Shown here: positions 1-64,000 of the stretch, piece after piece
How the letters are laid out: every line of letters starts with the position of its first letter
Position numbering within the stretch: position 1 is the first letter of the stretch
Assembly (NCBI RefSeq): GCF_000510645.1
Contig: NZ_KI783301.1
Location: 2,425,151 to 2,489,150 of the forward strand
DNA: 64,000 bases
Direction of reading: 5' to 3'
Source: Thermicanus aegyptius DSM 12793
GTDB taxonomy: Bacteria > Bacillota > Bacilli > Thermicanales > Thermicanaceae
Position numbers and translations under genes: made by a program
Notes under the pieces: model-generated
Seen by the model: only the letters and a program-made list of their open reading frames with translations
What the model was told of the DNA's origin: nothing
Database searches by the model: none

Positions 1-211
1 TTCCTATTCTTTGGAAGCCCTTGCAAATCGTTTCTCTCTCCCCGTCGTAAACCGGCATCATGCCCTCGAGGATGCTCGCCTCACCGGAAAAGTCCTTGGG
101 ATTCTCCTCGACCTTCTCAGGGAACAGGGCTTTCACACGTGGGGCGATCTCCTCCAATTTTTAAAGGTACGGGAACATCCCCTCATGAAGGGAAAGGGGG
201 AGAACCATTGA
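1..211 (+). CDS. DnaQ-like 3'-5' exonuclease, C-terminal fragment
   Basis: The reading frame is open from the window edge (codons begin at base 2), so only the last ~70 residues are visible. The segment RHHALEDARLTGKVL has the H-x4-D spacing of the ExoIII motif of DEDDh exonucleases (DNA polymerase III epsilon family), and the following helix ends in GDLLQFL, as is common in free-standing bacterial DnaQ-like proteins. The stop TGA (209-211) overlaps the TTG start of the next gene, so the two are translationally coupled. Exonucleases of this type are often found beside DUF294 proteins. The catalytic N-terminal motifs lie outside the window. Confidence 0.8.
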   Translation, partial: SYSLEALANRFSLPVVNRHHALEDARLTGKVLGILLDLLREQGFHTWGDLLQFLKVREHPLMKGKGENH

Positions 212-2121
212 ATCTTCCTTCTTACTTATCCGGCATTCCGCCCTTTCTCCACCTAACCCCCTCCGAATTGGATCAACTCCTGGCCGAATCGGAGATCAAG
301 CGCTATCCTGCCCATCTCTATCTCTTCCAGCAAGGAGAATCGCCCCATTCCTCTCTCTATCTGCTCCTCTCAGGGATGGTGGAGATTACGATCCGGACCG
401 ATGGAGGAAAAGAAAAAGTTGCGGGAACCCGCAAGAAAGGGGATCTCTTCGGGGAAACCGGAGTTCTCGCCAATAAACCCTATGCCGCCTCGGTGAAGAC
501 GACGACGGAGGTAATTTGTCTGCTCATTAAAAAAGATACCCTCACCGCTCTCCTCTCCCAAAACGCCTCCTTTGCCGGCGCTTTAAGTTTAACCATCATG
601 GAACATCTCCGGGAACTATTCGAGGAGATCACCCATGATGACAAAGGAGGGCGTCACATGGGGGAGGAAATGGGGCGGCGCAGGGCGAGTGAAATCATGA
701 GCCGTCCGGTTATTACGTGCGGCGAAGAAGAAACTGTGGAGGATATGATCCGAAAAATGTCGGAGAAGAGGATCAGCGCCTTGGTGATGGTTAATGGGGA
801 GGGGGAGATGAAAGGTCTCATCACGGAAAAGGATCTCCTTCACAAGAAGCTTTTCGCAACGGATGCAAATCGTAATGCAACGGGAAACGGTCCAATCGCG
901 AAGGCCCTCGCCGATCCGGATCCGGTGACGGTAAAACCGGAGAGCTATTATTACCAGATTCTCCTGTCCATGATTAAAAAGCAGGCAAAACACGCCGTCG
1001 TCGTGATGGGCAAGGAGCCCATCGGCATGATCACCTATAGGGATCTTTTAAGAATGCGAAACCTAGATTTCCTCCAAATTACCGAAAGGATCGGAGAAGC
1101 CCAAAGGCTGGAAGATCTTCTCCCCCTCCCGGAACTGGTGGATCGCCAACTCCTCCAGTGGAGTTTGGAGAAGGCCCCGATCCCACAGATTCTTGATTTG
1201 GTGACGGAGTTTTACGATCAATTGACAGCTAAGTTAATCCAACTCTCCCTCAAAGAAATGGAGCCCGATTGGGGACTACCGCCTCTTTCCTTTTGTTGGC
1301 TCACCATGGGGTCAAGCGGACGAAGGGAGCAGTATATGCGCACCGACCAAGATAACGGTCTCCTGTACGAAAAGACGGAGGATTCCGAAATCAAAAAAAG
1401 GGCGGAGGAATTTTTCGCCCATCTTTCCCATCTCGTGGTCGAGGGGCTGGTCCGCTTGGGATTCGCCCGTTGCCCCGGAAATGTGATGGCCACCAATCCC
1501 GTCTGGAGGGGGGATTGGAAGGATTTCCGCGAAAAAGCGGCCGACTGGATCCATTTCCCCGCAGGGGAGCATCTCCGAAATCTCACCATTTTCCTTGATT
1601 TCCGGCCCCTCTATGGTGATGATCATCTCGCCGCCACCTTGCGGCAGGAGATTCATCGTCTCCTTTCCCAAGAACCGATCAGTTTCCGCTTTTTAGGAGA
1701 AGATGCGGTAAAAGGAAGGGTTCCGGTAGGACTGTTCGGAAAACCGGTAGGGGAAAAGAGCGGGCCCCACCGGGACGAACTGGACCTGAAAGGCTCGGCC
1801 ACCGTCTATCTCACCGATTCGGTCCGTCTTCTCGCCCTCGAGGCAGGGATGGAAACGACCAATACCCTGGAGCGAATCGAACAATTAGCAGAGAAGGGAA
1901 TCCTCCCTGCCGATTTTTCCCAGGAACTGAAGGAATCTTTCGAGACCCTGCTCCGCTATCGCATTGAGCTTGGATTGAGGGAAACGGAAAAAGGGAGGAA
2001 ACCCACTTCTTACCTCCCCTTAAAAGGACTCCCCCGGTCCGATCATGCCCGTCTCTCCCGCTCATTGCAGGCGATCGAGCATCTGGTGGAGATCCTGAAA
2101 TTTAAGTATCATATCACGTAA
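208..2121 (+). CDS. cNMP-binding / CBS / DUF294 putative nucleotidyltransferase
   Basis: Multi-domain cytoplasmic protein of 637 aa. A cyclic-nucleotide-binding-like beta barrel occupies about residues 8-125 (FQQGESPHSSLYLLLSG, GDLFGETGVL). A CBS pair follows at about 160-290 (IMSRPVITCGEEETVEDM, GLITEKDLL). Then comes a DUF294 nucleotidyltransferase core near residue 370 (GSSGRREQ then TDQDNGLLYE, the GS-x-D pattern of the Pol-beta fold) and a helical DUF294_C region. I chose TTG at 208 because it follows a strong AAAGGGGGAG site by a few bases and overlaps the upstream stop as ATTGA; a GTG at 139 in the same frame lacks such a site. The substrate is unknown; the family resembles GlnD-type sensors. 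Domain call good, function inferred. Confidence 0.85.
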   Translation: MNLPSYLSGIPPFLHLTPSELDQLLAESEIKRYPAHLYLFQQGESPHSSLYLLLSGMVEITIRTDGGKEKVAGTRKKGDLFGETGVLANKPYAASVKTTTEVICLLIKKDTLTALLSQNASFAGALSLTIMEHLRELFEEITHDDKGGRHMGEEMGRRRASEIMSRPVITCGEEETVEDMIRKMSEKRISALVMVNGEGEMKGLITEKDLLHKKLFATDANRNATGNGPIAKALADPDPVTVKPESYYYQILLSMIKKQAKHAVVVMGKEPIGMITYRDLLRMRNLDFLQITERIGEAQRLEDLLPLPELVDRQLLQWSLEKAPIPQILDLVTEFYDQLTAKLIQLSLKEMEPDWGLPPLSFCWLTMGSSGRREQYMRTDQDNGLLYEKTEDSEIKKRAEEFFAHLSHLVVEGLVRLGFARCPGNVMATNPVWRGDWKDFREKAADWIHFPAGEHLRNLTIFLDFRPLYGDDHLAATLRQEIHRLLSQEPISFRFLGEDAVKGRVPVGLFGKPVGEKSGPHRDELDLKGSATVYLTDSVRLLALEAGMETTNTLERIEQLAEKGILPADFSQELKESFETLLRYRIELGLRETEKGRKPTSYLPLKGLPRSDHARLSRSLQAIEHLVEILKFKYHIT

Positions 2122-2143
2122 GTTTCCCACGCCGGCACCCTAC

Positions 2144-2503
2144 CTATTCATAACGCAAGAGATGTTCCGGTGCAAGCAACTCATCCGGTACTTCGATCTC
2201 CATCCGTAAGAGATTGGAGCCGAAAGATTTCCCCAGATTGTCGGTGCGGAGGGAAGAAGGAGCCCCTCCACCCAATGCATCCTCCAGGATAAATTTGAGG
2301 GCCAATACATTGGGCACTTCAAAGCGGGTGACCGGTCCAAAGACGATCCCGCTAAAATGTTCCTTCACCCGCTCTGCCGTCACCTCCCGCTTTAACACCT
2401 CAAACATCTCCGGAGTGCGGGCGAAGATGGAAAGGTCGCAGGTGTTCCCCTTATCTCCGGAACGAGCCTGGACGAGATCACGCAGCAATCTCTTCCCCAT
2501 CAT
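2144..2503 (-). CDS. AtuA-like small subunit (ferredoxin-fold)
   Basis: A 119-aa protein matching the small C-terminal domain that is fused to AtuA in some bacteria and separate in others. It contains LVQARSGDKGNTCDLSIFAR near the N-terminus, the hallmark RSGDKG motif, and ends with a conserved-looking acidic tail. The start is set by a GGAGGAGGTGAG ribosome site just upstream of ATG at 2503; the upstream gene's TGA overlaps these ATGs, so translation is coupled. A longer frame starting at 2545 would run back into the upstream gene and is not favoured. It probably works as a partner subunit of the AtuA protein encoded immediately before it; the biochemical activity is not known to me. Confidence 0.8.
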   Translation of the reverse strand: MMGKRLLRDLVQARSGDKGNTCDLSIFARTPEMFEVLKREVTAERVKEHFSGIVFGPVTRFEVPNVLALKFILEDALGGGAPSSLRTDNLGKSFGSNLLRMEIEVPDELLAPEHLLRYE

Positions 2504-3870
2504 CTCACCTCCTCCACCGAGACGAAGATTTGCCCCTCCACCCATTCCCGGGGAATAAGGATGGACCAGAGACCCAATAGCTGCCGTACCGAGAACATGC
2601 CGGAGAGGCCGCCGATGAAGGGAGGCCCGTTTAATGCGAGGGGCGGAAAGAGGCGCCCGAATCGCTCCGCCGTCCTCCGATCTTTGGTCCGGACCGCCAC
2701 CCGAAGGTAGATCTCGTTCAAATTCTCTTCATCGACGGGACGGGCCAACGGGCCGTGAATGGAGTTATACCCCACATATTCGCTCAGGATCTCCTCCACT
2801 TCGATCCCGTAAAGGGAAACCTGCTTGCGAATGATTTCGTCCGCCTTTCTCGCCTTCTTCATGGCATCAGGCCACGAGTAGCCCACCAATCCTTGGCCCA
2901 TGTAACCGTTTTCATATCCGATCAGCGCCTTTAAGGTGGAAGGAGCCGGTCGTCCCTTTACCCCGGAGACCTCCACTCGGTTTTCCCCCACCTGTTCAAA
3001 GCGAACCTCCGAGAAATCGGCGATCACATCGGGGGTGATGTATGCGCTCGGATCATGAATCTCATAGAGGAATTGCTCCTTTAAGGTATCGACGCTGACG
3101 CGACCGCCGGTATGGGGCGGTTTGGTCAGGACGGCGCTCCCGTCCTCCGATACTTCGGCCAGGAGGTAGCCGATATTCTCCATATCGGGGATGTTCCACC
3201 AGTCCCCGCTGAAATTCCCTCCGGATGCCTGGCCGGAGCATTCCATCAAATGCCCGAGGAGGATCCCCTGGGCGATGCGGTCCCAATCATCCTCCTTCCA
3301 ATCAAATTCATAGATGAGAGGAGCCAGGAACTGGGCCGTATCCGTCGTCCGTCCCGTGATCACGATATCCGCCCCTTGACGGAGAGCCTCCACGATGGGC
3401 TTCGCTCCCAGATAGGCGCTGGCGAAGAGAACCCGGTCCCGAATCTTGTCAAAGGGCTCTTTTGTCGTCATGTGGGAGAGATCAAGCCCCCTGTTCTCCC
3501 ACTCCCCGAGATGAGGATAAATGTTGTCACCGGTGGCGATGCCTACCCGAATTCCCGTCATGTTTAACCTCTTTGCCACCCGGAAAACCTCTTCCCTCGC
3601 CCCTTCCGGGTTTATCCCCCCCGCATTGGTGATCAGTTTAATCCCCTTCTCCTTCACATAAGGGAGGAGGGTCTCCATCGTCAATGTAATATCCTTGGTG
3701 TATCCCCCCTCAGGGTTCTTCTGCCGATCCTTTTGCAGGATGGCCAATGTAAGCTCCGCCAGCGTATCAAAGCTGATGTACCGAACCTCCCCATACTTCG
3801 CCATGTGGAGGGCTCCATAGATCGTATCCCCATAGAACCCCTGCCCCGCGCCTATTCGTACCGTTTTCAT
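2500..3870 (-). CDS. AtuA family protein (DUF1446)
   Basis: A 456-aa soluble protein of the acyclic terpene utilisation AtuA family. Supporting segments are the N-terminal RIGAGQGFYGD, a Gly-rich ITNAGGINPEGAREE and GADIVITGRTTDTAQFLAPL. In pseudomonads AtuA belongs to the citronellol/acyclic terpene degradation cluster; in Firmicutes relatives usually sit with acyl-CoA genes. Here it follows an MBL-fold hydrolase (88 bp gap) and overlaps the AtuA-like small subunit. The whole group lies behind a FadR-type palindrome at 4980-4997, which argues for a role in breakdown of an acyl-CoA or branched substrate. Family is secure; substrate is inference. Confidence 0.85.
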   Translation of the reverse strand: MKTVRIGAGQGFYGDTIYGALHMAKYGEVRYISFDTLAELTLAILQKDRQKNPEGGYTKDITLTMETLLPYVKEKGIKLITNAGGINPEGAREEVFRVAKRLNMTGIRVGIATGDNIYPHLGEWENRGLDLSHMTTKEPFDKIRDRVLFASAYLGAKPIVEALRQGADIVITGRTTDTAQFLAPLIYEFDWKEDDWDRIAQGILLGHLMECSGQASGGNFSGDWWNIPDMENIGYLLAEVSEDGSAVLTKPPHTGGRVSVDTLKEQFLYEIHDPSAYITPDVIADFSEVRFEQVGENRVEVSGVKGRPAPSTLKALIGYENGYMGQGLVGYSWPDAMKKARKADEIIRKQVSLYGIEVEEILSEYVGYNSIHGPLARPVDEENLNEIYLRVAVRTKDRRTAERFGRLFPPLALNGPPFIGGLSGMFSVRQLLGLWSILIPREWVEGQIFVSVEEVR

Positions 3871-3958
3871 TCTACCCCTCCCGGATTTTTTTCGATCTCC
3901 TTCTTTCCGCCCCTCTTTCTTGCTGAATCACCTTATTTCCTTTCTCAACACTATATTT

Positions 3959-4933
3959 TTACGTGTTGAGCGAAATTCCTTCTTCTTTCGGATAAAATGA
4001 GAAAATCCCCCCTTCTTCCCTCATGTCGATCTCCTCCTTCTCCCAGAGCAGATCCATATGGCCGAGCACTTCCGACATGGTAAGGCTTAGTTCTTTTAGA
4101 TAGAGATTGGGGAAGATCTCCTTGGAGATGAGGAAGGCCGTCTTCGCCTTTTTCATGGCGTTTAAAATCGCTTCCGCCCTCGCCTCTTGCTTTCGGAGCC
4201 GCTCTTCAATCAGCTCTCTCACATGGGTTACTTCCTCACCATGCCCGGAATAAAGAAGGCGAATCGGCAGAGACATCACTTTCTTTAATGCTTCCCGGTA
4301 GACGAGAAGGGAACGGGGACGTTCAACGGTTCCATAGACCGGTTCAACAAATGCATTTGAAGAGATATGTTTGATGAGGTGATCCCCGGCAATCATGATC
4401 AGATGGGTTCGGTCATAGAGGGAAAGATGGTCCGGAGCGTGCCCCGGCGTATGGAGGATTTCAAAATGCTTCTCCCCGGGCAAACGATCCCCTTCTTTTA
4501 CGGGAATCACTCCATGGATCGGCGCGGTAAACTGATCCAGGTAGCGGAGGATCTCCCTGGCCTGCTTCAGCATCTCTTCCGGCACCCCATGCTTTCGGTA
4601 GAGGGAGACAAAAAACCCCTCCCTCTCTTCCATAAATCCCTTCTCTTTTGTCAGATAAGGGATCCCTGCCTCGTGAGCATAGACCGGAATCTCTTTCTCT
4701 TCCAAAATCTCATTCACCAATCCGACATGATCCATATGGTGATGGGTGAGAAAAATCTGATCCAAGTCTTTCAATCGCCGCCGATGTTTCTTCAGGGCTT
4801 CCCGTAGGGTTCTCCAGGTTTCTTCCGTTTTTGGTCCGGTATCGATAAGGGTTAGGCTATCCCCTTCCAAGAGATAAACGTTTACATCCCCCACCTTAAA
4901 CGGAGTGGGAAGTGTAATCTTCGTGATTTTCAT
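3959..4933 (-). CDS. MBL-fold metallo-hydrolase
   Basis: A 324-aa protein with the metallo-beta-lactamase fold. LIDTGPKTEETW starts the fold, LTHHHMDHVG supplies the HxHxDH zinc motif, and further ligands are in LHTPGHAPDHLSLYD (His), IMIAGDHLI (Asp) and YSGHGEEV (His). The C-terminal ~80 residues form a helical extension that looks like the DNA-binding-like lobe seen in many acyl-CoA-linked MBL proteins. A GGAAGGAG site lies upstream of the ATG, with somewhat long spacing. It is the first gene after the FadR-type operator and probably heads a transcription unit with the AtuA pair. A thioesterase or lactonase activity is plausible but not demonstrated by sequence. Confidence 0.85.
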   Translation of the reverse strand: MKITKITLPTPFKVGDVNVYLLEGDSLTLIDTGPKTEETWRTLREALKKHRRRLKDLDQIFLTHHHMDHVGLVNEILEEKEIPVYAHEAGIPYLTKEKGFMEEREGFFVSLYRKHGVPEEMLKQAREILRYLDQFTAPIHGVIPVKEGDRLPGEKHFEILHTPGHAPDHLSLYDRTHLIMIAGDHLIKHISSNAFVEPVYGTVERPRSLLVYREALKKVMSLPIRLLYSGHGEEVTHVRELIEERLRKQEARAEAILNAMKKAKTAFLISKEIFPNLYLKELSLTMSEVLGHMDLLWEKEEIDMREEGGIFSFYPKEEGISLNT

Positions 4934-4979
4934 CGCGGCATTGCATCTCCTTCCTTACTCCGCCACCCACAACGATTTC

Positions 4980-4997
4980 CGAATGAGTATTCATTCA
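4980..4997. promoter_or_regulatory. FadR-type operator upstream of the MBL/AtuA group
   Basis: The core GAATGAGTATTCATTC (4981-4996) is a near-perfect dyad with arms GAATGA/TCATTC. It closely resembles the B. subtilis FadR consensus TGAATGAMTANTCATTCA. It lies about 50 bp upstream of the MBL start, and similar boxes precede fadR and lcfA in this window. Binding by the local FadR is inferred. Confidence 0.7.
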
Positions 4998-5106
4998 TTA
5001 TTATATCCCGATTCATCCCCTTCCATCAAGGGGAGCCCTCGCTCCTGCCTCTGAACCACGAAAAGGCTCCCTTCTTACTTCCAGGCCATGCAATCGACGC
5101 CTCGTT

Positions 5107-5706
5107 TTACGCCTCTTTTCCATCCAGGAAGAGTTCATCAACCGACAGCACCTTCCACCGATCACCATCCGTCAAGAGCCGGGTAACGCTTGTGTTGCGA
5201 AGCTTTGTCACCCCAATGCCCAACTGCCCATGGGTCGCCCAAGAGAGAAAGGCATTGATCGCACCGCCGTGGCTTACGACGGCGACCGGCTGCGGGGGAA
5301 GGGAGGCGATCACCTTGCGAATTCCATGAACCAATCTCCGTTGTAAAAAGAGAGTACTCTCCACACCTAACCCCATCTGTTCTAACAACCTCACATCTCC
5401 CGTCCCATATTGTTCCACCACTTTTTTCAACTCCATCCCTTCCAAAAGTCCATAATGGCGCTCCCGAAAATAAGGTTCTACGATGCAAGGAATCCGAATT
5501 CTACGGGCCACCATCTCCGCCGTTTGCACAGCCCTTTTCAGGTCACTGGTATAGATCCTCTTCCAACCAAACTCCCGGCTCCAATCGGCTAAGAGCTCCG
5601 CCTCCCTTATTCCCTCTTGATTGAGTGGAATATCCAACGTCCCCTGAAAGCGACCCTCTTTATTCCAATCGGTTTGGCCATGCCGAATGAATGAAATCTC
5701 CCACAT
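5107..5706 (-). CDS. Histidine phosphatase family protein
   Basis: A 199-aa member of the phosphoglycerate-mutase-like histidine phosphatase superfamily. The catalytic signature IRHGQTDWNKEGRFQG is at residues 7-22, the acid/base region is RERHYGLLEG, and the second catalytic His is in VVSHGGAINAFL. Length and motifs fit small-molecule phosphatases of the CobC/GpmB/PhoE type; a cofactor-dependent mutase is less likely from the length. It stands alone, divergent from rpsD. The precise substrate cannot be assigned. Confidence 0.85.
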   Translation of the reverse strand: MWEISFIRHGQTDWNKEGRFQGTLDIPLNQEGIREAELLADWSREFGWKRIYTSDLKRAVQTAEMVARRIRIPCIVEPYFRERHYGLLEGMELKKVVEQYGTGDVRLLEQMGLGVESTLFLQRRLVHGIRKVIASLPPQPVAVVSHGGAINAFLSWATHGQLGIGVTKLRNTSVTRLLTDGDRWKVLSVDELFLDGKEA

Positions 5707-5846
5707 GAAGGCTCCCTCCCCAATGTCCCATCAACTCTCTTTCACGCAGCAAAAGCCCGTCATTCATCCGCCTTTGCCTTTCATCTTCCATCTTTCCATC
5801 GTACTTTCTCTATACTATATCAAAAAAGGAAATGCAAATCTCCCTC

Positions 5847-5875
5847 TTGACTTTTTTTTGCATCTTCGTTATTTT
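5847..5875 (+). promoter_or_regulatory. Probable rpsD promoter
   Basis: TTGACT (5847-5852), a 17-base spacer and TATTTT (5870-5875). This places transcription start near 5882 and leaves a leader of about 180 bases before rpsD. The -35 is strong and the -10 is weak. Confidence 0.5.
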
Positions 5876-5882
5876 AAATGTT

Positions 5883-6063
5883 GTGCATTCATAGGCTGAA
5901 CGGGAATTTCCCGAATCCCTCTCGGCTCCTTCCCGGAAAAGGCGCGGCTGATTTTTCCTTTTCCACCAGGGAGAGCCTTCGGGAGATTCGAGCAGCAACC
6001 TCATGATGAACAAGATATGAAAACGACAAAGATAATGATCGATCATAGGAAAGGAGTTTGACG
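5883..6063 (+). promoter_or_regulatory. rpsD leader, candidate S4 autoregulatory mRNA
   Basis: About 180 bases between the inferred start and the rpsD ATG hold no gene but several short complementary stretches, for example GGGAATTTCCC near 5900 and GGGAGAG/CTTCGGGAG around 5970-5990. In Bacillus, rpsD mRNA leaders bind S4 for autogenous repression, so position and length fit. I could not establish the pseudoknot by eye, so this is a candidate only. Confidence 0.35.
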
Positions 6064-6663
6064 ATGTCGCGCTATACAGGACCTCGCTGGAAAATTAGCC
6101 GCCGTTTGGGCATCTCCCTTTCCGGTACCGGCAAAGAGCTGAAGAGGGCCTATCCTCCAGGACAGCATGGACCGGGACAGCGGAAAAAATTAAGCGAATA
6201 CGGATTGCAATTGCAAGAAAAGCAGAAGTTACGCCATATGTATGGTTTAAATGAACGCCAGTTCCGCAATCTCTTCGACGAAGCGGTACGGATGAAAGGG
6301 GTCGCCGGTGAGAACTTCATGATTCTCCTGGAGTCCCGTCTGGATAACATCGTTTACCGTCTCGGGTTGGCCCGTACGCGTGCCGCCGCCCGCCAATTGG
6401 TAAACCACGGGCATGTAACCGTAAACGGCAAGAAAGTGGATATCCCCTCCTATCGGTTAAAGCCCGGGGATGTGGTGGGTCTTCGGGAGCGCAGCCGCAA
6501 TTTGGTGGCGATCAAAGAGGCGCTCAACGAGCGGGCATACCTCCCCAATTACCTCACCTTTGACGAGAATAAGATGGAAGGGGTATATACCCGCCTCCCC
6601 GAGCGTTCCGAACTTCCTGCCGAGATTCAAGAATCCCTCATCGTTGAGTTTTACAGCCGTTAA
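6064..6663 (+). CDS. rpsD: 30S ribosomal protein S4
   Basis: Primary 16S rRNA-binding ribosomal protein, 199 aa, the usual length. The N-terminus [20 protein letters not shown] lacks the four-cysteine zinc site, so this is the zinc-free form. The S4 RNA-binding domain is seen in [20 protein letters not shown] followed by [19 protein letters not shown] use ATG at 6064, preceded by AGGAAAGGAG; a TTG two codons earlier is less well placed. It stands alone, is convergent with tyrS, and shares the region ending in the hairpin at 6696-6730. The long leader suggests S4 feedback control. Confidence 0.97.
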
Positions 6664-6695
6664 TCCGGACCTTGACGAAAATCCTGAAATCGGAG

Positions 6696-6730
6696 AGAAA
6701 CATCCCTTTCCTTCGGAAGGGGATGTTTCT
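6696..6730. terminator. Terminator after rpsD (possibly bidirectional)
   Basis: Hairpin with arms GAAACATCCC...GGATGTTTC around a TTCG loop, followed on the plus strand by TTTTTCCC. It lies 33 bases after the rpsD stop and faces the end of tyrS, so it may serve both strands. Confidence 0.8.
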
Positions 6731-6884
6731 TTTTCCCTTCAGTAAAACATTTTTTCTCCGCATCTCTCCTCTCACCAAGACCCGTTCCCATCGGGATCCG
6801 TTCCAGATGTCCTCGGGAAAGAGGCGATCCATCCCATTTTCTCCTCGACAGGCCTGAATGATGATCGGCGCATTCGCCGCTTTA

Positions 6885-8186
6885 TCAGGGAACCCGCTTG
6901 ATCCTGACGAACTTCCTCTTCCCCACCTGAACGATCATTCCATCTTCCACCTGAACCTCGGCCGTGATCCCATCCACCTTCTCTTCATTAATCCTGACTG
7001 CCCCTTGCTGCACCATCCGGCGTGCTTCAGCGTTGCTGGGTACCATCTTTAGCGCAGTTAAAAGGGCCAAAATCCCCATCTTTCCCTCTTTTAATTGGGA
7101 GGCTGATATCTCCCGCTCTTCCATCTCATCGGGGAGCTTCCGCTCTTGGAAGACCGTGCGGAAATACTCCTCCGCCTCCTTGGCCGCCTCCTCTCCGTGA
7201 AACATCCGAACCAGGGTATATGCCAGCTTCATCTTACCGTCTCGGGGATGGATCTCGCCCGACTCCAGGCCTGCCTTGATCGCCTTAAACTCCTCAAGGG
7301 GAAGATCGGTCGCTAGTTCAAAATACTTCACCATGAGGGCATCGGGAATCGACATCGCCTTCCCGTAAATCTGGTTCGGCGCCTCATCAATACCGATATA
7401 ATTCCCCAACGACTTGCTCATCTTCTTCTCCCCGTCTAGTCCTTCGAGGAGGGGGGTCATGATCACCACCTGCGGCTCGCCCCCATATTCCTTTTGCAGG
7501 TGGCGTCCCATCAGGAGATTAAACTTCTGGTCCGTCCCCCCCAATTCCACATCGGAATGAAGAGCCACCGAATCGTATCCCTGCATCAGGGGATAAAAGA
7601 ATTCATGGATGCTGATCGGCTGTTCATTCGTGTACCGCTTTTGGAAATCATCCCGCTCCAGCATGCGGGCCACCGTCGTCTTAGAGGCTAAGGTTACCAC
7701 ATCGGCAAAGGTAAGGGGCGCAAGCCATGTGCTGTTGAAATGAAGCTCGATGCGGTTGGTGTCGAGAATCTTGCCAAACTGCCTTACATAGGTCTCGGCA
7801 TTCCGCTTCACTTCTTCTTCACTCAGCTGTTTCCGGGTCTCCGATTTCCCTGTGGGATCTCCGATCCTCCCCGTGAAATCTCCGATTACCAATTGGACCT
7901 GATGGCCTAAATCCTGAAACTGTTTTAATTTTTGCAGGACTACGGTGTGGCCAATATGAATATCCGGGGCGGAAGGATCTAGGCCCAACTTCACCCGCAA
8001 GGGCTTCTTTTCTTTGATGCTCCTCCTTAATTTTTGCAGGAACTCCTCCTCGGGGACTATCTCCACCGTCCCCCGGGAGAGGATCTCCCACTGCCGCATG
8101 ACTTCCTTCTCGATTTCCGGGGAGGTTTCAACCTTCTCTCCCCTCCCTTCCATCTGTTCCTTCTTTTCCTCCATCTTTTCCGACAA
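6885..8186 (-). CDS. tyrS: Tyrosyl-tRNA synthetase
   Basis: Class I aminoacyl-tRNA synthetase charging tRNA-Tyr. The HIGH-type signature is [18 protein letters not shown], the KMSKS loop is [13 protein letters not shown], and an S4-like RNA-binding domain closes the protein ([20 protein letters not shown]). The sequence resembles the TyrZ-type enzymes more than the classic B. subtilis TyrS, as judged from the HIHIGH and [15 protein letters not shown] segments. I favour a TTG start at 8186 because AAAAGGAG lies eight bases before it; GTG at 8195 is too close to that site, and ATG at 8174 is an alternative. A T-box leader precedes it, so expression should rise when tRNA-Tyr is uncharged. Confidence 0.95.
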
Positions 8187-8199
8187 CGTTCTCACTCCT

Positions 8200-8458
8200 T
8201 TTCAGATCATCCTTTACCATCAAGAGCGAAGTTTACCGCTTCAAAAAAAAAGCTCCATCCGGCAAGGGACGAAGCATTTCTCCGCGGTACCACCCTTATT
8301 AAGGAATCACCATTCCTTCTCCTCTAAAAAAGCCGTTCAAGGGCGTATTTCACAAAAGGGAGCGTGACCTGCTTGCACCTGCCGCCGGTTCTCTCGGTTT
8401 CACTTCCCCTGGCTACTTTTATCCTCTCATCACGGTTCATCTTACGGATCGGTTGTTA
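8200..8458 (-). promoter_or_regulatory. T-box leader controlling tyrS
   Basis: Read on the minus strand, this leader contains AAGGGTGGTACCGCGG, the antiterminator T-box (revcomp of 8281-8296), which pairs with the tRNA acceptor end. Immediately after it a terminator stem GCTTCGTCC/GGATGGAGC is followed by nine T residues (about 8275 down to 8241). Upstream there is a GATGAGAGGATAAAAGTAG stretch typical of the Stem I base and a further structured region. The specifier codon was not assigned with confidence by eye. Family and position (upstream of a synthetase) are clear. Confidence 0.92.
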
Positions 8459-8464
8459 TTTCAT

Positions 8465-8493
8465 TTCATACCATGTTTTCTGTTCCTTGTCAA
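8465..8493 (-). promoter_or_regulatory. tyrS T-box promoter
   Basis: On the minus strand: TTGACA (8493-8488), a 17-base spacer and TATGAA (8470-8465). It is a consensus -35 with a fair -10 at the right distance upstream of the T-box. Confidence 0.7.
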
Positions 8494-8592
8494 ATCAATC
8501 ACCGGCAACTTTTCTCCTTTATTCTTCGTCTAATGGTATACAAAAGAATGCTTATGCTATAATAGACCTGTCTATGGATAGGAGGGGAAGTT

Positions 8593-11500
8593 ATGGCTAA
8601 GAATCCTAGACAATTAAAGAGAAATCTCTTGATCGTTCTCAAAGTGTTGGTTCTACTGTTTTTCCTAGGGCTCTTTATGTTAGGGGGCGTCGCGTTTGGC
8701 TTCGTGGCCGCCGTCGTAAAAGACCAGAAAGTTCTTTCCTATGAGGAAATGAAACAAAATATTGAAACCAACTACCTGACCGGTTTTGCATATTTTAATG
8801 ACGGGACACTGATTGGGAAATTGCCTGCAGAACAAGATCGGCGTTTGGTTACTCTGAAAGAAATTTCTCCCTATGTTATAGATGCTCTGATCTCCACCGA
8901 AGATAAACAATTTTACAGCCATCACGGCGTTAGTCTTCGGGGAACGGCCCGAGCCATCTTCCAACAATTTACGGGAAGCGAGATCCAGACGGGGGGAAGC
9001 ACCATCACCCAGCAGTTGGTCAAACAGACCTTGTTGGAGGAATCGTACCGAAAGGAGATTAGCGGAGAATATAAAGGGGATCAGCTCAGGAAATTAAAGT
9101 ACAACCGAAAACTGAATGAAATTTTCCTGGCTCTCCGCTTAGAACGCTTCTTTACCAAAGATCAAATCCTGGAAGCCTATCTAAACGAAATGTATTTCGG
9201 AAAGAGCGCCCGGGGCAGCAATTTGTATGGAATTCAATCCGCTGCCAAAGGGATCTTCGGGGTAGATGCCAAAGATCTCAATCTTCCCCAGGCCGCCTAC
9301 TTAGTAGGGATGCTGCAAAATCCCGGCTATTATCTGCCCTTTAAGGATAAGACCTTGGAAGAGGGGCTCAACCGGATGAAGCATGTCTTGGGAGAAATGA
9401 AACAAGACGGGAAGATCACCCAGGCCCAGTACGACGAAGCGTTAAAGTATGACATTAAGGCCCACCTATCCAGCAAGGAGGACTCCCAAAGCGCTTTGGA
9501 CAAATATCCGTTCCTCCTCTTTGAAATCCTGGAGCGCTCCGCCCAAGCGTTGGTGGAAGAAGATCTCATAAAGCAAGGGTATGATATCAACCAAATCTAT
9601 AGCAAAGAAAACAAAGATCTATACAATGACCTATTGGAACGGAAAAAGAAAGATATTTTAACGAAGGGCTATAACATCTATACCACCATCGACAAAGAAT
9701 TGTACGATGCCTTTCAAGCCTATGCCGCCAACCCGAAAAACTTTTGGAGCAATAAAACTTATACTGCCAAAGTGGGAGGCAAAACAATTAAAGTTGAGAA
9801 CGCTCCCCAGCAGTTGGGGGCAGTCCTCATCGATAACAAGACGGGGGCCATCCTCGCGAGCATAGGAGGGCGGGACTTTAAGATCGAACAGACCAACCAT
9901 ACCGCCAGCCCACGCCAGCCCGGTTCAGCCATGAAGCCGATCCTGGCCTATGCTCCTGCCTTTGAAACAGGGGTGTTGCTGGGTCCTGAAAGCCCTATTG
10001 ATGACTCGCCTATCGTTCTGAACTATGGAAAACCTAACGAACATACGCCATTAAATTATGATAATAAATTCCATGGCATTATGTCCGCCCGGGAGGCGTT
10101 AAAGAAATCCTGGAACGTGCCTGCAATCCGAGTCTATCTAAAGGTAGGAATCGCTAAGGCGCAGGAGTTCGCCAAAACGATGGGAATCACCACGCTGACC
10201 GAAAAGGATCTTCAGGCCCAAACGGGAGTGATCGGAGGGTTGGAACGGGGGGTAACGGTAGAGGAGCTGACGAATGCGTATGCCACATTTGCCAACGGCG
10301 GCACCTTCATCGACGCTTATTTGATCGACCGCATCACCACCCAAGATGGCCAGGAGATTTATAAACATCGTACGGTGAGCAAACCGGTCTACAGCCCCGA
10401 GACGGCTTATATGATTACCGATATGATGAGGACGGTCTACCAAACGGGTACAGGTGCCGCAGTTCGAAATATGGTCGAAAAGGTGAGCGGCAAACATGAT
10501 TTCGCCGGTAAAACCGGGACCACCAATGATGCCAATGACCTCTGGTTCGTAGGATACTCCCCTTCCATTTCCTTGGGAGTCTGGACCGGGTTTGATATCC
10601 CCTACTCGATGGGAAGAGACCAAACCCGGGCAAAGATCCTCTGGGCAGGATTAATGAATGAAACCTTAAGGGTTAGACCTGATTTAAGCCCGAAAGATCT
10701 CACCTTTGAAAAACCGCCGGGCATTGTGAACCTGGCCATCTGCTCCAAATCGGGTGAATTGCCCAGTGACTTAGATCGGGAAGCCGGAACGGTGATCACC
10801 GGTATGTTTAATAAAGCAAACCTTCCGACCGAAACATGTACGGTTCATCAAAAAGCAAGAGCGGTTGCCGTGAATAATAAGATGTACCTCGCGCAGGACT
10901 CTACTCCCGACGACCTGGTCATTTCGAAGATTTTCATCAAACGGGAACCCTTCCAGTTCCCCACCAAAACGGACAAACCGCAAAGCTTCTATCTGCCTCT
11001 GGACTGGATGGATACCCTGCCCACCGAGGTCGATCCCCGACAGGAGGATGGGAAAACCCCCTCCTCCCCTACCGGGCTTAAAGCGACGGCTGATCCAAGC
11101 GGGAAAGGGGTCCTCCTCACCTGGAACAATAATCCGGAAGGGGATATTGCCGGGTACCGAATTTACCGGTCCACCGGTCTTTCCTTCGAGCGAATCGCGA
11201 GCATCATGCAGAATATGGAGAAGAAGTACACCGACCCGAACGGAGGCGGGGGAAGCGGCTACTACATTACCGCAGTCGATATTGCCGGAAAAGAATCAAC
11301 CCCTTCTGAAGTGGTTACCCTAAACGGAAACGGCAAGTGGAATAACCAGGCCGGTCTGCCTTCCACACCGAGGGGAATTAACATCGCCGATACCGCAGCG
11401 GGCGTAGAACTCACCTGGGATGCCAATCCGGATCAAGAGCAGGTCACCCAATACAACATTTATTACAGTGCCGCCAAGGATGGTCCCTTCGAGCTTTTGG

Positions 11501-11751
11501 GAAACAATTCGATCCCCTACTTCCAGCACTTGACGGTGGATAAGGAAGGTTGGTACCAGATCACCGCCGTGAACCATGTGGGGGAATCGAAACCTTCGAA
11601 ACCCGTTTCGCTGAAAAAAGATGGTGAACCGGCTCCGCCTGCTCAGGGTAATCCTTCCCAGGATCAGAATGGAAATTCCTCTCCTAATCCTGGAGATCAA
11701 GGGGGGAGCAACCTCCTGGATATTCCCCTCGCACCGGGAGGAACCCCATAG
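8593..11751 (+). CDS. Class A penicillin-binding protein (PBP1A type) with two fibronectin III domains
   Basis: Bifunctional peptidoglycan synthase of 1,052 aa. A short cytoplasmic N-terminus and one membrane anchor (about residues 13-37) are followed by a GT51 glycosyltransferase domain (TEDKQFYSHHG near 102, GGSTITQQLVKQ, EAYLNEMYFG). The transpeptidase has the SxxK in GSAMKP near 445, SxN in KSWNVP, and KTGT near 638. Two FN3-like repeats (about 826-915 and 922-1010) and a Pro/Asn/Gln-rich tail complete the protein. The start follows GGAGGGGAAGTT. An extended -10 (TGCTATAAT) lies about 30 bases before the coding region. It is monocistronic, closed by a terminator. FN3-bearing C-termini are known in Gram-positive PBP1s and probably contact the wall. 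Confidence 0.96.
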   Translation: MAKNPRQLKRNLLIVLKVLVLLFFLGLFMLGGVAFGFVAAVVKDQKVLSYEEMKQNIETNYLTGFAYFNDGTLIGKLPAEQDRRLVTLKEISPYVIDALISTEDKQFYSHHGVSLRGTARAIFQQFTGSEIQTGGSTITQQLVKQTLLEESYRKEISGEYKGDQLRKLKYNRKLNEIFLALRLERFFTKDQILEAYLNEMYFGKSARGSNLYGIQSAAKGIFGVDAKDLNLPQAAYLVGMLQNPGYYLPFKDKTLEEGLNRMKHVLGEMKQDGKITQAQYDEALKYDIKAHLSSKEDSQSALDKYPFLLFEILERSAQALVEEDLIKQGYDINQIYSKENKDLYNDLLERKKKDILTKGYNIYTTIDKELYDAFQAYAANPKNFWSNKTYTAKVGGKTIKVENAPQQLGAVLIDNKTGAILASIGGRDFKIEQTNHTASPRQPGSAMKPILAYAPAFETGVLLGPESPIDDSPIVLNYGKPNEHTPLNYDNKFHGIMSAREALKKSWNVPAIRVYLKVGIAKAQEFAKTMGITTLTEKDLQAQTGVIGGLERGVTVEELTNAYATFANGGTFIDAYLIDRITTQDGQEIYKHRTVSKPVYSPETAYMITDMMRTVYQTGTGAAVRNMVEKVSGKHDFAGKTGTTNDANDLWFVGYSPSISLGVWTGFDIPYSMGRDQTRAKILWAGLMNETLRVRPDLSPKDLTFEKPPGIVNLAICSKSGELPSDLDREAGTVITGMFNKANLPTETCTVHQKARAVAVNNKMYLAQDSTPDDLVISKIFIKREPFQFPTKTDKPQSFYLPLDWMDTLPTEVDPRQEDGKTPSSPTGLKATADPSGKGVLLTWNNNPEGDIAGYRIYRSTGLSFERIASIMQNMEKKYTDPNGGGGSGYYITAVDIAGKESTPSEVVTLNGNGKWNNQAGLPSTPRGINIADTAAGVELTWDANPDQEQVTQYNIYYSAAKDGPFELLGNNSIPYFQHLTVDKEGWYQITAVNHVGESKPSKPVSLKKDGEPAPPAQGNPSQDQNGNSSPNPGDQGGSNLLDIPLAPGGTP

Positions 11752-11776
11752 AATGGACTAAGAGAAATATATTCAA

Positions 11777-11802
11777 AAGACCCTGGATCTGGCCAGGGTC
11801 TT
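11777..11802 (+). terminator. Terminator after the penicillin-binding protein
   Basis: AAGACCCTGG...CCAGGGTCTT stem with a short loop, followed by CTTATTTG. It lies 26 bases after the stop and faces the end of acsA, so it may work on both strands. Confidence 0.75.
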
Positions 11803-11850
11803 CTTATTTGATACCTTACGATGGGATGGAAATCTACCTTTCAGCCTGCC

Positions 11851-13572
11851 TTAATCTTCCATGGTCGACAGATCTCCCGTGGGGAGATTTAACTCCCATG
11901 CTTTCAGTACTCGGCGCATGATCTTTCCGCTGCGGGTCTTGGGCAGCTTATCCCGGAATTCAATTTGCCTAGGAGCCGCATGGGCGGCCAACCCTTTCTT
12001 CACAAATTGCCGAATCTCCTCTTTTAACTCCTCCGAGGGTTCATATCCTGCCCGAAGGGCGATAAAGGCTTTAATCACCTCACCCCGGACCGGATCGGGA
12101 ACTCCGATCACGCCTGCCTCCGCCACGGCAGGATGCTCCACCAACTTGCTCTCCACTTCAAAGGGGCCGACCCGCTCTCCGGACGTGTTAATCACATCAT
12201 CAATCCGGCCTTGGAACCAGAAATACCCCTCATCATCCATATAGGCCGAATCTCCGGAAACATACCACCCCGGGAAGCGGAAATACTCCTGGTATTTGGC
12301 CTCGTTATTCCAAATCTTTCTCATCATGGAGGGCCAGCCTGTCCTCAAGGCAAGGTTCCCCATACGGAAGGGAGGAAGGAGATTTCCCTGATCGTCCAAT
12401 ATGGCGGCGGCGGTCCCCGGGAAGGGTTTTCCCATCGATCCTGGCTTTATAGCCATCGACGGATAGTTGGCGATCATGATGCCCCCCGTTTCCGTCATCC
12501 ACCACACATCATGGATCCGCTGATTAAACACCTTTAATCCCCAGCGGACCACCTCAGGATTCAGAGGCTCCCCTACGCTGATAATATGACGGAGGCTGCG
12601 TAAGTTGTATTGCTTCACCAGGTCATCCCCCGCTCCCATCAACATGCGGAAAGAGGTGGGAGCGCTGTACCAGATGGTCACCTTATATCGCTCAATCGTG
12701 CTGTACCATTCCTTCGGATTAAACCGTCCCCCGCGAATTACATTGGTAACTCCGTTTAACCAAGGAGCGAAAATCCCATAGGAGGTCCCCGTCACCCAGC
12801 CAGGGTCGGCGGTACACCAATAAACATCGGTCTCCTTCATATCTGCCGCCCATTTCCCTGTCTGGTAATGGTGGATCATGGCATTGTGAACGTGGAGAAC
12901 CCCTTTCGGCTTACCGGTAGAACCGGAGGTATAATGGAGTATCATGCCGTCTTCCCGATCGACCCACTCGATCTCCAGTTCATCGGAAGCTTTCGCCATC
13001 TCTTCCTCATAATTTACGATATGGGGAGGCAGCTCTTCATCCTCCATATCGCCGACGATGATCACCTTTTCAAGCTCCGGCAATTCATCCACCGGAACCC
13101 GGGGATAAAGGGCGGGGGTGGTGACCAATACCTTCGCGCCGCTGTCCAAGAGACGGTCTTTCACCGCGGTTTCCATGAAGGCCTCAAAGAGGGGGCCGAC
13201 GATCGCTCCCACTTTTATGGCACCTAAAACGCTTACATAAAGCTCAGGACTACGGGGCATAAAGACAAAAACTCGATCCCCTTTAACCACGCCCAACGAA
13301 CGGAGAACGTTTCCAAAGCGGTTCGTTAAATATTTCATCTCGGCGAACGTATACTTTTCTTCCCGTTCCTGATCACTATATATGAGGGCTACTTTATTCT
13401 TCCGGAAGGTTTCTGTGTGCCGGTCAATGCACTCATAGGCCATATTTACCTTCCCAGTACGGTACCAGCTAAACTCTTTCTCCACCTCCTTGTAGTCAAA
13501 GGTAGCGTACGCTTCTTCATAGTTTTCGAGATTATACTCCCCGGGAAATGGCGCAATCTTCTCTTCTGCCAT
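11851..13572 (-). CDS. acsA: Acetyl-CoA synthetase (AMP-forming)
   Basis: A 573-aa acetate-CoA ligase, the length of B. subtilis AcsA (572). The adenylate-forming P-loop HYTSGSTGKPKG is at about residue 214; other motifs are YWCTADPGWVTG, YGIFAPWLNG and the A8/A10 region INTSGERVGPFEVE with PKTRSGKIMRR near the C-terminus. The last lysine is the residue acetylated in Acs enzymes. The start follows GGAGGGAGAGG. The synteny rpsD-tyrS-acsA matches Bacillus, but the acuABC genes that usually lie next to acsA are absent here. It activates acetate for central metabolism during growth on poor carbon sources. Confidence 0.95.
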   Translation of the reverse strand: MAEEKIAPFPGEYNLENYEEAYATFDYKEVEKEFSWYRTGKVNMAYECIDRHTETFRKNKVALIYSDQEREEKYTFAEMKYLTNRFGNVLRSLGVVKGDRVFVFMPRSPELYVSVLGAIKVGAIVGPLFEAFMETAVKDRLLDSGAKVLVTTPALYPRVPVDELPELEKVIIVGDMEDEELPPHIVNYEEEMAKASDELEIEWVDREDGMILHYTSGSTGKPKGVLHVHNAMIHHYQTGKWAADMKETDVYWCTADPGWVTGTSYGIFAPWLNGVTNVIRGGRFNPKEWYSTIERYKVTIWYSAPTSFRMLMGAGDDLVKQYNLRSLRHIISVGEPLNPEVVRWGLKVFNQRIHDVWWMTETGGIMIANYPSMAIKPGSMGKPFPGTAAAILDDQGNLLPPFRMGNLALRTGWPSMMRKIWNNEAKYQEYFRFPGWYVSGDSAYMDDEGYFWFQGRIDDVINTSGERVGPFEVESKLVEHPAVAEAGVIGVPDPVRGEVIKAFIALRAGYEPSEELKEEIRQFVKKGLAAHAAPRQIEFRDKLPKTRSGKIMRRVLKAWELNLPTGDLSTMED

Positions 13573-13619
13573 TCCTCTCCCTCCTTGAAAAAAAATTTTA
13601 TTTGATCAATATTGAGAAT

Positions 13620-13628
13620 ATTATAGCA
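13620..13628 (-). promoter_or_regulatory. Extended -10 element upstream of acsA
   Basis: Minus strand TGCTATAAT lies about 50 bases upstream of the acsA start. No good -35 is seen at 17 bases, so this looks like an extended -10 promoter. No clear catabolite-response element was found beside it. Confidence 0.5.
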
Positions 13629-13711
13629 TAGGTCAAAAAAAAATCATATATAGAAGGCAAAATTTCTCCGTGATGCTATATAACAGGACGATCTCGAAGG
13701 CAAAAAAAAAA

Positions 13712-13727
13712 GCCTTATTCGCAAGGC
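13712..13727 (-). terminator. Terminator downstream of tRNA-Gly
   Basis: GCCTT/AAGGC hairpin followed on the minus strand by ten T residues, nine bases after the CCA end of the tRNA. Confidence 0.85.
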
Positions 13728-13735
13728 ATTTAGGA

Positions 13736-13809
13736 TGGAGCGGGTGATGGGAATCGAACCCACGCCGCCAGCTTGGGAAGCTGGAGTTCTACCATTGAAC
13801 TACACCCGC
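13736..13809 (-). tRNA. tRNA-Gly (anticodon CCC)
   Basis: A 74-nt cloverleaf with encoded CCA. The acceptor stem is GCGGGTG/CACCCGC, the D arm contains TAGTTCAATGGTAGAAC, and the anticodon stem CCAGC/GCTGG encloses the loop TTCCCAA, giving anticodon CCC, which reads GGG. The T arm is GTGGG-TTCGATT-CCCAT. It is a single gene with its own promoter and terminator, not part of a tRNA cluster. Confidence 0.95.
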
Positions 13810-13829
13810 TTGTGAAATTGACAAGTGTT

Positions 13830-13858
13830 ATTATACTCAAATCCGGTTTCAAAGTCAA
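13830..13858 (-). promoter_or_regulatory. Promoter of tRNA-Gly
   Basis: Minus strand TTGACT (13858-13853), a 17-base spacer and a consensus TATAAT (13835-13830), about 20 bases upstream of the mature tRNA 5' end. Confidence 0.85.
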
Positions 13859-13932
13859 GACGTTACTTTATACCGTTACTGTCAATATCTCATTGGCTTT
13901 TCCCCTTGTTTTTTTTATTTTTATGAGTCGTG

Positions 13933-14056
13933 GCCTTGACATGGAGCCTCTGCGCCCCCTCATACTCCCCAAAAACGCTGGCGGGCGAAATAATCCCCCT
14001 TCGGGGGCGCCCGCCTTCGCAATCGCTTAATGAGGGGCGCCTCTCCATGTAAAGGC
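13933..14056. repeat. 124-bp imperfect palindrome with nested hairpins
   Basis: The outer arms, about 13933-13963 and 14030-14056, are near-complementary (shared core ACATGGAG...GCGCCCCTCAT, with a few mismatches). Inside lies a second stem GGCGGGCG/CGCCCGCC (13980-13987 and 14007-14014), and within that CCCC-CTTC-GGGG. The whole can fold into one long structured RNA or cruciform. It sits between the tRNA promoter and the 3' side of the ISLre2-type transposase; whether it belongs to that element is unclear. Confidence 0.8.
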
Positions 14057-14193
14057 TCTCCACATCGCTAGCTTCACTCCGACCCTTCGGGCACGACTCA
14101 CCTTATTCGTTTTCTGCCACAAACCGCTTACCTATCCACAAAATCTCTTTGCCTAGACTCATCAAAATATGCAGATTATATGTTCTTATTTCT

Positions 14194-15636
14194 TTATAAT
14201 GCTGAGATCGTCTCATTGATCTTCCTTCCAAATTCCCTAAGCCATGCTTTTGGACCGGTCAGACCAGGCATGTGCGCCTGACACCACTCTCCCGTCTCTT
14301 CCTGACGACGTTTGCCCCTTTTTGGCCTCCCTGCACCTTTTTGTTCTGTTTCGTCTACCTTGTTGGTTTGCTGAGAGTCTTCTTTTGTGCCGAGATTAAA
14401 GATCCACTTTTCAATCCCTTCCCATTCCCCATTGAGGACAGCCGCTCTAACTTGCAGCAGGTTTTCTACCCCTTCTTTGCTCCAGCTCATCCCTCTTTTT
14501 TTCATTCGGTCTGCTACAAGATTGTCATTGAAGTTTTCGATGTTTCCTATCCCTCGCGCTCCCTCGGGTACTTTGTCACTTCGATTCCGGTAGTCTTTGA
14601 GGCTTTCCCAGTTCTTCAGAATCGTTTTTTCTAGCTTCTGGATCTCTTTTCTCTTTTCACTATCTTTCGCCTCCCTTTTCTTGGTTTCCATCCATTTTTT
14701 AAACCCTTCTTTGTCATCTCCTTCAATCATGGCTTCTAGCGTATCCAGCATTGCAGGCTCCCCAAATCCAAAGACTTGTTTAACCCATCGATGAAAGTGG
14801 AATTTGTCGATCTGATGTAGGGATCCTGCATAAAACTCAGCCCCTTCTTTTCCCCAGGATGATCCGTCACTGCCAAAAACGAATAGCCCCACTTTTTCTA
14901 TTTCATATGTCTTTTGGAGATAGTTGTCTACTTTCTGCCAATATTCTTTGGAGGAGTTGGTGGTGGCGATCACCTTTGGATTCTTAAGCCGGTATTCTCT
15001 TTTGATCGGGTTTTTCGCTTCCCAACCTTCATAAATACATCCGTTTTTGATTTCCAGGGTTGTTCCATATTTCTTCCGGTCTTTTCCTTGCAGGCTTACA
15101 TAGACCCCATCCGATTCAACGAGCACGATCTTGGCTTCCCGCTTCTTTTCGTTCTCCGGCATTTGTTCTCTGTGTTTGTTGATTCGTTCTCCTTGTTCTT
15201 GGACCGCTTTGTGAATGCGCTGATGACTTACATGAAGCTCAAGTTGTCCTAGGATACGAGCGCTTTGGCGATAGGAGTTCTGTGTGGCTAAAAATGCCGA
15301 TATCTGACTTAACGTAGGACTTACGGTTTGTTTGCTTTCAATCCCTAATTTTTCATCGAGTGGGTAGCTCCACCCCCCCTTTGTTTGATAGATCCTCCGC
15401 CGATACAGGATTTCTCCAAAGAGCGTTTGTATACCCATTGGGCGTATGCCTCCACTTTTCCCATCTCGTTCTTCACTTTGAAAAATGAGCTCATCGGCTT
15501 GTTCAAGTATTTCTTCCATCAACAAAGCACCAAATACTTTGACCATCTTGAAGATTTCCTTCTCCAATTGTATAAAGTCTATCTTGCCTTCTGCGGCTTG
15601 TTGCGATAAACTGTTAATGTAATTAAATAATTCCAC
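14194..15636 (-). CDS. ISLre2 family transposase (UPF0236)
   Basis: About 480 aa. Recognised by MGIQTLFGEILYRRRIYQT (zinc-binding-like N-terminal region of UPF0236 proteins), the catalytic-domain segment KIVLVESDGVYVSLQGKD, VFGSDGSSWGKEGAEFYAGS and DKFHFHRWVKQ, and the late YRNRSDKVPEGARGIGNIEN. These carry the acidic residues expected of a DDE-type enzyme. A start at GTG 15636 is favoured: AAGGAGG precedes it by nine bases; the frame also extends to a TTG at 15657 with no such site. It appears full length and undamaged. A 12-bp inverted repeat covers the start codon and part of the ribosome site. The element is inserted between the tRNA gene and ysnB. Confidence 0.88.
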   Translation of the reverse strand: MELFNYINSLSQQAAEGKIDFIQLEKEIFKMVKVFGALLMEEILEQADELIFQSEERDGKSGGIRPMGIQTLFGEILYRRRIYQTKGGWSYPLDEKLGIESKQTVSPTLSQISAFLATQNSYRQSARILGQLELHVSHQRIHKAVQEQGERINKHREQMPENEKKREAKIVLVESDGVYVSLQGKDRKKYGTTLEIKNGCIYEGWEAKNPIKREYRLKNPKVIATTNSSKEYWQKVDNYLQKTYEIEKVGLFVFGSDGSSWGKEGAEFYAGSLHQIDKFHFHRWVKQVFGFGEPAMLDTLEAMIEGDDKEGFKKWMETKKREAKDSEKRKEIQKLEKTILKNWESLKDYRNRSDKVPEGARGIGNIENFNDNLVADRMKKRGMSWSKEGVENLLQVRAAVLNGEWEGIEKWIFNLGTKEDSQQTNKVDETEQKGAGRPKRGKRRQEETGEWCQAHMPGLTGPKAWLREFGRKINETISAL

Positions 15637-15679
15637 GAAAAGAGACCTCCTTAACAAGGGTGTACAAGGTCTCTTTTCG
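15636..15679. repeat. Inverted repeat over the transposase start and ribosome site
   Basis: Perfect 12-base arms CGAAAAGAGACC (15636-15647) and its complement (15668-15679) enclose a 20-base loop. On the transposase mRNA one arm covers the first base of the GTG codon and the start of the AAGGAGG site, so the folded RNA would hide the start. Confidence 0.85.
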
Positions 15680-15726
15680 ACATTTTAAGACCTTTTTCCT
15701 GCATCTCAACCAATGATTATTTTACT

Positions 15727-16245
15727 CTAACCTTTATACCTGCCGCCCAAATCGGGAAGTTTCATGAAGGAAGAGCGGTTGTAAAAGGAAACCTCCACCT
15801 CAAAGCCATCATCCCGCTCGGCAAGCTCCATCAAGGCAAAGGTGGGAACCGGATAGCCCCGCGGTCGCAGGAGGCTGCCTGGGTTGATGTATAAGACGCC
15901 CCGTATCTCCCGGCAAAGGGGGAAATGGGAGTGCCCAAACAAAATGATTTTGGCTCCCGTCTCCTCTGCGAGATCTTGAAGAGAATGAAGGCTTTCCTTC
16001 ACATGGTAGCGATGCCCATGGGTAATGGTCACTTTTAACCCTTTCCAACGGAGGGTCCTTGCCAGCGGGAGATCGGATGCGTAATCCATGTTCCCTCTCA
16101 CCATGATCATCTCCTTAAAAGGAGAGATTTTCGGATCCATCTCCGAATCTCCACAATGAAGAACCCGATCCGGATGAATAAATTGGATGATCTCTTCCAC
16201 CTCTCGCAAAAGCCCATGGGTATCGCTCATGACCAGTACCTTCAC
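15727..16245 (-). CDS. ysnB: YfcE/YsnB-type metallophosphoesterase
   Basis: A 172-aa calcineurin-like phosphodiesterase of the MJ0936/YfcE type. Metal-binding motifs appear in order: MSDTHG (residues 7-12), HCGDSE, MVRGNMDY, THGH and LFGHSHFP. Conserved position in Bacillus is directly after rph-ysnA(rdgB), as here, 74 bp from rdgB, so it is probably cotranscribed. Members act on small phosphodiesters in vitro; the physiological substrate is unknown. Start at 16245 follows AGGTAGGATCGA. Confidence 0.9.
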   Translation of the reverse strand: MKVLVMSDTHGLLREVEEIIQFIHPDRVLHCGDSEMDPKISPFKEMIMVRGNMDYASDLPLARTLRWKGLKVTITHGHRYHVKESLHSLQDLAEETGAKIILFGHSHFPLCREIRGVLYINPGSLLRPRGYPVPTFALMELAERDDGFEVEVSFYNRSSFMKLPDLGGRYKG

Positions 16246-16318
16246 TCGATCCTACCTCCCCATCCTTACCGCACACAAAACATCACAACGGGTATCCATG
16301 AATCCCTTGAAGAAAAAA

Positions 16319-16945
16319 TTATAGAGAACAACGGCGCACTTTAGACCGTTTCGCAAAAAAATCGATAAAGTTCCGATATGCCTTTGCCCGGTGACTGATC
16401 CTGTTTTTCTCTTCCGGAGCAAGTTCCGCCATGCTTTTTCCTAAAGAAGGGATGTAAAAAAGGGGATCATAACCGAAGCCATATGCACCACGCGGTTCGA
16501 AGAGAATCTCTCCATCGATCACACCCCGGAAAAGGTTCACCTCACCCTCCGGCTCTGCATAGGCGATAACCGAGACAAAGGAAGCTTGACGCTTTCCCGG
16601 GGGAACCGCCGCCATTTCTTTAAGTAGTTTCCGATTATTCTCCTCATCGGTCGCTTTCTCTCCGGCATACCGGGCGGAATATACGCCCGGATTTCCCCCC
16701 AACGCCTCTACGACCAAGCCGGAATCGTCGGCCAATGTGGGAAGATGGGTGTAAGAGGAGATCTGGACCGCTTTCTTCCGTGCATTTTCTTCGAACGTTT
16801 TTCCATCCTCCACCACTTCCGGCGCACCTGGAAACGAAGCGAGGGTTGCCGCTTCGATCCCGTATGGGGAGAGTAGAGCGGTTAATTCCTTTCCTTTATG
16901 AGGATTCCGAGTAGCTAAAACGATCGTAAGGGGAAGGGAATTCAT
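16319..16945 (-). CDS. rdgB: dITP/XTP pyrophosphatase (HAM1/RdgB)
   Basis: Removes non-canonical purine nucleotides (dITP, XTP) from the pool. The 208-aa protein starts [20 protein letters not shown], has the conserved [13 protein letters not shown] loop, [12 protein letters not shown] and the closing [14 protein letters not shown]. The ATG at 16945 overlaps the rph stop as ATGA, so translation is coupled to rph; a start 15 codons earlier inside rph is rejected. In B. subtilis this is ysnA, in the same order. Acts in the cytoplasm with rph and ysnB as a nucleotide/RNA housekeeping operon. Confidence 0.95.
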
Positions 16946-17712
16946 TCGAATCCACCTTCTTTTTCTCCTGCTTCCGTTGGCTTCATCCATTGTGCCAAAT
17001 CCCCGAGTACCTCTTTTTCTTTCAAGATGATCTCTTGAATCCCTTTTCGCCCAAGATCTAACATTCGATAAAACTCTTCCTGCGTAAACGGCGATTCTTC
17101 ACCGGTTCCCTGGATCTCCACAAATTTCCCTTCCCCTGTTTGTACCATATTCAAATCTACCTTGGCCTGTGAATCTTCACCATAGGATAAATCCAGAATG
17201 ATTTCTCCACCCAAAATCCCAACACTGGTGGCGGCTAGGAAATCGGAGACCGGAATTTCTTTCATCATTCCTTTTTCCATGAGACGAGCCAAGGCAAAGA
17301 TTAAGGCGACATATCCTCCCGTAATGGATGCGGTTCTGGTCCCTCCATCAGCCTGGATCACATCACAGTCAATGAGAATCGACCGTTCTCCCAGCCGTTC
17401 TAAATCCACGATGGAACGGAGGGAACGTCCGATCAGGCGCTGAATCTCCATCGTCCTGCCGCCCAATTTCCCTTTACTTGCCTCCCTGACATTGCGAACC
17501 TCCGTCGCCCTGGGCAGCATGCTGTATTCGGCCGTAACCCATCCCTTTCCCATGCCCCGCATAAAAGGAGGCACTTTCTCCTCGATCGTCGCTGTACAAA
17601 TCACCCTCGTGTCCCCAACTTCTATCAGTACGGATCCTTCCGCATATTTATTGATATGAGGGGTCATTCGGATTGGACGTAATTGGTCATTTTTACGGCC
17701 GTCGGCTCTCAT
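16942..17712 (-). CDS. rph: Ribonuclease PH
   Basis: Phosphorolytic 3'-5' exoribonuclease that trims tRNA 3' ends, 256 aa, normal length. Signature segments: [16 protein letters not shown] at the N-terminus, [38 protein letters not shown] with the RNA/phosphate-site residues, and [21 protein letters not shown]. Ends four bases inside rdgB. It is the first gene of rph-rdgB-ysnB; gerM lies 156 bp upstream and ends before it. Confidence 0.96.
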
Positions 17713-17868
17713 AAAATATAAAGCTCCCTTCCCATCTTTCTCCTTACATCACTCCTATTATACAAAATAATGATCGGAAAGGCGAACCGTTGAGGAATGG
17801 AGAGGGCAGAGGGAGTCCTTGAACTGGAGTGAAGAGTCCCAAACGATCGGAAAATCGATGCAAACGTT

Positions 17869-18936
17869 TCAAAACTGTAAGGGATTGATCGATTTCGGTT
17901 TGGCTACCGGTTGTGAGAAATCGATCAGGTTTTTTAAAGGATCCGCCTTCCCATTGACCAAGATCTGGACTTTTTCTGCTCCGCTTGTCGCCGCAAGGGA
18001 GAGGAGTACCGATTGGATCCCTTTTATAGAAGCTTCCTTTCCGCCCTCCGATACACCGAGAATTTTCTCATCAAAGTCAGCCAAGGCAACTCCCTGATCC
18101 ACCTTAACTTGGTTCACCTTGGTGGTTGGGAGAATATTGCTCACCAATCCGGAACCGGGAAGGGGTCCCTTGATCAACTCTGCCACGGTCGCCGCTGTTT
18201 TATCCTCCGTCCATGGAACAAGGCGGGTGACGGGGACGAAATATTGTAAGGACCCGTCAGGGGTCTCTCCCTCAAAGTAAAGGGTCAGTGCGGTGCTGTT
18301 CCCCGGCATCGCCGAATCGGCCACCTCGATATTGATCCCATCCTCGCGAGTTAACGGTTGATTTACCGGAGTCCCCGCCACAGGCATCGTTTCTACATCC
18401 TTTCCTTCGATGCGGATTTTCACCTGCTTAATGGTCGGAAATTCGGTGAGAGCCCACGTAACGGCCTGCAGAATCTTCTCCTCCTCATTCGCCTCATAGT
18501 TTTTAAACTCCTTGGAGAAATCGACGACGGCGGTGCCATCCTCCGTCTTGACATTTAATTGAAAGGTGGTCCCCACAGGCAAAACGGCTGAGAAACCAGG
18601 GGGAAGATTCTTCTCCACCGGGCCTCCCTTTACCATGTAGGTGAGAACTTGCTTTGCAATCGCCTCCGAGTAGGGAATTTTCATGGTCATCGGAACTACA
18701 TACCCACGGGAATCAAAGAGATAGAGCACTTTATCGGTCATAATCACCTCTCCGCTTTGCCCCTTTTCTCCTTCTCCCGTACCTCCAACCAAATCTGAAT
18801 TGACGGGCTCAACCTGGGGCGGATCGATGGGAGCCGAACTGGAGGAGTTCCCAAAAAGTCCGCATCCGGTGAGAAAAACAGGGAGAAACATGAGCGAAAG
18901 GAAGAGGACGCCTGCTTTTGCCATATTCCGCTTCAT
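17869..18936 (-). CDS. gerM: Sporulation/germination lipoprotein GerM
   Basis: A 355-aa secreted lipoprotein. The signal peptide ends in the lipobox LTGC (Cys about residue 25), followed by a Ser/Pro-rich linker. Two GerMN domains follow: the first includes DGTAVVDFSKEFKNYEANEE and the second DQGVALADFDEKILGVSEGG. GerM is made in the mother cell during sporulation in Bacillus and helps link the engulfment complexes and germination competence. The position between murI and rph matches Bacillus. The start has a GGAGGGTTTATAGGG site. Confidence 0.93.
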   Translation of the reverse strand: MKRNMAKAGVLFLSLMFLPVFLTGCGLFGNSSSSAPIDPPQVEPVNSDLVGGTGEGEKGQSGEVIMTDKVLYLFDSRGYVVPMTMKIPYSEAIAKQVLTYMVKGGPVEKNLPPGFSAVLPVGTTFQLNVKTEDGTAVVDFSKEFKNYEANEEEKILQAVTWALTEFPTIKQVKIRIEGKDVETMPVAGTPVNQPLTREDGINIEVADSAMPGNSTALTLYFEGETPDGSLQYFVPVTRLVPWTEDKTAATVAELIKGPLPGSGLVSNILPTTKVNQVKVDQGVALADFDEKILGVSEGGKEASIKGIQSVLLSLAATSGAEKVQILVNGKADPLKNLIDFSQPVAKPKSINPLQF

Positions 18937-19031
18937 CCCTATAAACCCTCCTAACAGTCGTTTTGTATTACCATGTATACGAGCTGTCAGGTTTTTTTAT
19001 ACCCATTTTGTCCGATCTCACGGACAAAAAA

Positions 19032-19059
19032 ACCGCCGGAGGGAAAATCCCCGGGCGGT
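19032..19059 (-). terminator. Terminator between murI and gerM
   Basis: ACCGCC...GGCGGT stem with a G+C-rich interior, followed on the minus strand by seven T residues, immediately after the murI stop. Confidence 0.85.
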
Positions 19060-19072
19060 GTTAAAGCGGTCA

Positions 19073-19900
19073 TTATAGCCGGATCACTTCCTTGATATCC
19101 AAAACAGGAAGATGGACGGCCCTTACTTCGACACTTCTCTCCAACCACTTTTCTGCGATCCTCTTAAAAGAAAAGGGATCGCCTGTGGTATAAAATTGAT
19201 GGTGAACCGCTTTCTCCGGTGTGGCGAGCAAATGATTTTCGCTTAAGACGGCGCTTACCTCACTGGCAGTCTCCTCGGCCGAACTGATGAGAGAGACTTC
19301 CTCCCCCATCACCTGCTGAATGATCGGTGCAATGATCGGATAATGGGTGCAGCCTAAAACGAGGGTTTCTACTCCCTGATGGATGAGAGGAGATAATTCC
19401 TCCTGAACCACCTGAAGAGCCACATCGACGGATACCTCATCATCTTCCACGAGGGGAACGAGATTGGGACAGGCTTGACTAACCACATTGAGCCCGGGCT
19501 TAATCCGAGTTAGCACCTTTTCATACATGCCGCTTTTTATGGTGCCCTGGGTTCCGATCACTCCGATCTTCCCCGATTTAGATTCACGAATCGCAGCCCG
19601 TGCGCCCGGTTCAATCACCCCGATCACCGGGATCTTTAACCAGTGTTTCGCCTCCTCCAATACGACGGAGGTGGCGGTATTACAAGCGATGACGATCATT
19701 TTCGGGTCAAACTGGAGGAGAAAATGGATCATCTGATAGGTAAACCGACGCACCTCTTCCGCCGGACGCGGTCCATATGGGCAACGGGCAGAATCCCCGA
19801 TATAGAGGATACTCTCCATGGGAAGCTGCCTCATCACCTCTTTCACTACCGTAAGGCCTCCCACTCCTGAATCAAGGATGCCGATACTACCTGGATGCAC
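19073..19900 (-). CDS. murI: Glutamate racemase
   Basis: Makes D-glutamate for peptidoglycan, 275 aa. The two catalytic cysteines are visible: IACNTATSVV (first) and LGCTHYPII (second). The N-terminal IGILDSGVGGLTV and IYIGDSARCPYGPR complete the family signature. This is RacE of the Bacillus locus (gerE-marR-racE-gerM). Closed by its own terminator, so gerM needs a separate promoter. Confidence 0.96.
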   Translation of the reverse strand: MHPGSIGILDSGVGGLTVVKEVMRQLPMESILYIGDSARCPYGPRPAEEVRRFTYQMIHFLLQFDPKMIVIACNTATSVVLEEAKHWLKIPVIGVIEPGARAAIRESKSGKIGVIGTQGTIKSGMYEKVLTRIKPGLNVVSQACPNLVPLVEDDEVSVDVALQVVQEELSPLIHQGVETLVLGCTHYPIIAPIIQQVMGEEVSLISSAEETASEVSAVLSENHLLATPEKAVHHQFYTTGDPFSFKRIAEKWLERSVEVRAVHLPVLDIKEVIRL

Positions 19901-19971
19901 GAATATCCCCCATCTCTATCTCTTTTTCCATATAGTATGCGCTCCATTCTCCCCAGTGTCTAGAAGGAACC

Positions 19972-20421
19972 TTAATTCCCCTCTTCCATCTCCCGATAGA
20001 GGAGGTTTAAAAGAGCTTTGAGTTGATCTCTCTCTTCCGGAGAAAAGGATTCCATGACTTTGGCCAAATATTCTTGTCGATGACGGATCACTTCATCGAT
20101 TAACATTTTTCCTTTGTCAAGGAGGCGGATATGAACGACCCTCCTGTCGGTAAGACTCCTTTCCCTCTGCACCAGTCCCGCCTTTTCCATGCGATCGACC
20201 AAATCGGTCGTGGTGCTGTTTGCAAGATACATCTTCTCACTTAATGCTCCAATGGTCATCTCTCCCTCTTCCTTTAGCCATTGAAGGGCAATAAATTGAG
20301 GGAGAGTAATGGGAAAGTCCTGAAGGATTTCTCTTCCCTTCTGCTTGATCAGGGTACTGATTCTGCGCAATACCCATTCCAATTCCTTCACATCTTGTCC
20401 GATTTTAGGATGACCGCTCAT
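19972..20421 (-). CDS. MarR family transcriptional regulator
   Basis: A 149-aa winged-helix protein: ITLPQFIALQWLKEEGEMTI, recognition region ALSEKMYLANSTTTDLVDRMEKAGLVQRE, and wing SLTDRRVVHIRLLDKG. Corresponds by position to B. subtilis YsmB, between gerE and racE. No cysteine-based sensor is obvious. Target genes cannot be told from the sequence. Start ATG 20421 follows GGGAGGAGATTAC. Confidence 0.9.
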   Translation of the reverse strand: MSGHPKIGQDVKELEWVLRRISTLIKQKGREILQDFPITLPQFIALQWLKEEGEMTIGALSEKMYLANSTTTDLVDRMEKAGLVQRERSLTDRRVVHIRLLDKGKMLIDEVIRHRQEYLAKVMESFSPEERDQLKALLNLLYREMEEGN

Positions 20422-20549
20422 GTAATCTCCTCCCTGACTTCCCTTATAGGCTTTAGCGACGGCAAGATGGACCGACCTGTTTTCTCCTAGTTTTAAGTAA
20501 AGCGCACCTATTTCCCCTTGTCAAGAAAAACCCTTTTTTTGATAACAAA

Positions 20550-20578
20550 ATCCCCTATCCTACCATTGAATAGGGGAT
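20550..20578. terminator. Terminator after gerE
   Basis: ATCCCCTAT/ATAGGGGAT perfect 9-bp stem, 25 bases after the gerE stop. It is followed on the minus strand by TTTTGTTATC and is flanked by a run of T on the plus strand. Confidence 0.8.
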
Positions 20579-20602
20579 CATTCATATTCCCTGCCCTTCA
20601 TC

Positions 20603-20833
20603 TTAGATCTCCAATTCACCCATGCGTACCAATTCAACAACGGCTTGGGAGCGTCCTTTCACCCCCAGTTTTTGCATCACGTTGCTTATATGGTTACGCA
20701 CGGTTTTTTCACTAATAAAAAGCAGTTTGGCGATCTCTTTTGTCGTCTTGTCTTGTACGAGCAATTCAAATACTTCCCTTTCGCGATTGGTTAAAATCGG
20801 TTTGCCTGTCTCACTACCTTTCAACAGCGCCAC
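20603..20833 (-). CDS. gerE: Spore coat transcription regulator GerE
   Basis: A 76-aa stand-alone LuxR/NarL-type helix-turn-helix. LTNREREVFELLVQDKTTKE, then IAKLLFISEKTVRNHISNVM as recognition helix, then QKLGVKGRSQAVVELVRMGE. The length and lack of a receiver domain are those of GerE, the last mother-cell regulator of sporulation, which adjusts sigma-K promoters of coat genes. Context (beside marR-racE-gerM) matches Bacillus. The coat cluster at 35.5-41.6 kb is a likely target, by inference. Confidence 0.95.
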   Translation of the reverse strand: MALLKGSETGKPILTNREREVFELLVQDKTTKEIAKLLFISEKTVRNHISNVMQKLGVKGRSQAVVELVRMGELEI

Positions 20834-20938
20834 CCCTCCTTGCTAGGGCTCATCAGGGCACAAGGGCTCGAGGATTTAGTCAGGATATCTTATGACACCT
20901 ATGCGCTGTTGGTGTAATATCTTAAAAAAATGGGCGAA

Positions 20939-21877
20939 TCAAAATCCTATCTGGTGGCTAAATTCTTTTAACGTCTTGGCCGACTTGAGGAAACCCTCCC
21001 TCTCCTCCTGGGAAAGAGGGACTTGAACGATCTCTTCGATCCCGTTATTACCCAGTACACAGGGGACTCCTAGGCAGATATCGGATACGCCGTATTCCCC
21101 CTCCAAATAGGCAGATACGGGAAGAATGGAACGCTGATCCCGCAAAATGGCTTCGGTGATCCTGGCCAGCGCGAGGGCGATCGCATAGTACGTGGCTCCT
21201 TTTTTCGCGATGATCTCATAGGCGGCTCCCCGGGTTTCTTCATATATCTTTTCTTTCTCCTCCGGGCTGATATAAAAGCGGGAATTCTCCTCATGATCTT
21301 CCAAAGGCGTTCCCACAACGTTCAATGAGCTCCAGAGGGGTACTTCGGAATCGCCATGTTCACCGATGATTAAACCATGTACGCTTCGAGGGTCGATGCG
21401 TAATTTCTGGCCGACAAGGTAGCGGAAACGGGAACTATCCAATAGTGTCCCCGATCCAAGGACCCGGTTCTTCGGCCATCCGGTAATCTTTAAAGCGACC
21501 AGGGTGAGAAGATCAACCGGATTGGTGGCGATGAGCAGGATTGCCGTTTGGGTATATTGGGTCACCTCACCCAAAATGGAACGAAAGATGGCCACATTTC
21601 TTCCCATCAGGTCGAGCCGTGTCTCTCCCGGCCTCTGAGCCGCTCCGGCGGCAATGACGATCAGGTCCGCTCCTTCACAATCTTCGTACCCTCCCGCTTT
21701 AATCTTCATCGGATAGGCCAACATCAAGCCGTGATTTAAGTCGAGGGCGTCACCCAAAGCCTTATCCTTATTCTGATCAATAATGACCAGCTCCGTCGCC
21801 AAACCTTTAACAAGAACCGTATATGCGAACGTCGCTCCAACCGCTCCTGAACCAATCAATACGATTTTGCTCGCCAA
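20939..21877 (-). CDS. ldh: L-lactate dehydrogenase
   Basis: NADH-dependent reduction of pyruvate to L-lactate, 312 aa. The Rossmann motif is IVLIGSGAVGATFAY, the catalytic loop is AAQRPGETRLDL with Gln at the position that is Arg in malate dehydrogenases, and the catalytic His is in IIGEHGDSEVPLW. I choose TTG at 21877 because AAAAAAGGAGG lies seven bases upstream and the protein then begins exactly at the beta-strand before the NAD motif; the 24 extra codons upstream to 21949 show no family similarity. Single gene, probably induced under oxygen limitation. Confidence 0.93.
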   Translation of the reverse strand: MASKIVLIGSGAVGATFAYTVLVKGLATELVIIDQNKDKALGDALDLNHGLMLAYPMKIKAGGYEDCEGADLIVIAAGAAQRPGETRLDLMGRNVAIFRSILGEVTQYTQTAILLIATNPVDLLTLVALKITGWPKNRVLGSGTLLDSSRFRYLVGQKLRIDPRSVHGLIIGEHGDSEVPLWSSLNVVGTPLEDHEENSRFYISPEEKEKIYEETRGAAYEIIAKKGATYYAIALALARITEAILRDQRSILPVSAYLEGEYGVSDICLGVPCVLGNNGIEEIVQVPLSQEEREGFLKSAKTLKEFSHQIGF

Positions 21878-22020
21878 CTGATTACCTCCTTTTTTGTAAT
21901 TTACCATAATTAACCTTTTCATTCTACAGGAAAGCATACCTATGTACATCTTACCACAACTTCTATTTCGTCATGTGAGAGAGAATGAATCTGTTTCCTT
22001 TTATCTTTTTCCTTTTAAAA

Positions 22021-22044
22021 AAAGATCTCCTTGGGGAGATCTTT
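22021..22044. terminator. Terminator between fer and ldh
   Basis: Perfect AAAGATCTCC/GGAGATCTTT stem with a four-base loop, flanked by A-rich and T-rich tracts on both sides, so it can act on either strand. Confidence 0.85.
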
Positions 22045-22133
22045 TTGTCGAATGTGTGTTTACCAATCTTATCGGATTCAACCTTTCGATCCTCTCGATC
22101 GGAAGACTGACCTCAAGGAAATGTCGAATCGTT

Positions 22134-22394
<261 letters not shown>

Positions 22395-22471
22395 TTATTA
22401 TACACCTTTATTTCAAGAATGACTATAAATTTTTGGGACAATCCATTGACATTGCAAAAAATTGCTTTCCG

Positions 22472-23671
22472 TCACGCAGGGATGCGCAGGATCTCCTCCG
22501 GCGTTACGCTTAACGAGCGAATCCCATCATCCGTAACCAGATAGGTATTCTCAAGGCCCACAATACCCTTCCCGGGGAAGGTAAATTTGGGTTCAACGGC
22601 GATGGTCATCCCCGGAGCCAAAGGTGTCTTAAACCCTTTCGCCAAGACCGGCCATTCATCCACTTCCAGTCCTACCCCGTGTCCCAAGAATTTTACCTGA
22701 CTCTCCCCATACCCCATGAAATATTCTCCGAGCCCCCACTCCTGCGCCAGTTCCACCGCGCGGAAATAAAGCGCTTCCGCCACCACACCCGGTTTCGCCA
22801 TCCGTTCCACTTCCCGCAAGATGCGGAGGGTATAGGAATAGGCTTCTTCCAAGAGGGGGTCCAGATGCCCCCAGACGGCCGTACGGGTCTGGTCAAAGTT
22901 ATATCCCTCGTAGGAAGTGCAGAAATCGATCAGGATCGGCTCATTCGGACGGATCGGGCTCCATCCCGCTCCCGCAGGGGCAGCGGGGGTGAGGCCCTCT
23001 CCACCGGCAGGACCGTCAAAATAAGATGGGAGGGAAGCTTCATGTCCGGAGACGACGGCGCCTAAGACCAGCTCCTGATTAAACCCGCGGGTTCGTGTCG
23101 CTGCAATATGGCCCCTGACCCGAATCGCCTGCTCGATGGTGGCGGCCAGGTCAATTTCCCGAATCCCGCTAGGAATTTTCCCGATTCCTGCCATGATCCC
23201 CTCATGTCCGATCCGGGCCGCTTCTTCCAAGATGCTCACTTCATAAGGGCTTTTGATCATCCGAACCTCCCGGATGAGGGGAGAGGCATCAACCCATTGG
23301 ATACCGGAAAAGGCATGGCGCATTCTCTCCACCTGGTTATAAGGAAGAACATCCCATTCCAACCCCACGGTATGAAGCTTTCCAAATCGCTTTTCCAGTT
23401 CCTCTTGCCATGTTTTCATGCTCCCCAAAGGTTCCACAGGAAAAGGAGAATCTTCCCTCGCCCTGGAGATGCTTTTGCGAATCCATAAGGAGGGAGTTCC
23501 TTCCTGAGGAATGTACATCAGTCCTCCCTGCATCGTACCGCTGAAATAGAAGAGATCCACATTCTGTAGGATGAGAATGCCTTCTATCTCTTTTTCGTTC
23601 ATCTTTTGCTGTAACCTGCCGATGCGTGAAAACAGCTCCTCTTTCGGGACGATCCGATATGCTCCCTTCAT
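22472..23671 (-). CDS. M24B family Xaa-Pro peptidase
   Basis: A 399-aa pita-bread metallopeptidase. A creatinase-like N-terminal domain (residues 1-150) precedes the catalytic domain. Metal ligands are visible in ILIDFCTSYEGYNFDQTRTA (two Asp), KFLGHGVGLEVDEWP (His), TIAVEPKFTFPGKG (Glu) and GIVGLENTYLVTDDG (Glu). It matches aminopeptidase P/prolidase-like proteins; whether it cleaves peptides or another amide cannot be told. It stands alone between sdhB and fer, an addition relative to the Bacillus order. Confidence 0.9.
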   Translation of the reverse strand: MKGAYRIVPKEELFSRIGRLQQKMNEKEIEGILILQNVDLFYFSGTMQGGLMYIPQEGTPSLWIRKSISRAREDSPFPVEPLGSMKTWQEELEKRFGKLHTVGLEWDVLPYNQVERMRHAFSGIQWVDASPLIREVRMIKSPYEVSILEEAARIGHEGIMAGIGKIPSGIREIDLAATIEQAIRVRGHIAATRTRGFNQELVLGAVVSGHEASLPSYFDGPAGGEGLTPAAPAGAGWSPIRPNEPILIDFCTSYEGYNFDQTRTAVWGHLDPLLEEAYSYTLRILREVERMAKPGVVAEALYFRAVELAQEWGLGEYFMGYGESQVKFLGHGVGLEVDEWPVLAKGFKTPLAPGMTIAVEPKFTFPGKGIVGLENTYLVTDDGIRSLSVTPEEILRIPA

Positions 23672-23801
23672 CCATCCGCCTCCTTCGTCATTTTAGGAGA
23701 ATCCCTCACGAGATGATCCTTCATTCCGAAATCTCCTATTTTCCATAATAGTGGGGCAATTTGGTTTGAGGGCATCCCTTCAGGGACACCCTTCATCCAC
23801 T

Positions 23802-24548
23802 TTAATTATAAAACCATTTGCGGAAAGCATGCCTCGTTATTTCTTTATTGAGGAAGGCGATCGAGGTGGTAAGAGGAATCCCCTTGGGACAAGACTGGAC
23901 ACAGTTTTGCGAATTTCCGCACCCTTCCAGACCCCCCGGACCCATCAAGGCATCGAGACGTTCATGTTTATTCATCGCCCCGGTTGGATGGGCGTTAAAG
24001 AGACGCACCTGGTTCACCGCCTGGGGACCGATAAAATCGGAATGGCTGTTCACATTGGGACATACCTCAAGGCAGACACCGCAGGTCATACACTTTGATA
24101 ATTCATACGCCCATTGCCGTTCCGTCTCCGGCATCCGGGGCCCGGGGCCCAAGTCGTAGGTTCCATCGATAGGGATCCAGGCCTTTACCCTCTTGAGGGC
24201 GTCAAACATCCGATCTCGGTTGACGATGAGATCCCGCACCACAGGAAAGGTACGCATCGGCTCCAGGGTGATGGTATCTCCCAATTTATCGATGAGGGCG
24301 GTACAAGCCTGCCGTGCTTTCCCATTAATCACCATCGAACAGGCGCCACACACCTCTTCTAGGCAGCTCATCTCCCAAGCCACAGGGGCAACCCGCTTCC
24401 CTTCCGCATTTACCGGATTGCGGCGGATCTCCATCAATGCGCTGATTACGTTCATATTGGGACGATAGTCGAGATCAAAGGTCTCCTTATACGGTGTCCC
24501 GTCCGGACCATCTTGCCGGGTGATAATCAAACGAATCTTCTTGCTCAT
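23802..24548 (-). CDS. sdhB: Succinate dehydrogenase iron-sulfur subunit
   Basis: A 248-aa electron-transfer subunit of complex II. N-terminal [2Fe-2S] cysteines lie in MSCLEEVCGACSMVINGKA and RQAC. Further cysteines for the [4Fe-4S] and [3Fe-4S] centres are in KCMTCGVCLEVCPNVNSHSD and CGNSQNCVQSCPKGIPL. The start overlaps the sdhA stop as ATGA. It passes electrons from the FAD in SdhA to the membrane subunit SdhC and menaquinone. Confidence 0.97.
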   Translation of the reverse strand: MSKKIRLIITRQDGPDGTPYKETFDLDYRPNMNVISALMEIRRNPVNAEGKRVAPVAWEMSCLEEVCGACSMVINGKARQACTALIDKLGDTITLEPMRTFPVVRDLIVNRDRMFDALKRVKAWIPIDGTYDLGPGPRMPETERQWAYELSKCMTCGVCLEVCPNVNSHSDFIGPQAVNQVRLFNAHPTGAMNKHERLDALMGPGGLEGCGNSQNCVQSCPKGIPLTTSIAFLNKEITRHAFRKWFYN

Positions 24549-26302
24549 TTTTTGGTCGCCTCCTTATCAACATCGTAACGGCGTGGGCGAGGCTTAATTA
24601 AGGAGATATCTACATCTTCGTACTCAAAGACGGGACCGTCCGGAGTGTATTTCGCTTTCGTCGTCTTCAGCCATTCTTCATCATTCCGCTCCGGAAACTC
24701 CGGTTTGTAGTGGGCTCCCCGGCTTTCGTTTCTGCGATAGGCGCCTTGGGTAATCACCCGGGCCAACTGGAGCATATTCCACAATTGCCGGGTAAACATC
24801 ACCCCTTGGTTGCTCCACTTTAACGTATCGTCCATGTTAATCTGTTGGTAACGCTCCATCAGTTCCTGGATCTTCTCATCCGTCTTCAGCAGGCGATCAT
24901 TATAGCGAACAACGGTCACATTGGCCGTCATCCATTCGCCCAGTTCTTTATGGAGCTTGTACGCATTCTCCGTTCCCTTCATGTTGAGTAGCCGCTCATA
25001 TTTTTCCTCTTCCTTTTTCACCGCCTGCTCAAAGAGGGAGGAAGGAAGATCATCCGCCGATTTCTTCAATCCTCTCATATACTCCACAGCCTTCGGCCCC
25101 GCCACCATTCCCCCAAAGACGGAGGAGAGGAGAGAATTGGCTCCCAGGCGGTTGGCTCCGTGGTATTGATAATCCACTTCTCCCGCCGCAAACAGTCCGG
25201 GGATGGAGGTCATCTGGTTATAATCCACCCACAATCCTCCCATGGAATAATGGACGGCCGGGAAGATCTTCATCGGGACCTTGCGGGGATCATCGCCGAC
25301 GAACTTCTCATAGATTTCCAGAATTCCGCCCAATTTCACATCCAAAACTTTCGGATCGATATGAGAAAGATCCAGATATACCATATTTTCCCCGTTCACG
25401 CCCAATTTCAAGTCGAAGACCACATGGTAAATCTCCCGTGTGGCAATATCCCGGGGGACGAGGTTCCCGTAAGCGGGATATTTTTCTTCCAGGAAGTACC
25501 AGGGCTTCCCGTCTTTATAGGTCCAAACCCTTCCCCCTTCTCCCCGAGCCGACTCCGACATGAGGCGCAGTTTATCCTCTCCGGGGATGGCGGTCGGATG
25601 GATCTGAATAAATTCCCCATTCGCATAGTAAGCCCCCTGCTGATAGACCGAAGAAGCGGCGCTCCCCGTATTAATGACCGAATTGGTCGTCTTCCCGAAG
25701 ATGAGCCCCGGGCCCCCGGTGGCCAGAATGACCGCATCGGCGGGGAAAGCTTTAATTTCCATCGTATACATGCTCTGGGCGACGATCCCCCGGGCGACCC
25801 CCTCCTCATCGAGGACGGCGGAGAGAAACTCCCAGTTCTCATACTTCTCCACCAATCCTTCCACCTCAAAGCGGCGCACCTGTTCATCCAAAGCATAAAG
25901 GAGCTGCTGCCCGGTGGTTGCCCCCGCAAAGGCGGTGCGATGATGTTTGGTCCCACCGAAACGTCGGAAATCGAGGAGTCCTTCCGGCGTCCGGTTAAAC
26001 ATGACCCCCATCCGGTCAAAGAGGTAAATGATCCCGGGCGCCGCCTCGCACATCGCTTTTACCGGCGGTTGGTTTGCCAGAAAATCGCCGCCGTAAATGG
26101 TATCGTCAAAATGAATCCAAGGTGAATCTCCCTCTCCTTTCGTATTGACGGCGCCGTTAATACCGCCCTGGGCGCATACGGAATGGGATCGTTTCACCTT
26201 GACCACGGAAAAGAGCTGGACGTGGATGCCGGCCTCGGCCGCCTTAATGGTTGCCATGAGTCCCGCCAATCCACCGCCTACAATAATTAATTTTTGGCTC
26301 AT
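24545..26302 (-). CDS. sdhA: Succinate dehydrogenase flavoprotein subunit
   Basis: A 585-aa flavoprotein oxidising succinate to fumarate. FAD site LIIVGGGLAGLMATIKAAEAG at the N-terminus; SHSVCAQGGING carries the His that binds FAD covalently; active-site segments include FGGTKHHRTAFAG and GGLWVDYNQMTSIPGLFAAG; C-terminal RNESRGAHYKPEFPERND matches the family. Ends with a basic PRPRRYDVDKEATKK tail. In an operon sdhC-sdhA-sdhB, 15 bp after sdhC. Membrane associated on the cytoplasmic side. Confidence 0.98.
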   Translation of the reverse strand: MSQKLIIVGGGLAGLMATIKAAEAGIHVQLFSVVKVKRSHSVCAQGGINGAVNTKGEGDSPWIHFDDTIYGGDFLANQPPVKAMCEAAPGIIYLFDRMGVMFNRTPEGLLDFRRFGGTKHHRTAFAGATTGQQLLYALDEQVRRFEVEGLVEKYENWEFLSAVLDEEGVARGIVAQSMYTMEIKAFPADAVILATGGPGLIFGKTTNSVINTGSAASSVYQQGAYYANGEFIQIHPTAIPGEDKLRLMSESARGEGGRVWTYKDGKPWYFLEEKYPAYGNLVPRDIATREIYHVVFDLKLGVNGENMVYLDLSHIDPKVLDVKLGGILEIYEKFVGDDPRKVPMKIFPAVHYSMGGLWVDYNQMTSIPGLFAAGEVDYQYHGANRLGANSLLSSVFGGMVAGPKAVEYMRGLKKSADDLPSSLFEQAVKKEEEKYERLLNMKGTENAYKLHKELGEWMTANVTVVRYNDRLLKTDEKIQELMERYQQINMDDTLKWSNQGVMFTRQLWNMLQLARVITQGAYRRNESRGAHYKPEFPERNDEEWLKTTKAKYTPDGPVFEYEDVDISLIKPRPRRYDVDKEATKK

Positions 26303-26317
26303 AAAACCTTCTCCCTT

Positions 26318-26953
26318 CTAGTTCAATGCCGTTCCGCTCACCGGATTGACAAATGCAAAAAGCGCCATCAATCCGATAATGGAAAGGATGACGAAGATGG
26401 CCATCGAAACATACGTGGAAACCCTTTGTGCCCGCGGTCCCACCGTAATTCCCCAGCTAACGAGAAAAGACCAAATCCCATTGCTGAAATGAAAGGTGGC
26501 AGAGAGGATCCCGACGACGTAAAAGGCGACCATCCAGGGATTGGATAGGATGTTCTTCATCATATCGAAATTAACCTCTGCACCGAAAAAGGCGGACTGA
26601 ATTCGCGTCTCCCATACATGCCAACCGATATAAACGAGGGTAATCAACCCCGTCACTCGCTGCAAAAGAAACATCACGTTGCGAAAATAGCCGTATTGAT
26701 TTACGTTATGTTTCGCTTGAAAGGCGATATAGACACCGTATATGCCATGGAACAGAATGGGGATAAAGATGAGAAAGATTTCTAAAAAAACGAGAAACGG
26801 TAAACTTTGTATGAATGAAACCGTCTGATTAAATTTCTCCGGTCCCCCGGTGGCCGAATAATTGGAGACCAGATGCTCAATGAGGAATAACCCGATCGGG
26901 ATAATCCCTAAGAGCGAATGAAGCCTGCGATTTACAAACTGTCCATCCGACAT
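26318..26953 (-). CDS. sdhC: Succinate dehydrogenase cytochrome b558 subunit
   Basis: A 211-aa integral membrane anchor with five hydrophobic segments and histidines available for two hemes (RRLHSLLGIIPIGLFLIEH, FHGIYGVYIAFQAKHN, GWHVWETRIQ, TFHFSNGIWSF). Start ATG at 26953 has GGGAGGGTCAAGC immediately upstream; an in-frame codon 15 residues earlier is not supported. First gene of sdhCAB, as in Bacillus, with a strong promoter and candidate CcpA site upstream. Confidence 0.95.
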   Translation of the reverse strand: MSDGQFVNRRLHSLLGIIPIGLFLIEHLVSNYSATGGPEKFNQTVSFIQSLPFLVFLEIFLIFIPILFHGIYGVYIAFQAKHNVNQYGYFRNVMFLLQRVTGLITLVYIGWHVWETRIQSAFFGAEVNFDMMKNILSNPWMVAFYVVGILSATFHFSNGIWSFLVSWGITVGPRAQRVSTYVSMAIFVILSIIGLMALFAFVNPVSGTALN

Positions 26954-27109
26954 GCTTGACCCTCCCAATTCTTTCTTACCTTCTCCATGATTCTCCACTC
27001 CTCAATGCTTTGCCCAACCTCACTTCAATTTTACGCTTCTCCCTCCCATAAAGAAAGTTTTTCCTTGTGAATAGAAGAACGAAACAGAAAAAAATGAAAC
27101 AGCATTTCA

Positions 27110-27123
27110 TGTGAACGCTTTTA
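27110..27123. promoter_or_regulatory. Candidate catabolite-response element at the sdh start site
   Basis: TGTGAACGCTTTTA matches the cre consensus TGWNANCGNTNWCA with one mismatch. It overlaps the inferred transcription start of sdhCAB, a position from which CcpA binding would repress. Confidence 0.55.
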
Positions 27124-27151
27124 TTTTACCCCTCTTCGAATAAAGCGTCAA
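27123..27151 (-). promoter_or_regulatory. sdhCAB promoter
   Basis: Minus strand TTGACG (27151-27146), a 17-base spacer and TAAAAT (27128-27123), about 160 bases upstream of sdhC. The remaining leader holds no gene. The rest of 26954-27312 shows only an A-rich stretch and, near 27300, the ribosome site of yslB. Confidence 0.75.
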
Positions 27152-27312
27152 GAAATAGACAAAATTCATTGCCGATTCTGCGAACCTTTTCCGGATCTCC
27201 AATCGATACGGAACAAGACCGGCGTCTATTTCCCACTTCCTATTCATACAGTGGTACAAGAACGTTTTAAAAATCAAACTCCTTAAAATCCCTTGAAGGA
27301 GGTTCCCCTCTC

Positions 27313-27702
27313 ATGTCAAAATCGCTAATCTGGTTCCGAACGGAAGTTGTCCCTCTATTCCTGGAAGAATATGAAAATTCCCTTCTCTATTGGATCGGGA
27401 AAGAAATGGCCGAAAGAGAAAGATTGAAGGATTTTATCTCCCTCCGCCACTATTTTGAGAAAAACGGGTTAGGAAAGCTTTCGATTAAAAAGAGGGAGAA
27501 GGATCACATCCTCCTCCTCCTTCACGATTCCCCCCTCAGCTCCGCCTCCGCGGCATCGGTCGGCACCCTCTCCCTGGAGTGCGGGATGGTCACCTATGCC
27601 ATGGAGGAGCTCTTCCAGCAAAAAGGAGAGGGATCCGTTCATTGGACGGATCCCCAAAGCAACTCCCCCTCCCTGGAAATCAAAGTTGCCTTTCTCAAGT
27701 AA
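27313..27702 (+). CDS. yslB: YslB-like protein (DUF2507)
   Basis: A 129-aa cytoplasmic protein. Its position, divergent and directly upstream of sdhC, and segments such as LLYWIGKEMAERERL and LECGMVTYAMEELFQQKGEG match the DUF2507/YslB family of Bacillales. Function is unknown; proteins of this family may fold like bacterial heme-NO/4VR domains, which I mention from memory. Start follows GAAGGAGGTTCCCCTC. The 3' half overlaps a longer frame on the other strand (27469-27933), which I treat as uncertain. Confidence 0.8.
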   Translation: MSKSLIWFRTEVVPLFLEEYENSLLYWIGKEMAERERLKDFISLRHYFEKNGLGKLSIKKREKDHILLLLHDSPLSSASAASVGTLSLECGMVTYAMEELFQQKGEGSVHWTDPQSNSPSLEIKVAFLK

Positions 27703-27933
27703 CATCCCTTTCATATAAGGAACAGGGATCGTATCAACCAAAGGATAAATCGCAGCATCAGAGCAACCAGGATATATGCAACGATCGCAAGAAAAAGGTC
27801 GAAAACCCATTTCTTGTAATTTACTTTTTCTTTTTTTTAGCATTCTTCTTATATGGTTCCAACTCACCAAAATGAGAAGAACCGAGAATGTTAACCAATG
27901 TTCTACGAGGGTTTGTCGGACCAAATCAGCCAT
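27469..27933 (-). CDS. Small membrane ORF downstream of the secreted protein (uncertain)
   Basis: A 154-codon frame starting MADLVRQTLVEHWLTFSV, with one hydrophobic segment (LTFSVLLILVSW) and a basic patch (RRMLKKRKSK) typical of a small single-pass protein. ATAAGGAG lies eight bases before the ATG, and the frame starts 38 bases after the upstream secreted-protein gene, suggesting cotranscription. But about half of it overlaps yslB on the opposite strand, and that part reads as low-complexity cysteine/glycine sequence. Probably only the N-terminal ~50 residues descend from a real gene that has lost its own 3' end. Not recognised. Confidence 0.35.
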   Translation of the reverse strand: MADLVRQTLVEHWLTFSVLLILVSWNHIRRMLKKRKSKLQEMGFRPFSCDRCIYPGCSDAAIYPLVDTIPVPYMKGMLLEKGNFDFQGGGVALGIRPMNGSLSFLLEELLHGIGDHPALQGEGADRCRGGGAEGGIVKEEEDVILLPLFNRKLS

Positions 27934-27971
27934 GCAATTTACTCCTTATAACTCATGCGGTTGTTCAATCC

Positions 27972-28606
27972 TTAGTTTTCCGAAAATCCTGTATCATAGT
28001 AATAAACTTCTACTGCTCCTGTATAGTTAGAATTGGCATATCGAACTTCTGTATTAAAAAATTGATAATACCCCCAATAGCTTGAATAGGCCTTTGTCTG
28101 CCAAAAGCCCCAATAAGAAGCATCAGGAATGGCCCTATTAATTTGTTCCACAAAAAACTGTGTAGTAGCTTCTACAACCGCTGCCCAAAAAGGAGTAGGT
28201 ACCCTGGAAGCCACATATGCCCCCACATAGTTTACCGCATATCTAACTACTTCCTTGTCGACTGTATTATAAAAAGTCCTATAATATGGACCACCAACTG
28301 TAATACCTCCGCCATTTTCGTCTACAGGAATGGAATAAATAACCGAATCACTCTGAGGACTAAAATTGTAAAGCTTTATTGCTTGGGCGTTTGAATCAAA
28401 AGCTCGCATTTCTTGTTCCGTCAACTTGTGATTCGTGACCACAGTTACTTTCACACCATTATTCATCCAACTTTGTTCAAGCCATTCATTACCGTTAACT
28501 TCAGTTTTTTTAATGTTAACTGGACATCAGCAGTTAAAACATGACTACCAAGAACTAAAACTAGCATCACTGCTACAAAAGGGAGAATAAAAGTTTTTCT
28601 AAACAT
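27972..28606 (-). pseudogene. Secreted protein, frameshifted (geobacillin-26-like?)
   Basis: A start ATG at 28606 follows AAGGAGTAGGTTCT and encodes a clear signal peptide (MFRKTFILPFVAVMLVLVLG, then SHVLTAD). After about 33 codons the frame is lost at a run of seven A (28505-28511 on the plus strand). One extra base there would join it to the downstream frame, which continues EVNGNEWLEQSW then MNNGVKVTVVTNHKLTEQEM to the stop at 27972, about 212 aa in all. The mature part is rich in Tyr, Gly and Asn and contains ITVGGPYYRTFYNTVDKEVV. From memory this resembles the geobacillin-26 group of secreted antibacterial proteins, but I cannot verify that. The slip could be a true mutation, a sequencing error, or phase variation at A7. 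Confidence 0.6.
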
Positions 28607-28648
28607 AGAACCTACTCCTTTTTAAGATATTAAAAGGCATCTATCTCC

Positions 28649-28676
28649 ATTATATTCTAATTATTGTCGCCGCCAA
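28649..28676 (-). promoter_or_regulatory. Promoter of the secreted-protein gene
   Basis: Minus strand TTGGCG (28676-28671), a 16-base spacer and TATAAT (28654-28649), about 40 bases upstream of the start. The remaining intergenic stretch to uvrC (28677-28952) is very AT-rich and shows no gene or clear hairpin. Confidence 0.6.
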
Positions 28677-28952
28677 GTCATTATTAAGTCTTTTATTATA
28701 CTTCTATGATATCGTATTATGCTAAAAATGATGATCAAAAGTAATAACTTTTTTTACATAAGAGAAAAAATTATAGCTTTAAAAAGGTATATCGCAAAAA
28801 GAGGTTTCTTTTATCCGAATCATAAGAAAAACTAATATACCATTGCTCACACAATTAGGGAGCCGTTTATAATTACAATTGTTATCATTAGTTTAACTTT
28901 TTGTCATAATATATTTGATAAAAATTTTCTTGTTCCCATTTTAAGAAAAAAA

Positions 28953-30746
28953 CTAAGGCTGTTTCTCCGCCCGCAGATGTTCAAGGATCGTTTTGGCCAG
29001 CTTATCGCCAAGGTTTAACGCGCGCAGCTCATCAATGGTAGCCTCCCGAATCCGTTTGACGGAACCGAAATGCTTTAGAAGCATCCGGCGCCGTTTCGGA
29101 CCGATCCCGGGGATCTCGTCCAATTGGGAGGAGAGGGTATGCTTCGCCCGGGTCTGACGGTGAAAAGTGATGGCAAAGCGGTGCACCTCCTCCTGGATCC
29201 GCTGCAGGAGATAAAATTCCGGGCTGTTCTTCGCGAGCGGAACGACCCGGGGCGGATCTCCCATGAGGAGCTCCGCGGTTTTGTGGCGGTCATCCTTGGC
29301 CATGCCGCAAACGGGGATGAAGAGATTCAGCTCATCTTCCAGGACCTCCAGGGCCGCCGTCATCTGCCCCTTCCCCCCATCGACGAGGATGAGATCGGGC
29401 AGAGGGAGATTCTCCCGCAGCACCCGGGTGTAGCGGCGCCGAATCACTTCCCGCATCGTCTCATAATCGTCGGGGCCCTTCACCGTCTTAATCCGATACT
29501 TCCGATACTCCTTCTTATCCGGCCTCCCGTCGGTAAAGACCACCATGGCGGAAACCGGATCGGTCCCCTGGATATTGGAATTGTCGAAGGCTTCAATCCG
29601 GTAGGGTGTCGCTATGCCAATCGCCTCTCCCAACCGTTCCACCGCGAGAGTGGTCCGGTTCTCATCCTTCTCCATGAGGGCGAATTTCTCCCGGAGGGCG
29701 ATGGCCGCATTCTCCATCGCCATCTTCACCAGATCCTTTTTCACCCCCCGCTTCGGGATCACGATGCGGGAATCAAGCCACTCGGACAGCTCATGCCCCT
29801 CCGAAATCTCCGGGAGAAGAATCTCGCGGGGGAGAGAAGAAGAGTCGAAATTGTAATAGAACTGCCCCACGAAAGAGAGAAAATCCTCCTCCGGTTCCCC
29901 ATAGTAGGGGAAGATGGAAACTTCACGCTCCATCATCTTTCCCTGGCGCATGTAGAAGACCTGTACGCACATCAGCCCCTTATCCACCGCATAGCCGAAT
30001 ACATCCCGGTTCTCTCGATCCGGCAGGGTGATCTTCTGCTTCTCCATCACCACATCGATCTGGCGGATCAGATCCCTATACTCCTTCGCCCGCTCAAACT
30101 CCAGCTTCTCCGCCGCTTCCTTCATCTTTTCTTCCAATTCCCTGCGAATCTCCTGATGCCCTCCGTTTAAGAAGCGGACAATATCCTTGGTCATCTTTTC
30201 ATACGTTTCCTGTTGTACCTGGAACTGACAAGGTGCCAAACATTGATGGATATGATAATAGAGACAAACCTTATCCTTCAGAGTCCGGCATTTCCTCAAA
30301 GGATAGAGGCGGTCGAGGAGTTTTTTCGTCTCCCGGGCTGCCCCCACATCGGGGTAAGGACCGAAGTATTTCGCCTTATCCTTCTTCACCTTGCGGGTAA
30401 TCTCAAGCCTTGGGTGCTCCTCAAAGGTAAGTTTGATATAGGGATAGGTTTTGTCATCCTTCAGCATCACGTTATAACGCGGGCTATGCTTCTTAATCAG
30501 GTTAATCTCCAGAAGCAGCGACTCAATCGCACTCCCCGTGACAATATATTCAAAATCCTCGATTTCACCGACCAATCGCTGGGTTTTCGCGTCGTGGCTG
30601 CCGGTAAAATAGGAGCGAACCCGGTTTTTCAACGATTTCGCCTTTCCCACGTAGATGACGCGGCCCTCTGCGTCTTTCATCAGATAGCATCCCGGCTTAT
30701 CCGGAAGAAGGGCTAATTTTTCCTTAAGCAATTCCCTTTTGGTCAT
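28953..30746 (-). CDS. uvrC: Excinuclease ABC subunit C
   Basis: Dual-incision nuclease of nucleotide excision repair, 597 aa. GIY-YIG domain at the N-terminus ([34 protein letters not shown]); Cys-rich interdomain [23 protein letters not shown] helix near residues 195-230; the RNase H-like 3' nuclease including [20 protein letters not shown] and [11 protein letters not shown]; helix-hairpin-helix pair at the C-terminus ([19 protein letters not shown]). ATG 30746 has AAGGAAGGGAAAGACC before it; the ten upstream codons are not favoured. Synteny trxA-uvrC is as in Bacillus. Confidence 0.97.
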
Positions 30747-30866
30747 GGTCTTTCCCTTCCTAATCTTTTCTACCATCGATGATAAATGGAAAAAGAAAAT
30801 GGGTCAAGACGAGGTGATTCTTACTCCAGATTTGCTAAAATATCCTAATGCCGTCCTAAATGAAAC

Positions 30867-30895
30867 TTCAAGATCCGTAAATTTAGGGATATAAT
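30867..30895 (+). promoter_or_regulatory. Promoter of the VIT-family gene
   Basis: Weak -35 TTCAAG (30867-30872), a 17-base spacer and consensus TATAAT (30890-30895), about 40 bases before the ATG. Confidence 0.55.
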
Positions 30896-30934
30896 CAACT
30901 AAAGCCCATCTTCACATAAGGAGAGAGATCATTC

Positions 30935-31630
30935 ATGCCGCAGACAGAGCACGTAGAAAAACATTTTTTAGCCCCTGATCTGATTCGGGATATCGTCATT
31001 GGAATGGCGGACGGGCTTACCGTCCCCTTTGCCCTAGCCGCAGGTCTTTCGGGGGCCGTCACCTCCACCACCCTCGTCGTCATCGCCGGCATCGCCGAGA
31101 TTGCCGCCGGTTCCATCGCCATGGGATTGGGAGGGTACCTGGCAGCCCGGACGGACCGGGAGCATTATCTAACGGAATTGGAGCGGGAAAGGAGGGAAAT
31201 CATCGAACTCCCCGATCGGGAAAGGGAAGAAGTGGCGGAAATCCTTACCGGATGGGGAATGAAGGAACAGGAAGTGGAAGCGGCCGTCGATTCGATCAGC
31301 AGCGATCCCGATAAGTGGGTTGATTTTATGATGAAATATGAGCTGGGATTGGAAGAGCCGGAGCCGAAAAGGGCCTTAAACAGCTCTGTTACCATCGGCC
31401 TCTCCTATATTGTAGGGGGCTTCATTCCTCTCTCCCCTTACATCTTCATTCCCCATCCTGTGACGGCACTCCTCGTCTCCGTCATCGTCACCCTCATCGC
31501 CCTTTTCCTCTTCGGTTTCATCAAGGGAAAGTTCACAGGGACGAAGCCGTTGAAGAGCGCTTGGCAGACGATGTTGGTCGGGGGAATTGCGGCAGGAATC
31601 GCCTTTCTCATCGCCAGGTTGATCTCGTGA
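30935..31630 (+). CDS. VIT1/CCC1 family membrane protein
   Basis: A 231-aa protein of the vacuolar iron transporter family. The first region IVIGMADGLTVPFALAAGLS matches the conserved N-terminal transmembrane pair. A cytoplasmic charged loop (about residues 75-145) is rich in Glu and could bind metal. Three more membrane segments lie near 150-230. Bacterial members are thought to move Fe(II) or Mn(II) out of the cytoplasm or into compartments; the substrate is not shown here. A good AAGGAGAGAG site precedes the start. Single gene with its own promoter, inserted between uvrC and trxA. Confidence 0.88.
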   Translation: MPQTEHVEKHFLAPDLIRDIVIGMADGLTVPFALAAGLSGAVTSTTLVVIAGIAEIAAGSIAMGLGGYLAARTDREHYLTELERERREIIELPDREREEVAEILTGWGMKEQEVEAAVDSISSDPDKWVDFMMKYELGLEEPEPKRALNSSVTIGLSYIVGGFIPLSPYIFIPHPVTALLVSVIVTLIALFLFGFIKGKFTGTKPLKSAWQTMLVGGIAAGIAFLIARLIS

Positions 31631-31714
31631 ACTCCCTTAGGATAGAACCGGGGGCTTTTTTCCATAGGATGTTGCGCCTCCCGGTCGGCGGGATTTTTCC
31701 ATTGATCTTTAGGA

Positions 31715-31744
31715 TTGGAATTTTTCTCACGATCTTGTTATACT
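31715..31744 (+). promoter_or_regulatory. trxA promoter
   Basis: TTGGAA (31715-31720), an 18-base spacer and TATACT (31739-31744), 45 bases upstream of trxA. Confidence 0.6.
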
Positions 31745-31788
31745 CTAAGAGAATCGAATTTCTTGGATAAATAGGAGGAGAGAACAAC

Positions 31789-32109
31789 ATGGCTATCACG
31801 CATACGACCGACCAAAACTTCCAAGCGGACGTAGAGCAAGCGGAAGGCTTGGTCATCGTTGACTTTTGGGCTCCCTGGTGCGGTCCCTGCCGCATGATCG
31901 CCCCTGTCTTGGAACAGTTGGATAAGGAATTCGAGGGGAAGGTTAAGATCGTAAAATTAAACGTGGATGAGAATCCGTCCAATCCCGGCCGCTTCGGCAT
32001 CATGGGAATTCCCACCCTTCTCCTCTTTAAAGATGGTAAAGTGGTGGATAAAATCGTCGGCTTCCAACCGAAAGAGAATTTTGTTAAAGCGATTAATGCT
32101 CATCTCTGA
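31789..32109 (+). CDS. trxA: Thioredoxin
   Basis: Small dithiol-disulfide oxidoreductase of 106 aa. The active site WAPWCGPC is near residue 29; the conserved cis-proline region GIMGIPTLLLFKDGK follows, and the C-terminal FQPKENFVKAINAHL helix is typical. Start follows AGGAGGAGAGAACA. Convergent with etfA, sharing a bidirectional terminator. A cytoplasmic reductant for ribonucleotide reductase and methionine sulfoxide reductases. Confidence 0.97.
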   Translation: MAITHTTDQNFQADVEQAEGLVIVDFWAPWCGPCRMIAPVLEQLDKEFEGKVKIVKLNVDENPSNPGRFGIMGIPTLLLFKDGKVVDKIVGFQPKENFVKAINAHL

Positions 32110-32114
32110 ACCGA

Positions 32115-32151
32115 AAAAGCCCTTCTCCTCAAGCGCGGGAGAAGGGCTTTT
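32115..32151. terminator. Bidirectional terminator between trxA and etfA
   Basis: Perfect 14-bp stem AAAAGCCCTTCTCC/GGAGAAGGGCTTTT, five bases after the trxA stop and 12 bases before the end of etfA. Confidence 0.9.
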
Positions 32152-32163
32152 GGGTCTCGTTGC

Positions 32164-33135
32164 TCATTTTCCCAAAACCGTTTTAAGTTCTTGGGTAAGC
32201 AGGGGAACAACCTCAAAGAGGTCCCCCACGATTCCATAATCGGCAACCTGAAAGATGGGGGCTTCCGGATCTTTATTGATCGCAACAATCACCTTGGAGT
32301 TGGACATCCCCGCCAAGTGCTGGATCGCACCGGAAAGGCCGCAGGCAATGTACAGGTCCGGGGTAACCACTTTTCCGGTCTGTCCGATCTGCAAGGAGTA
32401 ATCACAATATCCCGCATCGCAGGCTCCCCGGGTAGCGCCCACCGCCGCCCCTAAGACCGATGCCAACTCGTACAGGGGTTTAAACCCTTCCGCACTCTTT
32501 ACCCCGCGTCCGCCGGAAACGATGATCTTGGCTTCCGTCAGATCAATGCTTCCCTTCGTCTTCCGAACCACCTCTTTGACGATGGTTTTCAAATCTTTTA
32601 CCTCAATTTCCTCTTCCCGAACGGGGACGTCTTTTTCCTCCGGTGCACGCGGAGGAAAATTGTTGGGCCGTAAGGTAAGCATCCATTTCTCCGAGGTAAA
32701 GATCCGTTTCTGGAACGCCTTCCCCGCGTAAATGGGACGAATAAATTGAATCGTTTCCCCCTCTTCCACGATCCCGGTTACATCGGAAATGAGCCCCATG
32801 TTAAGCCTCGCCGCCACCTTCGGCGCCACGTCCCTCCCTATGGCCGTATGTCCCAAGATGATTACATCGGGGTTTCCTTCCTTAAAGAAAGAAACCAGAG
32901 CCTGGGCGTAACCCTCCGGGGTATACGATTGAAGGAGGGGGTTAATCCCCACCCAGACCTCATCTGCGCCATAACGTCCTAATTCCTCCGCATAGTCCGG
33001 TTTCTTCGCGGCGAAGAGGAGGGCGGTTACTTTCCCCTCCCCGGCGATTCTCCTGGCCACCGCCAAGATTTCTAAAGAGACATTCCGGAGTTTCCCCTCT
33101 TTTTCTTCCGCCAATATCATTACATTTCGTTTCAT
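32164..33135 (-). CDS. etfA: Electron transfer flavoprotein alpha subunit
   Basis: A 323-aa FAD-binding subunit of ETF that accepts electrons from acyl-CoA dehydrogenases. The C-terminal FAD domain has IVSGGRGVKSAEGFKPLYEL, GATRGACDAGYCDYSLQIGQ, GKVVTPDLYIACGLSGAIQH and VAINKDPEAPIFQVADYGIV. Twelve bases after etfB. Last gene of the fadR-fadB-etfB-etfA operon, ending at a bidirectional terminator. Confidence 0.97.
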   Translation of the reverse strand: MKRNVMILAEEKEGKLRNVSLEILAVARRIAGEGKVTALLFAAKKPDYAEELGRYGADEVWVGINPLLQSYTPEGYAQALVSFFKEGNPDVIILGHTAIGRDVAPKVAARLNMGLISDVTGIVEEGETIQFIRPIYAGKAFQKRIFTSEKWMLTLRPNNFPPRAPEEKDVPVREEEIEVKDLKTIVKEVVRKTKGSIDLTEAKIIVSGGRGVKSAEGFKPLYELASVLGAAVGATRGACDAGYCDYSLQIGQTGKVVTPDLYIACGLSGAIQHLAGMSNSKVIVAINKDPEAPIFQVADYGIVGDLFEVVPLLTQELKTVLGK

Positions 33136-33147
33136 GACTTCTCCCCC

Positions 33148-33909
33148 CTAGATCACCTTTGCTTCGGTGTGTAAGAGTTGAACCAGTTCTTTTACCTGTT
33201 CCGTCAAATCGCCTGTGAGGATCTTGCCCGCATCTCGTTTTGGAGGGAGGGCAACCTCCACCACTTCGGTGAGGAGAGTGGAGGAGGAGAGTCCCAGTTC
33301 CTGGATGCTGATTCGTTCCAGAGGTTTTTTCTTCGCCTTCATGATCCCGGGGAGAGAGGTGTAACGGGGCTCGTTTAACCCTTGTTGGGCGGTGATCAAG
33401 AGGGGGAGAGTCCCTTCCACCCGTTCCTCATCTCCTTCCACATCGCGGACGGCGCGGAGGAGATTCCCCTCCACCTCCACTTGGGTGACGGCGGCGATAT
33501 GAGGATAGCCCAAAAGCTCCGCGACACGAACGGCTACTTGTCCCGCACCATTATCGACGGAGAGATTGCCGGCGAGGAGAAGGTCCGGGTTTTCCCGTTT
33601 CACCACTTCACCGAGGGCTTGCGCGATGAGACTTTCATCTGCTTTTCGATCCAGGTCGTGGATCAGGATGGCTCGGTCGGCTCCCATGGCCAATGCTTTC
33701 CGGAGGGCGCTTTCCACCCGGTCCGGTCCCGCCGAGAGAAGAACAACCTCTCCGCCGTGGGCCTCTTTGAGCCGAATCGCCTCTTCAACGGCGTATTCAT
33801 CATAGGGATTTATGATCCACTCCACATTCTCCTCCTGAATCTCACCCCCTGCAATCACGACCTTCTCTTCGGTATCAAAGGTTTGTTTTAACAGTACGAG
33901 CATCTTCAT
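33148..33909 (-). CDS. etfB: Electron transfer flavoprotein beta subunit
   Basis: A 253-aa AMP-binding ETF subunit. N-terminal LVLLKQTFDTEEKVV, mid-protein INPYDEYAVEEAIRLKEAHG, the adenine-nucleotide region LLLAGNLSVDNGAGQVAVRV and the recognition-loop area LPLLITAQQGLNEPRYTSLP are as in the family. 54 bases after fadB. Forms a heterodimer with EtfA to feed electrons from beta-oxidation to menaquinone. Confidence 0.97.
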   Translation of the reverse strand: MKMLVLLKQTFDTEEKVVIAGGEIQEENVEWIINPYDEYAVEEAIRLKEAHGGEVVLLSAGPDRVESALRKALAMGADRAILIHDLDRKADESLIAQALGEVVKRENPDLLLAGNLSVDNGAGQVAVRVAELLGYPHIAAVTQVEVEGNLLRAVRDVEGDEERVEGTLPLLITAQQGLNEPRYTSLPGIMKAKKKPLERISIQELGLSSSTLLTEVVEVALPPKRDAGKILTGDLTEQVKELVQLLHTEAKVI

Positions 33910-33963
33910 CGAATTCCCCTCCTCTATGATTCTCCTCTTATTTCGCTTTTCTTTCGACGCCCA

Positions 33964-34746
33964 TCAACGATCGGAAAATTTGGGCGGACGTTTTTCCAGG
34001 AAAGCGGCCATCCCTTCTTTCTTATCTTCCGTTTCAAAGCTTTTCCCGAAAAGCTCGGCTTCCCATGCTCCCCCCTCACGGACGGATACCGTTTCACTCC
34101 TTTCCACGGCGAGTAAGGCGTGGGTAAGCGCAATTTTCCCCTTTTCCGCAATCCGTGCCGCAATGTCCGTCACGTTCTCCCAAATCTCTTCCTCGGAATA
34201 AATGCCATTGACGAGACTGATCTGTTTCGCGATCTCACCGCTTACCGGCTCTCCCGTCAGGATCATTTCCAATGCCTTTGCCTTGCCCACGAGGCGGGGA
34301 AGGCGCTGAGTCCCTGCAAATCCCGGAATGATCCCCAGGTTTAACTCCGGCAATCCCAATTTCGCCCCTTCGGTGGCAAAACGCATGTGACATGCCATGG
34401 CCAATTCCAGCCCACCGCCCAGGGCCGCCCCGTGAATGAGGGCGATGATCGGTTTATGGAAGGTTTCGATTCTTTCCAGAAGGCTTTGCCCTTTGAGGGC
34501 TAATTCCCTCGCTTCCTCCCCGGAAGAGATGTGGGCCAATTCTTTGATGTCTGCACCGGCAGCGAAAAATTTCCCTTCTCCGGCGAGAAGGATCACCTTC
34601 ACCCTATCGTTCTTCCGAAGCTCTTCCAGAACCTGTCCCAATTCCTCGACCATCTGCCGGCTCATCGCATTGGCAGGCGGATGGTTGAGTCGGATCGTGG
34701 CGATTCTCCCCTCCACCTGCAATTTTACTTGTTTCAACTCTTCCAA
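33964..34746 (-). CDS. fadB: Enoyl-CoA hydratase (FadB type)
   Basis: Crotonase-fold hydratase of about 260 aa that adds water to trans-2-enoyl-CoA. Signature: EGKFFAAGADIKELAHIS (oxyanion-hole strand), AALGGGLELAMACHMRFATE with the catalytic Glu region, GAKLGLPELNLGIIPGFAGT with the second Glu, and FETEDKKEGMAAFLEKRPPK near the end. I favour TTG at 34746, preceded by GGGAGGAAGCAGGGA; an in-frame GTG at 34776 lacks a good site. Immediately follows fadR, as in B. subtilis ysiA-ysiB. Confidence 0.92.
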   Translation of the reverse strand: MEELKQVKLQVEGRIATIRLNHPPANAMSRQMVEELGQVLEELRKNDRVKVILLAGEGKFFAAGADIKELAHISSGEEARELALKGQSLLERIETFHKPIIALIHGAALGGGLELAMACHMRFATEGAKLGLPELNLGIIPGFAGTQRLPRLVGKAKALEMILTGEPVSGEIAKQISLVNGIYSEEEIWENVTDIAARIAEKGKIALTHALLAVERSETVSVREGGAWEAELFGKSFETEDKKEGMAAFLEKRPPKFSDR

Positions 34747-34780
34747 TCCCTGCTTCCTCCCTTCCTCTTTTCCCACACCG

Positions 34781-35362
34781 TCATCGTAACCCGTGGATCA
34801 AAAGATCCTGCACCGGTTCCACCAAATTCATGAGATCCCTCTCGGTATTTGCCATCACCCATGAGGTAACGGTTTCATCCAGGGTGCCGAAGATCATCTT
34901 CCTCGCCACATGGGTGATCACCTCTCGGCGGAAAACCCCTTTTTCTTTCCCCCGTTCGATGATCCCGTCGATCACATCCAGATATTTTTTTAAGATCGGA
35001 GCCAATCCCCGCCTAATCTCGGGATCGGACTGCCTCAGTTCGATCTGTGTCACAATCGCCAGATCTTTGTCATGGGCAAGACTCTCGAAGTGGGAATGAA
35101 TGAGAAGACGCAATTGCTCTTCGGGATCATCAATCAGAGCCAGCTTTTCCTTTAATTTCTCCACATAAAGGCCCATCGTCTCCTGGAACAAGGAGATGAG
35201 CACATCCGCCTTGCTTTCAAAATATAAATAGATGGTTCCGTCGGCTACGTTCGCTTCTCTCGCAATTTTGGAAACCTGCGCGTTGTGATATCCATGCGTT
35301 GCGAAGACACGAATTGCCGCTCGAATAATCGTATCATATTTATCCCCTGCTCTGCGGGACAT
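34781..35362 (-). CDS. fadR: TetR family regulator FadR
   Basis: A 193-aa TetR-type repressor. The DNA-binding domain is at the N-terminus (AIRVFATHGYHNAQVSKIAR then ANVADGTIYLYFESKADVLI) and an acyl-CoA-binding-like helical domain follows. Synteny with fadB-etfB-etfA and lcfA identifies it as the FadR of Bacillales, released from DNA by long-chain acyl-CoA. ATG 35362 follows TTTGGAGGTGGCCTG. A palindrome lies 16 bases upstream, so it is probably self-regulated. Confidence 0.93.
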   Translation of the reverse strand: MSRRAGDKYDTIIRAAIRVFATHGYHNAQVSKIAREANVADGTIYLYFESKADVLISLFQETMGLYVEKLKEKLALIDDPEEQLRLLIHSHFESLAHDKDLAIVTQIELRQSDPEIRRGLAPILKKYLDVIDGIIERGKEKGVFRREVITHVARKMIFGTLDETVTSWVMANTERDLMNLVEPVQDLLIHGLR

Positions 35363-35377
35363 CAGGCCACCTCCAAA

Positions 35378-35397
35378 GAGTGAATGATTATTCACTC
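35378..35397. promoter_or_regulatory. FadR operator before fadR-fadB-etfBA
   Basis: GAGTGAATGATTATTCACTC: perfect 8-bp arms GAGTGAAT/ATTCACTC around four bases. It agrees with the FadR consensus TGAATGAMTANTCATTCA at most positions and lies just ahead of the regulator gene. Confidence 0.82.
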
Positions 35398-35468
35398 ATC
35401 TTACTTCAGTCTATCCTCTTTCGCAATTCCTGTCAATGAATCTTCACTTTTTTTTTTTTGAAAAGAAA

Positions 35469-35518
35469 CCCCTCCAAAGCAAAAGTGCAAGTTTTTTGCA
35501 CTCCCGGCTCCGGAGGGG
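35469..35518. terminator. Nested hairpin after the CotS-like gene
   Basis: Outer CCCCTCC/GGAGGGG and inner AGTGCAA/TTGCACT stems, about 35 bases after the stop of the CotS-like gene on the minus strand and before fadR. Probable terminator; the following tract on the minus strand is only moderately T-rich. Confidence 0.7.
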
Positions 35519-35552
35519 CGCCGATGCCCACATTCTTGCATTCGACTCTCTT

Positions 35553-37001
35553 TTAAGCACTTTCTTTCGGTTGTTTCCTTTTTCTTTTTAACGAGATCTT
35601 TTCCCTGGAAGGTTTCGTCCTTTTCCAGGTGACCGTTTTCTCTACCGCCAGCACCCGGGAGAATGTCATGCGGCGTTTTGGTTTTATGTTTCGCCGTACC
35701 AACCTAGACTTTGGAGGGCTCTTTCTTATCGGTGCAACTTTTTTTCGTCTCTTCTTTTTTGTTGAAGTTGAAGTGGCTTTTTTTTGTTTCACAGGAGCAG
35801 GGGGGAGTTTACCTCCCGGTATCTCAGCCAGGGGCACAGGGAAGGAGGAAGGATCATCCGGCAGAGCGGCGGGGTATTCTCCAAGGGGGTAGTTATCCAT
35901 CTCCCGCTCAAGTTCGGCCAGAACCTGCCATTTGTTTCTCTCCGTGGCTAAGATTCTTCTCAGAATCGGTTCCGCCATCGTATCCAGGAATGGACCGGGT
36001 TCGTACACGATTTCCTTGATGTGTTTATAAAACTCATTCGGAAATGCCATATCGATTAACAACAATTCATAGGTTTGCCGATCAAGGGGGTTTGCCTGAT
36101 GATAGGCGTGAATCACCGTTCTGATCCACGTAAGGTCCCAAAATCCCATATCGTCCATGGTACTGGTAATGATTTTCCTTAAGTCCCGAATGGGAAAATC
36201 ATAGGCCACTCCATCCAGGTCGATCACCCAAATCCCGCCCGGGCCCATCTGCCCATTGGACCAGCCAAAATCCTGATGGGCCAAACCCCAGTAAGGACCG
36301 CCCATAGCTGCCATCTTCAAGTAGGAGGAGTTTTGAAGACGCTCTAAATATTCCCTCGCTTGCCGTTCAAATTGTCCCACCGCCGTTAACAGCAACGAAC
36401 TGGAAGGTTTATCGCGGTAAGCCTCGGCAAGATCCCGAAACCACCCCATTTTCGAGATCACCTTCTTATACTGAGCCGGCCATTTGTGCAATCTCGAAGA
36501 GTATCGTGAGCCCTGGGGGGGGACATAACCTTTTGATAGATGATGGAATTGGCCCAATCCATGACAAAGCGTGGCGGCTCCATTCAACGTGATTTTCGAA
36601 ACCGGAGATAAGGGTTCTATCCAATCGGTGACGATCCAAAGTTTTCCTCCGGCTTCCGTGTATAGATGATCTTCCTTTGTCCGCACGAGGGCGGGAACGC
36701 GGGCCCCCTTTTTCACCAAATACTCTTGCGCACCGATGCTGAAGAGACTTCGATCCGGTTTTCGATGCAAAAGTTTTAAGCTGCGTGGGCCGTGACTCGT
36801 TGCAAGCTTCCAAATGGCTCCACCCTTATCCGGTTTTGCCGTTACCAGACTCATGGAGTGAACATTCATCTCATACCTGGTGAGAACCTGGCGGGCGATG
36901 GATTCGACCTCCGGAGGGACATATTGTTCAAGCTGTCCTTCCGATAAACCTTTTGGATTGTGGGTATCCCAACGCTCAATGTGATACTGACCTATGGCCA
37001 T
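35553..37001 (-). CDS. CotS-family spore coat protein with long basic tail
   Basis: 482 aa. The core resembles the CotS/CotI/YutH group (aminoglycoside-phosphotransferase fold). The catalytic motif GLAHQDFGWSNGQM keeps the H-x-D-x4-N pattern and VIDLDGVAYDFPIRDL keeps the metal-binding Asp, so kinase chemistry is possible. The last ~70 residues are a Lys/Arg-rich low-complexity tail (KKKRRKKVAPIRK, KSRLVRRNIKPKRRM). Start ATG 37001 follows AGAAGGTGCGAATTGG. Lies next to a UDP-sugar dehydrogenase, glycosyltransferase and epimerase, an arrangement like B. subtilis ytcABC-cotS. Probably made in the mother cell and deposited in the coat. Confidence 0.82.
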   Translation of the reverse strand: MAIGQYHIERWDTHNPKGLSEGQLEQYVPPEVESIARQVLTRYEMNVHSMSLVTAKPDKGGAIWKLATSHGPRSLKLLHRKPDRSLFSIGAQEYLVKKGARVPALVRTKEDHLYTEAGGKLWIVTDWIEPLSPVSKITLNGAATLCHGLGQFHHLSKGYVPPQGSRYSSRLHKWPAQYKKVISKMGWFRDLAEAYRDKPSSSLLLTAVGQFERQAREYLERLQNSSYLKMAAMGGPYWGLAHQDFGWSNGQMGPGGIWVIDLDGVAYDFPIRDLRKIITSTMDDMGFWDLTWIRTVIHAYHQANPLDRQTYELLLIDMAFPNEFYKHIKEIVYEPGPFLDTMAEPILRRILATERNKWQVLAELEREMDNYPLGEYPAALPDDPSSFPVPLAEIPGGKLPPAPVKQKKATSTSTKKKRRKKVAPIRKSPPKSRLVRRNIKPKRRMTFSRVLAVEKTVTWKRTKPSREKISLKRKRKQPKESA

Positions 37002-37193
37002 CCAATTCGCACCTTCTTTTTTGGAAAAATCGGACCGGACTTCCAAGAAATTTTCCCCTGCTTATCTATATGCGGTTGCCTTAGGGAAAGCTACTCAATA
37101 AAAACAGAGGAATCAATCGGGCCGCCTTTCTTGAACGGATGGGAGCATCCCTTGATTTGACCCGGTCCTCTTCTCATCGCCTCGGTTTCCTCC

Positions 37194-38489
37194 TCACCTT
37201 CCTATCCCCCGATACTGAAATCCTGCTTCGATGATGAGCCCCTTGTCTAACATATTCCGGCCATCGAAAAGGACAGGTTCCCTCATCACCTCACCTATTT
37301 TTTTCCAGTCGATACGACGATAATCCGGCCAATCGGTGTTGATCATGATCGCGTCGGCTCCCTCTGCCGCTCGCTCCGGCGTTTCGTACTGTTTCACCCC
37401 TTCGTCGCCAAGTTCCTGGGGGAGTCTCGCCACAGGATCATGGACCGCCACCGACGCTCCTTTTTGTAATAAGCGCCGAATCAGATGAAGAGAGGGGGAT
37501 TCCCGTAAATCATCGGTGCCCGGTTTAAAGGAAATCCCGAATACCGCCACCGTTTTTCCTTGAAACGAGCCGATGATCTTCTTTAATTGCTTCAGCGCAT
37601 AAACCTGCTGTTGGCGATTTACGGCGGCTGCCCTTTCCAAGATCGACAATTGACCATGATAGCTCCTCGCGGTATGGAGAAGGGCCTCTACATCTTTGGG
37701 AAAACAGGATCCGCCATATCCGATGCCGGCCTGGAGGAAACTCCCACCGACCCTCGGATCGAGTCCGATTCCGGAAGCGACGTCCTTCACATCCACCTCC
37801 ACCTTGTCGCATAGTCTGGCCAACTCATTGATGAAAGATATTTTTACGGCCAAGAAGCTGTTCGCCGCATATTTAATCATCTCCGCAGTCCTGGGTGTTG
37901 TGACGAGCATAGGGCACTTCATCGATTGATAGAGATGCCGCAGCATGGCGGTAGCACGATGGCTATCGCTTCCAATGACGATACGATCCGGCTGAAGCAC
38001 ATCCCGCAATGCGGAACCTTCTCTCAGAAATTCCGGGTTGGAGACGACATCAAACGGAACGGCGCCCTTTTTGGGTTGTGCGTCCCGAATCCACCGCACG
38101 ATTTTTTCCTGGGTTCCGATGGGGGAAGTGCTTTTATTTACGATCAACGTATAGTTTCGCATATATCTTGCAACAGTTTCGGCTGCCATTTTTACATAAC
38201 TTAAATCTGCGCTTCCATCCTCTTTGGCCGGTGTCCCGACACAGATGAAGATGACCTCCTGATTCTGAATCGCTTCTTCCGCTTTCGTGGTAAACCGGAG
38301 ATTTCCTTTCCCGAGCTGTTTTTGTAGAAATTCCTCCATATCCGGTTCAAAAAAAGGGAGATGGCCGCTATTGAGCAGGGTAATGATGCGATCCTCCTTG
38401 TCCAATCCGGTTACATTCCAGCCCATATGGGCTAATGCGAGGGCGGTGGCCGTTCCAACATATCCCGTTCCGATGATTAAAATCTTCAT
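37194..38489 (-). CDS. UDP-glucose/GDP-mannose dehydrogenase family (YtcA-like)
   Basis: A 431-aa NAD-dependent nucleotide-sugar 6-dehydrogenase. N-terminal Rossmann motif IIGTGYVGTATALALAHMGW, VSNPEFLREGSALRD, the catalytic Cys in AGIGYGGSCFPKDVEAL, and the C-terminal domain VAVFGISFKPGTDDLRESPS. Probably makes UDP-glucuronate for a coat polysaccharide. Precedes the CotS-like gene with a 190-base gap and diverges from the poly-aspartate gene over 260 bases. The best Bacillus counterpart by context is YtcA. Confidence 0.9.
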   Translation of the reverse strand: MKILIIGTGYVGTATALALAHMGWNVTGLDKEDRIITLLNSGHLPFFEPDMEEFLQKQLGKGNLRFTTKAEEAIQNQEVIFICVGTPAKEDGSADLSYVKMAAETVARYMRNYTLIVNKSTSPIGTQEKIVRWIRDAQPKKGAVPFDVVSNPEFLREGSALRDVLQPDRIVIGSDSHRATAMLRHLYQSMKCPMLVTTPRTAEMIKYAANSFLAVKISFINELARLCDKVEVDVKDVASGIGLDPRVGGSFLQAGIGYGGSCFPKDVEALLHTARSYHGQLSILERAAAVNRQQQVYALKQLKKIIGSFQGKTVAVFGISFKPGTDDLRESPSLHLIRRLLQKGASVAVHDPVARLPQELGDEGVKQYETPERAAEGADAIMINTDWPDYRRIDWKKIGEVMREPVLFDGRNMLDKGLIIEAGFQYRGIGR

Positions 38490-38750
38490 AGTTATCTCGA
38501 AGATGAAAACGGATGTTCGGATATCCGTTCACTTCTTCTCACCCGACTTTCTTCAATTGTAAATTCTTTGTTAAATAGTATGATGAAACGATATGTTGTA
38601 GCGGGCCTTTGTTAACGGGCCCTTTATGTTTATAACCATTTCTATATGAAATCCATGTTTGTCTTCCTGTACTCATCCATGCTCATGTCAAAAAAGGGAA
38701 TACAATATACCATTCTTCAAAAATTTTTCGATGAAAGGATGGGTTGAAGG

Positions 38751-39287
38751 ATGCGTGTGAAAGTTTCGCCTGTAAACCTGACTGAGGAGACGAAAGAGAA
38801 AGAGAGCGAAGATAGATTATCTCCGTCTGCCACGGAGGAAGAGGAAGAGATGAAGAAAGCCGGAACTTCAGGTTATGAGGACAAAAAAGAAGACCGCAAC
38901 CAGGATGGAGACGACGATGATGACGACGATGACGATGACGATGATGACGATGATGACGACGATGACGATGATGACGATGACGATGATGACGATGACGATG
39001 ATGATGACGATGACGACGATGACGATGATGACGATGATGACGATGATGATGACAAGGATGGCGATGACGGTCACGGTCAAGTTGCTGACAATAAGAATAA
39101 CGGAGGATCAGGGAGAGAAAAACCGGAAATCACGCAAACCCTTTCCCCCACCAGGAGTACCAAGAAGTTTACAAACAAAGAGCCGAGAAATAAATCCTTG
39201 CGAAATGGAAAGAAGCAGTCTAAAGTCTCCACCGTTTCACTAAGCACAAAAAAAAGAAAAAAAGGGGGCAAGTCAAAAAGAAAATAG
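38751..39287 (+). CDS. Poly-aspartate low-complexity protein
   Basis: A 178-aa protein with an unusual layout. Residues 1-53 are acidic and charged (TEETKEKESEDRL, TEEEEEMKKAG, DKKEDRNQDG). Residues 54-101 are 48 consecutive aspartates, encoded by mixed GAT/GAC codons. Then a short KDGDDGHGQ spacer and a basic tail ending STKKRKKGGKSKRK. No signal peptide, no membrane segment, no recognisable domain. A weak GAAGG site precedes the ATG. Neighbours are coat-glycan genes on both sides. I do not recognise a family; a coat matrix or calcium-binding role is inference. Confidence 0.7.
   Translation: MRVKVSPVNLTEETKEKESEDRLSPSATEEEEEMKKAGTSGYEDKKEDRNQDGDDDDDDDDDDDDDDDDDDDDDDDDDDDDDDDDDDDDDDDDDDDDDDDDKDGDDGHGQVADNKNNGGSGREKPEITQTLSPTRSTKKFTNKEPRNKSLRNGKKQSKVSTVSLSTKKRKKGGKSKRK
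38910..39053 (+). repeat. 144-bp GAY trinucleotide tract
   Basis: Forty-eight successive GAT or GAC codons (38910-39053) with irregular order of the two. Simple-sequence DNA of this length can slip, so copy number may vary among strains. Confidence 0.97.
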
Positions 39288-39411
39288 TCTTCCGTAAATC
39301 TGACGGTTGGAATGTGTTGCTCCTCATGAAATCCGCCCATGAGCCGCTAAATCCGGTTCTAAGGGAGTGGCTTCGCAACCGGTCCAAGGCATGGGAAGGG
39401 AGGGGAAAGGA

Positions 39412-40554
39412 ATGAAGGTTTTAATGATCAGTACGGAAAAGCTTCCGGTCCCCAATATTCGAGGCGGAGCCATTCAGACTTATATTTGCGGTGTGATGGG
39501 CTTGCTTGCAAAACGGCACAAAATCACCATTCTCGGAAGGACGGATCCCGACTTGCCGGTTGACGAGATATCGGGAGGGATTCGCTTTGCCCGTGTCGAA
39601 TCCAATGGCCAGTTTGATGTCTACCGGAAGAATGTGATTGATTTTCTGAAGAGAGCTAAAAATCCTTACGATCTCATCCATATGTTTAATCGTCCCAAAT
39701 TGGTGATCCCGGTGCGGCAGGTATATCCCGATGCCCGTATCCTCTTAAGCATGCACAACGATATGTTCAATCCCGGGAAGATCAGCCGGAGTGAAGGGGA
39801 GGCCGCCGTCGAGGAGACGGAAAGAATCATTACGATTAGCGATTTTATTGGAGAAAAGATCTGTAAAGATATTCCCAAAGCGGTCGGCAAGACAAAAACG
39901 ATTTATTCCGGCGTTGACTTGAAACGGTTTATTCCCTGGTCCATGTCGGAACAGGCGCGGCTCACGAGAAATCGGCTGCGGGCGGAATACGGCTTGACCC
40001 ATAAGAAAGTGATCTTATTTGTCGGCAGGCTCACCCCTAAAAAAGGACCCCATGTACTGATCCGGGCGATGTCCTATTTGAAACAAAACAATGCGGCACT
40101 CGTCCTCGTGGGAGGTTCCTGGTACAGCGATAACACCATCACCGATTATGTGGCTTACGTGAAGGCTCTGGCTGCCCGCTCCCCGCATCCGGTAATTATC
40201 CCGGGGTATATTCCCACAGATCAGATTCATCAATGGTTTTCCGTTGGAGATGTGTTCGTTTTAACCTCACTGTGGGAAGAACCGCTGGCACGGGTCCTAT
40301 ATGAAGCGATGGCCTCCGGGCTTCCGATCCTGACCACCGCACGGGGCGGAAACACGGAAGTGGTGCAAAACAACGGCTTGATCGTGAAAAATCCGGAAAA
40401 CCCGCAGGAATATGCTGAGAAGCTCGATGAACTATTTTCCCATCCCAAACGCGGGCAACAAATGGGAATGAATGGGCGGCGCATGGCGGAAGAGCGATTT
40501 AGTTGGAACCGGGTGGCTGAGGAGATTTTACACGTGTGGGAAGGAAGCGGCTGA
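39412..40554 (+). CDS. Glycosyltransferase family 4 (YtcC/CotSA-like)
   Basis: A 380-aa GT-B enzyme. Start MKVLMISTEKLPVPNIRGGA at ATG 39412, preceded by GGAGGGGAAAGGA. The donor-binding half has VILFVGRLTPKKGPHVLIRA, HPVIIPGYIPTDQIHQWFSV and the E-x7-E signature in WEEPLARVLYEAMASGLPIL. Closest in context to B. subtilis YtcC and CotSA. Probably transfers a hexose or uronic acid for a spore-coat glycan. 39 bases separate it from the epimerase gene, so both are cotranscribed. Confidence 0.9.
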   Translation: MKVLMISTEKLPVPNIRGGAIQTYICGVMGLLAKRHKITILGRTDPDLPVDEISGGIRFARVESNGQFDVYRKNVIDFLKRAKNPYDLIHMFNRPKLVIPVRQVYPDARILLSMHNDMFNPGKISRSEGEAAVEETERIITISDFIGEKICKDIPKAVGKTKTIYSGVDLKRFIPWSMSEQARLTRNRLRAEYGLTHKKVILFVGRLTPKKGPHVLIRAMSYLKQNNAALVLVGGSWYSDNTITDYVAYVKALAARSPHPVIIPGYIPTDQIHQWFSVGDVFVLTSLWEEPLARVLYEAMASGLPILTTARGGNTEVVQNNGLIVKNPENPQEYAEKLDELFSHPKRGQQMGMNGRRMAEERFSWNRVAEEILHVWEGSG

Positions 40555-40593
40555 GATGTGGCGTTACACCGTTCGTCCAGGAGTTGGAAAACA

Positions 40594-41565
40594 ATGAGGA
40601 TTTTAGTAACTGGGGCGGCGGGTTTCATAGGCTCCCACCTCTGTGAACGATTGCTTCAAGAAAGAAGCCATGAAGTGATCGGAGTGGATGCCTTTGTCCC
40701 TACCACCCCAAGATGGATCAAGGAAAGAAATCTCTCATCTCTGGTTAAACAACCCGGATTCTTCTTGGTAGAACAAGATTTGCTCCATCTATCCTGGGAA
40801 AAGCATCTGGAGGGCATTGATGTGGTTTATCACCTCGCCGCGATCCCAGGGGTGAGATCGAGCTGGGGGGGAAATTTCCCCGATTATGTATCCAATAATA
40901 TCGTGGCTACCCAAAGATTATTGGAAGCCGTAAAGGACATCGCGCCGCAAAAGTTCATCTACATTTCCACCTCATCGGTCTATGGAGAAAAGTGGGGACA
41001 GATCGATGAATCGGCAAGCACCGAGCCTCTATCCCCATATGGAGTGAGCAAACTGACGGGAGAACATCTCTGCAGAATCTATCGGGCCAACTACGGCATC
41101 CCCGTCGTCATCCTCCGATATTTTACGGTTTACGGTCCCAGGCAACGGCCGGATATGGCATTCCATCGGTTTATACGAAAGGTGTTCGAGGGGAAGCCGA
41201 TCCCCGTGTTTGGAGACGGAATGCAGTCGCGTGATTTTACTTATGTCACCGATTGTGTTGAAGCCACCTATTCTGTGATGAATGCTGAAAACGTGATTGG
41301 AGAGACGATAAACATTGGAGGAACAGAAAGAGCTACCGTATTGGAATCCATTTCGATCTTGGAACAGTTGTTCGGTTATCCGATCCCTATTGACAAGAAA
41401 ACTGAAGCCCGGGGGGAGCCCAAGCATACATGGGCCGACATATCCAAAGCAGAAAGGCTCTTGGGTTATCGACCGAAGGTTTCCCTCCGGGAAGGGCTCC
41501 GCCTGGAAATAAAAGATTTGTCCCGATTATATCGGACTGATCATAGGAGCTTACCTGATCCCTAA
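40594..41565 (+). CDS. NAD-dependent nucleotide-sugar epimerase/dehydratase (YtcB-like)
   Basis: Extended short-chain dehydrogenase of 323 aa. NAD motif RILVTGAAGFIGSHLCERL at the N-terminus; catalytic YGVSK in LSPYGVSKLTGEHLC with upstream STSSVYGE; substrate loop FTVYGPRQRPDMAFHRFIRK. Fits UDP-glucose/UDP-glucuronate 4-epimerases. Start ATG 40594 has CCAGGAG upstream; the ORF's first codon at 40558 is not supported. Together with the dehydrogenase and transferase it makes a UDP-sugar branch like ytcABC. A bidirectional terminator follows. Confidence 0.9.
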   Translation: MRILVTGAAGFIGSHLCERLLQERSHEVIGVDAFVPTTPRWIKERNLSSLVKQPGFFLVEQDLLHLSWEKHLEGIDVVYHLAAIPGVRSSWGGNFPDYVSNNIVATQRLLEAVKDIAPQKFIYISTSSVYGEKWGQIDESASTEPLSPYGVSKLTGEHLCRIYRANYGIPVVILRYFTVYGPRQRPDMAFHRFIRKVFEGKPIPVFGDGMQSRDFTYVTDCVEATYSVMNAENVIGETINIGGTERATVLESISILEQLFGYPIPIDKKTEARGEPKHTWADISKAERLLGYRPKVSLREGLRLEIKDLSRLYRTDHRSLPDP

Positions 41566-41575
41566 GCCACAAAGA

Positions 41576-41621
41576 AAAGGGTAGGTTTCGGCACTATGAA
41601 TCTGCCGAATTCCTACCCTTT
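41576..41621. terminator. Bidirectional terminator between the epimerase gene and lcfA
   Basis: AAAGGGTAGG/CCTACCCTTT outer stem plus TTCGGC/GCCGAA inner stem, ten bases after the epimerase stop and nine before the end of lcfA. Confidence 0.88.
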
Positions 41622-41630
41622 GTCATTGGA

Positions 41631-43319
41631 TCAGACTTTTTCCTCTTTTAACTTTTTCCTCTCCTCTTCTGCTAAAACACGCCTTAGTACCTTGCCCACC
41701 ATCGTCTTCGGCAGTTCGCTCCGGAATTCATAGAGGCGGGGAACCTTGTAAGCCGCTAATTTCTGCCGGCAAAAGCGATCCAGTTCCTCTTCTCCTAAGG
41801 AAGCACCCTCCTTTAATACCACGAAGGCTTTCACGGTCTCCCCCCGATACGGGTCCGGCACGCCCACCACAGCCGCCTCTTTGACCGCAGGATGAGTAAA
41901 AAGAACTTCCTCCACTTCCCGGGGGTAGATGTTATAGCCGCCGGCGATGATCATATCTTTTTTCCGGTCAACGATATAAAAGAACCCCTCTTCATCCATA
42001 TATCCCACGTCGCCGGTGAGGAGCCACCCATCTAAAAAGGCTTTCTCCGTATCCTCCGGCTTCCGCCAATACCCCTTCATCACCTGCGGTCCCCGGACGG
42101 CAAGCTCTCCGACTTCACCGGGCGGCAAATCCTCCCCGGAACCCAGACCAACGATTTTCGCCTCCGTATCGGGCCAGGGAAGTCCGATGCTTCCCTTTAC
42201 CCTTTTTCCGTAAATCAGATTGGCATGGGTTACCGGAGAGGTCTCCGACAGGCCGTACCCTTCTACCAATTTCCCTCCGGTCAACTCTTCAAAACGGGTC
42301 TGCACCTCTACCGGCAACGGGGCAGACCCGCTGAGGCAAGCCTCAATGGAGGAGAGGTCATATCGTTTTATCTCCGGATGGTTAATGAGGGCGATGTACA
42401 TGGTGGGTGCTCCCGGAAAGAGGGTGGCTTTTTCTTGATGAATTAATTTCAGGATCTCCAAGGGGTTAAACCGGGGAACCGTAAGGATGGACGCTCCGAT
42501 CAGCAATCCGAAGTTTAGCGCAGCCGTCATGCCATATACATGGAAGAAGGGGAGGGCCGCCACCATCTTCTCCTTTCCTGGTTGGGTCTTATAATTCCAA
42601 GCTTTGGCTTGCAGCGCATTTACCACCAAATTATGATGGGTAAGCATCACCCCCTTCGGAATTCCCGTGGTTCCACCGGTGTATTGAAGGAGGGCGAGAT
42701 CTTCGGTGGGATCGATCTGCGCATGGATCGGACGATCTGTTACCGCTTTCATTTCTGCCGTCAATGAACGGTAGGTTTGGTCATATGGAATCTCCGGAAG
42801 GGGCTTTCCACTCCGCTTTTGCACCCAAGGATAGAGCAGATTTTTCGGAAAAGGGAGAAAATCCTTGATTCCCGTAAGGAGAATATACTGTAGCGAGGTT
42901 TTTTCCTTCACTCCACTAAGCATTGGATAATGCTGATCCAATGCGACGATCACCTTCGCCTCCGCATCGTTCATCTGGTTTACCACCTCCCGCTCCACAT
43001 AGAGGGGATTGGTTTGCACCACCACGCCTCCTGCCATGAGGGTCCCGTAAAAACAGAAGATGTATTGGGGGGTGTTCGGCAGCATGATGGCCACCCGATC
43101 CCCCTTTTTCACGCCCAATGAACGCAACAGGTGGGCGAAGCGGTAGGAAAGACGGAGCAATTCTTTGTACGTCACTCGTTTTCCCATAAAGTAAACCGCT
43201 TCATGATCCGGAAACAAGGAAGCGCTATCTACCAGAATCTGATAGAGAGGGATGCGAGGATACTCCAGATGATGGGGGATCTCCGGGGGATACTGGGAAA
43301 GCCACGGGTTCATAACCAT
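41631..43319 (-). CDS. lcfA: Long-chain fatty acid-CoA ligase
   Basis: A 562-aa adenylate-forming enzyme that activates fatty acids for beta-oxidation. Motifs: LLQYTGGTTGIPKGVMLTHH (ATP P-loop), GYGLSETSPVTHAN, LLTGDVGYMDEEGFFYIVDR, IAGGYNIYPREVEEVLFTHP and the C-terminal PKTMVGKVLRRVLA lysine. ATG 43319 follows AGGAGGAATTCGT; 22 upstream codons to 43385 look like leader. A FadR-type palindrome is 140 bases upstream. Corresponds to B. subtilis LcfA, normally next to fadR but here separated by the coat cluster. Confidence 0.94.
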   Translation of the reverse strand: MVMNPWLSQYPPEIPHHLEYPRIPLYQILVDSASLFPDHEAVYFMGKRVTYKELLRLSYRFAHLLRSLGVKKGDRVAIMLPNTPQYIFCFYGTLMAGGVVVQTNPLYVEREVVNQMNDAEAKVIVALDQHYPMLSGVKEKTSLQYILLTGIKDFLPFPKNLLYPWVQKRSGKPLPEIPYDQTYRSLTAEMKAVTDRPIHAQIDPTEDLALLQYTGGTTGIPKGVMLTHHNLVVNALQAKAWNYKTQPGKEKMVAALPFFHVYGMTAALNFGLLIGASILTVPRFNPLEILKLIHQEKATLFPGAPTMYIALINHPEIKRYDLSSIEACLSGSAPLPVEVQTRFEELTGGKLVEGYGLSETSPVTHANLIYGKRVKGSIGLPWPDTEAKIVGLGSGEDLPPGEVGELAVRGPQVMKGYWRKPEDTEKAFLDGWLLTGDVGYMDEEGFFYIVDRKKDMIIAGGYNIYPREVEEVLFTHPAVKEAAVVGVPDPYRGETVKAFVVLKEGASLGEEELDRFCRQKLAAYKVPRLYEFRSELPKTMVGKVLRRVLAEEERKKLKEEKV

Positions 43320-43455
43320 ACGAATTCCTCCTTTTTCTTTCACCCTTCCAAGGTTTCTCCCTATATAGATAGGCAATATTCGCATACATATGCCTTTTTC
43401 GTCACGAATTGTACAAATATTTTATCATGGGAGGGGAAAAAAAGCGAGAAAAAAA

Positions 43456-43473
43456 TGAATGGTTGTTCATTCA
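43456..43473. promoter_or_regulatory. FadR operator upstream of lcfA
   Basis: TGAATGGTTGTTCATTCA: arms TGAATG/CATTCA with FadR spacing. It covers the stop codon of the germination gene and lies ahead of a possible TTGTAC -35 near 43430 on the minus strand. Confidence 0.75.
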
Positions 43474-44957
43474 CCGGCACGATCCGGTTCATCTGGAGAG
43501 AGGATCGAAGGTCGCCTGCGGTTTACGGGGACAGGGGAGCGAAGCATAATATCCTTAAACGCCCAGCGATGAAAAGGAATCATGGGCCACAGGTAGGGGA
43601 GGGTGATGGACTTGGAGAAAAGGAGGAGGAAGAACCAGAAAAGAATGCCCCCCAACAAGCCGAAAGGGCCTAACAGATAGGTGGCAAACAGCAGGGTGAG
43701 ACGAACCAAGCGGTTGGCCAGACTTAATTCATAACTGGGCGTGGCAAAATTTCCGATGACGGCTACCGCCACATAAAAGATCACTTCAGGGACAAAGAGT
43801 CCCGTGCTCACCCCGATCTGTCCCAAGATGATGGCGGAAACAAGGCCTAGGGCAGAAGACATGGGGGAGGGAACATGGATGGAGGCCATCCTCAAGATAT
43901 CCACACCGATCTCCGCGACGAACAATTGCCAAAAGAGGGGTACGTCCCCCTTCTTGTTTACATCCAGAAAGCGGAGCGACTCCGGCAATAAGGAGGGATG
44001 CATGGCAAAGTAAAACCAGATGGGCAAAAGAAAGACGGAAACGAGGATCGCCAAAAATCGGACCCATCTGAGATAAGCCCCCACCACAGGCTTTTGGCGG
44101 TACTCCTCCGCATGCTGGAGATGATGGAACAGGGTGGTGGGAGTAATCATAACGCTGGGGGAAGTATCCACAAAAATGAGGACATGTCCCTCCAAGAGAT
44201 GAACGGCGGCCACATCCGGCCTTTCCGTATAACGGACCATGGGAAACGGATTCCAATTTTTTTGGAAAAGAAACTCCTCCAGGGTCTTTTCGGCCATGGG
44301 AAGGCCATCGATTTGGATCGATTGAATTCTCCTCTTTACTTCCTGCACCAAGTCGGGATCGGAGAGATCTTCAATATAGGCGATGACAAGGTCCGTTTTC
44401 GAGCGTCTGCCGACGGTCATATGCTCCATGCGAAGGGAGGGGTCCCGCACTCTCCGCCGGGTTAACGCCGTATTGTGCACGATCGTTTCCGTATAGCCGT
44501 CCCGGGGTCCGCGGACAACCTTTTCAATATCCGGTTCTTCGGGACCTCTGGCAGGATAGGTTCGGGCATCCATAACGAGAGCCTCTTCCTCCCCGTCGAT
44601 GAAGAGGACGAGCGGTCCGCTCAATACCTGCTTCACACAACGGGAGATTTCCCGTTCCCTGTACAATTCGAGATAGCCGATATAGGTATAGAATAATTGA
44701 TCCAGAGGATCCGGCTCCAAATCTGACGGCTTCATCTTGGCCAGATTAATGGCAAGGATGTTAAGGACTTCATCTTTCACGAATCCTTCAATAAAGTAAA
44801 GTGCCATCTCCTTCCCGCCATAAATCCAACGGCGGCATATGACATCGAAACTCTTCCCCACTCCAAGGGCTTCATTCATTCTTTTGATGTTCTCCTCCAG
44901 TTTTCGGTTTACCTTGATCCCCTCTAGCGCTTCTTTTCTCCGCGTTTTTTGAGACAT
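43467..44957 (-). CDS. Spore germination protein, GerA/SpoVAF family
   Basis: A 496-aa A-subunit-like protein. Hydrophilic N-terminal half with GKSFDVICRRWIYGGKEMAL, DGYTETIVHNTALTRRRVRD and GHVLIFVDTSPSVMITPTT; hydrophobic C-terminal half with several membrane segments, including SALGLVSAIILGQIGVSTGL. The KSFDV...GGK region is closer to SpoVAF than to GerAA as I remember them. Occurs as a single gene, not with B and C subunits. Start ATG 44957 follows AGAAAGGATCGGATTG. Likely in the inner spore membrane. Confidence 0.85.
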   Translation of the reverse strand: MSQKTRRKEALEGIKVNRKLEENIKRMNEALGVGKSFDVICRRWIYGGKEMALYFIEGFVKDEVLNILAINLAKMKPSDLEPDPLDQLFYTYIGYLELYREREISRCVKQVLSGPLVLFIDGEEEALVMDARTYPARGPEEPDIEKVVRGPRDGYTETIVHNTALTRRRVRDPSLRMEHMTVGRRSKTDLVIAYIEDLSDPDLVQEVKRRIQSIQIDGLPMAEKTLEEFLFQKNWNPFPMVRYTERPDVAAVHLLEGHVLIFVDTSPSVMITPTTLFHHLQHAEEYRQKPVVGAYLRWVRFLAILVSVFLLPIWFYFAMHPSLLPESLRFLDVNKKGDVPLFWQLFVAEIGVDILRMASIHVPSPMSSALGLVSAIILGQIGVSTGLFVPEVIFYVAVAVIGNFATPSYELSLANRLVRLTLLFATYLLGPFGLLGGILFWFFLLLFSKSITLPYLWPMIPFHRWAFKDIMLRSPVPVNRRRPSILSPDEPDRAGE

Positions 44958-45038
44958 CAATCCGATCCTTTCTATCATGGATGACTTCATGATTATTTTT
45001 TCCCCATAGATTCTCTCTTTATGAAAAAAGAGGATGAT

Positions 45039-46055
45039 TTATGGTCCGATCGGGTTTGTTTCGTGTTCGGATAATGCATTTTTGAGGAGGTTCCGCACCC
45101 TTTCCCTCTCCCCGGCTTCCACCACAAAGAAATAAAGGATATGGCCCTTGTACGGAAGGAATCGATCTTTTCCCGAAAGGGTGATGTTTTCAAGCTTGAT
45201 GATTTTATTTTCTTGATAATCGTGGGCCAGTCTTTCCAGTTCTTCTTGGGTTAAATCCGTCTTCACATGATCCCCCAGAATGTCCATGAGATCACTCAGG
45301 TTAAATAAGGTAAGATTCTTCTCCGCCTTCTTAAGCAACGCCCGCATCACCTGTTGCTGACGGGCAATCCTCTCAAAATCGGAATCATCCCTGCCGATGT
45401 CACTTTTCCGATAGCGGGCATAATCGAGGGCCTCTTTCCCGTTCAATCGTTGCTTCCCCGGTTTAAGGTTAATATCGGTGCCATCGGAAGGATCCCTGTA
45501 CTTCATTCTTTTCTTCACATCCACCTCAATCCCCCCAAGGGCATCGATCAGACGGCGGAAACCTTCAAAGTCGATGGTGATGTAGCGGTCGATGGAGATC
45601 CCCAGGAAGCTTTCCAGGGTATCCTCCACCAAGGGGACTCCGCCGAGAAACATCGTATGGTTGATCTTCTCATGTCCATACTTTATCGTTTTGATCCGAG
45701 TATCCCGGGGAATGGAGAGGAGGGTTACCTTATGGAGGATCGGATTAATCGCGGCGATCATCATGGTGTCCGAGCGGGCTTTCGCTTCTCCCCGTGAATC
45801 GATCCCCAAAATGAGGAGGGTAAAGGGACGAAGCTTCCGGCTCCGTTCCTCCCCTTTTTTAACCGCATTCCCCACACCAATGGGGGGAGGCTCCGGAACC
45901 AAGCTCATCTGCCGGTTCTCGGACCCTTCATCATAAATGCGGTCAAACAGATGCTTATATTGGTACATCCCATAAGCAAGGCTGATGAGCAAAAGGAGAA
46001 TCGGCACTCCCACAAAGAAAAGGAGGCTTTTTTTCCATTTGAGCAGCGCTCTCAC
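45039..46055 (-). CDS. LytR-CpsA-Psr (LCP) family wall-polymer transferase
   Basis: A 338-aa membrane-anchored phosphotransferase. One N-terminal membrane helix (LLFFVGVPILLLLISLAYGM). LCP core: LGIDSRGEAKARSDTMMIAA, LLSIPRDTRI, YGHEKINHTMFLGG, DALGGIEVDV, GKEALDYARYRKSD and ERIARQQQVM, with Arg and Asp residues that bind the polyprenyl pyrophosphate and Mg. Attaches teichoic acid or secondary wall polysaccharide to peptidoglycan. The frame starts at GTG 46055, close to AAAGGGG; the exact start is uncertain. Diverges from csaB, suggesting a shared wall-polymer task. Confidence 0.92.
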   Translation of the reverse strand: MRALLKWKKSLLFFVGVPILLLLISLAYGMYQYKHLFDRIYDEGSENRQMSLVPEPPPIGVGNAVKKGEERSRKLRPFTLLILGIDSRGEAKARSDTMMIAAINPILHKVTLLSIPRDTRIKTIKYGHEKINHTMFLGGVPLVEDTLESFLGISIDRYITIDFEGFRRLIDALGGIEVDVKKRMKYRDPSDGTDINLKPGKQRLNGKEALDYARYRKSDIGRDDSDFERIARQQQVMRALLKKAEKNLTLFNLSDLMDILGDHVKTDLTQEELERLAHDYQENKIIKLENITLSGKDRFLPYKGHILYFFVVEAGERERVRNLLKNALSEHETNPIGP

Positions 46056-46140
46056 CCCTTTCTAGCAGTTCTTTCAGTAATGCGCCACCATCGGATCGGG
46101 ATTCCCCAACACCTTTTCTTCGAGCGTGAAAAACGCCTCG

Positions 46141-46169
46141 TTTTCATCTCCTTACAGATCTGGTATACT
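46141..46169 (+). promoter_or_regulatory. csaB operon promoter
   Basis: TTTTCA (46141-46146), a 17-base spacer and TATACT (46164-46169) with TG one base before the -10 (extended form), 43 bases upstream of csaB. Confidence 0.6.
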
Positions 46170-46211
46170 AGGGTTTGTACGTGTTACGTAGTAAAGAAGG
46201 CAGGTCTTCCC

Positions 46212-47327
46212 ATGACCAAGATCCTCATATCCGGTTATTATGGATTTCATAATGCAGGGGATGATGCCGTTCTCTACGGGATTTATTCTTCCTTGAGGAA
46301 GCTGGATCCAACCGTAGAGGTGACGGTGCTGTCCAATTCCCCGGAAGAAACGATGCAACTATTTCAAATACATGCCGTAAACCGCTGGAACGCCCTGGAT
46401 ATCGTTAAGGAAATCCGCCGCGCAGATCTGGTGCTTTTAGGGGGAGGAACCCTTTTGCAGGACCGGACAAGTCCCCGAAGTCCTTTATACTATCTGGGGA
46501 TCGCCGGTTTGGCGAAAGGGATGGGAAAACCTGTCTTCTTTTACGGTCAGGGATATGGGCCCATCATTCACCCGTTTAGCAAGCGGATCATCCGCTTTCT
46601 CCTCAACCGGGTCGATGCAATCACGGTGCGGGATTCCCTTTCGGGGGAAGAGATGCGCTCCCACGGGGTAACGAAGGTTCCCATCTATGTGACGGCCGAT
46701 CCGGCCCTCACCATCGATCCCCTGGAAGCCGATCTGGAAGATGCCCGCAGGAGGTTGACAAAACATCAGGTGGATCCGGACGCTCCGATCGCATATATCG
46801 CCATTCGAGACTGGAAAGGGGAGGAGCACTTTAAAGAGGAATTGGCCCGTTGCGGCGACAATCTCTCCCGGTTAGGATGGCAGGTGGTTTTTCTCTCCAT
46901 GCAGTATCCCCATGATCATTCCCCATCCGTCGATGTAATGAGCAAGATGAAGAACCGGGCCGTTCTCATCGACCAGCCGTTAAACTTTAAAGAGATTATG
47001 AGCCTGATCGGATTAGGCCAACTTATGATCGGCATGCGTCTTCATGCTTTAATCCTGGCAGCCATTATGGGGGTTCCCTTTATCGCCCTCTCCTATGATC
47101 CCAAGATCGACCGTTTTGTAGAAAGCGTGGGGAAAAGTTCGCCCGTACGAATCGAAAACCTGGACGGAGATGCTTTGATGGAGGAGGTGAAGGAGATCCT
47201 CCTTCGCCTCCCGGAAGAACGGATGGAACTAAAGCAACGGATCGGTCCCATCACCGACCAGGCCTTCGAAAGCGCCCGGCTTCTCTATCGCCTTTTGGAA
47301 AAGAAGAAACAGGAGGAAAAACGATGA
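46212..47327 (+). CDS. csaB: Polysaccharide pyruvyl transferase CsaB
   Basis: A 371-aa GT-B-like enzyme that adds a pyruvate ketal to ManNAc of the secondary cell-wall polymer, creating the ligand for S-layer-homology domains. Signature: KILISGYYGFHNAGDDAVLY at the N-terminus, LLGGGTLLQDRTSPRSPLYY, GQGYGPIIHPFSKRII and IGMRLHALILAAIMGVPF. ATG 46212 follows AGAAGGCAGG; the frame is open 87 codons further up with no family similarity. Overlaps the next gene by ATGA. Implies a pyruvylated wall polymer, and probably SLH proteins encoded elsewhere. Confidence 0.95.
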   Translation: MTKILISGYYGFHNAGDDAVLYGIYSSLRKLDPTVEVTVLSNSPEETMQLFQIHAVNRWNALDIVKEIRRADLVLLGGGTLLQDRTSPRSPLYYLGIAGLAKGMGKPVFFYGQGYGPIIHPFSKRIIRFLLNRVDAITVRDSLSGEEMRSHGVTKVPIYVTADPALTIDPLEADLEDARRRLTKHQVDPDAPIAYIAIRDWKGEEHFKEELARCGDNLSRLGWQVVFLSMQYPHDHSPSVDVMSKMKNRAVLIDQPLNFKEIMSLIGLGQLMIGMRLHALILAAIMGVPFIALSYDPKIDRFVESVGKSSPVRIENLDGDALMEEVKEILLRLPEERMELKQRIGPITDQAFESARLLYRLLEKKKQEEKR

Positions 47328-48568
47328 AGAAATGGACCAACATACTCCTCTTCCTCTATCTTACTTACCCTCTCTTTGATTATCTGATCCGACGTTTTCT
47401 CCCCCTCCCCATCCTCCCCTCCATGTGGGATGAAGGCGTTCTCCTGATCCTCCTCGGGGCAGTCCTCTTCACTACCCTTTCCGGCGAGCGGAGGCTCCCT
47501 TCCCTTAAGGTACCCATGCTTGCATTTACCATGCTTGGCGCAGCCCACATCGTGATCGACATCCCTAATCTTGCCGCCGATTTAGAGGGATTTCGGGCTG
47601 TCTTTGAATATGTTCTCCTCTTTTTCATCGGTTACTATCTCATCGAGGATCATCGAAAAGCTATTCAGTCTCTGCATCTTATTTCCGCCGTCGCCACCTT
47701 GGCCGCTCTGGTAGGGTTTGCCCAAGTAGCGATGGGCGTGGAGACTCCCTCCAGTTGGACCGATGCGGCGGAGCAAGGGATTGTTCGGGCCTTCTCCTTC
47801 GTGGTAAGTCCCAATGTTTTGGGCAGCTATATGGCCCTCATGATTCCCATCGCCGTCGGTCTCTTTTTCTACGAAAAGAACGTCTGGCTGAAAGGCTATT
47901 ACGCCCTCGCTTCCCTCCTGCAGCTCGGGGCTTTTGTTCTCTCGGGATCGAGGGGAGCTTGGCTTGCCCTCCTCCTCTCCCTTCTTCTTATCTTTGCCCT
48001 GATCAATTGGAAGTGGGCCCTGGGGGGAGGAATGGCGGCAGTCCTCGGGGGATTTCTTCTCCCCCCCATCCGGTCACGAATCTTAAACCTCCTCTCCCCG
48101 GAGTACCTGGAAAAGAGCGCTAGTGACGGGCGGATCGCCCGCTGGTTGGGCGCTTATCATGAGATGCGTTTCGACCCCTTCTTTGGCCGGGGCATCGGCC
48201 ATTATGGAGGAGCGGTGGGGGACCGCTATTTTGGAACCACTTACGTGGACAGTTATTACTTTAAGACCCTGGCGGAATTGGGTCTGCCCGGCGTTTTGCT
48301 CCTCGCCTGGCTCCTTTTTTCGGTGGGATTTCTCCTCTACCAACTGTGGCGCACGACGAAGGGCAAACGGGAATTTTTCCTCCTGGGAGGGATCCTGATC
48401 GGGCTTATTGCGGTCATCTTCCATAACGGGGTCGAGAATATCTTCGAGGTGCCTTTCATGAACAGTTATTTCTGGTTTCTTACCGGCTTAATGCTCTCCT
48501 ACCCCTATTGGGGGGAACATGGAAAAATGGGAACCGAGGCGTTAAGCCAAGAAAGGAGGGCCGCATAA
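47324..48568 (+). CDS. O-antigen ligase/polymerase-like membrane protein
   Basis: A 414-aa polytopic protein with about ten hydrophobic segments. The Wzy_C/WaaL-like core is visible: VLSGSRGAWLALLLSLLLIF, a long outside loop with SDGRIARWLGAYHEMRFDPF, FGRGIGHYGG and YVDSYYFKTLAELGLPGVLL. Such enzymes polymerise or ligate lipid-linked glycans outside the membrane. Coupled to csaB by a 4-bp overlap and to the next gene by one base. In this operon it probably handles the secondary wall polymer; the exact reaction is inferred. Confidence 0.88.
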   Translation: MKKWTNILLFLYLTYPLFDYLIRRFLPLPILPSMWDEGVLLILLGAVLFTTLSGERRLPSLKVPMLAFTMLGAAHIVIDIPNLAADLEGFRAVFEYVLLFFIGYYLIEDHRKAIQSLHLISAVATLAALVGFAQVAMGVETPSSWTDAAEQGIVRAFSFVVSPNVLGSYMALMIPIAVGLFFYEKNVWLKGYYALASLLQLGAFVLSGSRGAWLALLLSLLLIFALINWKWALGGGMAAVLGGFLLPPIRSRILNLLSPEYLEKSASDGRIARWLGAYHEMRFDPFFGRGIGHYGGAVGDRYFGTTYVDSYYFKTLAELGLPGVLLLAWLLFSVGFLLYQLWRTTKGKREFFLLGGILIGLIAVIFHNGVENIFEVPFMNSYFWFLTGLMLSYPYWGEHGKMGTEALSQERRAA

Positions 48569-50199
48569 TGAAGAAAAGAAGCCACAGGGTACGGGACTTC
48601 TTCTTATGGCTCCTTCTCTCCCTTTACCTTTACTTTGCCTACCATCTGCTGGTTTTGCCGGCCTTCATGGAGCTTTCCGTCATCGGCCTTCTTCTCCTGC
48701 TCGCCTTTCTCCTCCTGCTCTTCTTCGCGCTGAAACGAGAGGAGCGGAAGCCGTACGCCGTCTTTGCCTTTCTTCTCCTTTTGGCCGATAAAGGGATCCA
48801 AAACCTAAAGGTGTGGGAAGGAACCGGTTTTTATCTGGGTCTTCTCTTTCTCCTTTTCTTCCTCTATCTGATCGCCAAAGGATACGGGAAATTGCCCCAT
48901 GCAGCCCTTTTGTCCATGTTTATCACCCTCCTGATCCCCCTATTCATCATCGGAAGGACCGATTTGCCGATCCTCTCCCATTTCACCATCGCGTGGAAAT
49001 CGGACCCGATTTATCTGGGGAAGAGCATCGATTATTTCCCTTACCTGCTGGAAGACGTGAATGGAGACGGGAGGCCGGAGATCGTCACCCTGGGAAATGA
49101 GAAAGAGATTAAAGCGATCAACCAAGAGGAGCAGAAGAACCCCTCCCTGAAGAGAGAACCTCAGTTGATGCAGAAGGAAGAACCTTTGCGCCTCTATATC
49201 TACGGATGGAAAGCAGGGAGGATGGAAGAACTCTCCTCCGATGGCGTCGATACCGCCGCCCTCTACCGGGAGCTTCGAGCCGATTATCCCGGCTTTCCCT
49301 ATTATGCGGTGGAGGAGGGACGTTTGGTCCCCACCATCCAGAGAAAGAGCCTGGCCGAGGGGATGCTCCAATTCGGTGCCAGCCCCTTTCGGGCATTGGA
49401 ACTGGACCTCCTCTCCCTTACCAGCAGGCTAAATGAAACACAGGGCCTTTATGACCGGGTAAAGGAGTTTCAGGGCTCCTCCTACCACGACCTGTCTCTT
49501 CTCCCCGGAGAGATTCGAGGGATGAAGGGAACAACCCCCTTCTCCCACCCCACCGAGGCGACGAAGATCGTCGGGGTGATTCATGTAGGGAATGAGGAAG
49601 GGCTCCTTCTTCAAGGGAAAAACCTCACCCTCCTCTTCATCGGAAAAGATGGTAAGGGGAAGGAATTCCCCCCCTTAACGCCCGAGATGCTCCCTGATCT
49701 TCCCATGTCGGAAGCCCTCGTAGCCGATGTGGATGGAAGTCCGGGAGAAGAGGTGCTGCTCTCCTTCCCCACGGAATCGAAGACGACGGCCAAGATTTTA
49801 AAGCCCTCTCCCGATGGGAAATGGGAGATCCTCTGGAGCGCCAAAGACAGCATCTTCCGCTTCGAAGGGACATGGCGCGGAGCAGACGGCAAAGAAGAGA
49901 TCATTGCTTTGGATAAGAGCCGTTTGAGCGGACATCCCCGCCGTTACATGACCGGCTACCATTATGCGGACAACGCCTTGGTCCAGGATTGGCGCAGCTT
50001 TTTATCCTTTATCAACATCCGGGGAGGCGACTTGGATGGGGACGGCAAAGATGAGCTGGTGGTGCAGGTTTATCAGAAACATCAGATCTACGTCTTAAGA
50101 CCCCACGCCATCCCGGTGACCGCCATCCTCCTCATTCTCACCCTCATCCTTTCAGGATGGCTGATCGGAAGGAGGTTTTACCGTGGCAAAGCGGCGTAA
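48568..50199 (+). CDS. Membrane protein with FG-GAP/VCBS-like repeats
   Basis: 543 aa. About five hydrophobic segments fill residues 1-150 and a single one (LLILTLILSGWLIG) lies near the C-terminus. Between them an extracytoplasmic domain has three calcium-loop-like repeats: DVNGDGRPEIVTLG (near 165), DVDGSPGEEVLLSF (near 388) and GDLDGDGKDELVVQVY (near 486). The layout suggests a membrane-tethered beta-propeller. I do not know a named family. Coupled to the upstream ligase-like gene (TAATG) and overlapping the downstream lipoprotein gene by 17 bases, so it acts with them at the cell surface. Confidence 0.82.
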   Translation: MKKRSHRVRDFFLWLLLSLYLYFAYHLLVLPAFMELSVIGLLLLLAFLLLLFFALKREERKPYAVFAFLLLLADKGIQNLKVWEGTGFYLGLLFLLFFLYLIAKGYGKLPHAALLSMFITLLIPLFIIGRTDLPILSHFTIAWKSDPIYLGKSIDYFPYLLEDVNGDGRPEIVTLGNEKEIKAINQEEQKNPSLKREPQLMQKEEPLRLYIYGWKAGRMEELSSDGVDTAALYRELRADYPGFPYYAVEEGRLVPTIQRKSLAEGMLQFGASPFRALELDLLSLTSRLNETQGLYDRVKEFQGSSYHDLSLLPGEIRGMKGTTPFSHPTEATKIVGVIHVGNEEGLLLQGKNLTLLFIGKDGKGKEFPPLTPEMLPDLPMSEALVADVDGSPGEEVLLSFPTESKTTAKILKPSPDGKWEILWSAKDSIFRFEGTWRGADGKEEIIALDKSRLSGHPRRYMTGYHYADNALVQDWRSFLSFINIRGGDLDGDGKDELVVQVYQKHQIYVLRPHAIPVTAILLILTLILSGWLIGRRFYRGKAA

Positions 50200-51145
50200 G
50201 TTCTTTCCTTTGATGCTCATCGCAGGAACGTTTTTTCTCCTCGCCTTAAGCGGTTGCTCCACCTATCCTTCGGGGGATCGGAATTTCGGCCCGACCGAGG
50301 AAGCTTCCCCTTCCGTGTCAGGGGGAGAAACGAAACAAACCGTCCCCTTCACCGAATTGATCTCCCACGCCGTTGAGACGAACCGAAATGCCCCCATGCT
50401 GCAGAAATTTTGGTTCTCCGGATGGGTGAGCAACACGGTGGAGAAGCGGAAGACGACCAGCATGTACAGTGGCGTGATGATCCTCCCCCACGGCTATTAT
50501 GTGGATGCCCGCATGGCCGGAACGCCCTACCGCTACTACAAGTGGGACGAATACAATTTCCTCTGGACCGAGCGGGACGACTGGATGCGGGCCGGAGAAG
50601 ATCAGTTCCCCCTTGATCCCTTCCTGGGTTTCGACTGGTGGATGCCTGCTCTGGATCGAGCCGTCTCGCTCCCCGACGAGGAGATTTTAAACCATCCGAC
50701 CAAAGTGTTTGAACTGAAACTCTCCGGTGAGGAGATGGCCTCCCTCCTTCAGCAGCCCTTTTTTCCCGCGGAGGTGGCGAAGCTTTCCACCACTCCCGAA
50801 TGGAAAAATCTCCTGAAACAAACCGAGGCGACGGCCACATTCTGGATCGGCGACGATACCTATACGAAGGAAGAGGTGGCAGCGCAGGCGAAAAAGGCCG
50901 GAAAAGGAGAAGGGGAAGCGGCCCTTGCCGAGTGGGTGAAGGAAAATCGCCTCACCTGGGATGAGAAGGGAAAGGTGTATCACCAGAATCCGATCTATCA
51001 ATTCAACGTATTGATCGAAGCTCCGGTGCCGAAGGCGGGCTACATGAACCAGGAAATCTTCTTCCGCTTTTACCATTACAACGACCCGGCCATCAAGATC
51101 CAAACGCCTGAGGAGATTTTGAAGTACGTGGAGAATGAGAAATAA
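50183..51145 (+). CDS. Lipoprotein of unknown function in the csaB operon
   Basis: A 320-aa lipoprotein: basic KRRK, a hydrophobic stretch and lipobox LSGC (Cys near residue 26). The mature part has an early segment (KFWFSGWVSNTVEKRKTTSM, GVMILPHGYYVDARM) like LolA/LppX-style lipid-binding barrels, though this is only an impression, and a Lys/Ala/Glu-rich helical middle. GTG 50183 is preceded by GGAAGGAGGTTTTACC and lies inside the upstream gene. Last gene of the four-gene operon, closed by a strong hairpin. Not recognised. Confidence 0.8.
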   Translation: MAKRRKFFPLMLIAGTFFLLALSGCSTYPSGDRNFGPTEEASPSVSGGETKQTVPFTELISHAVETNRNAPMLQKFWFSGWVSNTVEKRKTTSMYSGVMILPHGYYVDARMAGTPYRYYKWDEYNFLWTERDDWMRAGEDQFPLDPFLGFDWWMPALDRAVSLPDEEILNHPTKVFELKLSGEEMASLLQQPFFPAEVAKLSTTPEWKNLLKQTEATATFWIGDDTYTKEEVAAQAKKAGKGEGEAALAEWVKENRLTWDEKGKVYHQNPIYQFNVLIEAPVPKAGYMNQEIFFRFYHYNDPAIKIQTPEEILKYVENEK

Positions 51146-51149
51146 CGTG

Positions 51150-51180
51150 AAGGGGCGCCACCTTGATGGTCGCGCCCCTT
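51150..51180 (+). terminator. Terminator of the csaB operon
   Basis: AAGGGGCGC/GCGCCCCTT stem with a 13-base loop, followed by TCTCCCC, five bases after the last stop. Confidence 0.8.
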
Positions 51181-51243
51181 TCTCCCCTCAGTTCCAGTTG
51201 TACGGTCTTCTTTCAGATATTCCACCTGCCACATATGTTACTT

Positions 51244-51450
51244 TAACACCACATCTGTCTCATCCAATAGCGCTCTGTTTATACCTAACTCCGACAAAAC
51301 TTTTTCCTGCGGAATGAAATCCTCCGTTTTTGCGTCTTCCATACGCCGTTCAGCTTCGAGTAGCAAAGGGTATTCCTCGATGGTTTCAATCATTCGTTCA
51401 TACAACTCAGGATTTAAGAAATAGACGCCGGCGTATCCACTACGACATGG
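51244..51450 (-). pseudogene. Remnant ORF, 5'-truncated
   Basis: On the minus strand an open frame reads YFLNPELYERMIETIEEYPL followed by a Glu-rich helix and ends DETDVVLK at the TAA 51246-51244. Only ~65 residues are left, with no ribosome site before any start codon, and the frame runs into the 3' end of the lipoprotein gene upstream. The helical, Glu-rich character recalls small type II antitoxins, but I would not assign it. It fills most of the gap between the csaB operon and the truncated lipoprotein. Confidence 0.35.
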
Positions 51451-51455
51451 GGATG

Positions 51456-52532
51456 TTAATCCAGTGATTGAATTCCAAGAACAACCCTCGGTATTTCGTT
51501 CGCTCCTGCGTAACGTTTTTCTATGATGATTTTATTATTACTGATTAGAATCAAATCTGGTTGCTGTATCTCTTGGGGAATATCGACCGGAAGTGATTTA
51601 AGTTGATCTTTGTCTATACGGAACATCATCAATTCCTGTCCTTGCTTTATAGAAAAAATCAGGTTCCGGTAGACTCGAAATTGAATGATCCATTCCGGGA
51701 GAATCTCTTTTACTTCCTTAGTATGACGGTTCATCATCTGAAACTTGTGACTGGTCCAATCGCGAAAATACGTAAAATTAAGCGATACCAACCAATCTCC
51801 CGCCATTTCCGCATAACCGGGAACACGAGATTCCGGAGATTCCGGATACTTGCGCGGAGCTAAGATCTCTTCCGTTCTCCCTGTACGCAGGTCGTAGAGC
51901 TCATAATATCCATTCTTTTCATCTGCATCCGTCCAAAGAACGGTATCCTCCGCCATGAATGTAAAGGTGTTAAACAAGTTATAGGTTCTTAAGGTAGCCA
52001 GCACTTTTTTCTGATCCGTTTTAAGATCGTACAAGATCAACTGTGGGATTCTCCGCTCATCGATATCTACCCAGGTTACATAATCTTTGTACAAAAAGGG
52101 AGCATCGATTTTCATTCCCCCTGAATCAGGTTCATGGACGGAGATCATTTTTCTTTTACCTGTTTTTAAGTCCTGAGCAATAATCTTGTTTTGTGTTCCG
52201 TCAATTGTCGAATCTACCCATACTAACCAATTTTCATTTCCAACAATAGTCGGAATCGAGCTCGCCGAGAAAGAGGATTCATAGAATAGCTCTTCCTCAC
52301 GGGTACGAAGGTTGTATTTGATGAGTTTGCACGTATCCGGGTTATGGATCGGGCGTACTCCCGCATAGAGGGTATCCCCCACGACGGCTCCCCAAGAGAA
52401 ATCAATATAAGGCAATGTGATCAAATTCTCTTCCTTGATCTTTAGTCCCTGATCCTGTACCGAACATCCATTGACGAATATCCCTAGGACGGAAAACCAC
52501 AGAATCATTTTCAATATACGAGGCAGCCTTTT
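51456..52532 (-). pseudogene. Beta-propeller lipoprotein gene, 5' end lost at the repeat junction
   Basis: The frame encodes a lipobox (FVNGC, after ILWFSVLGI) and about 330 mature residues with repeated patterns such as LIKYNLRTREEELFYESSF, IIAQDLKTGKRKMISVHE, LILYDLKTDQKKVLATLR and YELYDLRTGRTEEILAPR, the look of TolB/WD-type propeller blades. The signal peptide lacks a normal basic start: ATG 52508 gives no positive charge, while the codons upstream (RLPRILK) are basic but run straight into the transposon-derived repeat at 52532. So the original start and promoter have been cut off. It might still be read from ATG 52508 or TTG 52514. Confidence 0.65.
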
Positions 52533-52882
52533 TTCTCTGGGAAGAGGAACGGAAAGTGGATAAAGACGGATGCATCTCGTTACAGGGAAATACCTATGAA
52601 GTGGACTTAGAACTGATCGGGAAGAAGGTGCTGATTCGCTATGACCCTTTTCATCTAAAAGAGATTCAGGTGATGTATGAGGGAAAAAAATATCGGGATG
52701 CCGTCCCGGTTCACCTTTCACGTCTCCATGACAAGCGCGTCAAACCGGAGAAACCAAGAGAAGAGCCTGTACAGAAAGAGGAAACCGAACTCTCCTTCTT
52801 TTCTGCCGCAGAAAAGAAGCGTCTGGAACAGATCGGTGCAGAAGGGATGAACTATGCACAGATGAGGGGGAATGGAAAATGA
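52532..52882 (+). pseudogene. Transposase C-terminal fragment (copy 1)
   Basis: The frame starts at the repeat junction (FLWEEERKVDKDG) and continues through the Mu/TniA-type C-terminal beta-barrel (GNTYEVDLELIGKKVLIRYD, PFHLKEIQVMYEGKKYRDAV) to MNYAQMRGNGK. The catalytic DDE domain is missing. Identical in protein sequence to the end of the fragment at 58628-59228. The stop overlaps the ATPase start as ATGA. Confidence 0.88.
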
Positions 52883-53697
52883 GACCGGAAGAGCGCTGGG
52901 GATGGGTATCGATGCCGTTTCGTCGTGAAACGGAGCCTACTGGCTGGGTAGAGACGGCAAAACAAAAAGAGGCGCTGGCTCGCCTCCATGTGATGGTAGA
53001 TCGGGGATACTTAGGGGTATTAACTGGTGAGATCGGTAGCGGGAAAACGACCCTGATTCGTAGGTTCGTTCACGAACTAAACCCGCTTACGTACCACCCG
53101 ATCTATTTGTCGATGTCGGGGCTTAAGCCAAAAGATTTCTACGGGGAAATCCTTCGGCACCTTGGAGAAGAAGCCCCCTTCTCCTCAGTGAAAGCCAAGC
53201 GTCTCTTTCAAGAGAGAGTAGAGCAGCGCAGCTCCCAAGGGGAGAAACAATTGGTGGTGATCGTAGATGAAGCCCAAGATCTAAGCGATATGATGATTCT
53301 GGAACTTCGATTCGTCATGAACCACCAGATGGATGCCAAATCTCTCTTTCCTCTTATTCTAGTTGGACAACCCGAATTACGCAAGAGAATTCGTCTACGG
53401 AAGTATGAGGCGATTTGGCAACGAATCGGACTTAGTTACCATATTGGAGGACTAACCGAAGAGGAGAGTATCGTCTATATACGTCATCAAATGAAACAAG
53501 TAGGGGCGGGTATGCCAGTCTTTTCAGATAGTGCGGTTCACTTAATCCATGGAGCAAGTCAGGGGATCCCGCGCATCATAAACCAGATCTGTACGCAGGC
53601 GATTTACGATGCGGCGTTAAACGGACATGAAGTGATAGAAGATAAGCATATCCATCGGGTGCTGATTGACCAACAATTACAACGAGGGGCAGTCTAA
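52879..53697 (+). CDS. ExeA/TniB-like transposition ATPase (copy 1)
   Basis: A 272-aa AAA+ protein. Walker A GVLTGEIGSGKTTLIRRF, Walker B VVIVDEAQDLSDMMILEL, sensor-1-like LFPLILVGQPELRKRI and a C-terminal lid with GIPRIINQICTQAIYDAALN. The family supplies target-DNA regulation to Mu/Tn7/Tn5053-like transposases. Complete, but its transposase partner is broken. Differs from copy 2 only at residue 3 (Pro against Leu). Confidence 0.9.
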   Translation: MRPEERWGWVSMPFRRETEPTGWVETAKQKEALARLHVMVDRGYLGVLTGEIGSGKTTLIRRFVHELNPLTYHPIYLSMSGLKPKDFYGEILRHLGEEAPFSSVKAKRLFQERVEQRSSQGEKQLVVIVDEAQDLSDMMILELRFVMNHQMDAKSLFPLILVGQPELRKRIRLRKYEAIWQRIGLSYHIGGLTEEESIVYIRHQMKQVGAGMPVFSDSAVHLIHGASQGIPRIINQICTQAIYDAALNGHEVIEDKHIHRVLIDQQLQRGAV

Positions 53698-53734
53698 TTG
53701 GCTGCCTTTCTTTATACACATGATGTACAGATTT

Positions 53735-53856
53735 CACAATGAGTGGCATAAGCAATGCACTGATGTCACAGTCACCACAATGAGTGGCATGTGAAGAGAT
53801 AAGGCTCTAAATCTGTAGTGATTCACAGTATCCACAGTATCCACAACGGACGGCAT
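53735..53856 (+). repeat. Three 15-bp terminal repeats (copy 1)
   Basis: CACAATGAGTGGCAT at 53735-53749 and 53776-53790, and CACAACGGACGGCAT at 53842-53856, all in the same orientation. Followed by a dyad TGACGGT/ACCGTCA (about 53929-53951) and the putative terminus ACA at 53967-53969. The arrangement is like multiple transposase-binding sites in Tn7/Mu-type ends. Confidence 0.75.
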
Positions 53857-53969
53857 GTGTTGCTTATATTGATTGGTGATAGACTGATCGATTACTTGGC
53901 GGATTGGCGTTACAGAAGTCACGTAAATGACGGTGAGAATAAGACCGTCAAAGAACCTGATCGTCTACA

Positions 53970-54242
53970 AAGGAAAACTTTATTCCTGGAAGGCGGTTCA
54001 TCGATCTGGAGGATCTCAACCGACAAGCCCTTCAATGGTGCGATGAGAAAAACCAACGGATTCACGGCACAACCGGAGAACGGCCTTGCGACCGCTTGTT
54101 GGAAGAGAAACAGCATCTTCCGTGGGAACAGCTACCGCTTAAAAGAGAAAATGAGGTCAGGGATTTACGGAACACCAACACCAGTCACACGGTAATCGCC
54201 GTGGGTGGGTCAATTCTAAAACGGCTAAAGTGGGTCAATTAA
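53970..54242 (+). pseudogene. IS21-family IstA C-terminal remnant
   Basis: Directly after the transposon end a frame reads KENFIPGRRFIDLEDLNRQA, LQWCDEKNQRIHGTTGERPC and DRLLEEKQHLPWEQLPL, the C-terminal part of an IS21-type transposase. The N-terminal part is missing. It is followed by two GTGGGTCAATT repeats (about 54203-54240), as found near the ends or between the genes of IS21-family elements. It differs from the IS21 element at 56427-58627. Confidence 0.75.
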
Positions 54243-54329
54243 ATTCCGGCCTTGACTGTAGTGAACATCTCTTATAGAATAATATGGATATGATTTAACG
54301 TAATCACAAGGAGTTAAGGGGTTTTAAAT

Positions 54330-54728
54330 ATGATCAAAAAACAAATTCTGTGGATTACACTAGTAGTAATAATTTTATCAGCTTTGTTTTACAAAACAAT
54401 CTTTATAGAAGATAAAATCCTAGTTGAAGTTGAAAACTTGAATAGTAATCCGATAACTGATGGAAGCTTTATTTATTTCAATGAAACAATTAATCTACCA
54501 ATAATAAAAACTGGTCAAAAATTTAAGGAGACTATTGATATTAGTCAGCAAAAAGGAGAAGGTAGCTTAAAATTTAAATTTAGAATAGGAAATGGTCATG
54601 TTAGAGAAATAATAGTGATTGGATATATGGAAGGAGGACAACCTAAAAATTATAAAGGTAAAGCATATATTAAAATAGATAAAGAGGGTAATGCGACAGT
54701 AAACCTAATAAAGGGGTATAGCTTCTGA
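54330..54728 (+). CDS. Hypothetical membrane-anchored protein
   Basis: A 132-aa protein starting with a basic residue pair and one hydrophobic segment (QILWITLVVIILSALFY), which may be an uncleaved anchor or signal peptide. The outside part, about 105 residues, is beta-rich (GEGSLKFKFRIGNGHVREII). Not recognised. Strongly AT-rich codon use, unlike the genes before 51 kb, suggests transfer. AAGGGG lies upstream of the ATG. The region on to 54922 shows only a short CTATATGAA direct repeat. Confidence 0.6.
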   Translation: MIKKQILWITLVVIILSALFYKTIFIEDKILVEVENLNSNPITDGSFIYFNETINLPIIKTGQKFKETIDISQQKGEGSLKFKFRIGNGHVREIIVIGYMEGGQPKNYKGKAYIKIDKEGNATVNLIKGYSF

Positions 54729-54922
54729 TCATTTGATGAAATTTCATTTTACTATATGAACTATATGAACTGTCAGCCTGGATAGCTGCTTTTCCAAATC
54801 ACGTCGTGGAAACCGGGAAACCTGTTCTCTCCTTAGTAATATAAGACGCTCCTTATCGGCGATGGTTGTTAAGTTTACAATCATGACGTGATCAATTCTT
54901 CATTTTATTGTTATTGAAAAAA

Positions 54923-54971
54923 AAAAAGGGGGGCTGCCCAAAATAACTTTGACTTTGTGCAGTCCCTTTTT
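54923..54971 (-). terminator. Terminator of the DUF6973-like gene
   Basis: AAAAAGGGACTGC/GCAGCCCCCCTTTTT type stem on the minus strand, ending in a long T run, just after the stop of the secreted-protein gene. Confidence 0.8.
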
Positions 54972-54974
54972 GAG

Positions 54975-55820
54975 TTAGTTCACAAAATCTGAATCTCTAC
55001 CAATAAACAATACGGGTTGATTTTTGCTATTTAACTTTTTCAGATCCCCACTCTTATACAATTCAATAATGGCGTTTCTAGTTGTCGTAACACTACTATC
55101 CGTGCCTATGCCTTCATCGTCAGCTTTTAATCTACCTTCTCGATTGTTCCACAAATCCATTTCTTTTTCATAACTAGGTTGGTTGGTAGCACCGCCTTCA
55201 TGAGCAGTTGTCCAATCATAAGCCCAGCTATAACTGTCAGTAAAACCGATAATCCATATATTCCAAGCTGCATGTCTAAAAGCGTCGGTATTGTCATTAT
55301 GGCCGTTAAAACCAAATTTATACTCAGTAAAACTCGCGGCCTCATCACCGGCAACTAGTGCTCTAAATCCAAAGGACGGATTTTCATCATACAATTCCTC
55401 TTCTAGAGGATTGAGGTCTACCATCCCCTCTACTACATTATAGAAATAGGAATCTACGGCAGCAGCCGATACAGGAGTTTTGATCGTCACACTTTGTTCA
55501 TTTGAATTTTTTCTATTGTATTTTTCAGTGAGTTTCACAAAGTATTCATTAATTTCATCGATTGTGGCATTAGGATGGTTTTCTTCATATTTTAGTAACT
55601 CCTCCAACAAAATATCTTTATATCGGTAATCAAGCTTCTTATGTGCTCCTGGAAATTTCTTGTGCGTTTTGAATTTGCCACTCTGTTTCTCATTTTTAAT
55701 CTTTTGCATTTCTAAACTTTGTAATTTTGGTTCCTTATCCACTGTTTGTGCAAGCCCTGCTCCTGTTAGAGATCCGAGAATTAATAGAGTAGAAAGTAAA
55801 GTAGGAAGAATTTTTTTCAT
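54975..55820 (-). CDS. Secreted DUF6973-like protein
   Basis: A 281-aa exported protein. Signal peptide ILPTLLSTLLILGSLTGAGL then AQT. A charged Lys/Glu-rich linker (residues 30-110) precedes a compact C-terminal domain with HNDNTDAFRHAAWNIWIIGF and WTTAHEGGATNQPSYEKEMD then LWNNREGR. I recognise the DAFRHAxWN...AHE pattern as the DUF6973 group of Gram-positive exoproteins and toxin-like modules; its activity is unknown to me. Conserved His, Asp and Glu could form a metal or catalytic site. AT-rich and flanked by mobile DNA. AAGGAAAGG lies upstream of the ATG. Confidence 0.75.
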   Translation of the reverse strand: MKKILPTLLSTLLILGSLTGAGLAQTVDKEPKLQSLEMQKIKNEKQSGKFKTHKKFPGAHKKLDYRYKDILLEELLKYEENHPNATIDEINEYFVKLTEKYNRKNSNEQSVTIKTPVSAAAVDSYFYNVVEGMVDLNPLEEELYDENPSFGFRALVAGDEAASFTEYKFGFNGHNDNTDAFRHAAWNIWIIGFTDSYSWAYDWTTAHEGGATNQPSYEKEMDLWNNREGRLKADDEGIGTDSSVTTTRNAIIELYKSGDLKKLNSKNQPVLFIGRDSDFVN

Positions 55821-56426
55821 TACATACCTTTCCTTCCATATTATTGATTTTTACAGATGATATAAAATATGTTGTGTAAAGAAGAAAAGAAGGGAAAAGG
55901 GAAAAAGCTAGGAAACTTACGGATTACGGATCTAAACATAAAGCGAAGATCACCTTACTTTCAGTGATACAAGAAAGGGATTAGAAAATGCTCTATATGT
56001 TACAACAAATATATAGTGGTAAATGAGTTGCCCACATTCACTTGACTGACACGGGAACGACGTTAAGGTTGATCCCTCATATTATTGCAATATAATAAAG
56101 TGTAATAAAAAGACCTGATTCCGTGTTTTTTGCAAGAAGAAATTCCCCATTATTGCAAAGTTTTTTCCCCCTTAAATTGCAATATTAAATGCAACAACTC
56201 ACAGTAATCCAAAATATGGTTATGATAAAGCCAAGTTTCGTAACTCTTCATGAAACGCATCGTTCGGTGAACAGTTGAGTCCGTATAATTGGTGTAAAAT
56301 CAATCGTTCAGCTGGGTGACATCATACATAGGTGCCACCCCCGCCCTTTGTAACCGCTAAAATAGAATCAACAAATTCCGCTAAATAAGAATGAACAATT
56401 TCAACTTTACCATCCCTCTCCATCCT
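55821..56426. other. AT-rich non-coding stretch with TTGCAA motifs
   Basis: About 600 bases without a convincing gene. Motifs ATTGCAA recur at 56084-56090 (inside a 10-bp palindrome TATTGCAATA), 56152-56158 and 56176-56182; two of them follow CCCC tracts. Could be a degraded mobile-element end or a regulatory region. The ATG region of the secreted gene at the left edge has a weak AT-rich promoter only. Confidence 0.5.
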
Positions 56427-56526
56427 TGTCAATACCGAAATAGAATTCCCCAAAAATAACGGTTGAATTTTCCCCATTAGGGGCTATATTAGCCCCCCTA
56501 GGGGGGCGGGAAAATGGAATAATATG

Positions 56527-57306
56527 TTATTCTCCTTGCTCGTTTTGTTTATCGAGTTTAAAGAATCCGGCTTTCTTTTTCTCTTTAATCCTGTAACTCT
56601 CCCCTTTAATATTAATCGTACTGGAATGGTGTAGAAGCCGGTCTAGAATCGCTGTAGCAAGGACGTTATCCCCGAAGATCTCTCCCCAGGATCCATAGGA
56701 TTTATTTGACGTGAGGAGAATTGAGCCTTTTTCATACCGTTCCGATACGATTTGGAAGAAGAAGTGGGCTGCCTCGTCCTCCATTTTACGATAGCCGATT
56801 TCATCGATGATGAGTAGGTGCGGCTTCGTATACATCTTCATCTTCTTTCGGATTGTGTTATTTCGATCGGCGATTTGTAGTGTCTGCACAAGATCATGAG
56901 CGGTCGTGAAATAAACCGTGTATCGTTCGGAGATCGCCTTTAATGCAAGTGCCACTGACAAGTGGGTCTTTCCGACTCCGGGCGGGCCTAAAAATATGGC
57001 ATTCTCTTTATGTTCGATGAAGCGTAATGTGGCGAGATGTCTGATTCTCTTTTCGTCAATGGAGGGCTGAAAGGAAAAGTCGAACTGTTCGAGTGTCTTA
57101 TGGTAAGGAAGATGGGCCTGCTTTGTTTTCAGCGTCACGTAACGATCGTTTTTGGCGAGGATTTCTTCTTGCAATAGGTTGTCTAAAAACTCCACATACG
57201 ATATATTTTCTTTAGAGGCTTCTTCCGCAACACGGTGAAGGATTTCGGGAATCCGGGTCCATCCCAGTTGACTAAAAGCCTGCTCAAGCCGTTCTTGGAG
57301 GATCAT
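56527..57306 (-). CDS. istB: IS21 helper ATPase IstB
   Basis: A 259-aa AAA+ ATPase of the DnaC/IstB family. Walker A IFLGPPGVGKTHLSVALALK, Walker B LLIIDEIGYRKMEDEAAHFF, SILLTSNKSYGSWGEIFGD and ILDRLLHHSSTINIKGESYR. Full length and intact. Its ATG overlaps the istA stop as ATGA. Confidence 0.95.
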   Translation of the reverse strand: MILQERLEQAFSQLGWTRIPEILHRVAEEASKENISYVEFLDNLLQEEILAKNDRYVTLKTKQAHLPYHKTLEQFDFSFQPSIDEKRIRHLATLRFIEHKENAIFLGPPGVGKTHLSVALALKAISERYTVYFTTAHDLVQTLQIADRNNTIRKKMKMYTKPHLLIIDEIGYRKMEDEAAHFFFQIVSERYEKGSILLTSNKSYGSWGEIFGDNVLATAILDRLLHHSSTINIKGESYRIKEKKKAGFFKLDKQNEQGE

Positions 57307-58515
57307 TGGCTTACCGCCTCCTCTGCGAACTGCTCATAGTCTTTTAAACTTCTTTGGTGCACTTCGGGCGCATCGCTTTGTACGAGCCTTTGGGCAGGTG
57401 TGGAGACCTTTCGCGTGCTCGTAGTAGGGATGCCATCGTAGTGCTCCTTTTTTAGGATGACTTGATGCTTCCCTGTAGTTTATATGTGTTCGGCAATCTT
57501 TCGTTGCCCATGGAAAATAAGAATGCGACCGTTTTGTTCATCGAGTACCTCTACCTTTTGCCCAACATAGGAATAAGGGACTGAATAGAGATTCGATGGA
57601 AACGAGACGAGGCAATCGGAAGATACCTTACGTGAATGTCGATCGGCATTTTCAAAAGGAATCCCATTAAAATCATTGAGTTTCTCTAGGGCGAAACGGT
57701 CAATAGGTCTTTCATGTGTGGTCCCATGAATACGCACATTCGCATACGTCTCCATCCAATCACGCGCTTTCCTATTCAGCTCAGCAAGGCTTGTGAACGT
57801 TCGTATTCGTGGCCAGAAATTCTGTTTTACGTACTTTACACCATTTTCCACCTTTCCTTTGGTTCGAGGGCGATAGGGACGGCACCTTTTAAGAATAAAT
57901 CCATGATGTTCGGCAAAGCGGGCAAATCGTTCGTTCCAGATAACCTCTCCTTTTTCATCGACTCCTGTGACCACGGTTTTCATATTGTCGTACAGGACGG
58001 TTTCCGTAATCCCGCCAAAATATTGCATGGCGCGAAGGTGGCATCCGATGAGTGTCGTAAGTTTCTCGTTTTCCATAAATTCAACATAGACCATGCGAGA
58101 GAATCCGAGTGTCATAACGAAAAGATGAAGCTTCTTTTTCGTTCCGTTCCAATCTACAGTAACCTCTCCCCAATCGACTTGCGCTTGTTTCCCAGGTGGA
58201 GTCTCAAAGCGTACCGTTGCCAATGCTTGTACTTGTGGTCGTAGAGGCTGCATAAAATCTCGCAAAATAGTAGGGCCGCCCTGATACCCCCTCTCACGAA
58301 TTTCTTCAAGAAGGACAACCGCATTCAAACATCCTTCGTTCATACGCTCACGAATGTAGTCCTTGAATGGCTCTAATTTCCCGGGTCCCTTTTTCTGGCG
58401 ATGGTATCCATCAGGTACTCCTTCCTTAAGCCATTTCCGGATTGTTTTTCGGTCCCTCCCCAGCCTTAGCAATTTGTTGAATGCTCATGCCTTTCTTTCT
58501 CATCTCATGAATCAT
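57303..58515 (-). pseudogene. istA: IS21 transposase istA with a frameshift and an in-frame stop
   Basis: The N-terminus begins at ATG 58515 (MIHEMRKKGMSIQQIAK), then an extra G shifts the frame before LGRDRKTIRKWLKEG. The main frame 57480-58472 carries the HTH, the integrase core (PPGKQAQVDWGEVTVDWNGT first Asp; LYDNMKT second; RPYRPRTKGKVENGVKYVKQ with Glu) and the Mu-like C-terminus. It stops at TAA 57480, yet the same frame continues TGKHQVILKKEHYDGIPTTS to TGA 57303 overlapping istB. One insertion and one nonsense mutation therefore disrupt the gene. Confidence 0.88.
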
Positions 58516-58627
58516 GTAATACTCCCCATTGGAAGCCTAGATTTCTCTCCCTTCTGGGAGAGATTGTCCCCTACTTGTGGGGAATTTTCAACCGGTTATA
58601 TTGGGGATTTTATCACCGATTTCTACA

Positions 58628-59228
58628 CCCCAAAGGAAGGGGGAAAATAGAGCGCTTTTTTCGTTTCGTGGACACGAGTTTCCTCCCGGAAGCCTACCGA
58701 GCGATTGAACGAGGCAACATCCAAACATTAGAAGAGTTAAACCAGGCCATGACAGCGTGGATAGAAGGGTACTACCACGAACGGGTTCACGGCAGCACCA
58801 AACAAACTCCGCGAGAACGAGCTGCACAAAGTACCCGTATCCCTCGAAAGGTTTCCTTGGAGCAACTGGCAGACGTCTTTCTCTGGGAAGAGGAACGGAA
58901 AGTGGATAAAGACGGATGCATCTCGTTACAGGGAAATACCTATGAAGTGGACTTAGAACTGATCGGGAAGAAGGTGCTGATTCGCTATGACCCTTTTCAT
59001 CTAAAAGAGATTCAGGTGATGTATGAGGGAAAAAAATATCGGGATGCCGTCCCGGTTCACCTTTCACGTCTCCATGACAAGCGCGTCAAACCGGAGAAAC
59101 CAAGAGAAGAGCCTGTACAGAAAGAGGAAACCGAACTCTCCTTCTTTTCTGCCGCAGAAAAGAAGCGTCTGGAACAGATCGGTGCAGAAGGGATGAACTA
59201 TGCACAGATGAGGGGGAATGGAAAATGA
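58628..59228 (+). pseudogene. Transposase fragment (copy 2), 5' end replaced by IS21
   Basis: Open from the IS21 end. PKGRGKIERFFRFVDTSFLP includes the last catalytic Glu of a DDE/integrase core; ERVHGSTKQTPRERAAQ and the Mu/TniA-type C-terminal barrel follow. About 250 bases longer at the 5' side than copy 1. The first two catalytic Asp residues are missing, so it is inactive. Overlaps the ATPase gene by ATGA. Confidence 0.9.
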
Positions 59229-60043
59229 GACTGGAAGAGCGCTGGGGATGGGTATCGATGCCGTTTCGTCGTGAAACGGAGCCTACTGGCTGGGTAGAGA
59301 CGGCAAAACAAAAAGAGGCGCTGGCTCGCCTCCATGTGATGGTAGATCGGGGATACTTAGGGGTATTAACTGGTGAGATCGGTAGCGGGAAAACGACCCT
59401 GATTCGTAGGTTCGTTCACGAACTAAACCCGCTTACGTACCACCCGATCTATTTGTCGATGTCGGGGCTTAAGCCAAAAGATTTCTACGGGGAAATCCTT
59501 CGGCACCTTGGAGAAGAAGCCCCCTTCTCCTCAGTGAAAGCCAAGCGTCTCTTTCAAGAGAGAGTAGAGCAGCGCAGCTCCCAAGGGGAGAAACAATTGG
59601 TGGTGATCGTAGATGAAGCCCAAGATCTAAGCGATATGATGATTCTGGAACTTCGATTCGTCATGAACCACCAGATGGATGCCAAATCTCTCTTTCCTCT
59701 TATTCTAGTTGGACAACCCGAATTACGCAAGAGAATTCGTCTACGGAAGTATGAGGCGATTTGGCAACGAATCGGACTTAGTTACCATATTGGAGGACTA
59801 ACCGAAGAGGAGAGTATCGTCTATATACGTCATCAAATGAAACAAGTAGGGGCGGGTATGCCAGTCTTTTCAGATAGTGCGGTTCACTTAATCCATGGAG
59901 CAAGTCAGGGGATCCCGCGCATCATAAACCAGATCTGTACGCAGGCGATTTACGATGCGGCGTTAAACGGACATGAAGTGATAGAAGATAAGCATATCCA
60001 TCGGGTGCTGATTGACCAACAGTTGCAACGAGGGGCAGTCTAA
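59225..60043 (+). CDS. ExeA/TniB-like transposition ATPase (copy 2)
   Basis: 272 aa, same as copy 1 except Leu at residue 3. Walker A and B and the C-terminal lid are intact. Follows the truncated transposase with a 4-bp overlap. Two ATPase copies that are nearly identical imply a recent duplication or gene conversion. Confidence 0.9.
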   Translation: MRLEERWGWVSMPFRRETEPTGWVETAKQKEALARLHVMVDRGYLGVLTGEIGSGKTTLIRRFVHELNPLTYHPIYLSMSGLKPKDFYGEILRHLGEEAPFSSVKAKRLFQERVEQRSSQGEKQLVVIVDEAQDLSDMMILELRFVMNHQMDAKSLFPLILVGQPELRKRIRLRKYEAIWQRIGLSYHIGGLTEEESIVYIRHQMKQVGAGMPVFSDSAVHLIHGASQGIPRIINQICTQAIYDAALNGHEVIEDKHIHRVLIDQQLQRGAV

Positions 60044-60080
60044 TTGGCTGCCTTTCTTTATACACATGATGTACAGATTT

Positions 60081-60202
60081 CACAATGAGTGGCATAAGCA
60101 ATGCACTGATGTCACAGTCACCACAATGAGTGGCATGTGAAGAGATAAGGCTCTAAATCTGTAGTGATTCACAGTATCCACAGTATCCACAACGGACGGC
60201 AT
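60081..60202 (+). repeat. Three 15-bp terminal repeats (copy 2)
   Basis: Same three repeats as in copy 1, shifted by 6,346 bases: 60081-60095, 60122-60136 and 60188-60202. Confidence 0.75.
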
Positions 60203-60315
60203 GTGTTGCTTATATTGATTGGTGATAGACTGATCGATTACTTGGCGGATTGGCGTTACAGAAGTCACGTAAATGACGGTGAGAATAAGACCGTCAAAGA
60301 ACCTGATCGTCTACA

Positions 60316-60789
60316 GGAGACCACTTCTTTTGCCTGATCTATAATTTTTCCCATTTGTTCAATGGTGTCACTCAGTTTTTGTTTCCATCCCTTGACCGAA
60401 TGATTGGCCTGATCGTTTAGCTTATTCACGACTTCCGTCGCTTTTTGGCAAACCTCTCCTGTCACCCTTGCGACTTCTTCCGTGATCGCATTCAGTTCAT
60501 CCCACGATTCGCGGGTACGGCGTCGAAGAAGTTTTGCGATGGATAAAACCTTCTCTTTGACCTCGCGCGTACGATCTTCAAATCCCTGTACCGCGTGAGA
60601 AGTCACTTTTTTGATCTTGTTAACGATTCGGGTGATCACTTTCACGCCATCCTGAAGCAAGCTCGCATCGGTTGGATAGTGAATATCCGATTCAACTACG
60701 GTGGTATCGGTTCGAAGATTCCGCCCGGCATGGAAGATAATATCGATTAGAAATCTGGTTATATGAGGAGAATGAGAGCTTCATTAGCT
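60316..60789 (-). pseudogene. DDE transposase remnant, opposite strand
   Basis: On the minus strand a frame reads HAGRNLRTDTTVVESDIHYP, TDASLLQDGVKVITRIVNKI and a long helical stretch (EEVARVTGEVCQKATEVVNK), then runs into the transposon end. The DTTVVE...HYPTD pattern is that of ISNCY-like DDE transposases. No start, and the 3' part is lost. This gene was evidently the insertion target of copy 2. Confidence 0.65.
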
Positions 60790-61000
60790 TTAGCGAAAAC
60801 AAGCTCCCCGCCCATTTTGGCAAAAGGGAGTTTTTCCGTCCCCGAATAGCGATACAACTTGATTTTATTCAACATTCCATTTTGATGCTTATGGCCGCGC
60901 AACCAAAGCGGCATAAAATCTTTGAGAAACCGCCCGGCATCCTTCGGAATCTGATCGAGGGAAAGCGGGACAGAAGGTAGAAATTAGTAGTATCCAGGAA
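60763..61000 (-). other. Unrecognised coding remnant
   Basis: A minus-strand frame reads PKDAGRFLKDFMPLWLRGHK and YRYSGTEKLPFAKMGGELVF before stopping at 60763. It has no start in this region and matches nothing I know. G+C is higher than in the adjoining ABC operon, so it probably belongs with the remnants to its left. Confidence 0.3.
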
Positions 61001-61040
61001 TTGCTTGCGACTTTTGGTTTAGAAAAACTTTAACAAAAAA

Positions 61041-61074
61041 ACTACAAAATGAAGTAGAAAAATACTACAAAGTG
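61041..61074. promoter_or_regulatory. Direct repeats ahead of the ABC operon
   Basis: ACTACAAAATG (61041-61051) and ACTACAAAGTG (61064-61074), 23 bases apart, with a GTAG (61054-61057) giving a local dyad. Followed by a weak promoter (TTACAT near 61085 and TATACG near 61108). Could be operator half-sites for a repressor; the regulator is not in the window. Confidence 0.4.
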
Positions 61075-61152
61075 TATGATTTCTTACATTCAAATATGTG
61101 ATATATTATACGTATTCTTAACATGTCATTTTATATGAGAGGACTTTCAAAG

Positions 61153-62205
61153 ATGGCTAATAGGATGATTCTGTTTGTATTTTCATTTATTTTTTCATTA
61201 GCGTTTGTGTACTTTGTTTCATACTTATATTTCGGAATAAATCCTTTTGTTCGGAACCCGTATGCTTTGAGCGATCATTATATGGAAGTTACGGTTAATC
61301 CAACGCTAGAGATAAGTACGAAAAAAAATGGAGGAGAGAATGCGCGCGAGATTTTAGAGAAGTTATATAATGCGTTAAAAGAGAAAGAGGTTACGCTGAT
61401 CTATGATGATATCGACAGTGTTGGATTAGGATTATTTGATCCTCGAGATTACTTCGGGAACAACCCGTTGGTGGAGGGAACCATTTTTCCGGCAAACAGG
61501 GAGGCACTTGTAATTTTACGCAATGATTCCTACTCTTTTAAAAAAAATAGGGAAGAAAAGGAGATTGAGTACCTTATTAATAATGCGGATGGTCAAAAGT
61601 TGAAAATTACCGGAATATACGATCAAACGCATCCATTGCATAATGAGGCTCATGAATATGTATATAATTTTTTTGGAAAACAAAATCAAAATATCACCGG
61701 TTATTATTTCATTGATGCAGATTCGCGTCAGATTGTAGAATCGGTCGTAACGTCATTTCAAAAAATTTTTAAACCTTATGATGAATATGTGGTCAGTGTT
61801 ACCGATAAAGGCGTTGCAAAAGAGAATCTTATCGAACTTGTAGTGAATTCGTTAGGGACTGTCGGTATCATAATGATCATTGCATTTATCATTTTACTTT
61901 TTAATCTATCCTTGATCTATGTGATGCTACTTTTCAACGAAAAAAAGAACATCCATATACATCTTCTCTTTGGGGCAACCGGAAAAAGAATTTTTTTGAA
62001 ATATGCAAAGGAAGCGGTAGTGATTTTCTTACTCAGCGCATTGCTGGCCATCTTGATTTATAGTCTTTTTCTCTCCTCTCTGATGAACCAAACGCTTACG
62101 CTCTCTTTTTACCTAAACATTTTTTTAGCCAATGTTGCCTTTCTCTCCTTACTTTGGATTCTCCTCTTTTTAATCGGACGTTTTATTCAAGAACCGGGTA
62201 GGTGA
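61153..62205 (+). CDS. ABC transporter permease, FtsX/MacB-like (first)
   Basis: A 350-aa membrane protein: one N-terminal helix (about residues 8-28), a large outside domain (about 30-235) and three C-terminal helices (LGTVGIIMIIAFIILLFNLS, EAVVIFLLSALLAILIYSLF, NIFLANVAFLSLLWILLFLI). This is the MacB/FtsX layout, used for export or for mechanical coupling. ATG 61153 follows AGAGGACTTTCAAAG; the ORF's first ATG at 61123 is not favoured. AT-rich. Forms an operon with the next two genes. Similar gene sets export or resist bacteriocins, but no peptide gene is seen here. Confidence 0.82.
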   Translation: MANRMILFVFSFIFSLAFVYFVSYLYFGINPFVRNPYALSDHYMEVTVNPTLEISTKKNGGENAREILEKLYNALKEKEVTLIYDDIDSVGLGLFDPRDYFGNNPLVEGTIFPANREALVILRNDSYSFKKNREEKEIEYLINNADGQKLKITGIYDQTHPLHNEAHEYVYNFFGKQNQNITGYYFIDADSRQIVESVVTSFQKIFKPYDEYVVSVTDKGVAKENLIELVVNSLGTVGIIMIIAFIILLFNLSLIYVMLLFNEKKNIHIHLLFGATGKRIFLKYAKEAVVIFLLSALLAILIYSLFLSSLMNQTLTLSFYLNIFLANVAFLSLLWILLFLIGRFIQEPGR

Positions 62206-62210
62206 AAGGA

Positions 62211-63347
62211 ATGTTTTTGCAATTTCAATTAGCAATAAGGGATATTCAGAAAAATATGGGAATGGTGATTTTGTTTTCTCTTCAAATGTTCATTCTGTTT
62301 ATGATTTTAACTTTTTTGATCAGTCAACTCCCCAGTCTAAAATCAGTAGGGAAAGCCTTATCGATAACAAATAAGGAGGAAATTGTATATTTTAATTCTT
62401 ACCAAAACAATTGGACCGATTTTTATTTCGATCGGAACATGTTCCTTTTTTTTAACTCCCTTCTCGATGATAGAGGCGTTGCCTATTCCATGATGAAAAG
62501 TACCGGGCTTGACAATATGAATCGGACTCATCAAGACATTGTGGACGTGATTCTGATCGTGGGAAACTTTGATCGCCGCTCATTCGTCGACCAAACGAAG
62601 TCCTATCCAAGAGATCAACCGGCCGTTTTAATCGGTTCCAAGGTAAGAAGTCTTAACGTCGGGGATACGGTTGAACTTGGGTTAAACAACAAAAGGCAGT
62701 ATCGAGTTACAGGAAGATTAATGGAAGGTGAGGGCTATTTAGAAAAGAGATGGTATCGCTCCCTAGATGACAGCCTGGTCGTCTTCACAACCTTCAAGGA
62801 AGCGGTTGCCCTATATGAAATGGCCGCCATATACGATTTCATTCCCAATTTACATCTGATTCGTCCAAGTGAAGGGCTCATTAGTCAAGTGCAAGAAATG
62901 GCGAATAAGACGAAAAAGCTTACATTAATCCCCGAAACCAGAGGTGTAAAAAAAGTATTGGAGGGGTATTTTCTTCAAAACATCATCACGATTATAAGTT
63001 ACTTCTTGTTTGTGTTTAGTGTCGTTTTTTTCACGATTTCCGCTTTCATCGCTATGCTACGCTTCATCATTTCTAAGAACAAAGTGGAGTACATGACCCA
63101 TCAAATCTATGGAGCTACATTGTGGCGATTAAGAATTCGCATTACAAGCTTCATATCGATGATTGTACTCGTGCCGTTCGTTGTATTTTTATTTCTTTTT
63201 AGGCCTATTATTTTAAAATTTGAAGGTGGGGCAATGATTTTATGGGGTAATCTGCTCGCTGCTGTCTTCATCACGCTCTTCGCTTCATTTTTCTCGGCAC
63301 AAAAATTAAGGGAAAAAGATATCATGACAATGATAAGGAGAGATTAA
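62211..63347 (+). CDS. ABC transporter permease, FtsX/MacB-like (second)
   Basis: About 378 aa with the same four-helix plan: MVILFSLQMFILFMILTFLI near the N-terminus, an outer domain to about residue 250, then three helices (IITIISYFLFVFSVVFFTIS, SFISMIVLVPFVVFLFLF, WGNLLAAVFITLFASFFSAQ). It is only distantly like the first permease, so they likely form a heterodimer. The start may be ATG 62211 (AGGTG six bases before) or GTG 62202, which overlaps the previous stop. Confidence 0.82.
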   Translation: MFLQFQLAIRDIQKNMGMVILFSLQMFILFMILTFLISQLPSLKSVGKALSITNKEEIVYFNSYQNNWTDFYFDRNMFLFFNSLLDDRGVAYSMMKSTGLDNMNRTHQDIVDVILIVGNFDRRSFVDQTKSYPRDQPAVLIGSKVRSLNVGDTVELGLNNKRQYRVTGRLMEGEGYLEKRWYRSLDDSLVVFTTFKEAVALYEMAAIYDFIPNLHLIRPSEGLISQVQEMANKTKKLTLIPETRGVKKVLEGYFLQNIITIISYFLFVFSVVFFTISAFIAMLRFIISKNKVEYMTHQIYGATLWRLRIRITSFISMIVLVPFVVFLFLFRPIILKFEGGAMILWGNLLAAVFITLFASFFSAQKLREKDIMTMIRRD

Positions 63348-63349
63348 TC

Positions 63350-64000
63350 ATGCCTCTAATAGAGATTCGCGATGTTAAAAAAACATATACCACCGGCAGA
63401 GAGACCCATGTTGTTTTAAACGGCATAAATCAAAGCATTGAAAAGGGCGAAAAAGTGGCGATCGTAGGACCATCCGGATCGGGAAAAACGACATTGCTAA
63501 ATATCATCGGTCTTTTGATTCAACCTACATCAGGTGAGGTCTACATCAATGGGCGAAATGTTCTTTCCTTATCAACCGATGAGAAGGCAAAATTAAGAAA
63601 TCAAGTATTTGGTTATGTATTCCAAGACTTTGTTCTCATGGAGAAAGATCATGTGCTCTCAAATGTAATGATCCCCCTTCTTTATGCTTCTCCACGAATT
63701 AAAAAAGGAGATAGAAAGCAAATGGTGGAGGAAGCATTAGAAAAGGTCGGTCTAAGTCATAAGTTAAAAGAAAAAGTGAAATATTTATCAGGCGGAGAAC
63801 GGCAAAGGGTGGCGATTGCCCGCGCGATTGTGAACAATCCATTCATTATCCTAGCCGATGAACCTACAGGTTCATTAGACGTGAAGAATCGGGATATCGT
63901 GATGGATCTTTTCGATACTTTGGTCGAGCAAGGAAAAACGCTGTTAATTGTCACCCATAACGAAGAGATTGCGAAACGATGCGATCGAGTGGTCCAAATA
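63350..64000 (+). CDS. ABC transporter ATP-binding protein (partial, cut by window edge)
   Basis: The frame is open from ATG 63350 (after AAGGAGAGATTAATC) to the last base, 217 codons. Walker A GPSGSGKTTLLNIIG, Q-loop YVFQDFVLM, signature LSGGERQRVAIARAIV, Walker B FIILADEPTG and switch His in LLIVTHNEE. This is the MacB/LolD type of ATPase that pairs with FtsX-like permeases, so the three genes make one transporter. Perhaps 5-15 residues are missing. Confidence 0.95.
   Translation, partial: MPLIEIRDVKKTYTTGRETHVVLNGINQSIEKGEKVAIVGPSGSGKTTLLNIIGLLIQPTSGEVYINGRNVLSLSTDEKAKLRNQVFGYVFQDFVLMEKDHVLSNVMIPLLYASPRIKKGDRKQMVEEALEKVGLSHKLKEKVKYLSGGERQRVAIARAIVNNPFIILADEPTGSLDVKNRDIVMDLFDTLVEQGKTLLIVTHNEEIAKRCDRVVQI

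Follow-up and report, generated by a model that had tools for sequence, protein, structure and literature searches.

A hyperacidic gene recurs in the CotS gene clusters of several spore-forming families, and the poly-aspartate gene described here occupies the corresponding place in Thermicanus aegyptius DSM 12793. This recurrence suggests that the spore shell contains a charge-based building material that has so far attracted little notice, and the conserved gene is of greater interest than the single ORF in the window (the whole 64,000-nucleotide stretch of DNA analysed) from which the search started. For the window protein itself, we see about an even chance that it is a hyperacidic, disordered coat protein, made late in the mother cell and acting as an electrostatic partner of the CotS tail and of its own basic C-terminal tail. 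The features of the window on which the argument rests are the following.

35553..37046, minus strand: CotS-family spore-coat kinase-like protein (BSK), 497 aa (TIGR02906, 279.5 bits against a cut-off of 173)
35556..35900, minus strand: C-terminal tail of CotS, 115 aa, Lys/Arg-rich with a net charge of +26, beyond the kinase domain
37194..38489, minus strand: ugd/ytcA-like UDP-glucose 6-dehydrogenase (PF03721/PF00984/PF03720, TIGR03026), head-to-head with the poly-Asp gene
38699..38707, plus strand: candidate -10 element AATACAATA, 43 bp before the poly-Asp start codon, one mismatch to the sigma-E/K-type CATANNNTA
38734..38739, plus strand: possible Shine-Dalgarno sequence AAAGGA, 11 bases before the ATG, read directly from the sequence
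38751..39287, plus strand: poly-aspartate protein gene, ATG start, 178 aa, with a charged N-terminal part, D48 and a Lys/Arg-rich C-tail
38910..39053, plus strand: tract of 48 Asp (residues 54-101), with tandem units of 9, 15 and 33 bp and GAT/GAC variation that is synonymous only
39054..39284, plus strand: C-terminal 77 aa of the poly-Asp protein, Lys/Arg/Ser/Thr-rich towards the end
39412..40554, plus strand: GT4 glycosyltransferase (CotSA/YtcC-like, PF00534); the ATG at 39412 is the likely start, and relatives begin at a matching Met
40558..41565, plus strand: NAD-dependent sugar epimerase (YtcB-like, PF01370)

The first-pass annotation had described the ORF at 38751-39287 as carrying 48 aspartates at residues 54-101, flanked by a charged N-terminus and a Lys/Arg-rich tail, with no known domain. 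The ORF and its Asp block are exactly as described, and the composition bears out the charged flanks. Pfam returned no domain and NCBIfam no meaningful family; the RNase E model of NCBIfam reached 19.9 bits against a cut-off of 1400, which is low-complexity noise. The computed net charge is about -38 at pH 7, with a pI of 4.1 and a molecular weight of 20.0 kDa. By the acidity criterion given below, this is the only hyperacidic ORF in the 64-kb window, with 40 of 40 residues acidic in its best stretch. Apart from D48, the 3.66-Mb genome has no stretch of 10 or more successive Asp codons. The C-terminal 77 residues have no significant relative in 60 related genomes, where only weak, composition-driven matches (E 0.02 or worse) were obtained, and a tandem-repeat search of this tail found none. 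A Ser/Lys/Arg-rich repeat protein of the CotG/CotB kind was also considered and rejected; the low-complexity block is pure Asp and the basic tail has no tandem repeat.

The D48 tract is encoded by 27 GAT and 21 GAC codons. When it is compared with itself at an offset of 33 bp, 12 of 111 positions differ, and all 12 are third codon positions, while in a non-coding repeat the changes would be expected to spread over all three. Because the 33-bp copies differ solely at third positions, the tract is, on this pattern, a protein sequence under selection, and the reading as an untranslated repeat is hard to reconcile with it. This bears directly on the least likely of the rival explanations, a spurious or decaying ORF that arose through slippage of a GAY repeat and has no protein function. 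Such an origin would fit with the tandem nature of the tract, with the N- and C-terminal parts having no significant relatives and with the window gene having no strong promoter. However, apart from the codon positions, equivalent acidic ORFs with sigma-K promoters recur in the same cluster of distant genera and none is found in random DNA of related genomes (both below), so that we consider this origin very improbable.

Upstream of the window gene, neither sigma-K nor sigma-E scoring identified a promoter, the fractions of shuffled sequences reaching the score being 0.70 and 0.14, respectively, and no sigma-70-type promoter was significant in the same shuffle scoring. The candidate AATACAATA element has no AC at the -35 spacing and is not significant on its own.

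The poly-Asp gene lies two genes from cotS, within the cluster of cotS, ugd, GT4 and epimerase genes. The earlier naming of these neighbours as a CotS-like protein, a UDP-sugar dehydrogenase, a glycosyltransferase and an epimerase is correct according to Pfam and NCBIfam, and the spore-coat context that it had proposed gains support from comparison. PMC2860764 describes cotS/ytaA-cotSA/ytcC-ytcA-ytcB-ytdA as a cluster that unites genes for spore kinases with those for spore glycans, and the CotS-type kinase fold, the CotSA/YtcC-like GT4, the UDP-glucose dehydrogenase and the epimerase are common to that cluster and the window. By gene content, then, the window cluster is the known cotS-ytc spore module, and a spore-coat setting of the poly-Asp gene is supported by the neighbouring sequences. 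Two differences from the published cluster stand out: the passages of PMC2860764 consulted contain no hyperacidic gene, its text nowhere mentions Paenibacillus or Brevibacillus, and the kinase fold of the window CotS is extended by a Lys/Arg-rich C-tail. In the alignment, the window CotS keeps the HQDxxxxN and IDLD motifs, and the catalytic motifs are kept in all four CotS proteins aligned. The T. aegyptius genome contains sigK and spoIVA, both above curated cut-offs, and thus the late sporulation machinery is present in this organism. No CotS relatives were found on plasmids.

Other surface and spore genes lie nearby. A GerA-type germination protein is encoded close to the poly-Asp cluster. 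At 45951-48568, close to an LCP-family protein, a CsaB-like polysaccharide pyruvyl transferase precedes an O-antigen-ligase-like membrane protein, and these form a second cell-surface glycan group near the spore cluster. A Tyr/Asn-rich ORF of 164 aa adjoins uvrC at 27972-28466 on the minus strand.

Further evidence comes from the relatives. With the CotS kinase domain as query, the class as a whole and the named genomes were searched, which gave a set of 80 named loci with flanking DNA. At these loci an ORF was called hyperacidic if a stretch of 40 residues contained 22 or more Asp/Glu and if these two residues made up over 25% of the whole. The first-pass annotation had proposed looking at the same locus in related spore-formers for homologues, and this search returned exactly one hyperacidic ORF in the cluster at 58 of the 80 loci, to which the window gene corresponds by position and composition. 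The carriers include Paenibacillus, Cohnella, Brevibacillus and Desulfosporosinus. By comparison, no hyperacidic ORF turned up in 400 kb of DNA taken at random from the chromosomes of T. aegyptius and of three Brevibacillus-group genomes. Pure Asp runs at the cluster loci reach 86 (Paenibacillus sp. J5C2022, L056), 80, 75, 74, 58, 55, 46 and 36 residues, and a run of at least 20 is found at 10 of the 80 loci; many of the other acidic proteins have Glu-rich or mixed D/E/S tails instead of pure Asp.

The arrangement of the genes varies between the groups. The acidic gene of Paenibacillus and Cohnella usually stands head-to-head with a ytdA-ugd-epimerase operon, while the window gene is divergent from ugd. 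In Brevibacillus the acidic gene precedes cotS and is read in the same direction. The order in Cohnella panacarvi (L104), acid< ytdA> ugd> cotS> GT4>, resembles that of the window in reverse. At about 18 loci the flanking DNA examined contains neither ugd nor epimerase, yet the acidic gene still adjoins cotS and GT4, and it therefore tracks the pair of CotS and glycosyltransferase. The GT4 adjoining cotS in the relatives has 53-65% identity, and UDP-glucose dehydrogenase alone as a query in the named genomes gave no relatives.

Many of the acidic genes have a promoter of the sigma-K type. The -35 AC and CATA-type -10 combination is a documented sigma-K signature (PMC3789822), and as a strict pattern we required AC, 15-18 bases and then CATANNNTA. 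This pattern precedes 26 of the 58 acidic ORFs, compared with 22 of 547 GC-matched control upstream regions, and many of the 22 control matches are the ytdA gene facing the acidic gene. The -10 element alone occurs at 40/58 acidic ORFs and 57/547 controls. A reversed control pattern is enriched too, but less (9/58 against 10/547), and shuffle scoring of the same upstream regions gave sigma-E promoters for 4/58 and sigma-70 promoters for 0/58. The median distance from promoter to start codon is 42 bp. Matches occur in all four genera, although the loci are related and p-values would overstate the evidence. Because sigma-K-type promoters are present in 26 of the 58, late mother-cell, coat-stage expression of the hyperacidic family is indicated at the level of sequence. 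By extension, we infer expression and a coat location also for the poly-Asp protein of T. aegyptius.

The acidic proteins of the relatives also share a small domain. One profile of the N-terminal 35-75 residues matches 53 of the 58 acidic ORFs and picks up five more loci, at which the acidic tail is weaker or missing, while nine representatives of the family gave no Pfam or NCBIfam match above cut-off. AlphaFold2 models this region with high confidence (pLDDT 92.4) as a small helix-strand-strand-helix-strand fold, for which the PDB gave no trustworthy match (the best Foldseek hit had E 0.26, and the best Z, 5.2, was shared with unrelated proteins). Examples of relatives that have both the cluster and a tailed CotS like the window are Paenibacillus paeoniae (L072:11306-11797, D74), Cohnella panacarvi (L104:5003-5392, D36) and Desulfosporosinus sp. 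BRH_c37 (L118:4570-4947, D58). However, proteins of this type have a helix-beta-beta domain at the N-terminus, and a sigma-K promoter is frequent upstream of their genes, while the window protein has neither and instead ends in a basic tail. Homology of the window protein to the family through this domain was ruled out by hhalign, in which the family profile gave no match to it, and the domain gave no match in the rest of the window or elsewhere in the T. aegyptius genome. Since it is without the family domain, the window protein is best described as a positional and compositional counterpart and not as a proven orthologue; common descent is unproven.

The same domain is found in two further settings. 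A paralogue in Cohnella faecalis (L061:7108-7704, minus strand) joins it to a Lys/Arg-rich tail in place of the acidic one, and is possibly a cationic counterpart of the hyperacidic proteins. In a genome that is probably Aneurinibacillus thermoaerophilus, whose CotS has no tail, the domain carries just a short acidic tail and is encoded away from cotS, behind a sigma-K-type promoter (L221:6530-6790, plus strand).

The presence of the acidic ORF coincides with the presence of a C-terminal tail on CotS. A tail of at least 60 aa is found at 74 of the 80 loci, and the acidic ORF at 58 of these 74 but at none of the six loci without a tail, in a count that ignores kinship. The tail-less proteins come from several lineages, i.e., Paenibacillus sedimenti, two Thermoactinomycetaceae, Aneurinibacillus, Anoxybacillus vitaminiphilus and one MAG. 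Where the acidic ORF is present, the CotS tail has a net positive charge at 55 of 58 loci and is zero or negative at three. The charges of tail and acidic partner are not correlated (Spearman coefficient 0.007; r 0.19 and not significant by independent contrasts), and a stoichiometric matching of the two is unsupported, as their charges do not scale together. Because the polyacid ORF is conserved alongside the CotS tail, the pairing points first to electrostatic assembly, and from this co-occurrence we infer a physical pairing of polyanion and polycationic tail.

We suggest that the poly-Asp protein would be made late in the mother cell alongside the CotS/CotSA-type glycan module. For its polyanionic D48 block, the most likely partners would be polycationic: the tail of CotS, rich in Lys and Arg, and the basic C-tail of the poly-Asp protein itself. 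Such binding would contribute to a dense, charge-cross-linked layer that holds CotS and the glycosyltransferase. With D48 and its own basic tail, the window protein would then be an ampholytic version of the coat polyanion. We judge this mechanism to be moderately likely. It can further be speculated, at somewhat less than even chances, that in several families part of the coat is an encoded polyelectrolyte complex, in which a sigma-K-controlled poly-Asp/Glu protein attached to a small domain condenses with the polycationic tail of CotS, and for which the divergent, ampholytic D48 protein provides the polyanion here.

A different role for the same block would be the binding of cations. Asp-rich proteins generally bind divalent cations, and the carboxylates of D48 could bind Ca2+, Mn2+ or Mg2+ within the coat and serve as an ion store, a barrier or a nucleation template. 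This elaborates the first-pass proposal that the block binds calcium or other cations, or templates mineral or matrix. The recurrence of Asp runs of up to 86 residues in the same cluster would agree with such a function. However, searches of Pfam and NCBIfam and of the composition gave no EF-hand and no repeat with defined ligand spacing, the Glu-rich or mixed D/E/S nature of many counterparts speaks for charge and not for a defined chelating geometry, and the link to a tailed CotS would be left unexplained. We regard cation binding or mineral templating as rather unlikely.

The acidic chain might instead control the CotS kinase or its recruitment, as a partner or a substrate-like regulator that occupies the basic tail or the active-site cleft. 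A precedent exists in the outer coat of Bacillus subtilis, where CotG promotes the phosphorylation of CotB by CotH (PMC7821199), and the catalytic motifs of the aligned CotS proteins and an acid gene that stays beside cotS even where the sugar-nucleotide genes are missing would be in line with it. On the other hand, PMC2860764 describes a frequent loss of catalytic residues among BSKs and a possible non-enzymatic role, and an acidic tract without Ser, Thr or Tyr is not itself a substrate. Regulation of CotS is thus an unlikely explanation, to be placed below cation binding.

Compared with electrostatic assembly by the hyperacidic proteins, CotB/CotG/CotH is also the nearest functional precedent, as highly charged, low-complexity coat proteins are there encoded adjoining a coat-organising kinase (PMC7821199). 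However, CotG and CotB are rich in Ser and Lys and owe their negative charge to phosphorylation alone, while the acidity of the window protein is encoded as Asp/Glu; CotH belongs to a different kinase family from CotS, and the window system has no sequence match to CotB, CotG or CotH. At locus L034, the protein adjoining cotS is presumably the counterpart of YtxO, a coat protein whose gene neighbours cotS in clusters of the Bacillus subtilis type. The likeness lies in a small-protein gene beside cotS; this probable counterpart is not hyperacidic and has no run of acidic residues.

If this reading is right, an apparently unnamed, recurrent class of coat proteins would be added to the CotS kinase/glycosyltransferase module, which is among the less understood of the coat, and the CotS tails would acquire a simple physical role. 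Coat assembly driven by the charge of encoded polyacid and polybase partners would be a testable route. A search of open-access papers for poly-Asp, aspartate-rich or coacervate together with spore coat found none, a weak kind of absence. Few of the genomes searched have pure poly-Asp stretches of 46-86 residues, which could serve as ion-binding or self-assembling materials.

Long Asp runs also occur outside the cluster. Among 399 genomes of the class, six have a run of at least 20 Asp, all of them among the 55 genomes with a close CotS relative. In the five genomes other than that of T. aegyptius the Asp-20 tracts lie away from cotS, and since three of them lie in a penicillin-binding-protein/acsA neighbourhood, poly-Asp by itself is not specific to the cotS cluster. 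These three, from genomes of one genus, are a second kind of poly-Asp protein (L217:5552-6346 and L218:5583-6479, plus strand; L219:6417-7052, minus strand), with a Lys/Arg-rich N-terminus, a short conserved middle, a long Asp tract and a basic or His/Lys-rich end; the genes lie between penicillin-binding-protein genes and an acsA-like gene, with CATANNNTA 36-42 bp upstream. A CotS-bearing genome encodes, away from cotS, a 383-aa Asp/Glu repeat protein with CATACGATA 38 bp upstream (L220:5090-6241, plus strand). Overall, five of six acidic/poly-Asp or domain-bearing genes at other loci have CATANNNTA 36-70 bp upstream. In a Brevibacillus-group genome, an apparent signal peptide is followed by an Asp run (L216:5531-6526, minus strand), and this gene has no sigma-K-type element.
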